Source: Rhodoligotrophos defluvii (GTDB lineage Bacteria; Pseudomonadota; Alphaproteobacteria; Rhizobiales; Im1). From it: DNA of 64,000 nt. Positions 1 to 64,000 of the stretch are shown here, one piece after another. The notes under the pieces were generated by a model, which was given only the letters and a program-made list of their open reading frames with translations, did no database searches and was not told where the DNA came from. Location of the stretch: the NCBI RefSeq assembly GCF_005281615.1, contig NZ_SZZM01000008.1, positions 1 through 64,000 on the forward strand. Reading direction: 5' to 3'. The translations under genes and the position numbers were made by a program. Position 1 is the first letter of the stretch; each line of letters begins with the position of its first letter.

Positions 1-125
1 CGCCGACCGTGCCAACGCCGGCGGCACCCACGGCCCCGGCGCCCGGTGCGTCAGGCGAGCCTGCGCCCAATGCCGGCAGCACGGCGCCTGCAGCGCCGGC
101 GGGCTCGCCACCGGCCCAGCAGTAA
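1..125 (+). CDS. secG: SecG, preprotein translocase subunit (C-terminal end only)
   Basis: Only the last 40 or so codons are in the window, ending at TAA 123-125. The frame reads as an Ala/Pro-rich tail ending in PPAQQ. Low-complexity Ala/Pro tails of this kind are usual at the C terminus of alphaproteobacterial SecG, and secG commonly lies directly upstream of pyrG in this class. SecG is the small membrane subunit that supports SecYE during protein export. The conserved membrane part is outside the window, so the call rests on tail composition and gene order. Confidence 0.55.
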   Translation, partial: PTVPTPAAPTAPAPGASGEPAPNAGSTAPAAPAGSPPAQQ

Positions 126-131
126 GGCGGC

Positions 132-153
132 CCGCGTTGCCCCGGGAACGCGG
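132..153 (+). terminator. Hairpin after secG
   Basis: A perfect 7-bp inverted repeat (CCGCGTT / AACGCGG) encloses an 8-base loop, 7 bases after the secG stop. No T-tract follows, so it is either a weak or Rho-assisted terminator or an mRNA-stabilising structure. Confidence 0.35.
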
Positions 154-275
154 TTCCACCGCGCCCTCCCCAGGAGCGGGATGACGGCCGCAGCCGCCAT
201 CCGGTTCTAATTCTTTGCCGGCGCGTGATCTTTTCCGGATGCCGATGCGCAGTTTCGGGATCATGCGCTAAATAG

Positions 276-1943
<1,668 letters not shown>

Positions 1944-2076
1944 GGCATGGGCGCGCCGGGGCAATCCCCATGGCTATCGGGCAGCCATTGTCGCGCCGCC
2001 TTCAAATGGCCCAGCTTTCCCGTGATGACCGCCTGACAATTCATCAGCCGATCAGGAACCGGACCTGCTGAGGGCC

Positions 2077-4515
2077 ATGGCTACGCGCGTGCATTCGAGG
2101 GAGGTCGGGCTGGCGATGGCCAGGCTCATCGCGCTGCTGCTGGTGCTGTGGACGACGGCGTTCGCGGCATGGGGCCAAGACGCGACGCTCGATCGGATCC
2201 AACGGCAGATCGATCCTATCAACCAGCAGCTGGAGCAGCTCAAGAACCAGATCGTCCGGGTCGATCTGCCCACGGCGGCATTGGACAAGGCCCGCGCGCA
2301 GATCGAGGACATCCGCACGGCGACGCTGCAGATGATCGACGCCCTGCAGCCGCAGCTGGCCGCTGCAAACCAAGCCCTGGAGCAGCTGGGCCCACCGCCC
2401 GAGGGCGGCGCGGAGGAGGCACCGGGCATTGCGGAGCAGCGCAAGACGCTCACCGCGCGCCGGGACCAGATCCGCGCGCTGCAGGCGCAGCTCGATCTGA
2501 TCCGGGTCACCACGCAGCAGCTGTCGGAGCAGGCCTCGCGCATTCAGCACGACAGGTTCTTCAGCAAGATCTTCGAGAGCGATCACTCGGTGCTCGACCC
2601 GCGGCTGTGGATCGAAGGGTCGAGCACCATCGAGCCGTTCGTGTCGCGATTCATGACGGTGGCAAGCAATTGGTGGAACCGGCTTGCCGGCAGCCTGACG
2701 CCTTTCGGGACGGCCCTGCTTCTGGGCGAACTGGCGGCGGCCATCGCGGCGTCGGTCGCTGCCCGTCATGCGCTCGACTGGCTGATCCGACCGCGGCGCG
2801 ACAAGTCGAACCCGTCCGATCTCGAGCGGTTGTGGAACATCTTTGCCGGCACGATCGCGGCCGCCGCGCCGCTGATCCTCGCCTCGGGGCTCATCTATCT
2901 CGCCCTGTCGAGCACGATCGAGGCGAGCCCGCAGGCGACCCGCATCTACTGGACGATCGCGTCTTGCGTGACCATCATCGCGACCGGGCGGGCGTTCATC
3001 CATGGCATCTTCGCGCCTGCCGCGCCGAGGTGGCGCATCATCGGCATGAGCGATGGTCTGGCGCACCGGATCAGCAGCCTGCTCGAGCTCACGTTCATCA
3101 TATATGCCATCGACGGCGCGTTCCGCCGCCTGGCCGAGATCCTGTTCGTGCCCGTGCAGTTCTCGGTGCTGCAAGGGGCCGTTACCTCGATCCTGACCGT
3201 CTCGCTCGTGGTGCTGGTGCTGCTGACGTTGCGGAGCGGGGAAGAAGCGCCGCAGGGCGAGGCGGCGGCCCCGGCCCCGGAGCCGCCGGCGCGCTTCGGC
3301 TGGGCCTCCCGTCTGCCGCTGTTCTTCTGGGGGGTGGCCGCGACCATCGCCGCCGCGCTGGTGCTCGGCCTCATCGCCCTGGCCCAGTATCTCAGCCAAC
3401 AGCTGGTGGTCCTGACCATCCTGATCGTGTTCCTCGTGCTGATTCACTATCTGGCGGATCAGCTGGTGAGCGACGGCATCAAGCCCAACCGTCCAGCCGG
3501 GAGATTCCTGCGCCGCAACCTGTTGCTCAGCAACAAGGGGGCGGACCGGGTCGGCGTCGCGATCACCACGCTGGTCGATTTCGGACTGGTGTTCATCGGC
3601 GTTCCCCTGGTGGTGCTGCAGACGGCGGTGACCTGGGTCGACATCACGAGCTGGCTCAACACCGCGTTCTTCGGCTTCCGTTTGGGCGGCATCACCATCT
3701 CGCTCTACACGGTGATGGCGGCGATCCTTGCCTTTGCCGTCGGCGTGGTGATCACGAAACTGTTCACCCGGTGGCTGGATGCCCGCGTGCTGGCCCGCAC
3801 CCAACTCAACAAGGGCCTGCGCGACTCGATCCATACCGGCGTGACCTATGCCGGCGTCATCCTCGCCGGCGTGTTCGCCTTGAGCTATGCGGGGGTCGAC
3901 TTCGCGAGCCTCGCGATCATCGCCGGCGCGCTCGGTGTCGGTATCGGTTTCGGCCTGCAGAGCATCGTCAACAATTTCGTCTCGGGGCTGATCCTGCTGG
4001 CGGAGCGGCCGATCAAGGTCGGCGACCTGATCAAGGTCACCGGCGGCCAAGGCATCGTCAAGCGCATCAACGTGCGCTCGACGGAGATCGAGACGGTAGA
4101 CAAGGCCTCGGTCATCGTGCCCAATTCCAGCCTGATCTCGGAAACGGTGCAGAACTGGACCCACACCGACACCGTGGGCCGGGCGCTGGTGGCGGTGCGG
4201 GCGGATGCGGACGCGGACCCCGAGAAGGTGCTGCAGCTCATGACCGATTGCGCCAAGCGCCACCAGCAGGTGCTGGCATTTCCCGCGCCCTTGGCCCTGT
4301 TCACCAATTTCGGCGCGGCGGCCAACGAATTCGAGCTGTATGCTTATGTGGCTGACGTCACCACCACAGGTCTCGTGGCCAGCGATCTCCGCGTGGCCAT
4401 ACGGAAGGCCTTCGAAGAGAATAATATCGGGATGCCTTACAACGTGCAGGAGGTTAAGTTTGCTGCACGGGCCGCCGACAAGGCCAAGCCGGAAGATGGG
4501 CAGGGGGAAGGATGA
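2077..4515 (+). CDS. MscS-family mechanosensitive channel with DUF3772-type N-terminal domain
   Basis: This is a large (812 aa) inner-membrane channel that probably releases solutes on osmotic downshock. A signal-like segment near residues 14-32 precedes a periplasmic coiled region (about 35-150) rich in Gln and Leu heptads, as in DUF3772/MscK-like proteins. Several membrane spans follow, and then the MscS core: the Gly/Ala pore helix GALGVGIGFGLQSIVNNF (about 617-634) and the beta domain opening AERPIKVGDLIKV. An internal ATG at 2116 would start directly at the signal segment, and the true start is uncertain. The stop overlaps the next gene by ATGA. In many rhizobia pyrG is followed by kdsA, so this gene and the next look like an insertion in that order. 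Confidence 0.88.
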   Translation: MATRVHSREVGLAMARLIALLLVLWTTAFAAWGQDATLDRIQRQIDPINQQLEQLKNQIVRVDLPTAALDKARAQIEDIRTATLQMIDALQPQLAAANQALEQLGPPPEGGAEEAPGIAEQRKTLTARRDQIRALQAQLDLIRVTTQQLSEQASRIQHDRFFSKIFESDHSVLDPRLWIEGSSTIEPFVSRFMTVASNWWNRLAGSLTPFGTALLLGELAAAIAASVAARHALDWLIRPRRDKSNPSDLERLWNIFAGTIAAAAPLILASGLIYLALSSTIEASPQATRIYWTIASCVTIIATGRAFIHGIFAPAAPRWRIIGMSDGLAHRISSLLELTFIIYAIDGAFRRLAEILFVPVQFSVLQGAVTSILTVSLVVLVLLTLRSGEEAPQGEAAAPAPEPPARFGWASRLPLFFWGVAATIAAALVLGLIALAQYLSQQLVVLTILIVFLVLIHYLADQLVSDGIKPNRPAGRFLRRNLLLSNKGADRVGVAITTLVDFGLVFIGVPLVVLQTAVTWVDITSWLNTAFFGFRLGGITISLYTVMAAILAFAVGVVITKLFTRWLDARVLARTQLNKGLRDSIHTGVTYAGVILAGVFALSYAGVDFASLAIIAGALGVGIGFGLQSIVNNFVSGLILLAERPIKVGDLIKVTGGQGIVKRINVRSTEIETVDKASVIVPNSSLISETVQNWTHTDTVGRALVAVRADADADPEKVLQLMTDCAKRHQQVLAFPAPLALFTNFGAAANEFELYAYVADVTTTGLVASDLRVAIRKAFEENNIGMPYNVQEVKFAARAADKAKPEDGQGEG

Positions 4516-5381
4516 AGGGCATCGATCACCTGGTGCTATGCGTGAACGATCTGGACGAGGCGGCGGCCCGGTACAAGGCGATGGGCTTCACCTGCACGCC
4601 CCGCGCCATCCACCCGTTCGGCACCATGAACCAGCTGGTGCAGTTCGACGGGTCGTTCCTCGAGGTATTGGCGGTGCGCGAGCCGACCGAGGTTCCCGAG
4701 CATGGCGCGCGCCACTTCAGCTTCGCCGCGTTCAATCGCGATTTCCTCGAGCGGGGCGAGGGTTTTTCCATGCTGGTGCTGGACAGCGACGATGCGCGAG
4801 CCGACCAGCAACGATATCTGCAAGCCGGCATCAGCCGTTTCGAGCCCTTCGACTTCCAGCGCAAGGCCAAGCTGCCGGATGGCGAGGAGGTGACGGTGGG
4901 CTTCTCGCTCGCCTTTGCCGCGCACGAGGCGATGGGCCGGGCGGGGTTCTTCGTCTGCCAGCAGCGGGCGCCGCAATATTTCTGGAAGCGGGAATATCAG
5001 GTACATGCCAATGGTGCGCTGGGTCTGGGCGATGCGCTAATGATGGGCGAGCATCCCAAGGCCTATGCGGAGTTCTTCGCGGCGTTCACCGGGGTCGAGC
5101 CCCAGGTGCTGGCGGATGAGGAGATAGGCTTCAGGCTCAGCCGAGGCGGTGTGCGCATGCTTTCACCCGCTGCCTGGGAGAAGCATTTCCCGGCGGCACT
5201 TGCGCCGGACCTGGCGGAGGGGCCATGCTTTGCCGGCTTCGTGGTCCAGGTGAACGACCTCGGCCGCGCGGCGGAGGCGCTGGACGACGGCCGCATCGCC
5301 TATCTGCGCGACGGCGGAAGGCTCATCGTGGCGCCGGACGAGGCGTTCAACACCACGATCCTGTTCGAGGAACGGCATTGA
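4512..5381 (+). CDS. VOC/glyoxalase-like domain protein
   Basis: The 289 residues open with the vicinal-oxygen-chelate signature [21 protein letters not shown] and carry a second VOC-like half near residues 190-289. This is the glyoxalase-like (Glyoxalase_3 type) two-module layout. H6 and the acidic residue in FLEVLAV are candidate metal ligands. The substrate is unknown; proteins of this shape range from dioxygenases to lyases. It overlaps the channel gene upstream (ATGA) and kdsA downstream (TGATG), so it is probably translated as part of one operon. Confidence 0.8.
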
Positions 5382-6211
5382 TGCTCAATCCGGTTGTAGC
5401 GGCGGGCGACGTCCGGTTCGGCAACGCGTTGCCGCTGACACTGATTGCCGGGCCGTGCCAGCTCGAATCGCGCAACCATGCGTTCGATATGGCCGGCGCC
5501 CTGAAGGAGATCGCCGGCCGGCTCGGCATCGGGCTCGTCTACAAGACCTCGTTCGACAAGGCCAACCGCACGAGCCTCAGAGGCAAGCGCGGCGTCGGCC
5601 TGGAGGCGGCGCTGCCGATATTCGAGGATATCCGCTCCGGCATCGGGGTGCCGGTGCTTACCGACGTGCACGAGCCGGGGCAATGCGCCGAGGTGGCCCG
5701 GGCGGTCGACATCCTGCAGATCCCGGCGTTTCTGTGCCGGCAGACCGATCTGCTGGTCGCCGCCGCCAAGACGGGCAAGCCGGTGAACGTGAAGAAGGGC
5801 CAGTTCCTCGCGCCGTGGGACATGAAGAACGTGGTGGACAAGCTGGCCGGCGCGGGCGCCAAGGACGTGCTGGTGACCGAGCGGGGCGTGTCCTTCGGCT
5901 ATAATGCGCTGGTGTCCGACATGCGCGCCCTGCCGATCATGGCTGAACTGGGCGTGCCGGTGGTGTTCGATGCCACCCATTCGGTGCAGCAGCCGGGCGG
6001 ACAGGGCACATCCTCCGGCGGCGACCGCTCGTTCGTGCCGGTGCTGGCGCGGGCGGCGGTGGCGGTCGGGGTCGCGGCCCTGTTCATCGAAACCCACCAG
6101 GACCCGGACCATGCGCCCTCCGACGGCCCAAACATGATTCCGCTCAAGGACATGGAAGGGCTGCTTGCCAAACTGATTCAATTCGACCGGCTGACGAAGG
6201 GGTTGGGCTAG
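5381..6211 (+). CDS. kdsA: 2-dehydro-3-deoxyphosphooctonate aldolase (KDO-8-P synthase)
   Basis: The enzyme condenses arabinose-5-phosphate with phosphoenolpyruvate to KDO-8-phosphate for the lipopolysaccharide inner core. The 276 residues give the full TIM barrel: [16 protein letters not shown], the [11 protein letters not shown] segment, [16 protein letters not shown] and DGPNMIPL. The N-terminal motif reads AGPCQLES with Cys where E. coli has Asn. That Cys, plus the His of DATHS, the Glu of FIETHQDP and the Asp of SDGPN, forms the metal site of the metal-dependent class. The start overlaps the preceding stop by one base. Confidence 0.97.
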
Positions 6212-6341
6212 GCCGCCTCTCTGGCAGGCTCCCCGGGTTCTGCGAGCCTCATCGCTACCGGCTTGCCGCATCGGGGATGGGCGCGTATACAGCGAGCCTT
6301 TAACTCATAGGGTCGCTGACCCCTCATCCCCGATTGCCGTC

Positions 6342-7649
6342 ATGTTCGACATCAAATGGATTCGCGAGAACGCCGCAGCCTTCGATCTGGGCCTGAAGAA
6401 GCGTGGGCTCGAGCCGGTGTCGTCCCGGCTGATCGCGCTGGATGAGGAGCGGCGCGCCGCCATTACGGCGGCTCAGGAGGCGCAGACCCGGCGCAATGCC
6501 CTGTCCAAGGAGATCGGCCAGGCCAAGGCGGCGAAGGACGAGGCGCTGGCCCAGAGCCTGATGGCGGAGGTGGCGGCCCTCAAAAGCGCCATCCAGCAGG
6601 GTGAGGAGGAGGAGCGGCGGCTGGATGCGGCCTTGCGGGAAGCGCTGGCCGAGATCCCGAACCTGCCGCTGGACGAGGTGCCGGAAGGGGCCGACGAGCA
6701 CGGCAATGTGGAGCTGAAGCGCTTCGGCGAGAAGCGGCAGTTCAATTTCGCGCCGAAGCAGCATTTCGACCTCGGCGAAGGCCTGAAGCTCATGGATTTC
6801 GAGACAGCGGCCAAGCTGTCGGGCGCGCGCTTCGTGGTGCTGAGGGGGGCGCTCGCCCGCATGGAACGGGCGCTCGCCCAGTTCATGCTCGATATGCACA
6901 CCGGCGAGAACGGCTATACGGAGGTGTCGCCACCGCTCCTGGTGCGCGACCACGTGATGTTCGGCACCGCGCAGCTGCCGAAATTCGAGGAAGATCAGTT
7001 TTCGGTCTATGCCGGTAGCGCGGTCGAGCAGGGGCGGTTCGCCTGGCTCGTGCCCACGGCCGAGGTGCCGCTCACCAATCTGGTTCGGGAGAGCATTCTG
7101 GACGAGGATGAGCTGCCGCTGCGGTTCGCCGCCTTCACGCCGTGCTTCCGGGCGGAAGCAGGGGCTGCGGGGCGCGATACCCGCGGGATGATCCGCCAGC
7201 ACCAGTTCTCGAAGGTGGAGCTGATCTCGATCACCACGCCGGAGCAGTCGCGCGCGGAGCTCGACCGCATGCTGGGCTGCGCCGAAAAGGTGCTGCAGCG
7301 GCTGGGGCTGCATTACCGGGTGATGGCCCTGTGCACCGGCGATATGGGGTTTGCCTCGCGGCTCACCTTCGACATCGAGGTGTGGCTGCCGGGACAGGAT
7401 GCCTATCGCGAGATCTCTTCCTGCTCTGTCTGCGGCGATTTCCAGGCCCGGCGCATGGAGGCGCGATTCCGGCCCAAGGGCGGCGGCCGGCCGGCCTATG
7501 TGCACACGCTGAACGGGTCCGGCCTGGCGGTGGGCCGCACCATGGTGGCCATTCTGGAAAACTATCAGGAAGCCGACGGATCGGTGGTGATCCCCGAGGC
7601 GCTCCGCCCCTATATGGGCGGGTTGGAGGTCATTCCCGCCCATGGCTAG
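6342..7649 (+). CDS. serS: Seryl-tRNA synthetase
   Basis: This class II synthetase charges tRNA-Ser (and tRNA-Sec where present). At 435 aa it has normal length. The N-terminal half (about 25-110) is the long antiparallel coiled coil that grips the tRNA variable arm. The catalytic domain shows the [10 protein letters not shown] segment, motif 2 ([20 protein letters not shown]) and motif 3 ([19 protein letters not shown]). It starts after a 130-base gap, with a small 5-bp hairpin at 6310-6322 in the leader. Its end overlaps surE by 8 bases. Confidence 0.98.
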
Positions 7650-8460
7650 CAAGCTCAAGATGCCGGATGGCCGTCCGGTGCGCATTCTGGTCACCAATGA
7701 CGACGGCATCTATGGCCCCGGCCTGGCGGTGCTCGAGGACATCGCCCGGGCGCTGTCGGACGATGTGTGGGTGGTGGCGCCGCAAGGCGAGGAGAGCGGG
7801 GCTTCGCATTCGCTCACGCTCGCGGACCCGCTGCGCCTGCGGGAGTACAACGAGCGGCGCTTTGCGGTGAAGGGCACGCCCACCGACTGCGTGGTGATGG
7901 CGCTGAAGAAGGTTATGCCGGAGCCGCCGGACCTGGTGCTGTCCGGGGTCAATCGCGGCCAGAACCTGGCCGACGACGTGACTTATTCCGGCACCATTGC
8001 AGCGGCCATGGAGGGAACGGCGCTCGGCATCCGCTCCTTCGCCCTGTCGCAGGCCTTCGGCTTCCAGAAGCGGGAGAAGGGCGAGCAACCGGTGATCCAA
8101 TGGGAAACCGCGCGCAAGCACGGGCCCAAGGTGGTGGCGCGGCTCTTTGATCTGGAGCTTGGGCCGGGCACGCTGCTCAACATCAATTTTCCGGATTGCC
8201 CGCCGGATAAGGTCACGGGCATCGAAGCCACATCGCAAGGCAAGCGCGACCAGAACCTGCTCGTGGTCGACGAGCGCATCGACGCGCGCGGCAATCCATA
8301 TTTCTGGCTGGGCTTTCGGCGCGAGATGAGCAATCCTGGCGAGGGCACTGATTTGCGCGCAGTGATGGATCATGCGATTTCGGTGACACCGCTGCATCTC
8401 AACCTGACGCAGCTCGATGCGCTCGAGGCGCTGCGCCAGGCTTTGCGGGAGAAAGTCTAA
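7642..8460 (+). CDS. surE: 5'/3'-nucleotidase SurE
   Basis: A cytoplasmic metal-dependent nucleoside monophosphatase linked to stationary-phase survival. The N terminus carries the metal motif LVTNDDG, followed by the GEESGASHS serine-containing loop and [18 protein letters not shown], all diagnostic of SurE. The length is 272 aa. Translation is likely coupled to serS by the 8-base overlap. The surE-pcm-LysM/M23 lipoprotein order matches the well-known surE-pcm-nlpD cluster. Confidence 0.97.
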
Positions 8461-8483
8461 CAGCCCTTTGGCAGGACTGGGAC

Positions 8484-9194
8484 ATGGCTATTCCGTCGCG
8501 GGGCAAGCGCGGGACAATGAACACGCCCCAGTTGGCGCACCGGCGTGGCATTCCTGCCGCAGATTCTCGGAAAATTCAGCTGATCATGAACCTGCGCAGC
8601 CAGGGCATCCGCAGCACGGCGGTGCTGGACGCGATCGAGCGGGTGCCGCGGGAGATCTTCGTGGATGCGGCCTATGCGGACCAGGCCTATGCGGACCAGT
8701 CGCTGCCGATCGCTTGCGGGCAGACCATATCGCAGCCGTTCATCGTCGCCTTCATGAGCGACAGGCTGGAGGTGACCGACCGCATGAAGGTGCTGGAGGT
8801 GGGCACCGGGTCGGGCTACCAGACGGCCGTGCTGGCGCATCTATGCCGCCGCATCTACACGGTCGAGCGCTATCGCATCCTGCTGCGCGCCGCGGAGGAG
8901 CGGTTCAAGCAGCTGAGACTGACCAATATCACGGCCATCGTGGGCGACGGGATGAAGGGCTGGCCAAGCCAGGCGCCGTTCGACCGCATCATCGTCACGG
9001 CCGCCGCATCCTCCATGCCCTTGGCGCTGCTCGACCAGCTCAAGGTGGGCGGCATCATGGTGCTGCCGATCGAGACCTCGCCCGGCCGCCAGGAGCTGCA
9101 ACGGGTGGTGCGGACGGAAGAAAGCTACGAACGCCAGTCGCTGCTGCCGGTGCGTTTCGTGTCCCTGGTGCCAGGCATGCCGCGCGAGGCTTGA
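8484..9194 (+). CDS. pcm: Protein-L-isoaspartate O-methyltransferase
   Basis: It repairs isomerised Asp/Asn residues by S-adenosylmethionine-dependent methylation. The protein shows RVPREIFV, the catalytic-loop segment QTISQPFIVAFM, motif I EVGTGSGYQTAVLA, VERYRIL and DRIIVTAAA, all typical of PCMT. It is 236 aa from this start. ATG 8518 (MNTPQLAHRR) is an alternative that would give a length nearer the family norm. It lies 23 bases after surE. Confidence 0.95.
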   Translation: MAIPSRGKRGTMNTPQLAHRRGIPAADSRKIQLIMNLRSQGIRSTAVLDAIERVPREIFVDAAYADQAYADQSLPIACGQTISQPFIVAFMSDRLEVTDRMKVLEVGTGSGYQTAVLAHLCRRIYTVERYRILLRAAEERFKQLRLTNITAIVGDGMKGWPSQAPFDRIIVTAAASSMPLALLDQLKVGGIMVLPIETSPGRQELQRVVRTEESYERQSLLPVRFVSLVPGMPREA

Positions 9195-9376
9195 AGAGCC
9201 CGGCCAGGTCTCGCCAAGCCCTGCCGGCAGCGATCTGACAACCGGCCGACACAGGGCCGCCCAATTCGGCCGCAATATTAGGGGAACTCTTCGATTTCCC
9301 TTGCAAATTTAAGCGTCTTTTAACTTAACCCGTTCACTATCTTGCGCGAATGGTTCAGTTGCGGGAGTTGATTTTT

Positions 9377-10705
9377 ATGCGTTGCTCCACCCCCGGCCCG
9401 TTCTGGGCAAGGCGCATTGCACAATTTGCAGGCGCGGTGGCGCTCGCCGGTCTGTCGGCCGCGTGCAGTGCCGACATGACCCGTTTCGGACCGACGACGA
9501 CAGGGTCGACCGGCGGGACCTATGGCGCGGCGACCGCCAGCGCACCGGCTCCAGCGAGCGTTGCCTCAGCCAGTTCCGTTCAGACGTCACAGCTTCCTCC
9601 GGCCGGTGGTGGTTATTCATCAGGCGCCTATCAGCCCAGCTACAGGCAGACGAGCGGCTACGCATCCGCGCCGGCCTCGGCGCCCGTGCAGCAGGCGAGC
9701 TATGGCGCTCCCGCTGCCGGCGGCCGGCAGATCACCGTGCGGGAGGGGCAGACCCTCTATGCCGTCGCGCGCGAGAACGGCGTGTCCGTCAACCAGCTGG
9801 TGGCGGTCAACGGGCTGACGCCGCCCTATTCCATCAGGGCAGGGCAGGTGCTCAGGCTGCCCGGCGGCAACACTTCGTCGGCGAGCGCCTATGGCGGCGG
9901 CAGCACGGGAATCCGCTCGGCGCCCGCGGTCGCGGCGGCGACCCGTTCGGGCACCCATGTGGTGCGCCCCGGCGAGACGCTCTACAGCCTCGGGCGAACA
10001 TACAACGTGTCGCCGGCAGCCATTGCCAGCGCCAATGGGTTCGAGATGACTCACCATCTCCGCGTGGGCGAGAGCGTGCGCATTCCCGGCGGAGCGGGGC
10101 AGACGGGGGCGGCGGCCGGCACCAAGGTCGCATCGCTCAATCCATCGGCGCCCGCATCGACAACGCCGGCCCCGGGACCGAGCACGCTGGGGCAGATCCC
10201 GGCGAATGGCGCCTCGGCCAGCGCCGATATGGGTGCGAGCAGAACGAGCCCGCAGACGCCGGCCGCCGGAACCGCTTCAGCGCCGATGACCCCGCCGCCG
10301 GCAAGCAGCGCGAACAGCTTCCGCTGGCCGGTGAAGGGGCGCGTGATCTCCAAATTCGGGGATAAGCCCAATGGCTCGCGCAACGACGGCATCAATATCG
10401 CGGTGCCGGAGGGGACCAGCGTGCGCGCCGCCGAGAATGGCGTGGTGGCCTATGCCGGCAACGAGCTCAAGGGCTATGGCAATCTCGTGCTGATCCGCCA
10501 CGAGGGTGGCTGGGTGACAGCCTATGCCCATAACAAGGACCTCTTGGTCAAGCGCGGCGACCAGGTGAAGCGCGGCGACGTGATCGCCAAGGCCGGTGCC
10601 ACCGGCTCGGTCTCCAGCCCGCAGGTCCATTTCGAGATCCGGAAGGGCGCGCAGGCGGTGGACCCGATGAGCCATCTCGGCTCGAGCTATGTGGCAGGCG
10701 ACTGA
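9377..10705 (+). CDS. NlpD-like lipoprotein: two LysM domains and a degenerate LytM/M23 domain
   Basis: A probable envelope lipoprotein that activates cell-wall amidases during division. I chose ATG 9377 because GGGAG lies 9 bases upstream and the protein then begins with a lipoprotein signal ending in LSAAC. ATG 9350 is in frame upstream. After a Ser/Ala/Gln-rich linker there are two LysM modules (ITVREGQTLYAVAREN and HVVRPGETLYSLGRTY), a second linker and a C-terminal M23 fold. The M23 zinc ligands are changed: the usual HxxxD reads NDGIN and the usual HxH reads QVH. It therefore should not cut peptidoglycan itself, as in E. coli NlpD and EnvC. Confidence 0.9.
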   Translation: MRCSTPGPFWARRIAQFAGAVALAGLSAACSADMTRFGPTTTGSTGGTYGAATASAPAPASVASASSVQTSQLPPAGGGYSSGAYQPSYRQTSGYASAPASAPVQQASYGAPAAGGRQITVREGQTLYAVARENGVSVNQLVAVNGLTPPYSIRAGQVLRLPGGNTSSASAYGGGSTGIRSAPAVAAATRSGTHVVRPGETLYSLGRTYNVSPAAIASANGFEMTHHLRVGESVRIPGGAGQTGAAAGTKVASLNPSAPASTTPAPGPSTLGQIPANGASASADMGASRTSPQTPAAGTASAPMTPPPASSANSFRWPVKGRVISKFGDKPNGSRNDGINIAVPEGTSVRAAENGVVAYAGNELKGYGNLVLIRHEGGWVTAYAHNKDLLVKRGDQVKRGDVIAKAGATGSVSSPQVHFEIRKGAQAVDPMSHLGSSYVAGD

Positions 10706-10738
10706 GCCACTCGCGCATTGAACTCTCCGCGAAAGGCG

Positions 10739-10766
10739 ATCGGCCGGATATAACAGTCCGGCCGAT
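10739..10766 (+). terminator. Terminator hairpin after the surE-pcm-NlpD block
   Basis: A perfect 10-bp stem (ATCGGCCGGA / TCCGGCCGAT) with an 8-base loop lies 34 bases after the stop at 10705 and before the next start at 10801. The following bases (TGTCGTTTG) are only weakly T-rich. Confidence 0.7.
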
Positions 10767-10800
10767 TGTCGTTTGAAGGCCGAAAAAGGGAGGATGGGCA

Positions 10801-11463
10801 ATGCTGACAGTCTGGGGGCGCGCCAATTCCATCAACGTGCAGAAAGTGCTGTGGACCATTGGCGAGCTGGGGCTTGCGCATGAGCGCGTGCCGCTCGGCG
10901 GCAGCTTTGGCGGGACCGCGGACAAGTCCTACCTGGCCATGAACCCGAACGGTTTGGTGCCGACCGTCAGGGATGGCGACGCGGTGCTGTGGGAGTCGAA
11001 CGCGATCGTGCGCTACCTCGCGGCCAAGCACGATACGGGCGGGCTGTGGCCCGAGGATCCGCTGGCCCGCGCCCGCGCCGACCGCTGGATGGACTGGAGC
11101 GCGACCACACTCTCTCCCGCGATGACGCCGGTTTTCATGGCCACCGTGCGGGCCCCGCGCGGGACGGCGCGGCCGGCCGGCTTTGATGCAGCGGCCGAGA
11201 AACTGGCTTCGGTGTTCCGCATGGTCGAGGAAGGCCTGAGCGAGGCGGACCACATTGCCGGCCCGCGCCTGACCATTGGCGACATCCCGATCGGCGCGTC
11301 CGTGGCGCGCTACATGCGCATGCCAATCGATCGGCCGACCTTGCCCAGGACCGAAGCTTACTATGCCCGGCTGCAGGAGCGTCCGGCGTTTCGGACGCAT
11401 ATCATGATTCCCTTCGGCACCTGCCAGGAGGAATGGGACGCGCTGGAGAAGCAGTACGGGTGA
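10801..11463 (+). CDS. Glutathione S-transferase family protein
   Basis: A soluble 220-aa protein with a thioredoxin-like N-terminal domain (about 1-80). It contains MNPNGLVPTVRDG with the cis-Pro, and the glutathione-binding ESNAIVRYLA motif. An all-helical C-terminal domain follows. The early GRANSINVQKVLW segment supplies the activating Ser/Asn position of bacterial beta/theta-like GSTs. The substrate is unknown. It has its own ribosome site (GGGAGG before ATG) and follows a terminator, so it is probably a single-gene unit. It converges on the amine oxidase gene with only 4 bases between stops. Confidence 0.92.
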   Translation: MLTVWGRANSINVQKVLWTIGELGLAHERVPLGGSFGGTADKSYLAMNPNGLVPTVRDGDAVLWESNAIVRYLAAKHDTGGLWPEDPLARARADRWMDWSATTLSPAMTPVFMATVRAPRGTARPAGFDAAAEKLASVFRMVEEGLSEADHIAGPRLTIGDIPIGASVARYMRMPIDRPTLPRTEAYYARLQERPAFRTHIMIPFGTCQEEWDALEKQYG

Positions 11464-11467
11464 GCGC

Positions 11468-13441
11468 CTACTGGGCGGTGTCGGGCCTCAGCGCGGCCGA
11501 GGGATCACTGTCGAAGAAGCCGTAGGGCCGCAGCATGAAGCCGTGCCACATGGTGGGCAGGATCGGCCAGTCCTCCGGCCGGGTGACATGGCGGAAGCCG
11601 ATGGTGTACCAGAACACCAGGTCCTGGTTCTCGATCGCCGCGCCGTCGGCGGCAAAGCGCGGCAGGCCGTCATCGAGGCTCGCGACCGGGAAATCGCCCG
11701 CGGGATAGAGCTCGTCGGGCTTCGCCCTGGTGACCCAGAGGGTCGCCTTGGAAAAGGCAGCGCGGCGCTGGGCAGGATCGCGCGGATCGAGCAGGGAGGT
11801 GGCCGTGCCATGCTCGGGCATGATCTCGTAGCCGGGGTGATAGCCCAGACCCGTACGCCGGTTAGGGTTGATTACGCGCCAGATCTCGCCCGCCCCATGA
11901 TGGCTGCCCGTCACCGGGCCTTCCGTCCGCATGACCTCCGGCTGAAGACGCCAGAGGCTGGTGCGCAGGCTTGCGGGCGGCGCTTTCTCGGGAACGAAGC
12001 GTTCGGTGATGAAGCTGTTCTCGGGCCCGTCGATGTCGAGGTCGAGGCGGAAGGCGAAATAGTGGTCGTGATAGGGGGCGACCGTCTCGGGGGCGACCAG
12101 CGCGCCATAGCGGGTGTCCGCTGCCGCTTCCGGCGAGGCGAGGTTTTTGGCGCCCACCGTCTTCACGGCGTCGATGCCGGTGGCGCCAGCGCGCACCGTG
12201 ACGGTGCCGCGGCTCGAGAACACATAGTCGATGACATAATCATAGTTGCCGATGGTGGGGATGGTGCGCACCACCAGCTCGACATCGGGGCGGGCGGCGG
12301 TTTCGCCGGTGGTGACGTCATAATGCCGCCAGGCGGGATTGCCGGTCGCCCGCTCGAAGATGCACAGGGCGCGGTCGGCCTTGAACATGCCGCCGCGGTC
12401 GCTGGGCATCAGCATGTCGAGATAGTAGGACTGGGCCGGACAGTCGCGCCCCTCCGCCAGAGTGGAGACGAGATAGCCGAGGCCGAGCTCGCCGGCATCG
12501 AGATAGTTGCGGGTCGCCCAGCCAAGACCCGGGTCCATGTAAGGCACGAACAGCTCGGCCAGTGCCATCTGATAGGCGATGAGCCGACCATTGCCCCTGT
12601 CGTTGAAGCGGACGAGCGACACGATCAGGCCACTGCGCCGGTCTGGCCGCAGGTGAAAGGACCAGTTCTGCCACTGGACCTGCCAGTTGCCGGTGATCGC
12701 GATATTGGTGCCTTGCGGGGAGGTATTCACGACGGGCTTTTGGGCGGGCAGGGGATCCGAGGCGGGAAGGGGAGAGATGGCCGAGGGGATGACGACGGGC
12801 TGTTCCACCTTCACGTCGATCACCTCGCCGGTATCCGCGTCCACGATGGCCAGAATGCCCTCGATCGAGCGGCTGGCATGGGGCGACAGAGGATGGCGAT
12901 CGTCATAGCAGGTCACCCGCAGGATGCGGCGCCCCCCGTAGGATTCCTGGGGGAAGGTGCCCGCCGGCATGGGCGTGCAGGTCACCTCCGACATGTCGTC
13001 GATGCCAGCCTCGCGCATGGCGTTTCGCCAGCGGGCATCGCTCGTGACCGCATCGGCAGCCCGCGCCCACTCGTCCTGCATGATCGAGGGCTGCACGTCC
13101 GGCAGGGCGCGGTGGGAAGCCACCCGGTCGGCGGACAGGTCGACCACGGCCTCGGTCGTCCGCCCATCGCGGCGCATGATGACGAGGGCCGTGCGCGCAA
13201 AGGGTTGGCCCGGCCGCCAAGCGAGCACATCGGCCTTCGGTGGTTCGCTGAGGGTGATGGTGGGAAACAGGGTCTGGTCGTCGGCGAGCCCAGCCTGCTT
13301 GAGCAGGGAGACCGTGCGGGAGATTTCCTGGAAGGTCAGCGCATCGAGCGGGAAATCCGGCGCGGCAAGCTGCGCGGCGGCCGGCGCGATGCGGGAAAGC
13401 AGGGCGGCGGCGAGAATCAGAATCCATGCCTTCTTGCTCAT
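11468..13441 (-). CDS. Periplasmic copper amine oxidase (TPQ-dependent)
   Basis: It oxidises primary amines to aldehydes, releasing ammonia and H2O2. From ATG 13441 the protein has 657 aa and a Sec signal peptide (MSKKAWILILAAALLSR...). Upstream ATG 13465 and TTG 13477 are possible but lack good ribosome sites. The catalytic set is intact: the Tyr that becomes topaquinone in TIGNYDYV (about Y400), the base Asp in YLDAGELG (about D315), and copper ligands H458 and H460 in YHDHYF and H633 in MWHGFM. The amine substrate cannot be told. No aldehyde dehydrogenase is adjacent. A strong terminator separates it from the peroxiredoxin gene upstream. Confidence 0.95.
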   Translation of the reverse strand: MSKKAWILILAAALLSRIAPAAAQLAAPDFPLDALTFQEISRTVSLLKQAGLADDQTLFPTITLSEPPKADVLAWRPGQPFARTALVIMRRDGRTTEAVVDLSADRVASHRALPDVQPSIMQDEWARAADAVTSDARWRNAMREAGIDDMSEVTCTPMPAGTFPQESYGGRRILRVTCYDDRHPLSPHASRSIEGILAIVDADTGEVIDVKVEQPVVIPSAISPLPASDPLPAQKPVVNTSPQGTNIAITGNWQVQWQNWSFHLRPDRRSGLIVSLVRFNDRGNGRLIAYQMALAELFVPYMDPGLGWATRNYLDAGELGLGYLVSTLAEGRDCPAQSYYLDMLMPSDRGGMFKADRALCIFERATGNPAWRHYDVTTGETAARPDVELVVRTIPTIGNYDYVIDYVFSSRGTVTVRAGATGIDAVKTVGAKNLASPEAAADTRYGALVAPETVAPYHDHYFAFRLDLDIDGPENSFITERFVPEKAPPASLRTSLWRLQPEVMRTEGPVTGSHHGAGEIWRVINPNRRTGLGYHPGYEIMPEHGTATSLLDPRDPAQRRAAFSKATLWVTRAKPDELYPAGDFPVASLDDGLPRFAADGAAIENQDLVFWYTIGFRHVTRPEDWPILPTMWHGFMLRPYGFFDSDPSAALRPDTAQ

Positions 13442-13479
13442 GCGAGCAATTAGGCCCAAGCTCATGAGGCCGCACAACG

Positions 13480-13508
13480 AAAAAGGCGCGGGGGGTGAAC
13501 CCGCGCCT
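13480..13508 (-). terminator. Rho-independent terminator for the peroxiredoxin gene
   Basis: On the minus strand a perfect 9-bp stem (AGGCGCGGG / CCCGCGCCT, 7-base loop) runs straight into a T-tract (TTTTTCG). It lies 32 bases past the peroxiredoxin stop and just upstream of the amine oxidase start, so the two genes are probably separate transcripts. Confidence 0.88.
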
Positions 13509-13540
13509 GCAACCCGTTTCAGGGATGAACTGCTCGCCGA

Positions 13541-14176
13541 TCAGGTGCGCGGCTGCTGGACCAGCCGCAGATAGGGCTTCAAGGCCTTCCAGCCCTGCGG
13601 AAACTTCACCTTCGCCTCATCATCGCTCACCGCCGGGACGATGATCACATCCTCGCCCTGTTTCCAGTTCACAGGTGTTGCCACCTGGTGTTTGGCCGTG
13701 AGCTGGAGGCTGTCGATGACCCTGAGGATCTCGTCGAAATTGCGGCCGGTGGAGGCCGGATAGGTCAAGGTCAGCTTGACCTTCTTGTCCGGGCCGATCA
13801 CGAACACCGAGCGAACGGTGGTCGTGTCGCTGGCATTGGGATGGATCATGCCGTACAGGGTCGCGACCTTGCGATCGGGATCGGCAATCAGCGGGAAGTT
13901 GAGGGCATGGCCCTGAGTTTCGAGAATGTCTGCGGCCCACTTGTCATGGGCATCCAGCGGATCGACGGAGATGCCGATGACCTTCACATTGCGCTTCTCG
14001 AATTCGGGCTTGAGCTTGGCGGTATAGCCGAGCTCCGTGGTGCAGACAGGGGTGAAGTTCTTCGGATGCGAGAACAGCACACCCCACTTGTCGCCAAGCC
14101 ATTCATGGAAGCGGATCGTGCCTTCGGTCGTTTCGGCGGTGAAATCGGGGGCGGTGTCACCAAGTTGCAGCGTCAT
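13541..14176 (-). CDS. 1-Cys peroxiredoxin (Prx6-type)
   Basis: It reduces peroxides in the cytoplasm. The 211 residues open with LQLGDTAPDFTAETTEG. The peroxidatic C45 lies in FTPVCTTELG, preceded by FSHPKNFT. No other cysteine is present, which sets it in the 1-Cys Prx6 group, along with the long C-terminal arm (PVNWKQGEDVIIVPAVSD). The ribosome site AGGGAGA sits before ATG 14176. It is transcribed away from the phosphatase-family gene, and its leader contains a small inverted repeat. Confidence 0.96.
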   Translation of the reverse strand: MTLQLGDTAPDFTAETTEGTIRFHEWLGDKWGVLFSHPKNFTPVCTTELGYTAKLKPEFEKRNVKVIGISVDPLDAHDKWAADILETQGHALNFPLIADPDRKVATLYGMIHPNASDTTTVRSVFVIGPDKKVKLTLTYPASTGRNFDEILRVIDSLQLTAKHQVATPVNWKQGEDVIIVPAVSDDEAKVKFPQGWKALKPYLRLVQQPRT

Positions 14177-14219
14177 GATGCGTCTCCCTCTGGGCTTTGG
14201 TCGTGATAGTGAACCTTTA

Positions 14220-14235
14220 GTTCTTTTATCAGAAC
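14220..14235. promoter_or_regulatory. Inverted repeat in the peroxiredoxin promoter region
   Basis: GTTCT and AGAAC flank TTTATC, with a further AGAAC copy at 14251-14255. The site lies 44-59 bases upstream of the peroxiredoxin start in an AT-rich pocket. It could be a regulator site, but the arms are short. Confidence 0.3.
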
Positions 14236-14321
14236 ATTAGTGCGGCATAAAGAACTCTGTTAAGGAAGGCGCGGCCTCGGGGCGCGCCGGTCCATGAAAC
14301 CCTCCGGCCTATGTCAGTTTT

Positions 14322-15290
14322 ATGATCCGATCGGTCATCAATATGGCGCTACCCCTATGCGGCCTGGCGATCAGCCTTGCGGTTCTCGTGGCCGGCTATC
14401 TCGGCGGCGTCTGGCTGCCTCTGGATGTGCTGTCTCACTTCAGGCTGCACGCCTTGGCGGCAGCGGTCGTCTTCGCGCTGGTTGCGGTGTCCGGCGGGCG
14501 GCTCTGGGTGCCGCTCGCCGCGGCAGGCCTGGTATTCTTCTATCTCGCCGTGGGCTTCTCCTGGCTGGCGGCGGACAAGCTCTCAAGCCCTGAGGGAGAC
14601 TTGAGGGCGGGGGAGCGGCAGGTCAAGCTTCTGTCGTTCAACAGCTGGGTCTTGAACGAGGATCTGGCCGCCATCGAAGGCTTGCTTCGCGCGGAAAACG
14701 CCGACGTGGTGGTGATGCAGGAATTTTTTTCCCAGAAGAAGCCGCTGCTCGATCGGGTCGCTGACCTCTATCCGTTCCAAGCCGGATGCGAGCGGCGGAT
14801 CGCCTGCAGCCTGGTGGTGCTTGCAAAATATCCGATCGCCTCGAGCGAGATCAGCATTCTGCATCCCAGACTCCCAGTGCTGCAGGCCCGGTTCGGGCCA
14901 GAGCTGGCCGGGCTTACGGTGGTGAGCGTGCACACGTCGCGGGCGCCATGGATCTACGAGCAGCAGGCGCAGGTCGCGGCGCTTGCTCGCCATGTGGCTC
15001 AGCGCAAGGGGCCGCTGATCGTGGCCGGCGACTTCAACGCCACGCCCTATTCGCTGATATTCCAGAGCTTCGTGCGCGGCTCAGGTCTCACCGGCCTACA
15101 GCATTGGCCAAGCTGGCCGGCGGTGCCTCTGGCGCTGCCGCAGCTGTCGATCGACCACATGTTCATTTCCGAGGGCGTGCGCCCGATGGTGTCGCCGCGG
15201 CCGACCCAGCCCGCTGGATCGGACCATCTGCCAGTCGTCGGCCAGTTTGCGATCTCGGGGCAACGGGACCGTGCGGTTGCGGCGCAATGA
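14322..15290 (+). CDS. Membrane-anchored endonuclease/exonuclease/phosphatase family protein
   Basis: The first 90 residues hold two or three hydrophobic spans (for example AISLAVLVAGYLGGVWL). Then comes an EEP fold with its metal and catalytic motifs in order: LSFNSWVLN, VVMQEFF, VVSVHTS, AGDFNATPYS and GSDHLPV. The Glu, Asn/Asp pair and final SDH of the active site are all present. The domain is likely periplasmic. Relatives include nucleases and phospholipid phosphatases, so the substrate is open. ATG 14343 is an alternative start. Confidence 0.87.
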   Translation: MIRSVINMALPLCGLAISLAVLVAGYLGGVWLPLDVLSHFRLHALAAAVVFALVAVSGGRLWVPLAAAGLVFFYLAVGFSWLAADKLSSPEGDLRAGERQVKLLSFNSWVLNEDLAAIEGLLRAENADVVVMQEFFSQKKPLLDRVADLYPFQAGCERRIACSLVVLAKYPIASSEISILHPRLPVLQARFGPELAGLTVVSVHTSRAPWIYEQQAQVAALARHVAQRKGPLIVAGDFNATPYSLIFQSFVRGSGLTGLQHWPSWPAVPLALPQLSIDHMFISEGVRPMVSPRPTQPAGSDHLPVVGQFAISGQRDRAVAAQ

Positions 15291-15376
15291 GGCCAAAAAG
15301 CTTGCCGACCACCTGAAGTGGGTCCAATCTCTGCGATGATCCGGCCCGATTTCGCTTCTCCTTCTCCTGTGCGTTC

Positions 15377-16288
15377 ATGCGGTATTATGTGTTTCTGGCG
15401 CTCGCGCCATTGTTCTGGGCCGGCAATTGGGTGGTGGGCCGCGGGGTTCACGATATCATCTCGCCCATCGGCCTGAACTTCTGGCGGTGGTTCATCGCGA
15501 CGCTCATCCTTCTGCCGGTCGGCCTGCCCGCCGTCATGCGCCAGTGGCCCGTGGTCCGCAGGGAGATGCGTCCTCTTCTTCTGATCGCGCTCACCGGCGG
15601 GGTGTGCTTTTCGTTCCTGGTCTTCTGGGGGCTCAACCACACCAGCGCCATCAATGGCGTGGTGCTCAATTCGAGCCTGACATTCTTCATCGTCCTGTTC
15701 AGCTGGCTCATGCTCGGCGACCGGCTGACGGTTCGCCAGGGGCTGGGCATGATGACATCGGTGCTCGGGGTGCTGGTGGTGGTCAGCCGCGGCGATCCTG
15801 GGTTCCTGTTCCATCTCGAATTCGGCTTCGGCGATCTGCTGATCCTGCTGGCGGTGCCCCTATGGGCGCTCTATTCGGTCATGCTGAAGATCTGGCCGAC
15901 ACGCCTCGACGGGCTCGCCCACCTCACCGTCACGGCCGCCCTGTCTGCAGGCCTGTGCGGGCTGGTCTACCCCATAGACATCCTGCTCAACGCCAAGGCG
16001 GTGCCGCCCCTCGAGCCAGCCATGATCGGCGCCATGCTGTTCATCGCCGTGTTTCCCTCGATCGGCTCCTTCTTCTTCTGGAGCGAGGGGATCAAGGGTC
16101 TCAGCCCCAATATGGCGAGCTACATGTACCCGCTGATGCCTGCCTACGGCACGATCCTGGCGGTGCTGTTCCTGGGCGAGACGCTGCACGGGTTCCAGTT
16201 CGTGGGGCTCGCCATCATTCTTGCGGGCGTCTACACCTGCACGGTGCCGCCACGGCGGCGGGTGCAGCCGCAAAATCCGTCGCGCTGA
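15377..16288 (+). CDS. EamA/DMT-superfamily transporter
   Basis: A 303-aa inner-membrane protein with about ten hydrophobic spans in two EamA repeats. The first repeat opens ALAPLFWAGNWVVGRG and the second includes LAVPLWALYSVMLK. The final helix carries the typical MYPLMPAYGTILAVLFLGET. Such carriers export metabolites or amino acids. Nothing here names the substrate. It stands alone, 86 bases after the phosphatase-family gene. Confidence 0.9.
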   Translation: MRYYVFLALAPLFWAGNWVVGRGVHDIISPIGLNFWRWFIATLILLPVGLPAVMRQWPVVRREMRPLLLIALTGGVCFSFLVFWGLNHTSAINGVVLNSSLTFFIVLFSWLMLGDRLTVRQGLGMMTSVLGVLVVVSRGDPGFLFHLEFGFGDLLILLAVPLWALYSVMLKIWPTRLDGLAHLTVTAALSAGLCGLVYPIDILLNAKAVPPLEPAMIGAMLFIAVFPSIGSFFFWSEGIKGLSPNMASYMYPLMPAYGTILAVLFLGETLHGFQFVGLAIILAGVYTCTVPPRRRVQPQNPSR

Positions 16289-16430
16289 AGACGCATGCGC
16301 CCGGCGCAACCCACCTAGGCGGTGTTGGCGGCCTTGTCCTGGTGACAGGACGAGGGTTCCGTCATTATCCTCGCGGCTGAAAACAATCCGGCTATGGATT
16401 GGCCCCGAATGGTTTCGAGGAGACAAGCCG

Positions 16431-17141
16431 ATGAATGACGCTGCGGCACGCAAGCCGATCAAGCTCTATTACTGGCCGACCCCGAACGGGTGGAAGATCA
16501 CCATCGCACTCGAAGAGCTGAACATGCCTTACGAGATCCACTATGTGGATATCGGCAAGGGCGAGCAGTTCGAGCCGTCGTTCCTGGAGATCTCGCCCAA
16601 TAACCGCATGCCGGCGATCGTCGACCCGGATGGTCCGGGCGGGGAGCCGCTCTCCATCTTCGAGTCCGGCGCGATCCTGCGCTATCTCGCCCAGAAGGGC
16701 GGCCGGTTCTATGCAAGCGACCCGCGCGGCCAGGCCAAGATCGACGAATGGCTGTTCTGGCAGGTCGGCGGCCTCGGGCCGATGGCGGGGCAGGCGCACC
16801 ATTTCCGCAACTACGCGCCCGAAAAGATCCCTTACGCCATCGAGCGGTACACGAGGGAAGTCTCCCGTCTTTACGGTGTTATGGACAAGCGCCTGGCCAA
16901 GGCCGAGTTCTTGGCGGGCGATTATTCCATTGCCGACATGGCGGCGTTCCCCTGGGTGGTGCCTTACAAGAACCAAGGGCAGGATCTGGACCAGTTCCCC
17001 AATCTCCGCCGGTGGTTCGACACGCTGAAGGCGCGCCCTGCGGTTTCGAAGGGACTGGAGGTTGGCGCCGAGCGGCGGGATCCCAACCGGCTACAGACCG
17101 ACAAGAAGGCGCGTGAGATCCTGTTCGGTGTCAAAAGCTGA
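16431..17141 (+). CDS. Nu-class-like glutathione S-transferase (YfcG/YghU type)
   Basis: Start at ATG 16431 is fixed by GAGGAG 9-14 bases upstream; a longer frame would run into the transporter gene. The 236 residues show the nu-class signature TPNGWKITIALEELNMPYE, the cis-Pro motif NNRMPAIVDPDG and the glutathione motif FESGAILRYLA. The C-terminal helices carry the N-capping motif SIADMAAFPWV. Relatives act as disulfide reductases using two glutathione molecules. It is probably monocistronic, with a GC-rich hairpin downstream. Confidence 0.94.
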   Translation: MNDAAARKPIKLYYWPTPNGWKITIALEELNMPYEIHYVDIGKGEQFEPSFLEISPNNRMPAIVDPDGPGGEPLSIFESGAILRYLAQKGGRFYASDPRGQAKIDEWLFWQVGGLGPMAGQAHHFRNYAPEKIPYAIERYTREVSRLYGVMDKRLAKAEFLAGDYSIADMAAFPWVVPYKNQGQDLDQFPNLRRWFDTLKARPAVSKGLEVGAERRDPNRLQTDKKAREILFGVKS

Positions 17142-17213
17142 GCGCCGCCCTTGAGCTTTGATTAACCACGTTTCTTAACGCTGCATTCTGCAACATCCGG
17201 CAAGATGATCTCG

Positions 17214-17250
17214 GCCCGGGCAGGAAGGGGTTCAGCCGCTCTGCCCGGGC
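17214..17250 (+). other. GC-rich hairpin between the GST and a small gene
   Basis: A perfect 10-bp inverted repeat (GCCCGGGCAG / CTGCCCGGGC) with a 17-base loop starts 73 bases after the GST stop and ends 54 bases before the next start. No T-tract follows. It could end the GST message or sit in the leader of the next gene. Confidence 0.5.
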
Positions 17251-17304
17251 GGTTCTGGCGCGAGCCGGGTGGTTGTGAGCATGTTGCGTTGGGGGAGTGG
17301 GGTC

Positions 17305-17571
17305 ATGGCTCATCTGACCCTCGTTGTGTCGAATGAAAGGCCAGAGCATCCGCAGCGGCATTCGGGCGAGCTGCTGCTCCGCTTGGGCCTCATGGCCCAG
17401 GCGGCAGGCGGAGAGCGGGATCTGGTCGCCGCGCACAAATGGATGATCCTGGCAGCCCTGCAGGGCAATGTGGAGGCGCGCAGCCACCGCCGCCAGCTGG
17501 CCAGGCACCTGACCCCGGAGCAGATCGCGGAGGCGCATCGGCAGGCGCGCGCGTGGCTCGAGCGGCACTGA
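17305..17571 (+). CDS. Small Sel1/TPR-like protein
   Basis: From ATG 17305 (preceded by GGGGGAGTGGGG) the protein has 88 aa; ATG 17281 and GTG 17269 lie upstream in frame. Its core GELLLRLGLMAQAAGG...DLVAAHKWMILAALQGN matches the pattern of a single Sel1-like repeat, in which an Ala-x2-His-Lys-Trp helix pairs with the next. The rest is helical and ends AHRQARAWLERH. Small one-repeat proteins like this are common in Hyphomicrobiales. Its role is unknown; a protein-interaction module is the best guess. Confidence 0.7.
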   Translation: MAHLTLVVSNERPEHPQRHSGELLLRLGLMAQAAGGERDLVAAHKWMILAALQGNVEARSHRRQLARHLTPEQIAEAHRQARAWLERH

Positions 17572-17602
17572 GGGGCGGCGACCTAAGGAAGAGACCGGGC
17601 GA

Positions 17603-17625
17603 GCGCCCGCCGGTCCGGCGGGCGC
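17603..17625. terminator. Bidirectional terminator-like hairpin
   Basis: A perfect 11-bp inverted repeat (GCGCCCGCCGG / CCGGCGGGCGC) around a single T lies between the stops of two convergent genes (17571 and 17632). It lacks T-tracts on either strand. Confidence 0.65.
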
Positions 17626-17631
17626 ATCTGC

Positions 17632-17922
17632 TTACCAGGCGGAATTCAGCTGGTTCGGCGTGCTGAAGTCGTGGTCCAGCAGCCGCTGCATGTTCTCGAT
17701 GAGGTAGCGCTCGCGGTATTGCGACTTCCAGATCTCGGTCTCGCGCACCGCGGCCCGGGCATCGATGCGGTCCTGCTCGCTGTTGAGCGGCGGCAGCTCA
17801 TCGCGGCCGGGGCCATAGACAAAACCCTGGGGAATGAATTGCTCGGCGGCGTGGCTGGCCACCAGGCTGGTGGTGCCCACGATCAGCGCGACGGCCAAAC
17901 CCGAAAAGTGCCTCTTGAACAT
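17632..17922 (-). CDS. Small exported protein of unknown function
   Basis: I chose ATG 17922 because AAGGAG lies 8-13 bases upstream and the protein then begins with a clear Sec signal (FKRHFSGLAVALIVGTTSLVASHAA). This gives 96 aa, about 70 after cleavage. The mature part is charged (DRIDARAAVRETEIWKSQYRE) and probably helical, with an Arg/Glu-rich stretch and no Cys. I do not recognise the family. A periplasmic location is inferred. It converges on the Sel1-like gene. Confidence 0.65.
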   Translation of the reverse strand: MFKRHFSGLAVALIVGTTSLVASHAAEQFIPQGFVYGPGRDELPPLNSEQDRIDARAAVRETEIWKSQYRERYLIENMQRLLDHDFSTPNQLNSAW

Positions 17923-18262
17923 AATGCCGATCTCCTTGCGCGACGTGCAATCTGCGGGTCTGCTCATCTCGCTTCACTGAACTGGCTACACATTGGCTGC
18001 GACATGAACCTCTGGATCGGCCGCACCGCCGTCCCCTTGCTCATATAAGCACAGCAAGCGTTTGGCTCCATGCAGAATTTCACGGTCGGTCCACTTCTTG
18101 TCGGCCTTGCGGCAACTGCGCAACGTTGCAATGGAAAGCGCCGGAAAGGCCCGCGGTTCCGCAATCAGCCTAAGGCCCGGTCCTTACTCAAAGATGGATG
18201 AGGATGAAACCAGGAAACCCGGCCCCGAATACGCACGCCTTCGGGCCCGGACAGAGAGGATT
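17923..18262. other. Intergenic stretch, 340 bases
   Basis: It separates the small exported protein from the 3' end of the GntR gene, both on the minus strand. Short open frames here lack ribosome sites and family features. The only clear structure is the imperfect hairpin at 18219-18250. The part nearest 17922 should hold the promoter of the exported protein, but no clear -35/-10 pair stands out. Confidence 0.6.
18219..18250 (-). terminator. Terminator-like hairpin after the transketolase-GntR operon
   Basis: On the minus strand an 11-bp stem with one mismatch (CCGGGCCCGAA / TTCGGGGCCGG, 10-base loop) begins 13 bases past the GntR stop and is followed by GTTTCC. The T-tract is weak. Confidence 0.5.
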
Positions 18263-18955
18263 TCAGCGGCTAGCGGCCTTCAGGGGCTCCGTGCCGGCGG
18301 CCGATTTGGTGAGATAGGCCACGATGCCTTCACCGCCGCGCAGGATGTCCTGCTCCATGGCGCGGCGCGCCTTCGGCCCGTCGCGCCGCTCCAGGGCTTC
18401 GATCAGGTGGATGTGCTCGTCGGCGATCAGGTAATCCGGCGGGATATCCTCGTGATAGACCTTGAGAATCGGGCCCATGGAGACCCACAGGCTCTCGATC
18501 TGGGCGACCAGCATTTCCAGGCGCGAGAGGCGGTAGACGCCGAAATGGAAATCGCGGTTGAGGCGGTTGGCGGTGGTCGCATCGCCGGCATTGCGGGCAG
18601 CCTCGAACTTGGTCTGGATCGCGCGGAGATGACCGATGTCCTCAGGCGTGGCGTGTTCGGCGGCCCGCTCGGCGGCGAGGCCTTCCAGGGCGATGCGGAT
18701 GGTGCGGATCTCCAAATAGCGCGGCAGGTCGAGCGCCGGCACGGTGACGAAGCGGCCGGAGCGCATTTCGAGGCCACGCTCGCTGACGAGCCGCAGGCAA
18801 GCCTCGCGCACGGGCGTGACGCTGGTGCCCAGCTTGTCCGCCAGATCCTGCAGGACCAGACGCTGGCCCGGGCCGAAGGCGCCGGAGATGAGCGCTTCGC
18901 GCAAGGTGGAATAGACGCGGGTCGAGAGATTGCCGGGCTCCAGGCGCTGGATCAT
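18263..18955 (-). CDS. GntR-family regulator, FCD subfamily
   Basis: A 230-aa repressor-type protein. The N-terminal winged helix (about 8-75) contains STRVYSTLREALISG and the recognition segment LADKLGTSVTPVREAC. The C-terminal all-helical FCD domain carries metal-site residues in NRDFHFGVY and DEHIHLIEAL. Start ATG 18955 has GAGG upstream. It follows the split transketolase genes by 10 bases, so it is in the same operon. It likely controls both that operon and the divergent transporter operon through the near-palindrome at 20890-20905. The inducer is probably a small organic acid or sugar acid, as for other FCD proteins. Confidence 0.93.
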   Translation of the reverse strand: MIQRLEPGNLSTRVYSTLREALISGAFGPGQRLVLQDLADKLGTSVTPVREACLRLVSERGLEMRSGRFVTVPALDLPRYLEIRTIRIALEGLAAERAAEHATPEDIGHLRAIQTKFEAARNAGDATTANRLNRDFHFGVYRLSRLEMLVAQIESLWVSMGPILKVYHEDIPPDYLIADEHIHLIEALERRDGPKARRAMEQDILRGGEGIVAYLTKSAAGTEPLKAASR

Positions 18956-18965
18956 CGCGTCATCC

Positions 18966-19946
18966 TCATAAGCTCGCCAGCGCCTCCCGGGCGACCGCCT
19001 CGATGCCCGGCGCATCCAGGCGGTAATGGGCATAAAGATGAGTCGGCGGCGCGATCAGGCTGTATTCATCCATGATGCCATGGCGGATCAGCCGCGCTTC
19101 GCCGCCGGTCTCGGCCATGACCTCGGCGACCGCACCGCCCAGCCCGCCGATGATGTTGTGCTCCTCGACGGTGAGGATGAGCTTGGAGCGCATGGCCTGA
19201 ACCACGGCATCGCGATCGAGCGGCTTGATGGTATGCATGTCGACGAAGCCGACGGAGCGGCCCTCGGCGCGCAGGGCCTTCACTGCCTGAAGCGCCGGGT
19301 GCACCGTGCTGCCGCAGGCGATGACGGTGAGCTCCTCGCCCTCGCAATGGGTGACGGCCTTGCCGAAGCGGAACTCGCCGGCGTCGTCATAGACCTGCGG
19401 GTCGTGGCCGCGGCCGATGCGGAAATAGATGGGCTGACGATAGTTTACAGACGCCTTGAGGGCGGTGGCGAATTGTACGCCGTCGGCGGGGGCGACCACG
19501 GTGAGGTCGGCGATCGACCGCATGATGGCGATGTCTTCGGTGGCATGGTGGGAGGTGCCGTAGAAGCCCATGGCGATGCCGGTATGGTGGCCGATGAGCC
19601 GCACCGGCAGGTCGGAATAGGCGATGTCGGTGCGGATCTGCTCGCAGCAGAGCAGGGCGAGGAAGGACGCGAAGGTCGCCACATAGGGCATGATGCCGGT
19701 GGTGGCGAGGCCTGCGGCCGCCGATACCATGTTCTGCTCGGAAATGCCGAACTGGATGAAGCGCTCGGGGTGCTTGCGGGCGAAGGCGGCGAGGCCGTTG
19801 GAATATTGCAGGTCGGCGGTGATGGCCGCCACGGGATGGCCGGCATCGGCGAGCTCGTTCAGTGTTTGCGCCAGCACACCCAGGGTGGGCGCGCGGGTGG
19901 CCAGCTGCCGATAGTGCCAGGACGCCGGGTCGACCGGTCCGTTCAT
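18966..19946 (-). CDS. Transketolase, C-terminal (pyrimidine-binding) subunit
   Basis: The second half of a split thiamine-diphosphate transketolase (326 aa). It contains the Pyr domain, with FIQFGISEQNMVSAAAGLA carrying the Glu that activates the cofactor, then SHHATEDIAIMR and GRGHDPQVYDD. A C-terminal transketolase domain follows (SVGFVDMHTIKPLD). Start ATG 19946 overlaps the stop of the N-terminal subunit as ATGA, so the two are coupled and expected to form a heterotetramer. Split transketolases of this kind include the apulose-4-phosphate enzymes and other specialised catabolic versions; the ketose substrate here is unknown. Confidence 0.93.
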   Translation of the reverse strand: MNGPVDPASWHYRQLATRAPTLGVLAQTLNELADAGHPVAAITADLQYSNGLAAFARKHPERFIQFGISEQNMVSAAAGLATTGIMPYVATFASFLALLCCEQIRTDIAYSDLPVRLIGHHTGIAMGFYGTSHHATEDIAIMRSIADLTVVAPADGVQFATALKASVNYRQPIYFRIGRGHDPQVYDDAGEFRFGKAVTHCEGEELTVIACGSTVHPALQAVKALRAEGRSVGFVDMHTIKPLDRDAVVQAMRSKLILTVEEHNIIGGLGGAVAEVMAETGGEARLIRHGIMDEYSLIAPPTHLYAHYRLDAPGIEAVAREALASL

Positions 19947-20833
19947 CGGGCAAGTCCCCGCTTCAGTTCGGCAATGGCCAGCGCCTCGTCCTCTGGGCCG
20001 AGATAGCCGAGATGCCAGCCGTGCTCCTTCTCCATATAGCTGACGCCCTTGCCCTTGACGGTGTTGGCGATAATGCAGGCCGGCTGCCGCCGCGAGCGGT
20101 CCGCCTTGACCCTGCGCAGGGTGGCGACAAGGGCCGCCATGTCGTGGCCGTCGACTTCGTGCACCTCCCAGCCGAAGGCGCGCCATTTCTCGTCCAGCGG
20201 CTCGATGCCGATGACGTCAGGCACGCTGCCGTCGAGCTGAACGCCGTTGCGGTCGACGATGGCGACGAGGTTGGCGGTGCGGTGATGGCTCGCGGCCATG
20301 GCGGCGGCCCAGACCTGGCCTTCCTGCATCTCGCCGTCGCCGAGCAGCACATAGGTCAGAAAATCCTTGTTCTGCATGCGCGCGCCGAGGGCCATGCCGA
20401 GGCCGGCGGACAGGGCATGGCCGATCGAGCCGGAGCTGAAGTCCACACCCTTGACCAGGCGGCGGTCGGGATGATCGCCCAAGGGGCTGCCGAGACGCGT
20501 GTAGCTGTCCAGCATGTCCTTGGGGAAGAAGTCGAGATCGGCGAGGATGGGGAACAGGCCGACGGCGGCATGGCCCTTGCCCATGAGGAAACGGTCGCGG
20601 TCCGGCCACTCCGGCTCGCCGCGGCGCAGGCGCATCACATCGTAATAGAGGGCGGCGAAGATCTCGGCGCAGGAGAAGACGGAGGAGTAATGGCCCACCT
20701 TGGCGATGGAGATGAGCCGCACGGTTTCGAGGCGCACGAACAGGGCGCGGTCGATGAGAAAGTCGAGCTCCTGGCGCGATGGCGCCCGATCCTGGTCGCC
20801 CGGTGTTTCGGCCTGTGACGTGGTCTGGGCCAT
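19943..20833 (-). CDS. Transketolase, N-terminal (ThDP diphosphate-binding) subunit
   Basis: The first half of the split enzyme (296 aa). It contains the conserved KVGHYSSVFSCAEI region, MGKGHAAVGLFPI, DFSSGSIGHALSAGLGMALG and the ThDP/Mg motif GDGEMQEGQVWAAAMAA followed by VDRNGVQLDG. All cofactor-binding residues seem to be in place. It is the first gene of the leftward operon and faces the peptide-transporter operon across a 178-base region that holds a probable GntR operator. Confidence 0.94.
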   Translation of the reverse strand: MAQTTSQAETPGDQDRAPSRQELDFLIDRALFVRLETVRLISIAKVGHYSSVFSCAEIFAALYYDVMRLRRGEPEWPDRDRFLMGKGHAAVGLFPILADLDFFPKDMLDSYTRLGSPLGDHPDRRLVKGVDFSSGSIGHALSAGLGMALGARMQNKDFLTYVLLGDGEMQEGQVWAAAMAASHHRTANLVAIVDRNGVQLDGSVPDVIGIEPLDEKWRAFGWEVHEVDGHDMAALVATLRRVKADRSRRQPACIIANTVKGKGVSYMEKEHGWHLGYLGPEDEALAIAELKRGLAR

Positions 20834-20889
20834 TCCCCCGCCTTCCTGATCTGCCCATCTTCAGAGCCGTTGACGACTCCAGTCAAATG

Positions 20890-20905
20890 ATATCGTATAG
20901 GATAT
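20890..20905. promoter_or_regulatory. Probable GntR/FCD operator
   Basis: ATATCGTATAGGATAT is a 16-bp near-perfect palindrome; only the symmetric sixth positions fail to pair. It lies 57 bases from the transketolase start and 107 bases from the transporter start, in the only intergenic space shared by both operons. FCD-type GntR proteins often bind AT-rich palindromes with a central TATA or TATAC. A TTGACG at 20870-20875 just upstream could be a -35 box for the rightward operon, which would place the site over the -10 region. Confidence 0.65.
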
Positions 20906-21011
20906 AACATTGATCTTGGCGAGGGGCGCAAGATGGATCTTGGCCTCGCTGGCCGAGACGGCAGTGGGGGTCGAGGGCCGTGTCCGACGGTCGCATCAGG
21001 GGAGATGAGGG

Positions 21012-22541
21012 ATGTCACTACGCGTCATGAGCATGGCCGCCGGGCTGTTGTCGGCGCTGACGATGGGTCACCTGGCGCAGGCGCAGGAGGTGTTCGTCTG
21101 GGCGGATGCGGCCGAGCCAACCACGGTCGATCCGGCCAAGGTCAATGTGAATCACGAGATGACCATCGCCCGGAACGTGTTCGACCGGCTCGTGAACTAC
21201 GACCTCAAGCAGCCGGACAAGCTCTTGCCGGGGCTCGCCACGAGCTGGAAGCAGGACGGCACCAAGTGGACCTTCACCCTGCGGGACGGGGTGAAATTCC
21301 ATGACGGCACCCCGTTCGACGCCGAGGACGTGAAGGCCACCATCGAGCGCGACCTGCGCATCGGCCAGGGCCAGAGCTATTTGATTGCCGACATCGACAA
21401 GGTGACGGTGGTCGATCCCAAGACGGTGGAGATCGAGACCAAGGCGCCGAACGTGTTCCTGGCGGGCAATCTCGCCCGCAGCGAGATCATGTCGGCGGAG
21501 GACATTGCCAAGCACGCCAGCGAGCCGGACAAGGGGGACGCCTATTTCAACGAGAACGCCAACGGGACCGGCCCCTACAAGATGGTGAGCTGGACGCGCG
21601 GGGCACAGATCGACCTGGAGCGCAACAAGGACTGGTGGGGCACGTTTCCCGACAAGGCCTATGACCGGGTGATCGACCGGTTCGTGACCGAAGGCTCGAA
21701 CCGCGCCCGTGGCCTGGAAGGTGGCGAATACGACCTCGCCAATTTCGTGCCGCGCGACGAGGCGCTGCGCATCGGCAAGAGCCCCGGTTTCACTCTGGTC
21801 GAAGGCAACAATCTGTGGGCGTGGCCGGCGATCTACCTGAATTCCACGCTCGCGCCGACCGATAACGCGGATTTCCGCGACGCACTGACCAAGGTCTATG
21901 ACTACAACGCCATGAACCAGTACTTCCAGGGTTCATCGGTGACGCCGCGCGGACCCGTTCCGGCCTGGGTGCCCGGCAGTCCCGAGAACGACATGGCGCC
22001 CATTCAGCAGGATGTCGAGAAGGCGAAGGCGGCGCTGGAGAAGGCCGGCGTGACCAACCCGACCATGAAATGCTCGGTGCCGTCGGAGTTCACCGAGTTC
22101 GCCTTCGCGGCCACGGTGCTGCAGGCCTCTGCTGCGCAGATCGGCATCACGGTCGAGATCGAGCTTCTGCCTTTCGTAGAGGCGATCACCGCGGCCAAGT
22201 CGAACAAGAGCAATTGCTTCATCATCGGCAATGCGAACCTGAGCCCGACCGATCCGACCAAGTTCTTCGCGGCCCATTACCTCACGGGCGGGTTCTATAA
22301 CGCGGCCAATTATTCCAACCCGGAGCTCGACGCGCTGGTCGCCAAGATCCCGACGATCACGGACGACAAGGAGCGGTACGAGGCGCTGAAGAAGGCGGCG
22401 GAGATGGTGGTCGACAGCCACACCATCATCTGGACGGCGAGGCCAACGACCGTGGTGCCGGTGCCGGACCACGTGCAAGGCTACCAGATCGACCCGGCCG
22501 AATATATCAATGTGCGGCTGTGGGAACTGCACGAGAAGTAA
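21012..22541 (+). CDS. ABC transporter substrate-binding protein, family 5 (peptide/nickel type)
   Basis: A periplasmic binding protein of 509 aa with a Sec signal ending near QAQA. The mature protein has the SBP_bac_5 pattern: EPTTVDPAKVNVNHEM, RNVFDRLVNYD, LPGLATSWKQDGTKWTFTLR, GVKFHDGTPFDAEDVKAT and ANGTGPYKMVSW. A strong ribosome site (GGGGAG, GAGGG) precedes the ATG. Family members bind peptides, opines, glycosides or nickel. The neighbours here point to a sugar-acid-type ligand instead of a peptide. It leads a seven-to-eight-gene rightward operon. Confidence 0.95.
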   Translation: MSLRVMSMAAGLLSALTMGHLAQAQEVFVWADAAEPTTVDPAKVNVNHEMTIARNVFDRLVNYDLKQPDKLLPGLATSWKQDGTKWTFTLRDGVKFHDGTPFDAEDVKATIERDLRIGQGQSYLIADIDKVTVVDPKTVEIETKAPNVFLAGNLARSEIMSAEDIAKHASEPDKGDAYFNENANGTGPYKMVSWTRGAQIDLERNKDWWGTFPDKAYDRVIDRFVTEGSNRARGLEGGEYDLANFVPRDEALRIGKSPGFTLVEGNNLWAWPAIYLNSTLAPTDNADFRDALTKVYDYNAMNQYFQGSSVTPRGPVPAWVPGSPENDMAPIQQDVEKAKAALEKAGVTNPTMKCSVPSEFTEFAFAATVLQASAAQIGITVEIELLPFVEAITAAKSNKSNCFIIGNANLSPTDPTKFFAAHYLTGGFYNAANYSNPELDALVAKIPTITDDKERYEALKKAAEMVVDSHTIIWTARPTTVVPVPDHVQGYQIDPAEYINVRLWELHEK

Positions 22542-22547
22542 GGGGCG

Positions 22548-23561
22548 ATGGCAGGGTTTCTGGTCAGGCGTGTTGGTTGGGCCCTGCTTGTCCTCCTGGT
22601 GGTGGCGACCGTCACCTTCTTCCTGAGCCGCGTGGTGCCGGCGGATCCGGCGGCTTTCCTGGCGGGGCAAAACGCTTCCGCCGAGACGGTCGCCCGGATC
22701 CGCGCCGAATACGGGCTCGATAAGCCGCTGCTCAGCCAGTATGTGGACTATCTCGCGGGGCTGACGCGCGGCGATTTCGGCCTGTCGCTCCGGACCAAGC
22801 AGGCGGTGGCCGAAGACCTCGCCCAGTTCCTGCCGGCTACGCTCGAGCTGCTGATCGTCAGCTTCATCATCTATATCGCGGTGAGCTTCGCCCTGGCGGT
22901 GGCGGCGGCACGGCGCCAGGGTGGCGCGGTGGATAGCGGCATCCGGCTGTTCACCATGCTGGGCAGCGGCATCCCGGTGTTCTGGCTGGGCATGGCATTG
23001 CAGTTCATCTTCTTCTACAAGATGGGCCTGCTGCCGCTCAGCGGACGCTTTCCCCTGCGCGAGGTGGCGCCGCCTGTGGTGACCGGCTTCCTGCTGATCG
23101 ACACACTGCTGGCGGGCGACCTTGCCGCCTTCTGGTCGGCGGCCAAGTGCCTGGTGCTGCCGGCGTTGACCATCGTCATCAACCTTCTGGCGGTGGGCAC
23201 GCGCATGTCGCGGGCCGCGCTCATCAGTGAATATCAGAAGCAATATGTGAAGACGGCGCGCGGCAAGGGGGTGGGAGCGTCGCGGGTGCTGTACAAGCAT
23301 GTGCTGCGCAACGCGCTCTCGCCGCTGCTGACCGTCACCAGCATGCAGTTCGGCTACATGATCAGCTGGGTGATCCTGGTGGAGGTGATCTTCGACTGGC
23401 CGGGCATCGGGCTCTATGCCTACAAGTCGTTCCAGGTGTTCGACTACGCGCCGGTGGTGGCCCTGGCCATTGTCTCGACCGCGGTGTTCTCGCTGATCAA
23501 CGTGATCCTCGACCTGTTGGCGCCGGTGATCGATCCGCGGGTGCGGAGCGCGGCGGCATGA
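22548..23561 (+). CDS. ABC transporter permease (DppB/OppB type)
   Basis: The 337 residues open FLVRRVGWALLVLLVVATVTFFLSRVVPADPA, the classic first helix of DppB-type permeases. After the periplasmic loop (EYGLDKPLLSQYVDYL) come five more spans. The EAA coupling loop reads YVKTARGKGVGASRVLYKHVLRNAL. It lies 6 bases after the binding protein gene and overlaps the second permease by 4 bases. Confidence 0.95.
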   Translation: MAGFLVRRVGWALLVLLVVATVTFFLSRVVPADPAAFLAGQNASAETVARIRAEYGLDKPLLSQYVDYLAGLTRGDFGLSLRTKQAVAEDLAQFLPATLELLIVSFIIYIAVSFALAVAAARRQGGAVDSGIRLFTMLGSGIPVFWLGMALQFIFFYKMGLLPLSGRFPLREVAPPVVTGFLLIDTLLAGDLAAFWSAAKCLVLPALTIVINLLAVGTRMSRAALISEYQKQYVKTARGKGVGASRVLYKHVLRNALSPLLTVTSMQFGYMISWVILVEVIFDWPGIGLYAYKSFQVFDYAPVVALAIVSTAVFSLINVILDLLAPVIDPRVRSAAA

Positions 23562-24415
23562 GCACGCCGGCCGAACCCGCTGCCGCCCCGGCGAGGCGGC
23601 GCGTGCGTTCCAGCGGCGTGCTGGTGGCGATCGCCTGGTGCGTGCTGGCAGTGCTCTTGGCCTTCGCGCTGTTTCCCGAGCTGATCGCGCCACGCAGCCC
23701 GATCGCCCTCGACATCATGAACCGGCTGAAGCCGCCGAGCCCCGCTTATCCGTTCGGCACCGATGAGGGCGGGCGCGATCTGCTCTCACGGGTGATCTAC
23801 GGCACCCGCTATTCCCTTGGCGTGGCGGTGGCGATCGTGTTCAGCGCGGCTGTCTTCGGGGTGGTGTATGGGGCGATCGCCGGCATGGCGCGGCCATGGA
23901 TCGACGAGATCCTCATGCGCATCGTGGACGTGTTCTTCGGCTTTCCCGCGCTGGTCTTGGCCTTGGCAGTGGCCGCGGCCATGGGGCGGGGCTTATGGAG
24001 CGTGACCCTTGCCTTGTCGATCATCTGGTGGCCCGGCTTTGCCCGGCTGGTGCGCGGCGAGGTGATGCGCATCAAGGAATTGCCCCATGTGGAGGCGGCG
24101 CGCTCGCTGGGCGTGCCGACGCTGACGCTGGTGCGGCGGCACATTCTGCCCTTCGTGTTCCAGGAGGTGAATGTGCGGCTGACCACCGACATCGGCTATG
24201 CGCTGGTGGCGGTGACTGCACTGTCGTTCCTGGGGCTTGGCGCGCAGTCGCCGACGCCGGAATGGGGCCTGTTGATCCGCGACAGTCGCAACTATTTCGG
24301 CAATGCCTGGTGGTATCTGGTGTTTCCCGGCGTGATGGTGATGATCACCACTGCCGCCTTTTCCATCATCGGCGACAGTTTCGCCCCGAAGCAGACGTCG
24401 GGGGCGGTACCATGA
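23558..24415 (+). CDS. ABC transporter permease (DppC/OppC type)
   Basis: The second membrane subunit (285 aa). The N-terminal helix is followed by the DppC hallmark PFGTDEGGRDLLSRVIYGTR. Later spans include the EAA loop EAARSLGVPTLTLVRRHILP and the closing FLGLGAQSPTPEWGLLI. Both ends overlap neighbours as ATGA, which supports tight coupling with the upstream permease and the downstream ATPase. Confidence 0.95.
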   Translation: MSTPAEPAAAPARRRVRSSGVLVAIAWCVLAVLLAFALFPELIAPRSPIALDIMNRLKPPSPAYPFGTDEGGRDLLSRVIYGTRYSLGVAVAIVFSAAVFGVVYGAIAGMARPWIDEILMRIVDVFFGFPALVLALAVAAAMGRGLWSVTLALSIIWWPGFARLVRGEVMRIKELPHVEAARSLGVPTLTLVRRHILPFVFQEVNVRLTTDIGYALVAVTALSFLGLGAQSPTPEWGLLIRDSRNYFGNAWWYLVFPGVMVMITTAAFSIIGDSFAPKQTSGAVP

Positions 24416-25386
24416 TCCTGTCGGTGCGCGATCTTGCCATCAGCTTCGACACGGCGGTCGGCCCATTGCGGGCGGTGGACGGCATCTCCTTCGACGTGGC
24501 GGAAGGCGAGTTCTTCCTGATCATCGGCGAATCCGGCTCAGGCAAGACGCTCACCGGCAGCGCCATCGTGGGCCTGACCCCGCCCGAGGCGCGGCTGTCC
24601 GGCTCGATCCGGTTCCAGGGGCGCGAGCTGCTCAACCGTCCGGATGCGGAGCTGCGCGAGGTGCGCGGGCGCGATATCGGCATCGTCTACCAGAACCCGC
24701 TGAGCGCCATGAACCCGGTGTGGCCGGTGGGCGACCAGATTGCCGAGGCGCTGCTGGTGCACGGGCTGGCGGACCGCAAGGGCGCGGCCAAGCGCGCGGT
24801 GGAGCTGCTGGAGCGGGTGCATCTGCCCGACCCCCAGCGGGTGGCGCGGGCCTATCCGCACGAGATCAGCGGCGGCATGCGGCAGCGGGCGATGATCGCC
24901 ATGGCGCTGGCCTGCGGGCCGAAGCTGCTGATCGCGGACGAGCCGACCACCGCGCTGGACGTGACCATCAAGGCGCAGGTGCTGGAGCTTCTGGCCGAGC
25001 TGCGCGACGAGATGGGGCTGACGGTCATTCTCATCACCCATGACATGGGCGTGGTGGCGGAGCTCGCCGACCGCATTCTGGTGATGTATGCGGGACGGGT
25101 GGCGGAGATCGGCCCGGCGGATGCGCTGATGACGGCGCCGGCGCATCCCTATACGGAAGCGCTGATGCTGAGCGGGGCCATCGCCGAGACGCCGTTCAAG
25201 GCAACGCTCAGGGCCATTCCCGGCGCAGCGCCCGGCCTCGGTGGTCAGCGCGAGGAATGCCGGTTCCATGCGCGCTGCCCGCGCGCCGAGGCGGACTGCC
25301 GGAGGATGAAGCCGCCGTTGCGGCCGCTGGGGGGCGGTGAGGCGGCCTGTTTCCATCCGCTGGTGGAGGCGCCGGTGCCGGCATGA
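24412..25386 (+). CDS. ABC transporter ATP-binding protein (DppD/OppD type)
   Basis: A 324-aa nucleotide-binding subunit; the start at 24412 forms the ATGA overlap. Walker A is GESGSGKT, the signature is SGGMRQRAM, Walker B is [12 protein letters not shown] and the switch His is in LITHDMG. The C-terminal oligopeptide-transporter extension carries the Cys motif [14 protein letters not shown], which often holds an Fe-S cluster or metal in DppD/OppD relatives. Confidence 0.95.
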
Positions 25387-26423
25387 GCGCGCTGCTCGAA
25401 CTCGACCAGGTGGTGAAGGCGTTCCGGCAGCGCGGTGCCCGCGGCCGCGAGATCCGCGCGGTGGATGGCGTGTCGCTGACGGTCAACCGGGGCGAGACGT
25501 TAGGCATTGTCGGGGAGAGCGGGTGCGGCAAATCGACGGTGGCGCGGCTTGCCCTGCGGCTGCTCGAGCCGACGGCGGGGCGCGTGCGCTTCGCCGGTGA
25601 GGATATCACCTTGGCGCGGCCTGCGGCGCTGATGCCCGTGCGGCGGCGCATGCAGGCGATCTTCCAGGACCCGCTCGCGTCGTTCAACCCGAACATGACC
25701 ATTCGCCAGATCATGGCGGAGCCGTTCGAAACGCATGGCCTGAAGCCGGAGGAGGGGATCGAGGCGCGGGCCCGGGCGCTACTCAAGGCGAGCGGCATGG
25801 CCGATGTGGATCTCTCCAAGCGGCCGGCGGCGTTTTCCGGCGGGCAGCTGCAGCGCATCGCCATCGCGCGGGCGCTGGCGCTGGAGCCGGAGCTGATCAT
25901 CGCGGACGAGCCGACCTCGGCGCTCGACCCCTCGATCCAGGCGCAGATCGTGAATGCGCTGCTGGAGATCCAGAAGGCGCGCGGCATCGCCTATATGATC
26001 ATCTCGCACGATCTCGACGTGCTCGGCCACATGGCCGACCGGCTGGCGGTGATGTATCTGGGCGTGGTGGTCGAGACCGGGCCGGGGCCGCAGGTGATGA
26101 ACCTGCCGCTGCATCCCTATACCCAGGCGCTGCTCTCTGCGGCGCCTACCCTCAAGGCGCGGCGCGACCGCTCGTGGCGGCGCATTTTGCTGCCGGGCGA
26201 TCCGCCCAATCCGGCAGCGGTGCCGCAGGGCTGCCGGTTCCATCCGCGCTGCTCGCTTGCCCGCGACATCTGCCGCAGAGATGTGCCGCCGCTGCGGCCC
26301 GTAGCGGATAATGGCCAGTTGGTCGCCTGTCATTTCGCGCCCGACGAGACCAGGACGCGGGGCGAGGCGATTTCGCTGGCCCGTCGCGGGCTGCCGATGC
26401 GCTCCCAGGAGGTGATCGCGTGA
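25383..26423 (+). CDS. ABC transporter ATP-binding protein (DppF/OppF type)
   Basis: The second ATPase (346 aa) pairs with the previous one. Walker A is GESGCGKST, the signature SGGQLQRIAIA, Walker B LIIADEPTSALD and the switch HDLDVL. The C-terminal extension has CRFHPRCSLARDIC. Its start overlaps the previous stop (ATGA) and its end overlaps the GTG of the SMP-30 gene (GTGA). Confidence 0.95.
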   Translation: MSALLELDQVVKAFRQRGARGREIRAVDGVSLTVNRGETLGIVGESGCGKSTVARLALRLLEPTAGRVRFAGEDITLARPAALMPVRRRMQAIFQDPLASFNPNMTIRQIMAEPFETHGLKPEEGIEARARALLKASGMADVDLSKRPAAFSGGQLQRIAIARALALEPELIIADEPTSALDPSIQAQIVNALLEIQKARGIAYMIISHDLDVLGHMADRLAVMYLGVVVETGPGPQVMNLPLHPYTQALLSAAPTLKARRDRSWRRILLPGDPPNPAAVPQGCRFHPRCSLARDICRRDVPPLRPVADNGQLVACHFAPDETRTRGEAISLARRGLPMRSQEVIA

Positions 26424-27262
26424 CCAAGTACAAGGTGGAAGTGGAGGGACTTGGGTTTCCCGAGGGGCCGGTGTCGCTGCCGGACGGTTCAATCGCCTTT
26501 GTCGACCTGACGCATCAGAAGATCCGCCGGTTTCATGATGGCGACCTGACTGAGCTATCCGCGCTGGAAGGCTCGCCCAACGGCATGCGCTTGGGTGCGG
26601 ATGGGCATCTCTATGTCTGCAATAATGGGGGGCTGAGACCCAGCCGCGCCCATGGGCTGATGCGGGCGGAGCCGGAGATTTCCGGGCGCGTGCAGCGGGT
26701 TGCGCTGGATGGAACGGTCGCCGACGTGGCGGTGGATCTGCCAGGGGCGAAGCCGTCGCGGCCCAACGACCTGCAGTTCACGCCGGAGGGCGACATCGTC
26801 TTCACCGACCCGCAGAATTGGGAAACGCTGGGCAGCGCGCCCGACCGGTATCATGGCGGGCAGCTGCTGAAGGCGAGCCTTCAGGGCGAGGTCGAGGTGA
26901 TGGCAGAGATGGAGGGCTTCCCCAACGGGCTCGTCTTCCATCCGGATGGATCGCTGCTGGTGGGCACCAGTGTCGGACATAAGCTGTTCCGCTTTTCCTG
27001 GGAGAGCGGCCGGGCCGGCGCGGCGGAGGAATGGCAGCGCTTCGATGACCGGTTCGGTCCGGACGGCATGGCGGTGCACGAGGACCGCATCTATCTCGCC
27101 GGGAGCGTCGGTGATCGGATCGCGGTGCTCGATCTCTCCGGGCGTCTCATCCGCATGATCGACATGGGCTGGGGGAGCGATCCGACCAATCTCTGCATCC
27201 ACCAGGGACTGTTGTGGGTGACCCTGGGCTATCCCGGGCAGCTCGTGTCCATGGAACTGTAG
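26420..27262 (+). CDS. SMP-30/gluconolactonase-like hydrolase
   Basis: The 280-aa six-bladed propeller family protein probably opens a sugar lactone. The metal-site residues are visible: the Glu in GFPEGPV, the Asn in PNGMRLGADG and PNDLQFTPEGDIVFTDP, and the Asp in GPDGMAVHEDRIYLAG. It starts with GTG overlapping the ATPase stop, so it is translated with the transporter. Its position between a transporter and an acid-sugar kinase suggests that it turns a lactone intermediate into the free acid. Arylesterase-type activity cannot be ruled out. Confidence 0.9.
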   Translation: MTKYKVEVEGLGFPEGPVSLPDGSIAFVDLTHQKIRRFHDGDLTELSALEGSPNGMRLGADGHLYVCNNGGLRPSRAHGLMRAEPEISGRVQRVALDGTVADVAVDLPGAKPSRPNDLQFTPEGDIVFTDPQNWETLGSAPDRYHGGQLLKASLQGEVEVMAEMEGFPNGLVFHPDGSLLVGTSVGHKLFRFSWESGRAGAAEEWQRFDDRFGPDGMAVHEDRIYLAGSVGDRIAVLDLSGRLIRMIDMGWGSDPTNLCIHQGLLWVTLGYPGQLVSMEL

Positions 27263-27291
27263 GCCTCTCAGCTAATGACGAGCAATTCTCA

Positions 27292-28926
27292 ATGACCACG
27301 CCCATGAATACACGCCCGCGCCGCATCGGCCCGATGCATGCGGATGAAAGCTGGCTCGACCGGCGCTGGTACGAGGCGCCGCGCGAGGACCCTGCCGCGC
27401 CTGAGGTCTATACCTATACGGATGCGATCTCCTATGAGGCGGGCGACGAGGTCTTGTTCCACAGCAGCACCCATGCGGCTGAGTGGTCGCTGGAGATCAT
27501 CCGCGATGGCCTTGTGCCCCGTAGCGTGCACCAGGCGATGGTGCCCGGCCGGTTCACGCCCATGCCGAGAGATGCCTACAGGGCGGGCTGCGGCTGGCCG
27601 GTAGCCTATCGCTGGCGCATTCCGGAGGATATGCCATCGGGGTTCTACCGGATGGTGTCGCGCTGCGAGCGGCCCGATGGCAGCCATTTCGTGCAGGACC
27701 ATTTCTTCGTGGTGCGGCCCAAGCCCGGCCAGCCCACGGCCAAGCTGCTGATGCTGCTGCCGACGGCGACGTATGAGGCCTATAACGACTGGGGCGGCGC
27801 CAACCACTATATCGGCATAGATGGGCCCAATGGGGACCAGGCCTCGCCGATCTTGAGCCAGCTCAGGCCATGGACCCGGGGCATGGTGTGGCATGCGCCG
27901 GATTCACCACGGCTGTGCTCGCCCATGCGGCGGTTCGGCCAGCCGCCGACCTATCACATGAAAGAATGGACCTATGCCCATGGCTACGGCTTCTTCTGCC
28001 ATGCGGCGGGCTGGGCGCAGTTCGACCGGCATTTCGCGGTGTGGGCCGAACGCGAGGGCTATGCCTTCGACATGATCACCCAGACCGACCTCCATTACCG
28101 GCCGGAGCTGCTCGATGCCTATCCGGCCCTGGTGGTGGTGGGGCATGACGAATACTGGTCGCGGGAGATGCGGCTTGCGGTCGAGGCCTATGTGGAGCGC
28201 GGTGGCCGGTTCGCCCGGTTCGGCGCCAATTTCACCTGGCAGATTCGGCTGGAGGACGAAGGCCGCAGCCAGGTCTGCTACAAGACCCGGGCGCCTGTGG
28301 AGGACCCGGTGCGCGACGGGCCGAATAGGCAGTTGCTGTCCACCGCCTGGGAGGATCATCGCGTGGCCTGGCCAGGGGCCAGCACGGTGGGCGTGAACGG
28401 GCTCGGCGGCGTCTATGCCTCATGGGGCGGGTTCGTGCCGCGGGGCAATCGCGGCTTTACCGTTTACCGCCCGGAGCATTGGATCTTCGCCGGCACCGAC
28501 CTCTCTTATGGCGACGTGTTCGGGGCGGAGGCGGAAATCTTCGCCTATGAGGTGGACGGGGTGGATTATACGTTCCGGGATGGGCTGCCTTACCCGACCG
28601 GGGCGGATGGCACGCCGAAGGAGGTTGAAATCCTCGCCATGTCGCCGGCGGTGCTGACAGAAGGCGATTTCCGCATCGAAGCCTTCCGCCACTATATCGG
28701 CAACAATGACCAGGTGCAGAAGGCCGAGATGGTCTATGGCGAGGTGAGCCCGGAGACCATGGCCAAGTCGAGATACGGCGCCGGCATGATGGTGCATATG
28801 CCGCGGGGCAAGGGCGAGGTGCTGACCGCCGCCACCTGCGAATGGGTGATGGGGCTTGCGCGCAACGAGCCGTTCACGCAACAGATCACCCGCAACGTGC
28901 TCAATCGGTTCTGCGGGAGCGAATAG
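27292..28926 (+). CDS. N,N-dimethylformamidase large-subunit-like protein
   Basis: The 544-aa protein resembles the C-terminal catalytic region of the DMFase beta subunit. It shows GDEVLFHSSTHAAEWSLEI, a long TYEAYNDWGGANHY segment and GHDEYWSREMRLAVEAYVERGG, then GTDLSYGDVFG. DMFases hydrolyse small N-alkyl amides at a mononuclear iron held by Tyr and Glu residues; Y288 in HDEYW is a good candidate ligand. No small alpha subunit is encoded beside it. Start ATG 27292 leaves a 29-base gap after the SMP-30 gene. The true substrate is unknown; an amide or N-linked sugar acid would fit the context. Confidence 0.75.
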   Translation: MTTPMNTRPRRIGPMHADESWLDRRWYEAPREDPAAPEVYTYTDAISYEAGDEVLFHSSTHAAEWSLEIIRDGLVPRSVHQAMVPGRFTPMPRDAYRAGCGWPVAYRWRIPEDMPSGFYRMVSRCERPDGSHFVQDHFFVVRPKPGQPTAKLLMLLPTATYEAYNDWGGANHYIGIDGPNGDQASPILSQLRPWTRGMVWHAPDSPRLCSPMRRFGQPPTYHMKEWTYAHGYGFFCHAAGWAQFDRHFAVWAEREGYAFDMITQTDLHYRPELLDAYPALVVVGHDEYWSREMRLAVEAYVERGGRFARFGANFTWQIRLEDEGRSQVCYKTRAPVEDPVRDGPNRQLLSTAWEDHRVAWPGASTVGVNGLGGVYASWGGFVPRGNRGFTVYRPEHWIFAGTDLSYGDVFGAEAEIFAYEVDGVDYTFRDGLPYPTGADGTPKEVEILAMSPAVLTEGDFRIEAFRHYIGNNDQVQKAEMVYGEVSPETMAKSRYGAGMMVHMPRGKGEVLTAATCEWVMGLARNEPFTQQITRNVLNRFCGSE

Positions 28927-30204
28927 GTGGCGGGCAAATTGCTGTTCGGCGCATTGGCCGACGATCTGACCGGCGGGGTGGAGCTGGCCGGCATGCTGGC
29001 GGCCGGGGGTGCCGCGACGCAGCTGGTGACCGATGCGGCCGCCGTGGACGAGGTGCGCGGGGCGGATGCCATCGTCATCGCCCGGCGCACCCGGGTGATC
29101 CCGGCGGCGGACGCGGTCGCCGCTTTCCGCGAGGGCGGAGAAGCCCTCAAGGCGCACGGCGCCCGGCAGATCTTCTACAAATACTGCGCGACGTTCGACT
29201 CGACGCCGGCCGGCAATATCGGCCCTTGCGCGGATGTGCTGCGCGAGATCACGGGGGCCGACGGCACCCTGTTCTGCCCGAGCTTTCCGGAACCGGAGCG
29301 CACGGTCTATCAGGGGCATCTCTTCGTGGGCAGCGCGCTCGTGTCCAATTCGCCGAAGCGGCTCGACCCGCTGACGCCGATGACCGAGCCGGACCTGGTG
29401 AAGGTGCTGCAGGCGCAGACCGCAACCAAGGTTGGGCTGGTGGCGCTGCCCACGGTGCTGGCGGGCGCGGAGGCGGTGCGTGCGGCCGCGCGTGCCCTGT
29501 TCGCGGCGGGCACAGCCTATGCCATCGTGGACACGGTGAGCGAGAGCGATCTCGTCACCATTGCGGAAGCGACCTGGGACTGGCCGCTGATGACCGGGGG
29601 CTCGTCCGTTGCGGCCTATTATCCCGGCCTGTGGCAGCGGCACGGGCTGCTTCAGGCTAAGGTGCCGGCGCCGCTGCCTGGCATGGACGGCCCGGGCGTG
29701 GTGCTGGCGGGCAGCTGCGCCGCTCAGACCCAGGCGCAGATGGCGGCGTTTGCTGAGTATCATCCGGTGCTGGGCATCGATCTGACCGCCAGCGAGAACG
29801 TGGAGGCGAGTGTCGCGCGGGCGCTGGACTGGGCGGAGCGCCAGGCAAGCGCCGCGGTGGGCTTCACCACCGCTGAGACTGCGGAAAGCGTTGCGGCGGC
29901 GCAGAGCGCTCTGGGCCGCGACGGGGCGGCCCGCCGGGCCGAGCAGATCCTGGCGGCCCTCGCCAAGCAGCTAGTCGAGCGCGGAACGCGGCGGCTGGTG
30001 GTGGCGGGCGGCGAGACCTCGGGCGCGGTGGTGGAGGCTCTGGGCATTCGCCGCATGACGGTGGCGCCGTTCACCCGGCCCGGCATCGGCCTATGCGTGA
30101 CTGATGCTCCGGAGCCGCTGGCCCTGTGCCTCAAATCCGGCAAGCTCGGCAGCCGCGACATGTTCGCCGAAGCCCTGGCCACCATGGGCCGGGCTCACGC
30201 GTAG
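28927..30204 (+). CDS. Four-carbon acid-sugar kinase family protein (3-oxo-tetronate kinase-like)
   Basis: A 425-aa ATP-dependent kinase of the former DUF1537 family. The N-terminal domain opens LLFGALADDLTGGVELAGML and includes YKYCATFDSTPAGNIGPCADVL. The C-terminal nucleotide domain carries RRLVVAGGETSGAVVEALGI and KSGKLGSRDMFAEAL. Family members phosphorylate 3-oxo-tetronates, D-threonate or D-erythronate on the way to DHAP or hydroxypyruvate products. The GTG start follows the previous stop directly. No dehydrogenase or decarboxylase partner (OtnC/PdxA2-like) is nearby, so the exact acid is open. Confidence 0.88.
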   Translation: MAGKLLFGALADDLTGGVELAGMLAAGGAATQLVTDAAAVDEVRGADAIVIARRTRVIPAADAVAAFREGGEALKAHGARQIFYKYCATFDSTPAGNIGPCADVLREITGADGTLFCPSFPEPERTVYQGHLFVGSALVSNSPKRLDPLTPMTEPDLVKVLQAQTATKVGLVALPTVLAGAEAVRAAARALFAAGTAYAIVDTVSESDLVTIAEATWDWPLMTGGSSVAAYYPGLWQRHGLLQAKVPAPLPGMDGPGVVLAGSCAAQTQAQMAAFAEYHPVLGIDLTASENVEASVARALDWAERQASAAVGFTTAETAESVAAAQSALGRDGAARRAEQILAALAKQLVERGTRRLVVAGGETSGAVVEALGIRRMTVAPFTRPGIGLCVTDAPEPLALCLKSGKLGSRDMFAEALATMGRAHA

Positions 30205-30205
30205 T

Positions 30206-32314
30206 CTAGCGCGCGATCGTCGCCCGCGCGTCCACCGCCACCGGCTTGCCGTCGGAGGCGCGGATCACCAGAGGATTGATATCGAGTTCCAGAAGGGTGC
30301 CTGCATGGTCGTGCGCCAGCCAGGAAACCCGGGCGACCGCATCGGCGATGGCGGCGAGATCGGCGGGCGGGCGGCCGCGATAGCCGTCAAGCAGCGGGAA
30401 ACGGCGCAGGCGCCGCAGCATCTTTTCCGCCTGTGCTTTGTCGACCGGGGCGGGCGCCAGCACGGTATCGGGGTCGAGCTCCACGGTGATGCCGCCGAAG
30501 CCCACCAGTACCATGGACCCGAACTGCTCGTCGCGCTTCACCCCGATGATGAGCTCGTCGCGCCAGCGTACCATTTCCGAGACCAATCCGCCGCGGAACA
30601 GGCTGTCGGGCGCGTGTTCGGCGATCATCTCCTCGATCTCGTCCCAGGCGGCGCGCACGGCCTCAGCCGATGTGAGGTTGAGGCGGACGCCGCCGATATC
30701 GCTCTTATGCACGAGGCCCTCGGCGACCACCTTCAGCACCACGGGAAAGCCGATGCGCTCGGCGGCATTCACGGCCTCGCGCCTGTCGGCACAGAAGGTT
30801 TCCCGCGCGACCGGCACGCCATAGGACTGGAGGAGATCCTTTACCTCATGCTCCAGCAGCGGACCGGCGAGGTGCTGGTCGGCGCTGGGCAGCCCGGCCG
30901 GCCGCACAGGTGTTGTCTTGGCGGGCTGGCGGTCGAGCAGGCTCATATAGCCTTTGAGCATGCGGACCGCATCGTCGACCCGGTCGACAAAGGGGCAGCC
31001 GATGCGGCGCAGTTCCTGCCGCACCCCGTCAGCGGCGCTGCCCGGCATCACCGCCAGCGCGAAGGGCTTGCCGGCCGCCATGAAGCCGCTGCCGATCTCC
31101 ACCGCCGCCGCCTCGTAGCGGGGCGTGGTGGTGAGCATGATAAGCGAGGCGCTGACATCGGGGTCGGCGGTGAAGGTTTCGATGATCTCGTCGGATGAGC
31201 CGGGCACATCAGGCCCCAGCCTGCCGCCGAGGTCGATGGGGTTGTCGGCCTGTGGCGGCAGGAGCAGGCCGCGCAGCCGCTGCTTGCTTTCGGGCCGAAG
31301 CTCGGCCAGGCGCAGGCCGCTCTCGGCGATGCGGTCGACCCCGATGCCGGCGCCGCCGCCGGAGGGCGAGAACACGCCGATGCCGGAGCCCTTGGGCGGA
31401 CCATAGCGCACCAGCATGTCGGCCAGCAGCAGCATGCCGTCCGGGTCGTCCAGGGTGATCACCCCGGCGTCGCGGCACACCGCCTCGAAGGCGCTATAGG
31501 CGCCGGCCAGGCTGGCGGTGTGCGAGCGGGCCGCCTTGACACCGGCTTCGGTGCGGCCGGTCTTGACCACCAGTACGGGCTTGCCGGCCTGGGCCGCCTT
31601 TAGGGCCAGGTGGCGGAAGCGGGGCCCATCCTTCAGCCCCTCGATATACATGCAGATGACCCGGGTGGTGGGATCGGCGATCAGGTACTCGAAGAAGTCG
31701 CAGATTTCGAGGTCGGCCTGGTTGCCGAGCGAGACGCAGGCGCTGAAGCCGATCCCCGCGTCATGGGCGCGGTTATAGGCGGCCACCATGAGCGCGCCGC
31801 TCTGGCTGATGAAGCCGATGGCGCCGCGGTGCAGTTGCGGCACCTCGAGCACCAGGGACGAGCTCAGGGCCAAGTTGTGATGCGGGTTGATGAGGCCCAT
31901 GCAATTGGGGCCGACCAGGCGCATGGCGGACGCGCGGGCCAGGGCAACCATCTCGTCCTGGATGCGGGCGCCCTGCTCGTCGGCCTCGGCAAAGCCGGTG
32001 GTGATGATGATGACGGCGCCCACGCCGGCGGCGGCACAGCCTTCGAGCGCCGCCACGATGCGGTCCTGCGGCACGGCGAGGATGGCGACATCGATGGGTT
32101 CTCCCACGGCGCGGATGTCGGGATAGGCGGGAATGCCGTTGACGGTGGCCCGGTTCGGGTTGATGGGCACGATGCGGCCGGCAAAGCCGTGCTTCATCAG
32201 GTAGTGCAGAATGCGCCCGCCGAACTTGCCCCGATCCTCGGAGGCGCCGAACACCGCCACCGACCGGGGCCTCAAGATGCGTTCGACCGAGCCCTGCACC
32301 TTAACCGCTTCCAT
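30206..32314 (-). CDS. NDP-forming acyl-CoA synthetase (acetate-CoA ligase family)
   Basis: A single-chain 702-aa enzyme that would link a carboxylate to CoA with NTP turned into NDP and phosphate. Domain order: CoA-binding domain (about 10-140, SVAVFGASEDRGKFGG, RLVGPNCMGLINP), a ligase-type domain with the phospho-His loop RSHTASLAG, and a C-terminal ATP-grasp domain (GFPVVLKVVAEGLVHKSDIGGVRL, ELDINPLVI). Residues look intact. It is the last gene of the leftward ABC/CoA operon, and its stop is one base from the stop of the convergent kinase gene. Acids other than acetate are likely, given the downstream-pathway genes beside it. Confidence 0.92.
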   Translation of the reverse strand: MEAVKVQGSVERILRPRSVAVFGASEDRGKFGGRILHYLMKHGFAGRIVPINPNRATVNGIPAYPDIRAVGEPIDVAILAVPQDRIVAALEGCAAAGVGAVIIITTGFAEADEQGARIQDEMVALARASAMRLVGPNCMGLINPHHNLALSSSLVLEVPQLHRGAIGFISQSGALMVAAYNRAHDAGIGFSACVSLGNQADLEICDFFEYLIADPTTRVICMYIEGLKDGPRFRHLALKAAQAGKPVLVVKTGRTEAGVKAARSHTASLAGAYSAFEAVCRDAGVITLDDPDGMLLLADMLVRYGPPKGSGIGVFSPSGGGAGIGVDRIAESGLRLAELRPESKQRLRGLLLPPQADNPIDLGGRLGPDVPGSSDEIIETFTADPDVSASLIMLTTTPRYEAAAVEIGSGFMAAGKPFALAVMPGSAADGVRQELRRIGCPFVDRVDDAVRMLKGYMSLLDRQPAKTTPVRPAGLPSADQHLAGPLLEHEVKDLLQSYGVPVARETFCADRREAVNAAERIGFPVVLKVVAEGLVHKSDIGGVRLNLTSAEAVRAAWDEIEEMIAEHAPDSLFRGGLVSEMVRWRDELIIGVKRDEQFGSMVLVGFGGITVELDPDTVLAPAPVDKAQAEKMLRRLRRFPLLDGYRGRPPADLAAIADAVARVSWLAHDHAGTLLELDINPLVIRASDGKPVAVDARATIAR

Positions 32315-32331
32315 GTTCCATCAACTCCACA

Positions 32332-33480
32332 TCACACGAAGGCCGAGGCGCCGACCAGTTCCCGCCCGACCACCAGGCGCTGAATGCCTGAGGTGCCGTC
32401 GATGACGGTGAGCATGCGCGCATCCCGCCAGCAGCGTTCGACCTCGGCCTGCTCGGAAAGACCGTAGGCGCCCATGCAATCCATGGCCTGGTGGCAGGCG
32501 CGCACCGCCGCCTCGGTGGCATAGAGCTTGGCAAGCGAGGCTTCCCGCGGGCAGCGCTCGCCCTGGTCGAGCCGCCACAGGGCCTGGAGGGCGAGCAGGC
32601 GGCTGGCTTCCACCTGCGCATCGGCATCGGCGAGCACGGTCTGGATCGCCTGAAAGCGGGCGAGAGGCCGGCCGAAGGCGTGGCGCTGGCCGACATAATC
32701 AATGGCAAGGCTCAGGGCATGGCGGGCAATGCCGGCGGCCTGCAGGGCGATCAGCGCGCGGGAGGCCTCGATGGCCTTGAGGAAGGCTTCGGAGGCAGCG
32801 CCCGGGCTGCCCAGCAGGCTGTCGGCGGGAACGGGAACGTTTTCGAACCAGACCTCGGCAAAGGAGAGATTGCGGATGCCCACGCACGGGATTTCCTCGT
32901 GGCTCCAGGGCGAATGTTCCCGCTCCACGAACAGCCGGCTGGTGCCGGCCGCGGCACCCTTCTCAGGGTCGTTCACCACCAGCACGGTCATGGCATCGGC
33001 CACGCCGCCGAGCTTGATCCAGCGCTTGCGGCCGTTCAGGCGGAACTTGTCCCCGTCGCGCGCGGCCGTGGTCTGGAGGTTGCGGATATCGGATCCGGCC
33101 TGCGGCTCGGTGATCGCGGCGGTGGCCACCATGTCGCCTGCGAGCAGCTTGGACAACCAGCGCGCCTTCTGTTCGGGCGAGCCGAGATAGTAGATCGAGC
33201 GCGGCGGCACCACTTCGGCCAGCAGCACCGGGGAGGGGGCCAGCGCCTCCAGCAGCAGCCCGTAATCCACATAGCTGAGCCCGGCGCCGCCGGCCTCCCT
33301 GGGGATGGTGCTGCCGACATAGCCCAAGGGCGCCAGGGCCTTGTAGAGCGCGCGCAGGTCTTCAGCCGTGAGCTTCTGCCCCGGTGGTATGCGGGCGGCG
33401 AGCGGCCGCACCACCGTCTCGACCGCGTCGCGGGCGCGAGCCTGAAGCTCCTGCTGTTGCTTGGAGAGGGCGAAATCCAT
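32332..33480 (-). CDS. Acyl-CoA dehydrogenase family protein
   Basis: A FAD enzyme of 382 aa starting at MDFALSKQQQELQ. The middle domain shows ITEPQAGSDIRN and KRWIKLGGVADAMTVLV, and the C-terminal helices show RHAFGRPLARFQAIQ. The catalytic-base site normally read as YEGTSEIQR here reads VIDGTSGIQR, so the base would be D361 instead of Glu. The alternative base position used by isovaleryl-CoA dehydrogenase seems to be Ser. It is either a shifted-specificity dehydrogenase or a relative with another activity. It is 10 bases after the hydratase gene and 17 before the synthetase. Confidence 0.9.
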   Translation of the reverse strand: MDFALSKQQQELQARARDAVETVVRPLAARIPPGQKLTAEDLRALYKALAPLGYVGSTIPREAGGAGLSYVDYGLLLEALAPSPVLLAEVVPPRSIYYLGSPEQKARWLSKLLAGDMVATAAITEPQAGSDIRNLQTTAARDGDKFRLNGRKRWIKLGGVADAMTVLVVNDPEKGAAAGTSRLFVEREHSPWSHEEIPCVGIRNLSFAEVWFENVPVPADSLLGSPGAASEAFLKAIEASRALIALQAAGIARHALSLAIDYVGQRHAFGRPLARFQAIQTVLADADAQVEASRLLALQALWRLDQGERCPREASLAKLYATEAAVRACHQAMDCMGAYGLSEQAEVERCWRDARMLTVIDGTSGIQRLVVGRELVGASAFV

Positions 33481-33490
33481 GGGATTATCC

Positions 33491-34270
33491 CTATTCGCCG
33501 GTGAAGACCGGCTGGCGCTTTTCGTGGAAGGCGGCCATGCCCTCCTTGGCGTCCTTGGTGGCGAGGATGCGCTGGGCCCACTTCTCCTCGAGCACGGCGG
33601 CCCGGTCCGGCCCGTCGTAGTATTGCGCGCGCACCGCCTGCTTGATGGCCTGCATGGGCAAGGGCGCGCCGCTGGCCAGCCGCTTGGCGGTGGCGGCGAC
33701 CGCGGCGTCGAATTCGGCATCGGGCACCACCTTGCTCACCAGGCCCAGCTCCAGGGCGCGGGCGGCGTTCACATCCTCGCCCAGCAGCAGCAGATCGAGG
33801 GTGCGGTTGCGGCCGATATGGTGCACCAGGCGCACCATGCCGATGCTCCAGGTGGGGATGATGCCGAGATAGACGTCACCGGCGCGGAACTTGGCGGTGT
33901 CGGAAGCGATGCGGATATCGGCCGCCCAGGCGAGCCCGGTGCCGCCGCCGATGCACCAGCCGCGCACCGCGCTGATCACCGGCTTGGGAAAGGTCTCGAT
34001 GCGCTCGACCAGGAAGCGGCCGAGCTCGCGGAACGAGCGGCCGGTCTCGGCGGTGTGGCGGCTCTCGTCGCCCAAATCGGCACCGGCGGAGAAGGCGCGG
34101 TCGCCGGCGCCCCTGAGCGCGACGACCCGGGTTTCGGCCTCGGCCTCGATCTCATCGAAGGCGGTGCGCAGATCGTTCAGCATGGCGAAGCTGGCAAGAT
34201 TGAAGGGCGGCTTGTTCAGGGTGATGGTGGCGATCCCATCGGCCCGCTCGACAATGATCTCATCGTACAT
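33491..34270 (-). CDS. Enoyl-CoA hydratase/isomerase (crotonase) family protein
   Basis: A 259-aa crotonase-fold protein. The oxyanion-hole segments are present (RAFSAGADLGD and VRGWCIGGGTGLAWAADIRIA). The two catalytic Glu positions of hydratases are altered: GGGCE reads GGGTG (G112) and the second, normally in QPEI, reads AGDV (D132). It may therefore be a decarboxylase, isomerase, hydrolase or dehalogenase-like member and not a simple hydratase. It lies 12 bases downstream of a permease gene in the operon, so its substrate is probably the CoA ester of the imported compound. Confidence 0.9.
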   Translation of the reverse strand: MYDEIIVERADGIATITLNKPPFNLASFAMLNDLRTAFDEIEAEAETRVVALRGAGDRAFSAGADLGDESRHTAETGRSFRELGRFLVERIETFPKPVISAVRGWCIGGGTGLAWAADIRIASDTAKFRAGDVYLGIIPTWSIGMVRLVHHIGRNRTLDLLLLGEDVNAARALELGLVSKVVPDAEFDAAVAATAKRLASGAPLPMQAIKQAVRAQYYDGPDRAAVLEEKWAQRILATKDAKEGMAAFHEKRQPVFTGE

Positions 34271-34282
34271 GGATACGCCTTT

Positions 34283-35053
34283 CTATTTCCGGATGTTGAC
34301 GAGGCCGCCCAGGCGATCGAGCACCAGCACGAGGGCGATGGACAGCACGATCAGCATGGTGGAGATGGCGGCGACCGTCGGGTCGACCTGGTCGGTCAGG
34401 TAGTTGTAGATGCGCACCGGCAGCGTCTGGTAGCTCGGCCCGGTGACGAAGATGGTGACCGTCACCTCGGAGAAGGAAATCAGGAAGGCCAGCAGGAAGG
34501 CGGCCAGGATGCCGCGGCTGCATACCGGCAGCACGATGCGCCAGAGCACGCTGGCGCGCGTCGCGCCCAGGTTCTCGGCGGCCCATTCCACCTCGATCGG
34601 CACGGCACTGAGGCTCGACTGGATGGTGCGGATGGCGAAGGGGGTGATCACGACCACATGGGCCATGACCAGGCCGAAGAAGGTGTTGTAGAGCCCGAAC
34701 AGGTTCATGAATTGCAGCATGGCGATGCCGAACACCACCGCCGGCACGATGAGCGGGGAGAGGAACAGGCCTTCAGCGAGTTCCAGGCCGCGGACGCGCC
34801 GGCCGCGCAGCAGCGCATAGGCTGCCAGCAGAGACAGGATGGCGGAGATCAGCGCCGAGACGAAGCCGAGCTGGACGCTCAGGATGAAGGCGTTGAGGAA
34901 GCCGGGATAGGCGAAGGAGGCTTCATACCAGCGCAGGGAGAATTCGGAGAAGGGCAGGGCGAAGACCGCGCCGGGGGTGAAGGACATCCAGATCACCACC
35001 ACGATCGGGGCCAGCATGAAGACGAGCATGGCGATGTTGAGGATGAGCAGCAT
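34283..35053 (-). CDS. ABC transporter permease (PotC type)
   Basis: A 256-aa membrane protein with six spans, opening LLILNIAMLVFMLAPIVVVIW. The pattern SFAYPGFLNAFILSVQLGF and the EAA loop AAENLGATRASVLWRIVLP match spermidine/putrescine-type permeases, followed by FLISFSEVTVTIFVTGP. It partners the permease ending 3 bases upstream. Confidence 0.94.
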   Translation of the reverse strand: MLLILNIAMLVFMLAPIVVVIWMSFTPGAVFALPFSEFSLRWYEASFAYPGFLNAFILSVQLGFVSALISAILSLLAAYALLRGRRVRGLELAEGLFLSPLIVPAVVFGIAMLQFMNLFGLYNTFFGLVMAHVVVITPFAIRTIQSSLSAVPIEVEWAAENLGATRASVLWRIVLPVCSRGILAAFLLAFLISFSEVTVTIFVTGPSYQTLPVRIYNYLTDQVDPTVAAISTMLIVLSIALVLVLDRLGGLVNIRK

Positions 35054-35056
35054 GCG

Positions 35057-35926
35057 TCACGCCTCCCTCAGCTTGGCCTGGCGCATGGTGGCCAGACGGC
35101 GGGACAGCCAGATGGGGATGAGGGTGGCGATCAGCAGGGCCATGGCCAAGGCGCCGCCGAACGGCCAGTTGAGCTCGATCAGGTTCACCTCATAGGCGAC
35201 GAAGGAGATGACCCGCGCCCGCGACCCGCCGAGCAGGGCGGGCGTGGCGAAGGCCGCCATGTTCATGGTGAAGTTGATGAAGGCGCCGGCGAGCAGCGCG
35301 GGCAGGGTGATGGGCAGGGTGACCCGCAGGAACACCTGCGCGCGTGATGCGCCGAGGTTTTCGGCTGCCCATTTGAGGCGCGGGTCGAGCGCGCTGAGCG
35401 CCGCCCACAAGGGCAGCAGCACGAAGAGGAAGTGGCCCTGCACGAGGCCGATGATGATGCCGGTCTCGTTGAACATGAGCTGCAGGGGCGCGCCGATGAG
35501 GCCAAGCTCGCGCAAGGCGCGGTTGATGACCCCGTTGCCGCTGAGAATGAGGCTCCAGCCGAAGGCCTTCACCACCACATTCACCAGCCATGGGGCCATG
35601 TAGACGAGCAGGAGCAGCGCCTGGGCGCGCTTGGAGAGGCCGGTGATGAAGATGGCCACGGGATAGGCCAGCACGCAGGTGATGAGTGTGATCATGACGC
35701 TGATCCGGGCGGTGCGCAGGAAGGTGTCGAGATAGAAGGGGTCGGCCAGACGCGCATAGTTCTCCAGCGTCCAGCGGGAGAAATCGATGCCGGACAGCTC
35801 ATAGGGATGGAAGCTGTTGATCACCGTCTGGATCAGCGGCCAGACATAGAAGCCCAGCATGATCAGGAGCAGCGGCACCAGCAGGGCAAGCGGCCCGAGA
35901 CGGCGGGCTTGGGCGTCAGCGGCCAT
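35057..35926 (-). CDS. ABC transporter permease (PotB type)
   Basis: The start at ATG 35926 is supported by GGAGGAA upstream, giving 289 aa. A cytoplasmic N terminus is followed by six spans beginning LLVPLLLIMLGFYVWPLIQTV. The EAA loop reads AAENLGASRAQVFLRVTLP. The first 11 bases overlap the ATPase gene. It forms the membrane channel with the PotC-type partner. Confidence 0.94.
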   Translation of the reverse strand: MAADAQARRLGPLALLVPLLLIMLGFYVWPLIQTVINSFHPYELSGIDFSRWTLENYARLADPFYLDTFLRTARISVMITLITCVLAYPVAIFITGLSKRAQALLLLVYMAPWLVNVVVKAFGWSLILSGNGVINRALRELGLIGAPLQLMFNETGIIIGLVQGHFLFVLLPLWAALSALDPRLKWAAENLGASRAQVFLRVTLPITLPALLAGAFINFTMNMAAFATPALLGGSRARVISFVAYEVNLIELNWPFGGALAMALLIATLIPIWLSRRLATMRQAKLREA

Positions 35927-36998
35927 GGTCCGGTTCCTCCGGTCGGGCGATGACATCGCCGCGACTCCAGCCGATGCGCACCCTGTCGCCCGGCTTGGGC
36001 AGCGCCTGCCCGACATTCTGAACGTCGGCGCGGATCGCCGTGCCGGCCACATCGAGGGCGAGATGCACGCGGCTGCCGAGATAGGTGATCTCCGTCACCT
36101 TGGCATCGAAGGTGCCGCCGTCGAGATCGGCCGCGCCGAGGCGAATGCGTTCCGGCCGCAGGCTCACCCATGCGGGCTGGCCGATCTGCCAGGACAGGTT
36201 TCTGGCCGCGGCCGAAAGGTCGAGCCCGTTCCCGCAAGCAATCGTCACCTTGCCGTCGGCCAGTGCCACAACGGTGCCGGCGAGCAGGTTGACGTGACCC
36301 ACGAAGCCGGCGACGAAGCGGCTGGCGGGCGCGTCGTAAAGCTCATTCGCGGTGCCGACCTGCTGCAGCTGGCCCTGGCGCAGCACGGCGATGCGGTCGG
36401 ACACGGCGAAGGCCTCGTGCAGATCGTGGGTGACCAGGATGGTGGTGATGCCGAGGCGCTGCTGGAGGCTGCGGATCTCGCCGCGCATCTCGTCGCGCAG
36501 CTTGGCGTCGAGATTGCTCAGGGGCTCGTCCAGCAGCAACAGGCTCGGCTGCACCACCACCGAACGCGCCAGCGCCACCCGCTGCTGCTGGCCGCCCGAC
36601 AACTCGCCCGGCAGCCGCTTGGCGAAGGAGGCCATGCGGACCAGTTCCAGCGCCTCGCCGGCGCGGCGGGTGATCTCAGCCCGCGGCACCCGCCGCATCT
36701 TCAGGCCGAAGGCGACGTTCTCGAACACCGAGAGATGCGGGAAGAGCGCGTAGTTTTGGAACACCAGGGCCGTGTCCCTGGCGCGCATGGGCTTGTTGTC
36801 GATGGACTGCCCGTTGAGACGGATGCTGCCGGCGTCGCTCTCATAGATCCCGGCGATGACGCGGAGCAGGGTGGTCTTGCCACAGCCGGAGGGGCCGAGC
36901 AGGGAGAAGAACTCGCCCTGGGCGACGGAAAACGAGACGTCCTTCACCGCGGCGACAGAGCCGAATGACTTGGATATTCCCTGGAGTTCCAGCATCAC
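35916..36998 (-). CDS. ABC transporter ATP-binding protein (PotA type)
   Basis: A 360-aa ATPase. Walker A is GPSGCGKTTLLR, the Q-loop FQNYALFPHLS, the signature SGGQQQRVALAR, Walker B LLLDEPLSNLDAKLR and the switch LVTHDLHEAF. A C-terminal TOBE-like domain (about 270-350) follows. ATG 36998 and 36995 are both possible starts. It is separated from the binding-protein gene by a 79-base gap holding a strong stem-loop. Confidence 0.95.
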   Translation of the reverse strand: MMLELQGISKSFGSVAAVKDVSFSVAQGEFFSLLGPSGCGKTTLLRVIAGIYESDAGSIRLNGQSIDNKPMRARDTALVFQNYALFPHLSVFENVAFGLKMRRVPRAEITRRAGEALELVRMASFAKRLPGELSGGQQQRVALARSVVVQPSLLLLDEPLSNLDAKLRDEMRGEIRSLQQRLGITTILVTHDLHEAFAVSDRIAVLRQGQLQQVGTANELYDAPASRFVAGFVGHVNLLAGTVVALADGKVTIACGNGLDLSAAARNLSWQIGQPAWVSLRPERIRLGAADLDGGTFDAKVTEITYLGSRVHLALDVAGTAIRADVQNVGQALPKPGDRVRIGWSRGDVIARPEEPDHGR

Positions 36999-37024
36999 GC
37001 ATCCGGTGGCACGGCATGGGAAAG

Positions 37025-37058
37025 GGCCGCGATGCGCGGTGAATTACGCATCGCGGCC
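37025..37058 (-). other. Stem-loop between binding-protein and ATPase genes
   Basis: A perfect 12-bp inverted repeat (GGCCGCGATGCG / CGCATCGCGGCC) with a 10-base loop lies 20 bases past the binding-protein stop. Only CTTTCCC follows on the transcribed strand, so it is a partial terminator at most. Such structures often stabilise the upstream message so that the binding protein is made in excess over the membrane parts. Confidence 0.75.
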
Positions 37059-37077
37059 GGCCTGATCCGCTGCCTGC

Positions 37078-38142
37078 TCAGTGCAGGGGCTCCACCTCCC
37101 GCTGGAACTGCTGGTTCCACTCATTGCGCACGGAGGCGACATAGTCGTAGTCGACCGTCTGCAGTTCCTTGAGCGCATCGCCGGTGACAACGCGCTGGGC
37201 GGCCTCGCCCTCGAGCTTCACTTTCGTATTGAGGGGCGACTGGCCGAAGCGCTCGGCACGATAGGTGAGCACCTTCTCGCTGATGAGCCAATTCAGCAGG
37301 GCGCGTGCGCCCTCCTGATTGGGCGCACCCTTCATCACGCCCGCGACGGTGGGGCTCATATAGGAATTTTCCGGAACCACCACGTCGACCGGAACGCCGC
37401 GCTTGGCGATCTCCCAGCCGGAGGCGTTGCCGAACACGGCGAGGGCACCGGTCTCCTGCTGCATGAGGTCGGCGATCTTGGCGAAGGTGGTGGTCCAGTC
37501 CACCACATTGGGGGCAAGCTTCTTCAGCGCCTCGAAGCCGGGCTGGATGTTGCGCTCACCGCCACCGTTCTGGCGGGCAAGCTCGACCAGCAGATACATG
37601 CCATAGGTGTTGGAGACCGGCGGGATGATCAGCGTCTTGCCGAATTCCGGCCGGAACAAATCCTTCCAAGTCGTTGGCGGGGCCCAGCCATTCCGCTCGA
37701 ACACCTCCTTCTGGTAGACGAGCGCGAGGATATCCGCGTAAGGCGCGACCCCGCTGTCGCCCAGCCTGGCGCTCGGCACCATGTTGGCAAGATTGGGTAC
37801 CGCCTTCTCGTCCAGCGGTTCGAAAATCTGCTGGGCCATGCCCTGCTGGAAGGCGGCGAGGTCGCACATCACCACGTCGACCTGCGGGCTGTTCTTCTGG
37901 GCAATGGCGGTGGCGATGATCTCGGCGGAGGTTGCCTTGGGCACCAAAGTCACGGTGTAGCCCGTGTCCTTCTTGAACTCATCGGCCCAGCCTTCCTTCT
38001 CCAGCATGGTCTGGATGGTGCCGCCCCAGCTCAGGAAATAGACCGTGCCCTTGTCCTGGGCCTGAGCAGGCGCTGAGGATGCGATGAAGGCCGCCGCGGC
38101 CAGAGCGATGGCGGTCTTGCACACGTCTCGTCTTTTCCACAT
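37078..38142 (-). CDS. ABC transporter substrate-binding protein (spermidine/putrescine type)
   Basis: Start ATG 38142 follows AGGGGA and gives 354 aa with a signal peptide (AIALAAAAFIASSAPAQAQ). The mature N terminus KGTVYFLSWGGTIQTMLEKE and later YADILALVYQKEVFERNGW match the extracellular solute-binding PotD/PotF-like group. Ligands of this group include polyamines, opines and other amines; the CoA-pathway genes downstream suggest a carboxylated or readily oxidised ligand. It is the first gene of the leftward operon, divergent from the MerR-XRE-cupin regulator. Confidence 0.94.
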   Translation of the reverse strand: MWKRRDVCKTAIALAAAAFIASSAPAQAQDKGTVYFLSWGGTIQTMLEKEGWADEFKKDTGYTVTLVPKATSAEIIATAIAQKNSPQVDVVMCDLAAFQQGMAQQIFEPLDEKAVPNLANMVPSARLGDSGVAPYADILALVYQKEVFERNGWAPPTTWKDLFRPEFGKTLIIPPVSNTYGMYLLVELARQNGGGERNIQPGFEALKKLAPNVVDWTTTFAKIADLMQQETGALAVFGNASGWEIAKRGVPVDVVVPENSYMSPTVAGVMKGAPNQEGARALLNWLISEKVLTYRAERFGQSPLNTKVKLEGEAAQRVVTGDALKELQTVDYDYVASVRNEWNQQFQREVEPLH

Positions 38143-38223
38143 TGATCCGTCCCCTTTGTCACCCTTTCGACATAGTGCGAAGGGGGTGCGGAGCCGGCAA
38201 GCCACAATTTTCTGGGGTTGAGA

Positions 38224-38292
38224 TTCGGAAAAACCGAAGCTGTTTGGAGTAGGCTTCGCATGCGCCAGCGGCTCAAACAGCTATTGCGAAGC
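38224..38292. promoter_or_regulatory. Interleaved inverted repeats in a divergent promoter
   Basis: Three repeat pairs are packed into 69 bases: TTCGG/CCGAA (38224-38238), AGCTGTTTG/CAAACAGCT (38238-38246 and 38274-38282) and GCTTCGC/GCGAAGC (38253-38259 and 38286-38292). The last two pairs interleave. The site lies between the binding-protein start and the regulator start, so it is the natural place for regulator binding. Confidence 0.55.
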
Positions 38293-38344
38293 GCAGGGAA
38301 GCCAAATAAGAGTTACAGAAACAATGTAAGTTCGGGGTGGGGAC

Positions 38345-39151
38345 GTGCCCTTGTCGGCGGTCAAGACGTTTCGTGTTGCCGAAGTCGCCAAGCTCGTGGG
38401 CGTCAGCCCGTCAACCCTACGACTGTGGGAGAACCATGGGCTCGTCGCGCCATTCCGCACGGAGGGGGAGCACCGCGTCTATCGGGACAGCGATGTCGAG
38501 CGGGTGCGCGAGATCAATCGGCTACGCAAGGTCCAGCGGCTGAACATTGCGGCGATCAGGGCGGTGCTGAACACGGCGGGCAATGGGTCCGACGATCGCT
38601 CGGCACCGCCGCCGGCGCTCGGGCCTAAGGTAAAGGCGCTGCGCCAACGGGCCGGACTCACCCTAAAGCAGGTATCCGCACGCACCGGCTTGCCCATCTC
38701 GCTCATCAGCACCTTGGAGCGCACCTCGGGTGGTGCGTCCATGGCGAGCCTGATGGCGCTGGCCACCTGCTACGGCACGCCGATCACCGATCTGCTGGCC
38801 CCGCCTCAGGAGACGGTGAGCCGGGTGGTCAAGGCGGGCCGCGCAAGGCGGGTGCCTATCCTGGGGCCGCTCATCCAGGTGGAGCAGCTGGCCGAGGGCC
38901 GCACCAAGATCGACTGCCAACGCTGGACGCTTGCGCCGGGCGCCGCATCGGAAGGCAGCTATGCACATGAAGGCGAGGAGTTCATCCACGTGCTTGCCGG
39001 CATGTTCGAGATCACGCTGGGCAGCGACGAGCTGCACCGGCTGAGCCAAGGCGACAGCATCTACTTTCCCAGCACGGTGATCCATGCCTGGCGCAATCCG
39101 GGCGGGGAAGCAGCCGTGCTTCTCTGGATCAGCACCCCAAGGACGTTCTGA
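38345..39151 (+). CDS. Regulator with MerR, XRE and cupin domains in one chain
   Basis: A 268-aa protein with GTG start preceded by GGGGTGGGG. Residues about 7-75 form a MerR-type winged helix (FRVAEVAKLVGVSPSTLRLWENHGL, then GEHRVYRDSDVERV). Residues about 93-150 form an XRE-type HTH (KALRQRAGLTLKQVSARTGLPISLISTLE). Residues about 190-266 form a cupin (YAHEGEEFIHVLAGMFEITLG, GDSIYFPSTVIHAWRNPG). XRE-cupin proteins such as PuuR control polyamine use; the added MerR domain gives two DNA-reading heads. It likely controls the divergent ABC/CoA operon and its own operon with the two oxidoreductases 1-4 bases downstream. Confidence 0.9.
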   Translation: MPLSAVKTFRVAEVAKLVGVSPSTLRLWENHGLVAPFRTEGEHRVYRDSDVERVREINRLRKVQRLNIAAIRAVLNTAGNGSDDRSAPPPALGPKVKALRQRAGLTLKQVSARTGLPISLISTLERTSGGASMASLMALATCYGTPITDLLAPPQETVSRVVKAGRARRVPILGPLIQVEQLAEGRTKIDCQRWTLAPGAASEGSYAHEGEEFIHVLAGMFEITLGSDELHRLSQGDSIYFPSTVIHAWRNPGGEAAVLLWISTPRTF

Positions 39152-39152
39152 C

Positions 39153-40793
39153 ATGACCTCTGCCTCTTCTTCCACCATCGACGCGAACAAGGCGGGTGCC
39201 GATGGCATCGGCCAGGATGCTTACGACGCGGTGATCATCGGCGCCGGCCATAACGGGCTGATCTGCGCCGCCTATCTGGCCAAGGCCGGGTGGAAGGTGC
39301 TGGTGGTCGAGCGCCGGCACGTGATCGGTGGCGCGGCGGTGACCGAGGAGCTGTGGCCCGGCATCCGTGTTTCGGTCGCCTCCTACATGATGAGCCTGCT
39401 GCAGCCGCGCATCATCCAGGATCTGGAGCTCGCCAAATACGGCTACAAGCTCCTGCCCAACGACTTCCTGTTCACGCCGCTGGAGAATGGGGACGCGATC
39501 TACTATCACGATGATCTGAAGCGGACCTGCGAGGAGATCGCCCGTTTTTCCAAGCGCGACGCGGAGGTGTTTCCGGCTTACGACAAGCACTTGCAGGAGG
39601 CGGCTAAAGCGTTCCGGCAATTCCTGTGGACGACGCCGCCAAATCTGAGTTCGTACAAGCTGCGCGACCTCAAGGACACGCTCGACCTGCTCATGCAGGT
39701 GCGCCGGCTGGGCGATCACGTCTATCGGCTGGCGGACTTCCTCACCTTGAGCGTGAGCGACTATCTCGACCGCTGGTTCACATCGGACGCGATCAAGGGC
39801 GTCTTGTCCTATTACAGCGGCATCGGCAATTTCGCGGGGCCGCGCACGCCCGGCTCGGCCTATGTGCAGCTGCACCACCTGATGGGCGACACCTCGCAAG
39901 GGGCAGGCGGCTGGGGCTTCATCCAGGGCGGCATGGGCGCGGTGAGCAACGCGATCGCCAGCTCGCTCAGGGCGAATGGCGGTTCGATCGCCACCGATGT
40001 TCCGGTGAAGCGCGTGCTGGTCAGCGGCAACCGGGCGGTCGGCGTCGAGCTTGAGAACGGGCGGGTGATCAAGGCCAAGAAGGTGATCAGCAATGCGGAC
40101 GCCAAGGCCACCTTCCTGCGCCTGGTGGATGCGCGCGAGCTGCCCGATGACTTCCTGGAGGACATCCGCAACTACAAGACCAAGAGCTCGACCTTCAAGA
40201 TCAACCTGGCCATGCGCGAGCTGCCGCAATACACCGCTTTCGATGCCAACCGGGCGGGCCGGGCCTACCCGACCTATATGCATGTGGCGCCGAGCCTCGA
40301 CTATCTCGAACGGGCCTATGATGATGCCAAATACGGCCGACCGTCGGAAAAGCCTTACATGACGGTGGTTGCGCCCTCGGTGTTCGACAAGACGCTGGCG
40401 CCCGAGGGCACCTATGTCATCAACATCTTCGGCGGGCATGCGCCCTATCACCTGCGCGACGGCGATTGGGAGACGGAGCGCGAACCGTTCTATCAGCGGG
40501 TGATCGACACCTGGGCGGACTACGCGCCCAATGTGAAGGACGCGATCATTCATGCCCAAGTGCTGGTGCCGCCGGATCTCGAGCGGATCATCGGTCTCAC
40601 CGGCGGCAACATCTTCCAGGGCGACTTGTCGCTCGACCAGCTGTTCATCCTGCGGCCGGCAGCGAAATATGCGAACTACCGCAGCCCGATCGAGGGCCTT
40701 TATACGTGCGGCTCGTCCAACCATCCCGGTGGCGGGGTGATGGGCGTGGCCGGCTACAATGCGGCGCGCGAGATCATGAGAGACGGCCGATAG
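39153..40793 (+). CDS. FAD-dependent oxidoreductase, phytoene-desaturase/PYROXD2-like
   Basis: A 546-aa flavoprotein starting one base after the regulator stop. The Rossmann motif [20 protein letters not shown] and [20 protein letters not shown] bind FAD. The body carries [20 protein letters not shown] and [17 protein letters not shown]. The C-terminal [22 protein letters not shown] completes the CrtI-type signature. No carotenoid genes are nearby, so a desaturase role in pigment synthesis is unlikely. It probably oxidises an amine or another product linked to the transporter. Confidence 0.9.
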
Positions 40794-40797
40794 GGTG

Positions 40798-41913
40798 ATG
40801 GAAACGGTCGATTGCGTTGTGGTGGGCGCAGGCGTGGTGGGGCTTGCGGTGGCGCGGGCGCTCGCCCGCTCCGGCCGCGAGACGATCATCGTCGAGGCCT
40901 GCGACGCGATCGGCACCGAGACCTCCTCGCGCAACAGCGAGGTGATCCATGCGGGCATCTATTATCCGCAGGGTAGCCTGAAGGCGAGGACATGCATGGC
41001 GGGGCGGGACGCGCTCTATGCCTATGCAGCCGAACGTGGCATTCCCCATGCCCGCTGCGGCAAGCTGATCGTGGCGACGTCGGACGCGCAGGTCGAGACG
41101 CTGAAGGCGCTCATGCAGGCCGGTGCCGCCAATGGGGTCACCGACTTGCGCATGGTCAACCCGGCGGAGGTGGCGCAGCTGGAGCCGGCCCTGCGCTGCG
41201 TGGCGGCCATTCACTCGCCGTCCACCGGCATCATCGACAGCCATGCGCTGATGCAGAACTATCTTTGGGACGCGGAGGCCGCCGGCGCCGTTCTCGCCCT
41301 GAACACAAGGTTGGCCGAGGGCCGCATCGATCGTGCATCGAACGTGGTGGAGGTGCTCACGACCGGCAGCGAGACCATGTGGCTGCGCGCGAAGCTGCTG
41401 GTCAACGCGGCGGGGCTGGACGCCTGGGAGGTTGCGGCAACGCTCGCCGGCTATGACGTCAGCCATCTGCCGCCGCGCTTCATGGCGAAGGGCAGCTATT
41501 TCGTGCTGGCGGGCCGCAGCCCGTTCAAGCGGCTGGTCTATCCCGTGCCCGAGGATGGCGGCCTCGGCGTCCATGTCACCCTCGACCTTGCGGGCCAAGC
41601 GCGGTTCGGACCGGACGTGGAATGGGTGACAGCCAGGGACTACAGCCTGGATCCGCGGCGGGCGGATGTTTTCTACGCGGCGGTGCGGCGCTACTGGCCC
41701 GCGCTTCCGGACGGCGCCTTGCTGCCGGGCTATGCGGGCATTCGGCCGAAGATCTCCGGGCCGGGCCAGGCGCCTTCGGATTTCATGATCCAGGGGCCAT
41801 CCACCCATGGCTGCGCGGGGCTGATCAATCTGTTCGGGATCGAGTCGCCGGGACTGACAGCCTCGCTCGACTTGGCCGATCGGGTCGCGAAGATTGCCTC
41901 CAATCCGGGCTAG
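40798..41913 (+). CDS. FAD-dependent oxidoreductase (LhgO/D-amino-acid-oxidase family)
   Basis: A 371-aa DAO-family flavoprotein from ATG 40798; GTG 40795 is also possible. The N terminus [21 protein letters not shown] is the FAD fold, followed by [17 protein letters not shown], the hallmark of the L-2-hydroxyglutarate oxidase branch. Later [17 protein letters not shown] and the C-terminal [14 protein letters not shown] agree. L-2-hydroxyglutarate arises in glutarate and lysine breakdown, but other 2-hydroxy acids are possible. It ends the regulator operon and overlaps the convergent LysR gene by 4 bases. Confidence 0.9.
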
Positions 41914-42842
41914 ACTAGGCCGGCGGCAGCTGGCTCGAGCGCCAGGGGCCGGTGGGCCTCCTTCAGATCGCGGACGAACTGCTTGATGATCTTGTTGGGC
42001 GACTGCCGCTTGCGGAACATGCAATAGAAGACGTTCTCGTAGAACAGACGGTCGGGCAGGATGGGGCGCATCTGGCCCCCCGCCACCCATTCCCTGGCGT
42101 AATGACCGGGGAGATAGCCGATGAAGCGGCCGGAAAGCACGAGCAGCGCGACGCTCTCCATGTGCTGGCCGGTGGTGGCGGTTCTCAGCTTGCCGTGCAG
42201 CAGCACGTTGTCCGGCAACGGACAGATGTGGCCCGCGTATTTCTCGCGGGAGACCTCGTTGAGGGTGACGCGATCCGGGCAGCGCGGGAACAGGGCGTGG
42301 TTGTAGCTGCAGTAGAGATACTGCGTTTCCTCGAAGACGGGCTCATAGTCGAGGCTGCCTTGGCGGGCCAGGGAAGGGCCGATGCCGACATCGAGCAGCC
42401 CGTCCGCCACATGACGCTCGATATCGCGCGGCGAGACGATCTCCACATCCATGCGCACCTCGTGCGGGCGGCTGTCGAACCGGGCAATGGCTTCGTGCAG
42501 CCTGGCCGTGGGGTTGTTGGCCACGTTGTCCACAAGGCCGATGCGCAGAGTGCCGACCAGCGCATTGCGCAGGCCGGCGATCTCGCTGCTCACGTCGCTC
42601 AGTGTACCGATTAAGCGTCGGCCGAGCTCATAGACCTTCTGGCCCTCGGGCGTGAGCCGGAAGCCGTCTCGTCCGCGCTCGCACAGCCGCACGCCCAGCC
42701 TGTTCTCCAGCTGGCTCATATGCATGCTGATGGTGGAGAGGCTGAGATTGAGGCTCGTCTGCGCGGCGGCAAAGCCGCGGCACTCGACGATGGTGAGGAA
42801 CAGCTTCATCAAGCGAAGGTCAAGGTCGGCGATCGTGGCCAT
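41910..42842 (-). CDS. LysR-family transcriptional regulator
   Basis: A 310-aa protein. The N-terminal HTH (about 5-65) reads [21 protein letters not shown] followed by [22 protein letters not shown]. The C-terminal effector domain starts around residue 95 ([19 protein letters not shown]). It is divergent from the second polyamine-type ABC operon and has a T-N11-A dyad between them, so it probably controls that operon. Its effector is not evident. Confidence 0.93.
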
Positions 42843-42897
42843 CTCACCTCCCGATCATTCAACAGAAGCCGAACTTTGGTTTTAAACATGGGTATTT

Positions 42898-42912
42898 ATC
42901 GAAACAACCGAT
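42898..42912. promoter_or_regulatory. LysR-type T-N11-A box
   Basis: ATCG and CGAT flank seven bases, giving the T-N11-A dyad expected for LysR regulators. It lies 56 bases from the lysR start and 117 bases upstream of the binding-protein start. Confidence 0.5.
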
Positions 42913-43028
42913 TTGTCCGAATCTGTTGGCATGGCGCAGGATGGCTCGCAGAAGCCGCGCGCTCCAACATGGGTGAGAGGCAAAGCCGCTGGAGGAAGAG
43001 GGCGGCCCAGCCGGAGGGAGAGCGAGCA

Positions 43029-44168
43029 ATGGATTTCCGTCGTTTCATGAGCATGAAGCCGACGCGCCGCCAGGTGCTGTCTGGTGCAACCGCCTTCGGT
43101 GCCGCAGCGCTGTCCGGCTTCAATCCGCGCCTGGCCGAGGCGCAGTCGGATGACAAGGTGCTGTCATGGCTCACCTATCCCGGCCATGGCGCGCCGGAGG
43201 TGGTCAAGCCGTTCGAGGACAAGTACGGGGTCAAGATCGTCGCCAAGGAATATAGCGGCGGCGAACGGCTGCTGGCGCTGATTCATGGCTCGCCGCCCGG
43301 CACGTTCGACGTGGTGCTCAGCGATGAGGCCTATGTGAACGAGCTGAAGCAGGCGGGCTTCATCGAGCCAATGAACCCGGCGGATTATCCGATCGAGGAC
43401 TTCTGGCCCGATTTCCAGAAGTTCCCGCTGCATTGGATCGATGACCAGCTCTACACCGTGATGACCAGCTGGGGCATCAACGGCCTGGCCTACAACGCCG
43501 ACAAGCTCACGGCCAAGGACGTCGAGAGCTATGCGATCATGTGGGACGAGCGGATCAAGGGCAAGGTCGGCATGCGCGACTGGTACCTGCCGTGCATGGG
43601 CTGCATCAGCGCCTATCTCGGCAACAAGAAGCCCTATGATCTGACCGACGAGCAGTTCGAAAAGCTGAAGGAGACCATCTTCTCGCTGAAGCCGCAGGTG
43701 GCCGGGTTCTGGGACTTTGCGGGCGTGTTCGACTCGTTCGCCAATGGCGGGGCCATGGTGGTGCCCGGCACCGGCGAATGGATGGTGGGCCTCTTGCAGC
43801 GCGACGGGCACAACATCCGCGCCGCGGTGCCGAAGGAGGGCGCCATCATCTGGACCGAGAGCGCCTCGATCGTGAAAGGCACGAAAAAGGAGGAACTTGC
43901 GAAGGAGTTCATCCGCTATCTGGTGAGCCCGGAAGGGCAGCGGCGGTTGATGCTCAAGTCGTCCTACATGGCCTCGGGCCCGAGCAAGGTCGCCTGGGAG
44001 CTCCTGAACAAGGAGAATCCGAAAGAGGCGAAGATGATCAACATGGATCTCAACGCGCATAACCTGATGGATGACTATCGCGCGGGCCTGATCCTGCTGC
44101 GCGAGCTGCCCAGCAATCAGTCGAGCGAAGAATGGCAGGATGTCTGGACGGAATTCCAGAACATGTGA
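43029..44168 (+). CDS. ABC transporter substrate-binding protein (polyamine type), Tat-like signal
   Basis: The 379-aa protein starts after GGAGGGAGA. The N terminus has the twin-arginine-like PTRRQVLSGATAFGAAALSG and a cleavage region near LAEAQ. The mature part has LSWLTYPGHGAPEVVKPFEDKYG, WGINGLAYNADKL and YLGNKKPYDLTDEQFEKL, as in spermidine/putrescine-type binding proteins. A Tat signal suggests it is folded before export. It leads a four-gene operon facing lysR. Confidence 0.93.
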   Translation: MDFRRFMSMKPTRRQVLSGATAFGAAALSGFNPRLAEAQSDDKVLSWLTYPGHGAPEVVKPFEDKYGVKIVAKEYSGGERLLALIHGSPPGTFDVVLSDEAYVNELKQAGFIEPMNPADYPIEDFWPDFQKFPLHWIDDQLYTVMTSWGINGLAYNADKLTAKDVESYAIMWDERIKGKVGMRDWYLPCMGCISAYLGNKKPYDLTDEQFEKLKETIFSLKPQVAGFWDFAGVFDSFANGGAMVVPGTGEWMVGLLQRDGHNIRAAVPKEGAIIWTESASIVKGTKKEELAKEFIRYLVSPEGQRRLMLKSSYMASGPSKVAWELLNKENPKEAKMINMDLNAHNLMDDYRAGLILLRELPSNQSSEEWQDVWTEFQNM

Positions 44169-44204
44169 TCTCATACGCGTTGAGAAGCACATGTCAGCGA
44201 CCCG

Positions 44205-45089
44205 ATGAAGCTGCGCCAATCTGCGGCTGATCCCGAGACGCCCGGCCGGGCGAGGCCAAGTGGCTTTGCCCTGTTCTGGGCTACGCCGCTCGGCCTGTGG
44301 CAACTCGTATTCTTCCTCGGGCCGCTCTTGTTCCTGATCGCCCTGAGCTTCTGGTCGGTGCGCAACTACCGGCTGATGCCGGACATGACGCTGGCCAACT
44401 GGACCAGGATCTTCAACACCGGCTATTTCTGGGACGGCTATCTCCGGTCGCTATGGTATTCGGCGGTGGCGGCGGCGGTCGCCTCGATCCTGGCGTTCCC
44501 GCTGGCCTATACGCTCGCCTTCAAGATATCGGACCGGGCAAGGCTGTTCGGCGCCGGGCTGCTGATCACGCCCTTTTTCACCTCCTATCTGGTGCGCGCC
44601 TATACCTGGCGCACGATGCTGGGGGCCGGCGGCATCGTAAACGACGTGCTCGGGTTCGTGGGGCTCGGGCCCTATGCCATGATCAACGCCTATTTCGGCA
44701 CGCTGGTCGGCTATCTCACCCTGGTGCTGCCGCTGGTGGCGCTGCTGCAGCTGTTGAGCCTCGCCTTCATCGACCGGCGCCTCATCGAAGCGGCGCACAA
44801 TCTCGGCTGCGGCCGGCTGCGCACCGTGTTCTCGGTGGTGATCCCGTCGGCGCGGGTCGGCCTGATCCTCGGGGCGGCGTTCGCCTTCGTGCTGTGCTTC
44901 GGCGATTTCGTCAGTCCGCAGATCCTGGGCGGCTCCAACCCGCCGACGGTGAGCCTGCTGATCATCGATCAGGTGCGCGCCGGCTCGCACTGGCCGCGGG
45001 CCTCGGTCATCGCCCTCGTCATGATCGTTTCGCTGGTCGTGGTGGTCTCCGCCGCCATGGCCTTCGCCTACCGACGGCCCGGGCGATGA
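44205..45089 (+). CDS. ABC transporter permease (PotB type)
   Basis: A 294-aa six-span protein opening ATPLGLWQLVFFLGPLLFLIALSFW. TPFFTSYLVRAYTWRTMLG and the EAA loop AAHNLGCGRLRTVFSVVIP are typical of PotB-like subunits. Its stop overlaps the second permease start by 4 bases. Confidence 0.94.
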   Translation: MKLRQSAADPETPGRARPSGFALFWATPLGLWQLVFFLGPLLFLIALSFWSVRNYRLMPDMTLANWTRIFNTGYFWDGYLRSLWYSAVAAAVASILAFPLAYTLAFKISDRARLFGAGLLITPFFTSYLVRAYTWRTMLGAGGIVNDVLGFVGLGPYAMINAYFGTLVGYLTLVLPLVALLQLLSLAFIDRRLIEAAHNLGCGRLRTVFSVVIPSARVGLILGAAFAFVLCFGDFVSPQILGGSNPPTVSLLIIDQVRAGSHWPRASVIALVMIVSLVVVVSAAMAFAYRRPGR

Positions 45090-45904
45090 ATCACGACCGC
45101 ATCATCGGCCTGTTCCTCCGGCTCTACGTGGTGATCATCTTCGGACTGATCTTCGCGCCGATCGTGGTGAGCTTCATCTTCTCGTTCAGCGCGGATCGGT
45201 TTCCTTCGCTGCCTTTGTCGGCCTTCAGCCTGCAGTGGTACGAGGCGGTGTGGAACGATCCGCAAGTGCTCGCCGCGGCGCGGCGAACGGTGATCGTCGG
45301 GATCATCGTGTCGGTGCTGGCGACGGCCATCGGTTTTGGTGCCGCCTATACGGATTACCGCTACAGCTTCAGGTTCAAGCCGCTCTATGTGGCTCTAGGC
45401 TTCATGCCGCCCCTGGTGCCGATCCTGATCCTGGGTCTGGCCATGCTGTTCTATCTGGCGCAGCTGGGGCTGTCGGGTCATCTCTATTCGATCGTGATCG
45501 GCCATACGGTGTTATGCATTCCCTTCGCCATGGCGGTGATCCGCCTGCGGCTCGCGCAGATGGACCCGGCACTGGAGGCGGCCGCCTGGAACCTGGGCGC
45601 CAGCGAATGGCGGGCCATGATGAGCGTGGTCGTGCCGTTCACGCTGCCGGCGATCTTCGCCGCCCTGTTCGTGACCGCTGCGCTCTCGTTCGACGAGTTC
45701 GCGATCGTCTGGTTCATTTCGGGCCTGGAGGAGACCTTGCCAGTGCGCGTGCTCAATTTCGTGCAGGGGCAGGCCAGCCCGCGCATCAACGCGATCGGCA
45801 GCTTCACCTTCACTGTCTCGATCGTGCTGGTGGTGCTGGCGCAGATCCTGGTGCTAACCCGCACCGGCCGGCCCCGGGGGCGGATCATGGGCGGGGGCAA
45901 ATGA
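45086..45904 (+). CDS. ABC transporter permease (PotC type)
   Basis: A 272-aa membrane partner from ATG 45086 (ATGA overlap). It opens FLRLYVVIIFGLIFAPIVVSFIFSFS, and the EAA loop reads AAWNLGASEWRAMMSVVVP, followed by SFDEFAIVWFISG. Its stop overlaps the ATPase start. Confidence 0.94.
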   Translation: MNHDRIIGLFLRLYVVIIFGLIFAPIVVSFIFSFSADRFPSLPLSAFSLQWYEAVWNDPQVLAAARRTVIVGIIVSVLATAIGFGAAYTDYRYSFRFKPLYVALGFMPPLVPILILGLAMLFYLAQLGLSGHLYSIVIGHTVLCIPFAMAVIRLRLAQMDPALEAAAWNLGASEWRAMMSVVVPFTLPAIFAALFVTAALSFDEFAIVWFISGLEETLPVRVLNFVQGQASPRINAIGSFTFTVSIVLVVLAQILVLTRTGRPRGRIMGGGK

Positions 45905-47004
45905 GCGACAGCGCTGGACAAGCAAGCGCGCCATTGATCCGTTTCGTGGACGTGACCAAACGGTTCGGCACCCTGGCCGCGGTGGATGGATTGGACCTCG
46001 ATATCGATGCCGGCACCTTCGTCGCCATCATGGGGCCGAGCGGCTGCGGCAAGACGACCACCCTGCGCATGCTGGCTGGCCTCGAGGCGCCGACGAGCGG
46101 CCGCATTCTGTTCAACGGCGCCGACATCACCCACCAGAAGCCATGGGAGCGGAACATGCCGATGGTTTGGCAGAGCCTGGCGTTGTTTCCGTTCCTGGAC
46201 GTTCTGGGCAATGTGACCTTCGGGCTGAAGATGTCCGGCCTCGCCAAGGCCGAGCGCGATGGGCGCGCCATGCGGTGGCTGGAGCGACTGGGCATCGCGC
46301 CGCTGGCGCATGCCAATATCGGCAAGATTTCCGGCGGCCAGGCGCAGCGGGTCGCGCTCGCCCGCGCCCTGGTCACCGAACCCAATGTGCTGCTGCTGGA
46401 CGAGCCGCTCTCGGCGCTCGATGCGCATCTGGTGGTGCGGATGCAGGCAGAACTGACCAAGCTGCAGAAGGAGCTCGGCATCACCTTCGTCTATGTGACC
46501 CACAGCCAGTCCGAAGCTTTTGCCATGGCCGACCGGGTGGTGATCATGAACGAGGGCCGCATCCAGCAGAACGGGACGCCGCGAGAGGTGTTCCGTCGGC
46601 CGGCCAACCGGTTCGTGGCGGAATTCGTCGGCACCAACAACATCATCGAGGGGCGTGTCGCGGCCCTGTCGGGCGGCATGGCCACGGTTGAAACCACGCT
46701 GGGGTCCTTCCAGGCGCCGGCCGGCGCGGGCCTGGCCGTAGGACGCGCCGTCGATCTTGTGATCAGCGCCGACCGGGTGAGACTTGCCCGGGTCAAGCCG
46801 GAAGACATAGCTGCGGTGCCGGTGACGGTGATCAGCGAGCAGTTCGTGGGCACCATGGTCACCGTGCATCTCGACGCCGGCACCGAGCGCAACATCCGCG
46901 TGCAGATGCCACAACACGCTTTCGACGCGCTTGATCTTACGCGGGGCGATCGTCTGTATGCCTCCTGGCTCGCGGAAGACGCGCTGCTTCTCACGACAGG
47001 CTAG
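45901..47004 (+). CDS. ABC transporter ATP-binding protein (PotA type)
   Basis: A 367-aa ATPase from ATG 45901. Walker A is GPSGCGKTTTLR, the signature SGGQAQRVALAR, Walker B LLLDEPLSALDAHL and the switch YVTHSQSEAF (His present). A TOBE domain fills about 285-365. One oddity is the Q-loop MVWQSLALFPFLDV, with Trp where Phe is usual. The stop overlaps the stop of the convergent hydrolase by 4 bases. Confidence 0.95.
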   Translation: MSDSAGQASAPLIRFVDVTKRFGTLAAVDGLDLDIDAGTFVAIMGPSGCGKTTTLRMLAGLEAPTSGRILFNGADITHQKPWERNMPMVWQSLALFPFLDVLGNVTFGLKMSGLAKAERDGRAMRWLERLGIAPLAHANIGKISGGQAQRVALARALVTEPNVLLLDEPLSALDAHLVVRMQAELTKLQKELGITFVYVTHSQSEAFAMADRVVIMNEGRIQQNGTPREVFRRPANRFVAEFVGTNNIIEGRVAALSGGMATVETTLGSFQAPAGAGLAVGRAVDLVISADRVRLARVKPEDIAAVPVTVISEQFVGTMVTVHLDAGTERNIRVQMPQHAFDALDLTRGDRLYASWLAEDALLLTTG

Positions 47005-47753
47005 TTCTGCCGGCCCTCGGGCGCGAGTGTCCGATCGGAGGCGCGGTGGTCGTATTCGTCCGCCAACGCACTCAGCGCCGCCCGGCTATCACCCGAGTAG
47101 GAGGGACCGTGCATCAGCGCCAGCGTGCGTGGTGCGAGACTGGCGAGAGCACGGATCGTTGTCCCCATGTTCGGGCTGAGGGATGAATACTGGAACAGGT
47201 TCTCGGCGGCAATCGCCGGTCCCACGATATCGCTGTCCGTCAACGCCGGGCCGTCGCCGAGCTGGGTAAAGAGATCACCGCACAACAGGGTTTCGGTCGA
47301 TTCCTCATAGAGCAGGCCGGCGTCCCAGCCATGCGGGGTATGTGGCGTGTCCAGATAACGAACTCTCTTTCCCCGACCCAGGTCGATGACTTCTCCGTCC
47401 TGGAGAACCCGCGGGGGCCGATCGGCCATGTCGTTCAGCGATACGAGGCAGCCGGTCTGGCCGTGCGCGATTTGCGCGTGCGGTGCGACAGCCAGCCATT
47501 CATTCATTGCGCCGCATTCGTCAGCCTCGAAGTGGCCGAAGGCAATCCAGCGCAGCTGTTCGGCCGGAACGAGGCGGCTCGCAGCCTCGCGGACCAATGG
47601 AAACATCTTTCGCAGTCCGGTGTGGAACAGCAGCGGTTCATCCCCGAGAATGAGGAACTGGTTGAAGGTGAAGCCAGCCGGCGAAGCGATATCGGGCACA
47701 AAGGTCGAGAGGCGGTAGATGCCGTCGGCGATTTCGTTGACTCTAGTCTCCAT
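47001..47753 (-). CDS. Metallo-beta-lactamase-fold hydrolase, flavodiiron-like
   Basis: A 250-aa protein with the HxExD form of the metal motif (FGHFEADECGAM), CGDLFTQLGD supplying the bridging Asp and LMHGPSYSGD the last His. This set is that of the oxygen-binding di-iron domain of flavodiiron proteins and not of zinc lactamases, but no flavodoxin domain is attached. It is divergent from a TetR gene. A redox-sensing or hydrolase role is possible. Confidence 0.85.
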   Translation of the reverse strand: METRVNEIADGIYRLSTFVPDIASPAGFTFNQFLILGDEPLLFHTGLRKMFPLVREAASRLVPAEQLRWIAFGHFEADECGAMNEWLAVAPHAQIAHGQTGCLVSLNDMADRPPRVLQDGEVIDLGRGKRVRYLDTPHTPHGWDAGLLYEESTETLLCGDLFTQLGDGPALTDSDIVGPAIAAENLFQYSSLSPNMGTTIRALASLAPRTLALMHGPSYSGDSRAALSALADEYDHRASDRTLAPEGRQN

Positions 47754-47829
47754 GGAGGTCTCCTGAACGATGCTCGATATGGCCGTTGTTCCGCCCGGCG
47801 GGCGGTGGACATCGGCTGAATTTCATAGT

Positions 47830-47854
47830 ACATATGTGTGTAGTCAAAATTTGA
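47830..47854. promoter_or_regulatory. AT-rich palindromes between the hydrolase and tetR genes
   Basis: ACATATGT (47830-47837) and TCAAAATTTGA (47844-47854) are adjacent perfect palindromes inside an AT-rich 145-base divergent promoter. They are candidate TetR operators controlling both directions. Confidence 0.45.
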
Positions 47855-47898
47855 TTGCCTGTCAATATGAATGCACAACTCTGTGTAATGAAATTGCT

Positions 47899-48486
47899 AT
47901 GAGCCGAACCTATACGCTGAAGCGGCGGGCCGAGAAGCAGGCAGAGACCAGGAGACGGATCGTCGAGGCCGCTGTGGAGCTCCACAGCACCCTCGGGCCG
48001 GCGCACACGAGCCTCAGCATGGTGGCCGAACGGGCCGGCGTTCAGCGGCACACGCTCTATGCCCACTTTCCCGACGAGCGTAGCCTGTATCTGGCTTGTT
48101 CAGGCCTGGCGATGGAGCGCGATCCTCTACCCGAGGCCGACCCGTGGCGGAGCATCGATGATGGGCGCCAACGGCTTCGTATCGGCCTTGGTGCGGTTTA
48201 CGGCTGGTATGAACGAAATGCTCAGATGGCGGCATGCGTGCTCCGCGATGCGGAGCATCATGCCTTGACGAAGGAAATCACCGAACTGCGCCTTGGGCCC
48301 TATATGGCGGGCTATCACGAAGTGCTTGGCGCGGGGTTGGATCGCAAGCAAGATGCGATGCTGCGGCTGGCGCTCAGCTTTTTTACATGGCGAACGCTGG
48401 TGCGCGAAACCGGTCTCGAACAAGGCGATGCGGTCGAAGTCATGGTCCGCGCCATTGACTGCGCCGGTAAAGGGCAACAGCCCTGA
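47899..48486 (+). CDS. TetR-family transcriptional regulator
   Basis: A 195-aa protein from ATG 47899. The HTH (about 17-62) reads RRRIVEAAVELHSTLGPAHTSLSMVAERAGVQRHTLYAHFPDE when pieced together and is typical of TetR. The C-terminal ligand domain is all helical. An in-frame upstream extension would overrun the promoter region. It likely represses the divergent hydrolase and the VOC gene after it. Confidence 0.9.
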   Translation: MSRTYTLKRRAEKQAETRRRIVEAAVELHSTLGPAHTSLSMVAERAGVQRHTLYAHFPDERSLYLACSGLAMERDPLPEADPWRSIDDGRQRLRIGLGAVYGWYERNAQMAACVLRDAEHHALTKEITELRLGPYMAGYHEVLGAGLDRKQDAMLRLALSFFTWRTLVRETGLEQGDAVEVMVRAIDCAGKGQQP

Positions 48487-48509
48487 GGTCTGGCTACATG
48501 GAGCGAGCA

Positions 48510-49022
48510 ATGGCCACAGCCGATCAGAAGGACGTGCACGGGTTCTTTCACATCAACGTGAACTGCACCGATTTCGAGCGGTCGCTGGCGTTCTACAGGT
48601 TGATCGGCTTCGAAGTGGTGTTGGATTTCGACAATCGGCCGGGACCGCGGCGCAGCTTCGGCGAGATCGGCCTCGGCCCGATCCTCGCGCTGCCTGACGA
48701 CTGCGATGCGCGCGCGGCGCTCCTGTCCTTGGCGCCAGACGACCCGCGCGCCATGCGCCTCGATCTCATCGAGTGGAGATCGCCGCGAGAACCCAATGAA
48801 CGGCGAAGGAGCCTCGCCCAACCGGGCATGGCGCGCATCTGCCTCAAGACCCGTGATGCACAAGCGGTGCATGCACGTCTGGCCAGCGCGGGTCACAAGC
48901 CATATAGCCCACCCATCCGGATTTCGCTCGGCGGCTCGCTGATCAAGGTGTTCTGCGTGGAAGACCCGGACGGCGTGGTGATCGAGTTCATGGAATTCCT
49001 GGGGCGCGACCCGCAGAGCTGA
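48510..49022 (+). CDS. VOC-family protein
   Basis: A 170-aa glyoxalase/dioxygenase-fold protein. ATG 48510 has GGAG 6 bases upstream; ATG 48498 is an alternative. It opens FFHINVNCTDFERSLAFYRLIGFEVV, with H17 region, LIEW and VVIEFMEF giving the usual His/Glu metal ligands. The substrate is unknown. It lies 23 bases after tetR and is probably co-transcribed. Confidence 0.85.
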   Translation: MATADQKDVHGFFHINVNCTDFERSLAFYRLIGFEVVLDFDNRPGPRRSFGEIGLGPILALPDDCDARAALLSLAPDDPRAMRLDLIEWRSPREPNERRRSLAQPGMARICLKTRDAQAVHARLASAGHKPYSPPIRISLGGSLIKVFCVEDPDGVVIEFMEFLGRDPQS

Positions 49023-49064
49023 GTCCACCCTGCGGGCCGCCTGGAGAAATGCCGGGCATAAAGC

Positions 49065-49733
49065 TCAGGAACATTCCCGCGCGTCGGCCATCCAGCCCTG
49101 GTTGATCGCGAACCGGACGATCTGCGCGCGGGAGTGGAGCTTCAGCTTGTCGGTTGCTCGGGCCTTATATGTCTCGATCGACTTGATGCTGATATTGGCG
49201 CGCGCGGCGATCTCCTTGTTGGAATAGCCAAGCGCGACCATGCGCAGCACGTCCTGTTCGCGCGCAGTCAGGCCGTGCGTCGCCGGCGATTTCGTGAGCG
49301 GCTGGTTGTGGTCTTGAGCGGCCGTCATCTCGGTGGCGGACGGCGGATCGAAGAACAGGGCTCCGAGCATGACCGATCGCACGGCAAGCACCAGGTTCTG
49401 ACCTGACGAGCATTTCTGCACGAAACCCTTGGCGCCGGCCTGGAGCGCCCGCTGTATGTAGCTGCGGTCGTGATAGAGGGTCATGATCACCACATGGGTG
49501 TCGCTGCCGCGCGCCACGATCTGCTCAGTCAGGGCCAGCCCGTTCATGTCCGGCAGGGACACGTCCAGAATGGCCACGTCGGGGCTGGTGCCGGCGATCA
49601 GCTCCAGTGCGTCCGCGCCGGTATTGGCCTCACCCACGCAGACGATGTCTTTGCAGGCCTCCAACAGCGTGCGCGCCCCGGCGACCACGACCGGGTGATC
49701 ATCCACGATGACAGTTCGGATCTGAGACGTCAT
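49065..49733 (-). CDS. NarL/LuxR-type response regulator
   Basis: A 222-aa two-domain regulator. The receiver shows VIVDDHP (acidic pair), the phospho-acceptor Asp in VAILDVSLPDMNG, the Thr in VIMTLYHD and the Lys in GFVQKCS. The C-terminal HTH reads LTAREQDVLRMVALGYSNKEIA. It overlaps the kinase gene by 35 bases and is expected to be its partner. Likely targets are the divergent polysaccharide genes. Confidence 0.94.
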   Translation of the reverse strand: MTSQIRTVIVDDHPVVVAGARTLLEACKDIVCVGEANTGADALELIAGTSPDVAILDVSLPDMNGLALTEQIVARGSDTHVVIMTLYHDRSYIQRALQAGAKGFVQKCSSGQNLVLAVRSVMLGALFFDPPSATEMTAAQDHNQPLTKSPATHGLTAREQDVLRMVALGYSNKEIAARANISIKSIETYKARATDKLKLHSRAQIVRFAINQGWMADARECS

Positions 49734-50676
49734 GATCGTCTCCCCTCTCCGTTGAGCTGGTTGTGCCCGGTTTCGAGTTTGGAATGACGGCGTGCACGCG
49801 GCTGCCTCCGCCCTCGCGCGGCTTTATGGCGAGATGCCCGCCGAGGCGCGCGACGCGGGCCGACATTCCGGCGATGCCCACGTGCTTGCGGTCAAGCGGA
49901 TGGGAATGACAATTCAGGTCATCGAAGCCAGGCCCGTCGTCTTCGACCTCAAGCTCGATCCTTTCGCTATTCGCGCTGATGCGGACGAAGGCCAAGGACG
50001 CGGTCCGCGCATGGGTGGCGACGTTGGTCAACGCTTCCTGCACGATGCGGAACACGGTTTCCGCCGCGTCGTCATCGATGATCGTACCAGGCGCGAGGTG
50101 GTGGCTGAACCGGCCGGGAATGCCCACTCTCGCCTCCCACTGGGCCACCATGTCCGACAGGACCGGAACAAGCCGGCCACCGGTTGGAATGCCCGCGCGC
50201 TTGCCTGCGACAAGGTCATGCAGCTCTTTGCTGAGCTGGGTGATGATCGCCCGGATCTCCGCGAAGCGCGCCAGCAGGTTCGGGTCCCGGCAGGTTGCCT
50301 CGAGGATAGAGAGCTTGATCAGCACAGCGACGATGTGCTGGCCGGCGAGGTCATGGATATCGCGTGCCAGTTGCTCGCGCTGGTCGTCGGCCATGCTTGG
50401 CGCGTGCTCCGCCGCGGAGCCGGCGTTCAGATCGGCTTCTGACGAGGGTTGGCGTCGTCGACCCGCCATTGCAGCGTTCGGCTGCTCGGCTGCCGCGTCG
50501 TGGCTCGAAGATGCTCTAGCACGCTTGCGACCGGATGAGCGTGCGCCCTCCTGCACGCTCATCGCCTTTGACCCGGCCTGATTTTCCCAATCGAAATCGG
50601 GCGCTGCGCGATGACCACTTGCCTTGTCGGGTGTTGGCGAAGGCACGTCGTCGTCGGAGCGATCCGCCGTCGTCAT
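49699..50676 (-). CDS. Soluble histidine kinase (HisKA_3 type)
   Basis: A 325-aa kinase from ATG 50676 with GGGGAGGG upstream. The first 95 residues are polar and low in complexity (Ser, Ala, Arg, Gln), with no membrane span or recognisable sensor domain. The dimerisation helix carries the phospho-His in LARDIHDLAGQ. The ATPase domain shows QEALTNVATHA (N box) and DDGPGFDD (G1). It therefore probably senses a cytoplasmic cue or takes its signal from another protein. Confidence 0.92.
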   Translation of the reverse strand: MTTADRSDDDVPSPTPDKASGHRAAPDFDWENQAGSKAMSVQEGARSSGRKRARASSSHDAAAEQPNAAMAGRRRQPSSEADLNAGSAAEHAPSMADDQREQLARDIHDLAGQHIVAVLIKLSILEATCRDPNLLARFAEIRAIITQLSKELHDLVAGKRAGIPTGGRLVPVLSDMVAQWEARVGIPGRFSHHLAPGTIIDDDAAETVFRIVQEALTNVATHARTASLAFVRISANSERIELEVEDDGPGFDDLNCHSHPLDRKHVGIAGMSARVARLGGHLAIKPREGGGSRVHAVIPNSKPGTTSSTERGDDHDVSDPNCHRG

Positions 50677-51161
50677 GTAAAGCCCTCCCCAGGGATATGT
50701 CCCGAAGCCCCGTCTCCGGCACGACCTCCTCGGCCCGACCTCCATCGGACCTCTGCTCAACCCCCAAGATTATACAATCGCATAACTATTGCCGTTGTCA
50801 ACAGTATAGTTAAATCCTGCCACATTTTGGTACAGGAGTGGTTTTGCGTCGTAAAAACTTGCGACCCGAAGCTTTTATTCGGAAGTCTCTGGCGCCAATC
50901 ACATGTGTTTTTGGTTGGTTGTTTGTTTATTTCTGTGTTTTAGCTGCTATCCCCCTGAGGGCTCCGGAAAATCATTACAATGATGCATGAAGTATGCTAC
51001 AGATTCTTGTCGTTTCTATATCGGGAAAGTCATTTCGCTCACAAGAAGATCTGCTTGCCTAACCTAATGTCAGCAATGGGCCCGGCCTGTAAGGCATAGG
51101 CGCGCTCGTGTCAGGTTTTTAATCCTCCAACTTTCTCTGGGCCTTCGTTAACGTTTGCTAG
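50677..51161. other. AT-rich intergenic region, 485 bases, start of the polysaccharide locus
   Basis: It separates the leftward kinase from the rightward glycosyltransferase and is much richer in A+T than its flanks, especially 50760-51060. No convincing coding frame is present. It contains the palindrome at 50971-50984, a short ccgaa/ttcgg pair at 50866-50882 and T-rich runs near 50910-50940. It must hold promoters for both sides. Confidence 0.6.
50971..50984. promoter_or_regulatory. Palindrome ATCATTACAATGAT
   Basis: A perfect 6-bp inverted repeat around AC, in the AT-rich region between the kinase and the first glycosyltransferase gene. The form suits a dimeric regulator such as the LuxR-type response regulator next door, but no proof is available from sequence alone. 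Confidence 0.4.
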
Positions 51162-52292
51162 ATGGCGGATAGGGCAGTCCCGCAGAGTAAGCGCCGGGCC
51201 CATCGTAAGATGATCATGCACGTCATCACCAACTATTCGGCCAATGCTGGCGCGGAGACAATGCTTTCAAGGCTGCTCACGGTCGAGCCAGCCGATGCCA
51301 TGGTGGTGTCTCTCCGCGACGTTTCTCCCCGTTACCGGGCCGCCAGGGGCGATCCCATCCGCCACCAGGCGCTGGGCGTGCGCTCGCTGACAGAACTGAC
51401 GCGGGGCATTCGGCGGCTCGCCCGGCTGATCCATCAGGAACGGCCGGCTGCCATTCTGTGCTGGATGTACCACGCGATGGTGGCCGGAACGGTTGCGCAG
51501 CGCCTGAGCGGGGTGCACGTCCCGGTGTTCTGGAACGTGCGGCAGTCGCTCGATGATCCCCGGTCGTTCTCGCGCAGCACGCGGCTTGCCGTGCGCGCCG
51601 CTCGCCATCTTTCGCATCTGCCGAGCGGCATCATCTTCAACTCCTCGCGCTCGCTCGCCCTGCATCGGCACTTCGGCTTTCGCAACGGCAACATGACCGT
51701 CATCCCCAACGGCTTCGGTCCGGCCATGCCGGTCACCTGCGAGCAGGCTCATCAGCCGCGGGTGTTCGGGATCGCGGCCCGCCTTCATCCGCAGAAGGAC
51801 CATGCCACGTTCTTCCGGGCGGCAGCGCAGGTCTACCGACAGCGACCAGAGGCACGGTTCGTCGCGGTGGGCGCCGGCCTCGAAGAAGACAATGCGGAGG
51901 CCATTGCCTTGCGGGATGCCGCCGGGCTACCGCCGCAGGCCATCGACCTGCGCGGAGAAACCCAGGATATGGGCGGGTTCTATCGCGCGATCGACGTGCT
52001 GGTGCTGTCGTCGCGGACGGAGGGGTTTCCCAATGTGGTGGCGGAGGCCATGAGCTTCGGCAAACCTGTCGTCACGACGGATGTCGGAGATGCGGCCGCA
52101 ATCGTGGGCGACACGGGAATTGTGGTGGCGCCGGGCGACAGCTGCGCCTTGGCCGAGGGCATGTGCCGCATGCTCGACATGAGCGCCGGGACGTACCGCC
52201 AATGGGCGGCGGCCGCACGCAAGCGCATCGCCGATCATTACGGGCTGCCCGAGATCGCTCGCCGCTATGCTCAATTCCTGGGAACGTCGTGA
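51162..52292 (+). CDS. GT4-family glycosyltransferase
   Basis: A 376-aa cytoplasmic retaining transferase with GT-B fold. The N terminus shows ITNYSANAGAETMLSRLL. The C-terminal nucleotide-sugar site shows GIAARLHPQKDHATFFRAA and the E-x7-E motif in SSRTEGFPNVVAEAMSFGKPVV. Starts at 51162, 51210 and 51216 are possible, none with a strong ribosome site. It opens the polysaccharide gene run. The sugar is unknown. Confidence 0.92.
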   Translation: MADRAVPQSKRRAHRKMIMHVITNYSANAGAETMLSRLLTVEPADAMVVSLRDVSPRYRAARGDPIRHQALGVRSLTELTRGIRRLARLIHQERPAAILCWMYHAMVAGTVAQRLSGVHVPVFWNVRQSLDDPRSFSRSTRLAVRAARHLSHLPSGIIFNSSRSLALHRHFGFRNGNMTVIPNGFGPAMPVTCEQAHQPRVFGIAARLHPQKDHATFFRAAAQVYRQRPEARFVAVGAGLEEDNAEAIALRDAAGLPPQAIDLRGETQDMGGFYRAIDVLVLSSRTEGFPNVVAEAMSFGKPVVTTDVGDAAAIVGDTGIVVAPGDSCALAEGMCRMLDMSAGTYRQWAAAARKRIADHYGLPEIARRYAQFLGTS

Positions 52293-52299
52293 GGTGCGG

Positions 52300-53190
52300 A
52301 TGGCTCATGCCGAGCGTTTCCAGGCATTGCCGCTGACGGCCAAAGCATTCCTCGGGGCCCAGGGCCCTGTGGACCTCAAGCTTGAATGCGCGTTCTTCTC
52401 GCGCCTCAAGATGCGCAACGGCACGTTCAAATACACCGAGCCCGGGCGGTTTGCGGCACTGGAGCCGTGGCTCGCCCCCATCTTCAAGCAAAGGCTGAAG
52501 CAGGGCTGCGCGGTACTGGACGTGGGCGCGTCGACCGGGCTCACCACCATAGAGCTCGTCGATTTCTTGGCCGCCGAGGGCCTGGGGCCCGGCCGGGTGG
52601 TGGCAACGGACCGGTTCATCGAGGCTCACCTGGTGGAGCTTACGCCCTGGCTCAGCGTGCTGAGCGATCCGGAGGGCTGGCCGCTGCAGTATGACGTGGG
52701 CGGCATCGGCATCCGGGCCTGGTCGCGGCGGCTGGACCTGGTCACGCTTGCGGCCCTGCCGCGGTTTTTCGCGAGAATGGCGCTGCAGCCGCGTCTGCGC
52801 GCGCGCATCGTCCAGGGCCAGTCGCAGCCGTTCAGGATGGAGAGCCGGGCGCTCGCCGGCCGCGCGATCGAGCTCGTCGACAGCGACGTCCTGCTGTGCG
52901 AGCCCGGCTTCGTCGGTCAGTTCGATTTCATCCGGGCTGCCAACCTATTGAATGCCGGCTATTTCACGACGGGCCAGCTCGGCCGGGCGGTCGACAACCT
53001 CCGGCGCTACTGCCGGGCGGCCGGTGCGCTGCTGCTCGTGGTGCGGACGGTCGAGACCGGCCACGACGGAACCCTGTTCGAGCTCGATGAGCATGGCCGT
53101 TTCAGGGTGACCGCGCGGGTGGGCCGAGGCGCGGAGGTCGAGGCGCTGGTGCTGGCGGCCGACCCGAGCAGACCGGGAGCTGACCCATGA
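52300..53190 (+). CDS. SAM-dependent methyltransferase-like protein
   Basis: The 296-aa protein starts at ATG 52300 with GAGGTG upstream, 7 bases after the glycosyltransferase stop. Motif I reads AVLDVGASTGLTTIELVDFL, as in class I methyltransferases. Later parts (DFIRAANLLNAGYF, LRRYCRAAGALLLVVRT) fit the rest of the fold. Its place suggests methylation of a sugar or a lipid-linked intermediate. A non-catalytic role cannot be excluded. Confidence 0.75.
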   Translation: MAHAERFQALPLTAKAFLGAQGPVDLKLECAFFSRLKMRNGTFKYTEPGRFAALEPWLAPIFKQRLKQGCAVLDVGASTGLTTIELVDFLAAEGLGPGRVVATDRFIEAHLVELTPWLSVLSDPEGWPLQYDVGGIGIRAWSRRLDLVTLAALPRFFARMALQPRLRARIVQGQSQPFRMESRALAGRAIELVDSDVLLCEPGFVGQFDFIRAANLLNAGYFTTGQLGRAVDNLRRYCRAAGALLLVVRTVETGHDGTLFELDEHGRFRVTARVGRGAEVEALVLAADPSRPGADP

Positions 53191-54689
53191 GCGGGCGCGC
53201 GGGTCTGGACGGGTTGAGGCTGGCAGCCATTGCGGCGGTGCTCGTGCTGCTGGGGTTCACAGTTGCGGCCAGCCAGGGCTGTCTCGCGCTCAGCCTGCCG
53301 GATCTGCCGGGTGCGGGCGACCGGGAGAAGCCTGCTTCCTATGTTCCCCCGAAGCTGCCGGACGGCCGGCAGCGCGCCTTTCCCACGGCGGAAGGCTTCG
53401 GGGCCGGGGCGAAGGGCGGCCGGGGCGGTGCCGTGCTGTTCGTCACGACCACGGCGGAGGAGGGCGAAGGATCATTGCGGGCATGCATAGAGGCCGAGGG
53501 GCCGCGCACCTGCGTGTTCCGGGTGAGCGGCACCATCACGCTCAAGAAGCGGTCGCTGGTGATCACCAATCCCTATCTCACCATTGCCGGCGAGACTGCG
53601 CCGGGCGGTGGCATCGCGATCCGCAACAGCCCGCGTCAGCTGCGGCCATCGGTGGAGATCCTCACCCACGACGTGATCATACGCCACCTGCGGCTGCGGC
53701 CGGGCCCGCACGAGCAGGCGGCGTGCTGCTCCGGCGCCCTGGGCTTCTACGGCGAGGATGCCACCGACATCATCGTCGATCATGTCTCGGCGAGCTGGGG
53801 GTCGGACGAGACCATCGATTCCGAAGGCGCACGGAACATCACCATTCAGTGGGGGATCATCTCGGAGCCGCTTCTGGACGGCGGGCCGGGCAAGCGCAAC
53901 CGCGCCCGCAACATGCTGCTGACCATGGGCGGTAACTTCTCCATCCATCACAACCTGTTCGCCTTCGGAAAATTCCGGAATCCCCAGATCCAGATGGAGG
54001 GCAGGGGGGTCACGGCGGACGTGGTCAACAACGTGCTCTACTCGCCGGTGTGGGATTACGTGATCAGCTTCAGCGATCGCGCGGCCAAGATCAGGGCCAA
54101 TGTGGTGGGCAACTACAAGATTGCCGGCGCGAAGGAGAAGGACGACCATCTCGTCCACCTCTTCGACGAAGGCGGCAAGGGCTACGCCATCCACCTCGCC
54201 GGCAATATCGACGAGACCTATCGGCCGGATGACGGCATGGCGGAGGATCTCGTCGTCGCGGAGGAGCAGCGGGGTGCGGTGGTCTCGGCCCCGTTCGACG
54301 TGGCTCACGTGCGTGCTCTGCCCGCCCGTGAAGCCTATGACGAGGTGCTGGCCAAGGCCGGTGCCACACGACCGCTGCGGGATGCGGTCGACCGCCGGAT
54401 CGTCGAGGCGGTGCACACGCGGTCAGGGCACCTGCTGAAGAGCGATCCGGAAGACGTCGGCGGCTGGCCTCATCTCGCCTCTGCTCCGCCGCCCGCGGAC
54501 GAGGACCGAGACGGCATGGCCGACAGCTGGGAGCTGTCGGTCGGGCTTTCACCGACCAGCGCGGCCGACGGCCTGTCGGATCTCGACGGCGACGGCTGGA
54601 CCAATTTCGAGGAGTATCTGCATGAGCTTGCCGGGGATGGCAGAGGCATGGATGCCGCGCGCCTCGCCGCGCAGCAGCCGCAGCGCTGA
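53187..54689 (+). CDS. Pectate-lyase-like beta-helix protein with Ca-binding C-terminal repeats
   Basis: A 500-aa exported protein. An N-terminal hydrophobic segment (about 11-35) is a signal or anchor. The body opens AFPTAEGFGAGAKGGRGGAVLFVT, the usual start of PL1-like pectate lyases, and runs through beta-helix rungs (IIVDHVSASWGSDETID, MLLTMGGNFSIHHNLFAF). The C terminus has DEDRDGMADSWE and SDLDGDGWTNFEEYL, thrombospondin-3/dockerin-like calcium sites. It overlaps the methyltransferase gene by ATGA. A lyase acting on the polymer made here is the natural guess. Confidence 0.85.
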   Translation: MSGRAGLDGLRLAAIAAVLVLLGFTVAASQGCLALSLPDLPGAGDREKPASYVPPKLPDGRQRAFPTAEGFGAGAKGGRGGAVLFVTTTAEEGEGSLRACIEAEGPRTCVFRVSGTITLKKRSLVITNPYLTIAGETAPGGGIAIRNSPRQLRPSVEILTHDVIIRHLRLRPGPHEQAACCSGALGFYGEDATDIIVDHVSASWGSDETIDSEGARNITIQWGIISEPLLDGGPGKRNRARNMLLTMGGNFSIHHNLFAFGKFRNPQIQMEGRGVTADVVNNVLYSPVWDYVISFSDRAAKIRANVVGNYKIAGAKEKDDHLVHLFDEGGKGYAIHLAGNIDETYRPDDGMAEDLVVAEEQRGAVVSAPFDVAHVRALPAREAYDEVLAKAGATRPLRDAVDRRIVEAVHTRSGHLLKSDPEDVGGWPHLASAPPPADEDRDGMADSWELSVGLSPTSAADGLSDLDGDGWTNFEEYLHELAGDGRGMDAARLAAQQPQR

Positions 54690-54714
54690 CGCACGCCGTT
54701 GCGGCCGGACGCCC

Positions 54715-56025
54715 TTATCGCGACTGCCGGGGCGAGGCGGCGCGACGCAGGCCGGCCTCGCGCGATGCCCGCGCGTTGAGGAAGGCCACGGCCGGGCCGA
54801 TGGAGAGCAGGACCGGCACGGCCCAGAAGCGGCCATAGACATGGGGCACCGCATTCATGAGCATGGCAAACAGGCTGAGCGTGACGAAGCCGCAGATGAA
54901 GACCGGACGGCTGTTCCTGTAGCGCAGCACCGAAACAAGCACGACGACGGCGCCGGCAAGCATGAGCACGAGACCCGCAAGCGCAATCAGGCCGCCCTCG
55001 TTCCACATCAGCAGATAGAGGTTGTGCACGGGGGTCTTCCAGGCACTGATCTCGCGGTACTGGTCGGCGCCATAGCCAAGCCACAGAGCATCGCCCGCGA
55101 GATGAAAGGCTTCCTCGTTGAGCGCCATGCGCTCGCGGAAGGTGCCGGCGCTGGACAGCTCGCCCGTGGAAAGGCCGGTCAGCACCCGCTTGCGGAACGC
55201 GGCGGGCAGATGGTCCTGGACGGCGGGCATGTTGATTGCGAGCCACAGCAGCTGCAGGGTGCACAAGGCGAAGATCAGCCGCTTCACGCTGAAATTGGCC
55301 AGGAAGATCAGCCCCAGGCCGAGAAGCATCGCATAAAGCGCGGTGTTCGAGCCGGTCAGCATGAGGCCATAGGTCAAGAGCGGTGCGAGCAGGAGGGCAT
55401 AGACCGGCCGCAGCGCGCCCATGCCGACCAAGCTCAGGAGCAGCGGGATCGTGAGCGCGATGAGGCTGCCGCACTCGTTCTCCCGTTCGACGAAGCCCTG
55501 CAGACGCCGGCTGCCGCTGACGAACACCGTGTTGTACTCGCCTACGATATCGACCACGTAGATCCCGTGCACGACCATGATGGTGATCGAGGCGATGAAC
55601 ACCTTGATCAGCATCGTGGCCTGGCTCCAGGGGCGAGCCAGCAAGATCACCGGCAGCACGAAATAGGCGAAGACATACTGCAGCAGGAGAATGACGCCGC
55701 GATCCTCGGCGCCGGCAAGCAGGCTGCTGGCCATCAGGCCGCCCATGGCAACCGCCAGGCCGAACAGCCAGAAGGCGGTGCCCGGGCCGAACGGCCTCAG
55801 CTGGGCCGAGCGGTTGAGCAACATCAGCCCGAGGCAAAGGCAAGCCAGCGCATCGCTGACCGTGAAGTAGAAGGCCTCGAGCCTCAACACGTTGATCGGC
55901 GCGAAGAACACGACGGCGCAGGCCAGCGCGAACTCGATCCGGCGCGATGCCATCAACAAGGGCAGCTTTATGCCCCTGGAGATCACCGGAGGGCCGGACT
56001 CGCGGATCGTTGGAATGCTGGTCAT
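54715..56025 (-). CDS. O-antigen ligase/polymerase-like membrane protein (Wzy/WaaL family)
   Basis: A 436-aa protein with about ten to twelve hydrophobic spans and a large periplasmic loop (about 230-330) rich in charged residues with YGADQYREISAWKTPVHN, the VHN being typical of the Wzy_C ligase loop. GGAGAG precedes ATG 56025. It would join or polymerise repeat units at the periplasmic side. Polymerase and ligase cannot be told apart from sequence. It is divergent from the Wzz-like gene. Confidence 0.85.
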   Translation of the reverse strand: MTSIPTIRESGPPVISRGIKLPLLMASRRIEFALACAVVFFAPINVLRLEAFYFTVSDALACLCLGLMLLNRSAQLRPFGPGTAFWLFGLAVAMGGLMASSLLAGAEDRGVILLLQYVFAYFVLPVILLARPWSQATMLIKVFIASITIMVVHGIYVVDIVGEYNTVFVSGSRRLQGFVERENECGSLIALTIPLLLSLVGMGALRPVYALLLAPLLTYGLMLTGSNTALYAMLLGLGLIFLANFSVKRLIFALCTLQLLWLAINMPAVQDHLPAAFRKRVLTGLSTGELSSAGTFRERMALNEEAFHLAGDALWLGYGADQYREISAWKTPVHNLYLLMWNEGGLIALAGLVLMLAGAVVVLVSVLRYRNSRPVFICGFVTLSLFAMLMNAVPHVYGRFWAVPVLLSIGPAVAFLNARASREAGLRRAASPRQSR

Positions 56026-56066
56026 CGACGCAATCTCTCCATCGATGTCTGTAAGTATTACTCAGA

Positions 56067-56098
56067 TATTTTTAAAAATAAATGATCTAATATTGTGA
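56067..56098. promoter_or_regulatory. Perfect AT palindrome and TATTGTGA motif upstream of the Wzz-like gene
   Basis: TATTTTTAAAAATA (56067-56080) is a perfect 14-bp palindrome. CTAATATTGTGA (56087-56098) follows. The same TATTGTGA, also preceded by CTA, occurs at 59697-59704 upstream of the export gene. Confidence 0.45.
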
Positions 56099-56141
56099 TT
56101 TCTTGCTTCGTTTGACTTAGTTATGAAAGAAAAGGTGCGCA

Positions 56142-58400
56142 ATGTTGGAGGCGAGACGAGGCATTGATGGGGCGAAACCGGACGCTGCCGGCGAAGAAAT
56201 ATTTGCGCCGTCGCAGGCCACTCATGTCATCGGTCTTCGCGATACCATTGCGCTCATCCGCAGGCGCAGGTTCTTCATCGCCTCGTTCGTCTCGGTGTCG
56301 CTTGCGCTGTTGGCGATCGCGCTGATGCTTGCGCCCAACAGCTACACGGCCACGGCGGCGATCGTGCTCGAACGCAAGGAAGCGCCGCTGCTGGAGGCGG
56401 TGACCGAACTGCAGAGCGAGGAGCGCGACCGCTCGGCGATCGAGACGGAGATGGACATCATCGGCTCGCGCGTGCTGGCGGGACGCGTGGTCGATGCCAT
56501 GAACCTGATCGACCATCCCTGGTTCAACACCTATCTGCCGGAGGAGGGGGAGGAGACCAGCATCGCCGCGCGCATCAAGGACTGGATCGGGAGCCTCGGC
56601 GCCTCGGTGGGGCTCGATCTCGCTGGCTCGGTCAGGAGGATGCCTGCCGTTTCCGTGCAGCGGGACCAGGCGATCACCAGCTTCCTATCCAAGCTGAGCG
56701 TGAGCCGAAGCGGCGACAGTCTGGCGGTTTCGGTGCATGTCACCACGCCGGACCCCGAGCTTTCGGCGACCCTCGCCAATACGGTGGCGAATGTCTATGT
56801 CGCCTGGCTGCAGGACGTGAAGAAGCAGGCGATGACCGATGCGGTGACGTTCCTGCGGGAGCAGGCGGACGAGATCGCCGAGCGGATCGCGGATAACGAG
56901 CGCAAGATCGCCGAGTTCAGCCGCACGAACGATTTGGCCTCCGAGGCGCGGGACGACGTGCTGCGCCAGCGCATCGACGGCACCAACACCCAGCTCACGG
57001 CCGCCAGAGTGGAGCTGGCCGGGATTCAAGCCCGACGGCAGCAGGCGATCGGGATGCTGCACGGCGCTACCGACATGGATGGCGCGGCGTTGACCTCACC
57101 CCTGCTGGCGTCGCTCAAGGGCGACCAGGCGCGCGTCATGCGCGAGCGCGCGCAATATGCCTCGAACCTCGGGCCCAACCATCCGCAGGTGCTGCAAGCG
57201 GACGCGCAGCTTGCAAGCGTTGCCGAGATGATCAAAGGCGAGATCAACCACATTATCGAGGATCTGGCAGGGGAAGAGCGGATCGCCGCCGAGCGCGTGC
57301 GGCAGCTGGAGAATGACATCGCCGACCTGCAGACGCGCCTGAGGGAAAAGGCGCTGGCGGAAATCAGAAAGCGCGAGCTGGAGCGGGACCTGCTGGCGGA
57401 TCAGAAGCTGCACGACGTCGTCGTGGCGCGGCTTGGCGGGCTCGATCCCTATGCGGAGATCGCCCAGCCCAGCGCCAGGGTGGTGTCGGTCGCGGCGGTA
57501 CCCACCCGTCCGGCCTTTCCGCAGAAGAGCCGGATCTTCGCCGGCGGCCTCGTGGGCTCTGCGCTGCTGGCCATATTGTTCGCGGTCGCGATCGAGACGC
57601 TGGATACGAAGATCCGCTCGGGCGAGAGGATCTTCAACGTCGCGCAGCTGCCGAACCTCGCCAATATCCCGAGATTGCCGCGGCGGCTCGGCCGAAGGGT
57701 GCGGGCGTCCCTGGGCCATCTGGCAGAGCTCAAGCGCTCGAGCTATACGGAGGCGCTGAGGTCACTCTATCTCGCCTGCCGCATCCGGCTTCCCATGGCG
57801 AAGCCGGCGGTCGTGTTCACCGCGCCTTTGTCCCGCGAGGGCGCGGCCGAGATCGCCCTGGGCTTCGCCTGCATGGCGGTGCAGGATGGCGTCAAGGCGG
57901 TGCTGGTGGATTTCGATCCTCGCTCGGCGCTACCGTTGGCGGAGCGCGATGACATACCGGGCTTGGGTGCAGTGCTGTCCGGTGAGCGTTCGCTTGCGGA
58001 CTGCCTGTATTCACTTCCGAACATTCCGGGGCTCGACGTGCTCAAGATCCACGATCGGGCCGCCCCCGATGGCATGACCTCCCTGCACTCCAAGGTGCTG
58101 CGCTGGCTGATGGAGGAACTGCGGGCTTCGCACGAGATCGTGGTTATCTGCTGCGCGCCGGTTCTCATCCTCGAGGATGCCAACAGCCTCGCCCCGCATG
58201 TGGACGGTGTGCTGCTGGTCACCGAGTTCGCCCGCACCAGAGAGCAGGAGCTGGCCAGCGCGACGGCCCGGCTCCGCATCAACCATGCGCCGCTGATCGG
58301 CACCGTGCTGACCGGGGTGGAGCCGCAGGGACAGCCCGGACGGCATCCGCTGAACGTGGCGAATTATCCGCGCCAGGCGAGGGCCTATCTGAGGTATTGA
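56142..58400 (+). CDS. Wzz/BY-kinase fusion with degenerate nucleotide site
   Basis: A 752-aa chain-length and export co-polymerase. TM1 lies near 44-64 and TM2 near 462-485, the latter after the PxxP stretch VPTRPAFPQKS. Between them is a long periplasmic coiled-coil region (about 230-430). The C-terminal cytoplasmic domain (about 545-752) has the BY-kinase fold order. However, Walker A reads PLSREGAAE (A568 in place of the Lys), and Walker B reads VVICCAPV (C670 in place of the Asp). Walker A' keeps VDFD (D590, D592). Tyr residues cluster at the extreme C terminus (NYPRQARAYLRY). It likely still controls length, but should not bind ATP normally. Confidence 0.88.
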   Translation: MLEARRGIDGAKPDAAGEEIFAPSQATHVIGLRDTIALIRRRRFFIASFVSVSLALLAIALMLAPNSYTATAAIVLERKEAPLLEAVTELQSEERDRSAIETEMDIIGSRVLAGRVVDAMNLIDHPWFNTYLPEEGEETSIAARIKDWIGSLGASVGLDLAGSVRRMPAVSVQRDQAITSFLSKLSVSRSGDSLAVSVHVTTPDPELSATLANTVANVYVAWLQDVKKQAMTDAVTFLREQADEIAERIADNERKIAEFSRTNDLASEARDDVLRQRIDGTNTQLTAARVELAGIQARRQQAIGMLHGATDMDGAALTSPLLASLKGDQARVMRERAQYASNLGPNHPQVLQADAQLASVAEMIKGEINHIIEDLAGEERIAAERVRQLENDIADLQTRLREKALAEIRKRELERDLLADQKLHDVVVARLGGLDPYAEIAQPSARVVSVAAVPTRPAFPQKSRIFAGGLVGSALLAILFAVAIETLDTKIRSGERIFNVAQLPNLANIPRLPRRLGRRVRASLGHLAELKRSSYTEALRSLYLACRIRLPMAKPAVVFTAPLSREGAAEIALGFACMAVQDGVKAVLVDFDPRSALPLAERDDIPGLGAVLSGERSLADCLYSLPNIPGLDVLKIHDRAAPDGMTSLHSKVLRWLMEELRASHEIVVICCAPVLILEDANSLAPHVDGVLLVTEFARTREQELASATARLRINHAPLIGTVLTGVEPQGQPGRHPLNVANYPRQARAYLRY

Positions 58401-58425
58401 GATGACCATGGACGGGAAGCGGGCA

Positions 58426-59619
58426 TCACCGGCCGTCGGCCGTGCCGAGCAAGTCCATTTCGGTGAGCAGGTGACGGTTCACCGCCTCGACATCGAAGCG
58501 GGTGCGCGCGACCTCCAAAGCGCGCTTGCCCATGGCCCGGGCAAGCATCGGATCGCGGATGAACCGTTCCATGGCAGCAGCCAGCGCAGTGGGATCTCTC
58601 GGCGGCACGATGAAGCCGTTCTCGCCGTTAATGACAGTTTCGCGGCAGCCGGGGCTGTCGGCTGTGATGATGGGGCGGCCCATGGCCATGGCTTCGAGGA
58701 TGCTGCGGGGCACGCCCTCGCGGTAATAGGACGGCAGCACGAACACGCTCGCATCGCGCAGGAAGGGCCGCACGTCCCTGGTCTCGCCCAGATACTCGAC
58801 GGCGCCCGAAGCGGTCCAAGCGTCGATTTCGGCACGGGAGATGGCAAGCGGGCTTGGATCGAGCGGACCGAGAATGCGGAAGCGGGCCTGCGGGTGGCGC
58901 TGGTGGAGGTCGAGCGCTGCCTTGGCGAATTCGGCGATGCCTTTCTCGCGCAAGAGGCGGGCGATGAGCAGGAAGGCCGGTGCCCCGGCCGGCAGGGGAG
59001 CCGGCTGGAAGCGCTCGAGATCGACGCCCGAGCCCGCCACCATGATGATCGGGGTGTCACCACTGACCATGCGACCGGCGCGGATGTCGTGCGCGTCCGC
59101 GTCGTTGTAGACGAAGACCCGGCGGCAGCCGCGCAGGGCGATCCGGTAGAGCCGGGTGGCCAGCCGGCGGATGAGGCGCAGGCGGAGGCTCGCCGCGCTG
59201 TCGCTAAACACGTAGCCGAGCCCGGTGACCAGGGCATAGCGGCGCCTGATGCCGGCCAAGCGCGCGGCGATCAGGCCGTAGATGATAGGCTTCATGGTGT
59301 AGCAAAGCACCACGTCCGGGTCGTGAGCGCGGAGCACGCGCCAGAGATGGGCGAGGGTGCGCAGGTCTGCGAACGGGTTGAGGCCGGCGCGGGCCATGGG
59401 AACCCGGTGAAACTCCACCTCGATCGCGCTGAGCGCCGCAACGCTTGCGGGGTCATGTTCTGGCCCGAAAGCAATCACCCTGTGGCCCCCCGCCGTCATG
59501 GCGGCAAGCAGGCGATAGCGGAAGTTCACCAGCGAGGCCGTGTAGCTGCAAATCACAGCCACGGTGCGGACGGGTGTGGCGACCGCCTGGATGCTCTGGC
59601 TGTCGACGTGCCGGATCAT
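58426..59619 (-). CDS. GT4-family glycosyltransferase (PglA-like)
   Basis: A 397-aa GT-B transferase; GGGAGGAG precedes ATG 59619. The N-terminal domain has YTASLVNFRYRLLAAMTAGGH and TMKPIIYGLIAAR, and then VTGLGYVFSD. The C-terminal site shows LLIARLLREKGIAEF and the E-x7-E motif in YYREGVPRSILEAMAMGRPII. This pattern is close to enzymes that add the second sugar after a PglC-type initiating transferase, which fits the downstream pglC-like gene. It is oriented against its neighbours. Confidence 0.92.
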   Translation of the reverse strand: MIRHVDSQSIQAVATPVRTVAVICSYTASLVNFRYRLLAAMTAGGHRVIAFGPEHDPASVAALSAIEVEFHRVPMARAGLNPFADLRTLAHLWRVLRAHDPDVVLCYTMKPIIYGLIAARLAGIRRRYALVTGLGYVFSDSAASLRLRLIRRLATRLYRIALRGCRRVFVYNDADAHDIRAGRMVSGDTPIIMVAGSGVDLERFQPAPLPAGAPAFLLIARLLREKGIAEFAKAALDLHQRHPQARFRILGPLDPSPLAISRAEIDAWTASGAVEYLGETRDVRPFLRDASVFVLPSYYREGVPRSILEAMAMGRPIITADSPGCRETVINGENGFIVPPRDPTALAAAMERFIRDPMLARAMGKRALEVARTRFDVEAVNRHLLTEMDLLGTADGR

Positions 59620-59665
59620 GGGCGCTCCTCCCGAAGTAAGCCGAACAAACTCGCGTTTTCTTCTA

Positions 59666-59704
59666 TTATCATGATAAAGATTGGACAGTAAAACTATATT
59701 GTGA
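59666..59704. promoter_or_regulatory. Perfect palindrome and TATTGTGA motif upstream of the export gene
   Basis: TTATCATGATAA (59666-59677) is a perfect 12-bp palindrome. TTGGAC (59681-59686) could be a -35 box, and TATTGTGA (59697-59704) repeats the motif at 56091. The region sits between the divergent glycosyltransferase and export genes. Confidence 0.45.
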
Positions 59705-59728
59705 GAATATATAAGTTGGCACGAGTTA

Positions 59729-59749
59729 GAGATTTCGAAAAGAAATCTC
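59729..59749 (+). other. Hairpin in the leader of the export gene
   Basis: A perfect 8-bp stem (GAGATTTC / GAAATCTC) with loop GAAAA ends at 59749, next to the ribosome-site region GGGGATAGG and 11 bases before ATG 59761. It could tune translation or message stability. Confidence 0.55.
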
Positions 59750-59760
59750 GGGGATAGGTC

Positions 59761-61041
59761 ATGGATTACGTTTCAAAAATGACAATAAAATCCTGTATGG
59801 GGGCCGTTATTGTGCTGCTGCTCGTCGCGATCTGTTGGACGAGGGCAAGCGCAGGTGAAAGCAACGGTTTCCAGCTGGCTCCCGGCGACACGCTCAAGCT
59901 CGACATCCTCGATGACGACAAGGACCCGGTGGACCTGCTGATCGCCGGGGACGGAACCATCCAGGCACCCTATCTGGGGCCGGTCCACGTGGCGGGGCTG
60001 CCAATTGCGGAGGCGTTGCGGCAGGTGACCGAGGCCTATGCCGCCCGGCGGATCTTCATCGTGCCCAAGATCGCGCTGTCGGTGGCAACCTACCGGCCGG
60101 TTTTCGTGATGGGTGACGTGCGCCAGCCCGGTGCTTACCCGTTCCAGCCGAAACTGACCGCGGAAAAGGCGCTGGGTCTTGCGGGCGGCCAGATCACCGC
60201 CGCGGGCGGTGAGGATCCGATCATGGCGCGAGCGCGCCTGCGTGGCCAACTGGAGGAGATCGAAGCCGGCCTCATTCGCGAGGCGCTGGCGATCGCGCGG
60301 CTCAGGGCGCAGCTGGCCGGTCAGCCCGACATTCTCGATGAGGACGTGCCGGCCGAGGCGCGAGCCTATGTGGACGGGCCGGTGGCAGAGACCCTGCGGC
60401 AGGTGGAGCAGCAGATCCTGGCCAGAGAGCGCGACGGCTTTACCGAGCGCAAGCAGATCCTGACCGAAGGCATTGCGGAAGCGGAGCGCGGGCTGGTGCT
60501 GCTGCAGAAACTGGCCGAGAGGTCGGCCGACAGCGTTGCGTTCACCCAGTCGGAACTGGAGCGGGCGCGAAAGCTGCAGAAGCAGGGCATCAAGACCATG
60601 AACGAGGTGTTCAGCCTGGAGCGGCAGCTGGCGACCGACGAGGCCCGTCAGCTCCAGGTGCTGGCCAATCTGTCCGATGACCGGCGGGGCATCGGGCTGT
60701 TGAGGAGCCAGCTGGCCGATCTCGAACACAAGCGTCATCTGGAGGCGCTTACGGATCTGCAGACCCATCAGGCGGACCTCGCGAAAGCGATCGCATCGCG
60801 CCGCGCGGGCGAGGAACAGCTCATGCTCCTGGCCAGCATGACGGCGGAAGACGTGGCGGCGCAGCGCGAGATGGTGCTGAGCTTCACCATCCGGCGCGAG
60901 ATCGACGAGGTGGTGAGCGATGTGCCGGCCAAACCGTCCACGCTGTTGTTTCCCGGCGACGTGCTGGTGGTGAAGATCGAGCCCGCCACCGGGGCCGCCC
61001 CGATTGCGGCCCTGCACAGGGTCGACCAGCCGGTGCAATAG
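59761..61041 (+). CDS. Polysaccharide export protein (Wza/ExoF-like) with long coiled coil
   Basis: A 426-aa exported protein with signal peptide (about 8-31, VIVLLLVAICWTRASA). It has the Poly_export domain QLAPGDTLKLDILDDD and DGTIQAPYLGPVHVAGL, and then the SLBB-like VFVMGDVRQPGAYPFQPKLT. Residues about 160-390 are predicted coiled coil with many Ala, Leu and Glu. A final beta part is PSTLLFPGDVLVVKIEP. No lipobox Cys is seen, unlike Wza; ExoF-type proteins match better. Confidence 0.88.
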   Translation: MDYVSKMTIKSCMGAVIVLLLVAICWTRASAGESNGFQLAPGDTLKLDILDDDKDPVDLLIAGDGTIQAPYLGPVHVAGLPIAEALRQVTEAYAARRIFIVPKIALSVATYRPVFVMGDVRQPGAYPFQPKLTAEKALGLAGGQITAAGGEDPIMARARLRGQLEEIEAGLIREALAIARLRAQLAGQPDILDEDVPAEARAYVDGPVAETLRQVEQQILARERDGFTERKQILTEGIAEAERGLVLLQKLAERSADSVAFTQSELERARKLQKQGIKTMNEVFSLERQLATDEARQLQVLANLSDDRRGIGLLRSQLADLEHKRHLEALTDLQTHQADLAKAIASRRAGEEQLMLLASMTAEDVAAQREMVLSFTIRREIDEVVSDVPAKPSTLLFPGDVLVVKIEPATGAAPIAALHRVDQPVQ

Positions 61042-61054
61042 GAGGAAGCGCGCT

Positions 61055-61723
61055 GTGCTGGCGGAGATCGACAATGCGGTACGGTCCACGCCGGTGCGGG
61101 AGCACGGGATGGCGCTGCAGCGGGCCGCGGCCGGGGCCGCGCTGCTCGCCGCTGCGCTGCCGGCCGCGGCGGTTGCCCTGGCCGTTTGGCTGACGCTCGG
61201 CCGCCCGGTGCTGTTCCGACAGGTGCGCAGCGGGCTGGGCGGCCGCTGCTTCACCATCGTGAAGTTCCGCACCATGCACGAGCATCGTGATGCAGCAGGC
61301 GCGCTCCTGCCCGACCACTTGCGTGAAACGGGCCTGACCCGCTGGATCCGGCGCTGGCGGCTTGACGAGATCCCGCAGCTGTGGGCGATCGTTGCGGGAG
61401 ACATGAGCTTTGTTGGCCCACGGCCGCTGCGGCCGGAGACGATCGCCAGTTTCCGCGCGCTGGGTATCGCGCGGGGCCGGGTGCGGCCGGGCCTCACCGG
61501 CTGGGCGCAGGTAAACGGCAATGTGCGGCTGACCGATGCGGACAAGCTGGCGCTGGACATCTGGTACATCGACCACCGCACCCTGCGTCTGGACCTCAAG
61601 ATCCTGCTGATGACCATCGCCACCCTTCTTCGCGGGGAGCGCGTGCGCGCCGAGGCGGTTGCGGCGGCGCAGGCCCATCTTGCCGCGCGGTTCGCGGGCG
61701 GATCCGGTGGAGCTGGCCCATGA
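61055..61723 (+). CDS. Initiating sugar-phosphate transferase (PglC/WcaJ-like)
   Basis: It attaches the first sugar phosphate to undecaprenyl phosphate. Start GTG 61055 has GGAGGAA 7 bases upstream, giving 222 aa. The N-terminal hydrophobic stretch (AALLAAALPAAAVALAVWLTLG) is the single membrane helix. RPVLFRQVRSGLGGRCFTIVKFRTM, WRLDEIPQLWAIVAGDMSFVGPRP and the PGLTGWAQVNG segment follow. It is PglC-sized and lacks the long N-terminal multi-span part of WcaJ. The stop overlaps the next ATG. Confidence 0.92.
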   Translation: MLAEIDNAVRSTPVREHGMALQRAAAGAALLAAALPAAAVALAVWLTLGRPVLFRQVRSGLGGRCFTIVKFRTMHEHRDAAGALLPDHLRETGLTRWIRRWRLDEIPQLWAIVAGDMSFVGPRPLRPETIASFRALGIARGRVRPGLTGWAQVNGNVRLTDADKLALDIWYIDHRTLRLDLKILLMTIATLLRGERVRAEAVAAAQAHLAARFAGGSGGAGP

Positions 61724-62637
61724 GGATGGCCTTTGTTGGCGCGGTGGAGGGCTCGGCGATCGCGCTTAGAGCATTGGTCGAAGCGGGGATGGCGCCGGCC
61801 CTGGTGATCACCCTGCCGCCGGAAGCCCGCCACCGCCACTCGGACTACGTCGACCTGGCGCCCTTGGCCCAGGCTGGCGGAAGCGCGCTGCTCCATGCGA
61901 GGCATGTGAACCGGCCGGAGGTGATTGAAGCCATGCGTGCGGGCGAGATCGACCTGACGTTGGTGATCGGCTGGTCGGAGATCTGCGGGGCGGATTTCCG
62001 CTCTGTCGCGCGCATGGGCACTATCGGCTTTCACCCGGCGCCGCTGCCGCGGATGCGCGGGCGTGCCGTGATCCCCTGGACGATCCTTCTGGGCGAGACG
62101 ACCACGGCGGCCACCTTGTTCTGGCTGGACGACGGGGTCGATTCCGGGCCGATCCTGCGGCAGGAGCAGATGGAGATCGCACCCGACGAGACGGCGCGCA
62201 GCCTCTATGCCAAGCAGACCCAAGCGCTCGCCCGCCTGTTGCCGGAGGCGGTGGCGCTGGTGCGGAACGGCGCGGCCCCGCGCATTCCACAGGATCACGC
62301 CGCCGCCACCTATTGCGCCAAGCGCACGGCGGAGGACGGCCGCATCGACTGGCGCGAGCCGGCGGAGCATGTGCTGCGGCTCATTCGTGCGGTGGGGGAC
62401 CCCTATCCCGGCGCGTTCTCCACCTATGACGGGAGCAAGCTGTTCGTCGATGAGGCCGTGCTTCTGCCGGACGGGCACCGCTATATCGGGCTTCCCGGCC
62501 AAGTGCAGTGCCATACGGCCGACGGCTTCGCGGTGCGCTGCGGCGATGGGGCCTCAATCCACGTTACCGGCTGGCGGTGTGAGGGAAGCGCCGAGCGGCC
62601 GAAGCTCCATGCCAAGCTGGGAGACATCACCCCATGA
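61720..62637 (+). CDS. Sugar/methionyl-tRNA formyltransferase-family protein
   Basis: A 305-aa protein. The catalytic His is H105 in FHPAPLPRMRGRAVIPW and the Asp is D141 in DDGVDSGPIL. The Asn two residues before the His in Fmt and sugar N-formyltransferases is G103 here. The C-terminal part (RIDWREPAEHVLRLIRAVGDPYPGAF) resembles Fmt. In a polysaccharide locus it most likely formylates an amino sugar with N10-formyl-tetrahydrofolate. The start overlaps the previous stop. Confidence 0.85.
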   Translation: MRMAFVGAVEGSAIALRALVEAGMAPALVITLPPEARHRHSDYVDLAPLAQAGGSALLHARHVNRPEVIEAMRAGEIDLTLVIGWSEICGADFRSVARMGTIGFHPAPLPRMRGRAVIPWTILLGETTTAATLFWLDDGVDSGPILRQEQMEIAPDETARSLYAKQTQALARLLPEAVALVRNGAAPRIPQDHAAATYCAKRTAEDGRIDWREPAEHVLRLIRAVGDPYPGAFSTYDGSKLFVDEAVLLPDGHRYIGLPGQVQCHTADGFAVRCGDGASIHVTGWRCEGSAERPKLHAKLGDITP

Positions 62638-63359
62638 CTTTCGGGCTCGACAGCTTCGGGCGGACGCTGGTGATCGCCCCCCATCCGGATGACGAGATCC
62701 TGGGGGCAGGCGGCACGATTGCGCGGCTCGCGCGCGCCGGCATGGAGGTGACCGTGGCGGTGGTCACCAGCGGCCGTCCACCAGCCTATTCCGCGGCCCA
62801 GGTTGCCCGGGTGCGGCACGAGGCCGAGCAGGCGCACCGCGCGCTCGGCGTGCGCGAGACCCTTTGGCTGGGCCAGCCGGCGGCGGAGCTGTCGGAGACG
62901 CCCCACGCGGCCCTCAATGCCGCCATTCGGGGCGTCATCGCCGATCTCGACCCCGCCACCCTGCTGGTGCCATTCGTGGGCGACATCCACCGCGACCACC
63001 AGCTCACCTTCCTGTCGGCGCTGGTGGCGGCGCGGCCACATCAAGCGAAGTTTCCCGCGACCATCCTGGCTTACGAGACCCTGTCGGAGACCAACTGGAA
63101 TGCTCCGTATCTGAGCCCCGGCTTCCAGCCCAACGTGTTCATCGACATCTCAAACACGCTGCAGCTGAAGCTCGATGCCATGGAAATGTTCGCGTCGCAG
63201 CTGCGGGATTTTCCGCATGAGCGCTCGGCGGAGGCGCTCAAGGCCTTGGCCATGCTGCGCGGGGCTGCCGTCCATTGCCATGCCGCTGAGGCTTTCGTGC
63301 TGGTGCGGCACGTGGTGCGCGCGCCAGGCGAAGAGTCGGACCGGATCAAGGGAGGCTGA
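62634..63359 (+). CDS. PIG-L/LmbE-family deacetylase
   Basis: A 241-aa zinc-dependent deacetylase. The metal motif is VIAPHPDDEILGAGGTIARLA, with the second His site in DIHRDHQLTF. Members remove acetyl groups from N-acetyl amino sugars. It overlaps the formyltransferase gene by ATGA. Deacetylation followed by formylation of the same amino sugar is a logical pair. Confidence 0.92.
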   Translation: MTFGLDSFGRTLVIAPHPDDEILGAGGTIARLARAGMEVTVAVVTSGRPPAYSAAQVARVRHEAEQAHRALGVRETLWLGQPAAELSETPHAALNAAIRGVIADLDPATLLVPFVGDIHRDHQLTFLSALVAARPHQAKFPATILAYETLSETNWNAPYLSPGFQPNVFIDISNTLQLKLDAMEMFASQLRDFPHERSAEALKALAMLRGAAVHCHAAEAFVLVRHVVRAPGEESDRIKGG

Positions 63360-63361
63360 AC

Positions 63362-64000
63362 ATGAACCGCTGGCCGCACTATGACGAGGCGCAGATCGCG
63401 GAAGTGGCTGATGTGCTCAGGTCGGGCAGGGTGAATGCCTGGACCGGCACCCGCATCGCCGCGTTCGAGGAAGCCTATGCGGCGCTTCTGGGCCGGCGCC
63501 ATGCCATCGCCTTGGGGAACGGTACCGTGGCCCTGGACGTGGCGCTGCAGGCCATCGGCCTCGCGCCGGGGGACGAGGTTATCGTCACCCCGCGCAGCTT
63601 CGTGGCCTCGGCCGCCTGCGTGCCCATGGCCGGGGGCGTGCCGGTCTTTGCCGATGTGGACAGGGACAGCCAGGCGATGACCGCGTCCACCATCGCGGCG
63701 GCGCTCACCGAGCGCACCCGGGCCATCATCATCGTGCATCTGGCCGGCTGGCCGGCGGAGATGGACGCGATCATGGCGCTGGCCAGAGAGCATGGCGTGC
63801 TGGTGATCGAGGACTGCGCCCAGGCCCATGGGGCCATGCTGCACGGCCGTCCCGTGGGCAGCTTCGGCGACATCGCCGCTTTCTCGTTCTGTCAGGACAA
63901 GATCATCACCACTGGGGGTGAAGGGGGGCTGCTGGCCATGGACGACGACCGTCTGTGGCAGCGGGCATGGAGCCTCAAGGACCATGGGAAGAGCTATGAC
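63362..64000 (+). CDS. DegT/DnrJ/EryC1/StrS aminotransferase (3' end outside window)
   Basis: A PLP-dependent sugar aminotransferase. The visible 213 residues open NRWPHYDEAQIAEVADVLRSGRVNAWTG and include ALGNGTVALDVALQAIGLAPGDEVIVTPRSF, IEDCAQAHGA and SFCQDKIITTGGEGG with the PLP Lys K180. It makes amino sugars from keto sugar nucleotides and would supply the substrate for the formyltransferase. The start lies 2 bases after the deacetylase stop. It is cut by the window edge, not broken. Confidence 0.93.
   Translation, partial: MNRWPHYDEAQIAEVADVLRSGRVNAWTGTRIAAFEEAYAALLGRRHAIALGNGTVALDVALQAIGLAPGDEVIVTPRSFVASAACVPMAGGVPVFADVDRDSQAMTASTIAAALTERTRAIIIVHLAGWPAEMDAIMALAREHGVLVIEDCAQAHGAMLHGRPVGSFGDIAAFSFCQDKIITTGGEGGLLAMDDDRLWQRAWSLKDHGKSYD

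What the first reader, a model, noticed from the sequence alone, without database searches (positions are those of the whole stretch)
18263..30204. Candidate undescribed catabolic pathway: split transketolase, peptide-type importer, SMP-30, DMFase-like and acid-sugar kinase under one GntR protein
Seen: two operons share one promoter region with a near-palindromic operator, and the rightward genes are joined by overlaps or gaps of about 30 bases or less. Known: SMP-30 proteins open lactones, DMFase-like proteins hydrolyse amides, DUF1537 kinases phosphorylate tetronates, and split transketolases serve special sugars such as apulose-4-phosphate. Inferred: an imported amide- or lactone-linked sugar acid is cut to a free acid, phosphorylated, and a ketose product is split by the transketolase. 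I know of no described pathway with this set, and usual partners (dehydrogenase, OtnC-like decarboxylase, aldolase) are missing.
Basis: partly seen in the sequence, partly recalled or inferred. Interest (0 to 1): 0.78.

Follow-up and report, generated by a model that had tools for sequence, protein, structure and literature searches.

The report
Gene cluster degrading an unknown amide
A bacterial gene set for importing and breaking down an unidentified amide-linked compound is real and recurs in many soil and marine bacteria, where a frequently linked extra enzyme (an aminotransferase) points to a shared, apparently undescribed route for amide-bound amino alcohols or amino sugars.

Summary
In detail: two divergent operons (split transketolase + GntR; peptide-type importer + SMP-30 + DMFase-like amidohydrolase + DUF1537 kinase) share a 178-bp promoter region. 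The association is not chance: among 80 loci around relatives of the DMFase-like protein, the close clade (56) carries the kinase in 35, a class II aldolase in 34, a FumI-like class III aminotransferase in 33 and an AroE-like dehydrogenase in 24; the more distant clade (24) carries none. The window genome has unlinked candidates for the 'missing' partners: an aminotransferase (62% to a cluster form) and a class II aldolase (54%). Best reading: an imported N-acyl vicinal amino alcohol, perhaps a lactone, is opened and deacylated; the amine becomes a ketol HOCH2-CO-CH(OH)-R, which the split transketolase cleaves or the kinase and an aldolase turn into DHAP. Substrate unknown, no activity shown; the transketolase also occurs without aminotransferase. 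New variant of a known kind.

The parts
18263..18955 (-). GntR/FCD regulator
   Evidence: PF00392 + PF07729; start by inspection
18966..19946 (-). TktC, C-terminal half of split transketolase
   Evidence: PF02779 + PF02780; residues compared with the genome's two full-length transketolases; tree
19943..20833 (-). TktN, N-terminal half of split transketolase
   Evidence: PF00456; best solved relative 6yak, split-chain transketolase
20834..21011 (.). shared divergent promoter region, 178 bp
20890..20905 (.). candidate operator ATATCGTATAGGATAT
   Evidence: unique in window; palindromicity alone 183 of 2000; weak similarity upstream of tktN in relatives
21012..22541 (+). family 5 solute-binding protein
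   Evidence: PF00496
22548..23561 (+). ABC permease (DppB-like)
   Evidence: PF00528 + PF19300
23558..24415 (+). ABC permease (DppC-like)
   Evidence: PF00528
24412..25386 (+). ABC ATPase (DppD-like)
   Evidence: PF00005 + PF08352
25383..26423 (+). ABC ATPase (DppF-like)
   Evidence: PF00005 + PF08352
26420..27262 (+). SMP-30/gluconolactonase-like protein
   Evidence: PF08450 91 bits; best solved relative a beta-propeller lactonase 7ris
27292..28926 (+). DMFase-like amidohydrolase (DMFL)
   Evidence: PF20254; fold matches 8huy and 6lvb
28927..30204 (+). DUF1537 kinase
   Evidence: NF043035 3-oxo-tetronate kinase, 408 bits, cut-off 350; PF07005 + PF17042

Best explanation
The operons are the window genome's version of a recurrent module that breaks down N-acylated vicinal amino alcohols (HOCH2-CH(NH-CO-R')-CH(OH)-R, possibly as a lactone). 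Import by an ABC transporter; ring opening by the SMP-30 protein if a lactone is present; amide hydrolysis by the DMFase-like protein; deamination by a FumI-like class III aminotransferase (encoded elsewhere in this genome) to a ketol HOCH2-CO-CH(OH)-R; then two outlets: the split transketolase moves the C2 unit to a sugar phosphate and frees R-CHO, or the DUF1537 kinase phosphorylates the ketol and a class II aldolase (also elsewhere in this genome) yields DHAP. Shown here: gene families, conserved linkage in relatives, and active-site motifs in part. Inferred: every reaction, the order, the substrate class, and that the unlinked genes take part.
For: Co-occurrence against an internal control: 56 close v. 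24 distant loci. In 397 genomes of the order TktC is in 19, the FumI-like aminotransferase in 21, both in 10 (1.0 expected; Fisher 1e-9), in 6 of the 10 within about 5 kb. The window genome's aminotransferase matches aminopentol (hydrolysed fumonisin) aminotransferase 6hbs with 451 bits over 399 residues. Parts around it are interchangeable: amide hydrolases of three Pfam families (PF20254, PF01425, PF01804) and several thiamine enzymes (split transketolase lineages, fused E1). Variovorax CP063167 has aminotransferase, GntR, TktN, TktC, amidase, penicillin acylase and binding protein in one run; Novosphingobium has class II aldolase, aminotransferase and a carbohydrate kinase in a row. The window TktC is sister (99/97) to one near the aminotransferase in a same-genus genome. 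DMFL folds like an N-acyl-beta-amino-acid acylase.
Against: In the window genome the aminotransferase and aldolase are unlinked, and that aminotransferase has its own fused E1 enzyme, binding protein and GntR beside it, so it may serve another pathway. 31 of 49 close-clade genomes lack a TktC of 48% or more. Of the four order genomes with a close DMFL, two have the transketolase linked (own, G244), G346 has it on another contig beside sugar-ABC genes, and G142 has none at E 1e-60; G399 has it unlinked too. The transketolase also occurs without annotated aminotransferase, with a glycerol dehydrogenase (4 of 11 plasmid regions viewed, of 33 records). 12 of 56 close loci show none of kinase, aldolase, aminotransferase, AroE-like or TktN (4 of these stretches are under 12 kb). 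SMP-30 is in 6 of 56. One DMFase ligand Tyr has no clear counterpart in DMFL. The L167 kinase misses the 3-oxo-tetronate kinase cut-off, and the aldolases pass neither the OtnC nor the FucA cut-offs. No substrate or activity is known.
Confidence: 0.45

Rival explanations
1. Polyol or sugar-acid route without amine: the ketol is made by a dehydrogenase from a polyol or sugar acid released by SMP-30 and DMFL; the kinase and transketolase then act as above and the aminotransferase is not involved in this genome.
For: The same transketolase family stands with glycerol dehydrogenase in 4 of 11 plasmid regions viewed, shikimate dehydrogenase in 2 of these and SMP-30 in 1; an AroE-like enzyme is in 24 of 56 close loci; the aminotransferase is unlinked in the window genome.
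Against: The nearest TktC (81%) lies near the aminotransferase; the nearest full operons (G397, G398, G443) include it; the window genome lacks the cluster-type AroE-like gene (best 33%).
Confidence: 0.2
2. One reading: an amide- or lactone-linked sugar acid is freed, the acid is phosphorylated by the kinase and a ketose product is split by the transketolase.
For: The kinase passes the 3-oxo-tetronate kinase cut-off; SMP-30 and DMFL look like hydrolases.
Against: Leaves out the aminotransferase (33 of 56 v. 0 of 24); the kinase's family acts on the 3-oxo acid rather than the free acid (NCBIfam name), so an oxidation or transamination is still needed.
Confidence: 0.15
3. Two unrelated operons share a promoter region: the split transketolase serves another sugar, and the importer-SMP-30-DMFL-kinase operon its own substrate.
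For: In G346, G399 and plasmid relatives the transketolase is away from DMFL.
Against: Linked in 16 (or 17) of the 18 close-clade genomes that have it; the same divergent tktN / binding-protein arrangement recurs in L061/L169.
Confidence: 0.12

Closest known systems
Tetronate catabolism with OtnK and OtnC (Zhang et al. 2016, recalled, not read)
   Same: kinase passes the NCBIfam 3-oxo-tetronate kinase cut-off; a class II aldolase accompanies it in relatives
   Different: the aldolases do not pass the OtnC cut-off; amide hydrolase, aminotransferase and transketolase are not part of that pathway as recalled
FumI aminopentol aminotransferase of fumonisin degradation (Sphingopyxis)
   Same: closest solved relative of the recurrent aminotransferase; it removes the C2 amino group of hydrolysed fumonisin B1 (PMC2933618, abstract start and passages; PMC9858248, passages)
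   Different: the window's importer, DMFase-like protein, kinase and transketolase are not fumonisin genes as far as recalled; the substrate here is unknown
Dimethylformamidase and N-acetyl-(R)-beta-phenylalanine acylase (DMFA2_C superfamily)
   Same: fold and Tyr/His/Glu/Asn motif positions (ligands from passages of PMC7686228)
   Different: shorter (544-545 aa against 747-762), counterpart of Tyr440 not evident
Split-gene transketolase of Carboxydothermus hydrogenoformans (6yak)
   Same: two-chain transketolase, best solved relative of TktN
   Different: there the only transketolase (passages of PMC7661550), here besides two full-length ones; Asp469 is Tyr here, and the paper says ChTK has none of the substitutions at that and other sites
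D-apiose/D-apionate catabolism with split apulose-4-phosphate transketolase and OiaK (recalled)
   Same: split transketolase and a DUF1537 kinase in related pathways
   Different: kinase scores 108 bits against the OiaK cut-off of 700
Chloramphenicol degradation by amidase, transaminase and transketolase on nitrophenylserinol (recalled; not found)
   Same: the same order of reactions is proposed here
   Different: kinase, aldolase, DMFase-like protein and importer are not part of it as recalled

Membership tests
3-oxo-tetronate kinase (OtnK) | NCBIfam NF043035 curated cut-off 350 bits | tested here: met
   408 bits; of four other module kinases 397, 415 and 431 met, L167 259 not met
Tetronate (OtnK/OtnC) pathway | 3-oxo-tetronate 4-phosphate decarboxylase OtnC over cut-off 250 (NF043034) | tested here: not met
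   the four class II aldolases tested, the window genome's included, score 100-112 bits
OiaK / D-apionate pathway | 3-oxo-isoapionate kinase cut-off 700 bits (NF042436) | tested here: not met
   108 bits
N,N-dimethylformamidase superfamily | PF20254 domain | tested here: met
   247.7 bits, cut-off 27
N,N-dimethylformamidase | iron ligands Y399, Y440, E521 with H519 and N547 | tested here: inconclusive
   Y165, H286, E288, N314 invariant in 36 sequences and aligned with family motifs; no clear Y440 counterpart in an approximate alignment. The DMFase sequence itself was not in the alignment; motif positions are inferred
N,N-dimethylformamidase | separate small subunit | not tested
   only ORFs of 90 aa or more were listed
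Transketolase | thiamine/donor histidines (EcTK H26, H66, H100, H261, H473) | tested here: met
   conserved against two full-length transketolases of the same genome; EcTK numbering partly recalled
Transketolase | ketol transfer activity | not testable with these tools
   needs an enzyme assay
FumI-type aminotransferase | full-length match to 6hbs | tested here: met
   451 bits over 399 aa for the unlinked window-genome gene
FumI-type aminotransferase | deaminates hydrolysed fumonisin B1 | not testable with these tools
   needs an enzyme assay
SMP-30 / gluconolactonase | SGL domain over Pfam cut-off | tested here: met
   91.1 bits against 26.3; lactonase activity untested

The most novel reading that the evidence does not exclude
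The transketolase and the kinase act in series: the transketolase takes the C2 unit from the ketol made from an N-acyl amino alcohol and adds it to glyoxylate, giving 3-oxo-tetronate, which the DUF1537 kinase phosphorylates and an aldolase decarboxylates to DHAP: a C2 + glyoxylate to C3 assimilation route that I do not know to be described. Against it: in Shinella, Agrobacterium and G208 kinase and aldolase go with a fused E1 enzyme instead of the transketolase.
Probability: 0.08. Interest if true: 0.82.

Novelty: new variant of a known kind. Interest (0 to 1): 0.6.

Why it matters
If right, it defines a catabolic module, seen here in Hyphomicrobiales, other Alphaproteobacteria and some Betaproteobacteria, for amide-bound amino alcohols or amino sugars, built round a FumI-like aminotransferase, a thiamine ketol-cleaving enzyme and a DUF1537 kinase with class II aldolase, with interchangeable amidohydrolases and transporters. 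It would give roles to a DMFase-like clade, to accessory split transketolases and to a sub-branch of DUF1537 kinases, and would suggest where fumonisin-deaminating enzymes came from. It can be tested directly with purified enzymes.

Tried and rejected
Apulose/apionate pathway: rejected on the OiaK cut-off. Pantothenate, acyl-homoserine lactone, opine, sphingolipid and chloramphenicol degradation were weighed as natural substrates from general knowledge only; none fits all parts. Chloramphenicol degradation through transaminase and transketolase is recalled; searches did not bring a paper on it. The transketolase change at EcTK Asp469 (Tyr here) was first read as special to amine pathways; one search shows the same GFYG motif in all 39 rows outside the divergent lineage, with or without aminotransferase, so it was dropped as evidence for the substrate. 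In one search I used the wrong strand and a protein that looks like DXP synthase as reference; with the two full-length transketolases replaces both. Aldehyde dehydrogenase and PF01425 amidase counts near the aminotransferase were not informative against loci without it (8 of 64 v. 5 of 46; 6 of 64 v. 2 of 46). The E1 threshold also caught lower-scoring proteins (330-342 bits) in 5 of 20 control loci; only the six ORFs of 1309-1494 bits are used. Fisher values treat related genomes as independent and overstate significance; many core loci are Bradyrhizobium. The rows of the divergent transketolase lineage were found through DMFL or aminotransferase bait, so their linkage to the aminotransferase is partly by selection; treekit also warns of long branches there. 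The search kept the best 80 of 96 relatives.
Full report
Observation. Pfam assigns GntR/FCD, the two transketolase halves, a family 5 binding protein with two permeases and two ATPases, an SMP-30 protein, a DMFA2_C protein and a DUF1537 kinase. Rightward genes overlap by 4 or lie within 29 bases; the two operons diverge from a 178-bp region. The palindromic site is unique in the window as a motif, but palindromicity alone arises in 183 of 2000 Markov versions. Of 8 intergenic regions in relatives that share 16 of 24 letters with it, 3 lie upstream of tktN, two of them near-copies; this is modest support. The genome has two full-length transketolases besides, and no other DUF1537 gene at E 0.001.

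Do the parts belong together? The DMFase-like protein (DMFL) was the bait. In 397 genomes of the order, four (own, 65%, 62%, 56%) hold a close relative and 18 a relative at 42-49%. A scan of named genomes gave 80 loci (96 matched, the best 80 kept). Profiles built from clusters of neighbouring ORFs gave mostly well separated scores. Of 56 loci whose DMFL is at least 50% identical to the window's, 35 hold the DUF1537 kinase, 34 a class II aldolase, 33 a class III aminotransferase, 24 an AroE-like dehydrogenase, 30 GntR, 9 the split transketolase and 6 SMP-30, within 10 kb on each side where the contig allows; of 24 loci with a more distant DMFL none holds any of these (42 and 13 loci respectively are 20 kb or more, with the same picture). 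Twelve of the 56 hold none of kinase, aldolase, aminotransferase, AroE-like or TktN; four of those twelve stretches are under 12 kb, the rest are not. The loci are related, so the p values are too small, but the arrangements differ widely.

The transketolase often lies just beyond the 10-kb flank. Of 49 close-clade genomes searched (one of 50 asked was not held), 18 have a TktC of at least 48% identity. Equal contig lengths put 16 of them on the contig of the DMFL locus, and a 17th, G427, has another DMFL gene next to it; in G399 it is on another contig. The other 31 genomes have only weaker matches (33-40%) or none at E 1e-40. In the nearest relatives of the window operon (G397, G398, G443) the aminotransferase stands between the two groups: convergent with GntR-tktC-tktN and divergent from kinase-aldolase-GntR-importer, which leads on to SMP-30 and DMFL. 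Among the four order genomes with close DMFL the transketolase is linked in two (own, G244), on another contig in G346 and absent at E 1e-60 in G142.

The added enzyme. [quoted passage not shown] PMC2933618 abstract start and passages; PMC9858248 passages: three relatives with 61-74% identity to known ones also act on it). The window genome has one at 62% identity to a cluster form, beside a fused E1-type thiamine enzyme, a binding protein and a GntR gene, and an intact class II aldolase at 54%; its best AroE-like match is 33%. In the order, aminotransferase and TktC occur together in 10 of 397 genomes where 1.0 is expected, within about 5 kb in six. They stand together without DMFL in the stretches L226-L230.

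Plasmid records repeat the pattern. Of 14 records with the aminotransferase I viewed 5: Variovorax has aminotransferase, GntR, TktN, TktC, amidase, penicillin acylase and binding protein in one run; Shinella and Agrobacterium have an E2 gene, class II aldolase, four-carbon acid sugar kinase, fused E1, binding protein and aminotransferase; Novosphingobium has aldolase, aminotransferase and a carbohydrate kinase of unchecked family; Pseudosulfitobacter has, of the module, only aminotransferase and importer. Of 33 records with TktC I viewed 11: 7 have an annotated aminotransferase and 4 of these an amidase; the other 4 have a glycerol dehydrogenase instead.

Chemistry. FumI-type transamination, oxidation by a relative of 5-ketofructose reductase, transketolase cleavage and 3-oxo-tetronate kinase all meet at the group HOCH2-CO-CH(OH)-R (fumonisin itself has CH3 in place of HOCH2; recalled); 3-oxo-tetronate is the case R = COOH. 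This is inference from families. The four aldolases tested pass the cut-offs of neither FucA nor OtnC. DMFL is modelled with pLDDT 83 and pTM 0.88 and matches N-acetyl-(R)-beta-phenylalanine acylase and dimethylformamidase by fold. It keeps what appear to be the counterparts of Tyr399, His519, Glu521 and Asn547 but not clearly Tyr440 (residues from passages of PMC7686228).

The transketolase. TktC of the window is sister to that of a same-genus genome, 81% identical, where the aminotransferase is about 4 kb away (tree support 99/97). The window enzyme keeps donor and several phosphate-site residues, but EcTK Asp469 is Tyr, as in all 39 rows outside a divergent lineage, with or without aminotransferase. 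The Carboxydothermus enzyme is said to have none of the known substitutions at that and other sites (PMC7661550 passages); in E. coli transketolase, changes at 469, 520 and 385 open the site to aromatic aldehydes (PMC5073344 passages). The divergent lineage (4 rows) is beside the aminotransferase in all four, partly by the way the rows were found.

Verdict. The cluster is real and part of a wider, apparently undescribed catabolic module. The listings (an open-licence library; one search listed 15 of 1,040) show no paper joining these families; subscription journals were not searched. The substrate and every reaction remain to be shown.

Noticed in passing
G000 contig C1, about 952.6-960.0 kb (locus L149:4086-11501): Second related locus in the same genome: fused E1-type thiamine enzyme, family 5 binding protein, FumI-like aminotransferase and GntR regulator.
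   Followed up: partly
L064, L070, L098, L252: A divergent split transketolase lineage beside the aminotransferase; the three rows aligned (L064, L070, L098) have lost the counterparts of EcTK H26, H100 and H461, so it may use a different donor.
   Followed up: partly
L113-L133 (distant DMFL clade): A clade of the DMFase-like protein at 41-47% identity to the window's, with different neighbours and unknown function.
   Followed up: no
L065-L071, L088, L112, L136 (mostly Bradyrhizobium): A second, about 750-aa DMFA2_C protein is found near DMFL, in several loci directly upstream of it.
   Followed up: no
L258, L259, L260, L261: The same split transketolase family with glycerol dehydrogenase, SDR-type genes and, in three of the four, sugar-ABC genes, without annotated aminotransferase: perhaps a polyol route.
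   Followed up: partly
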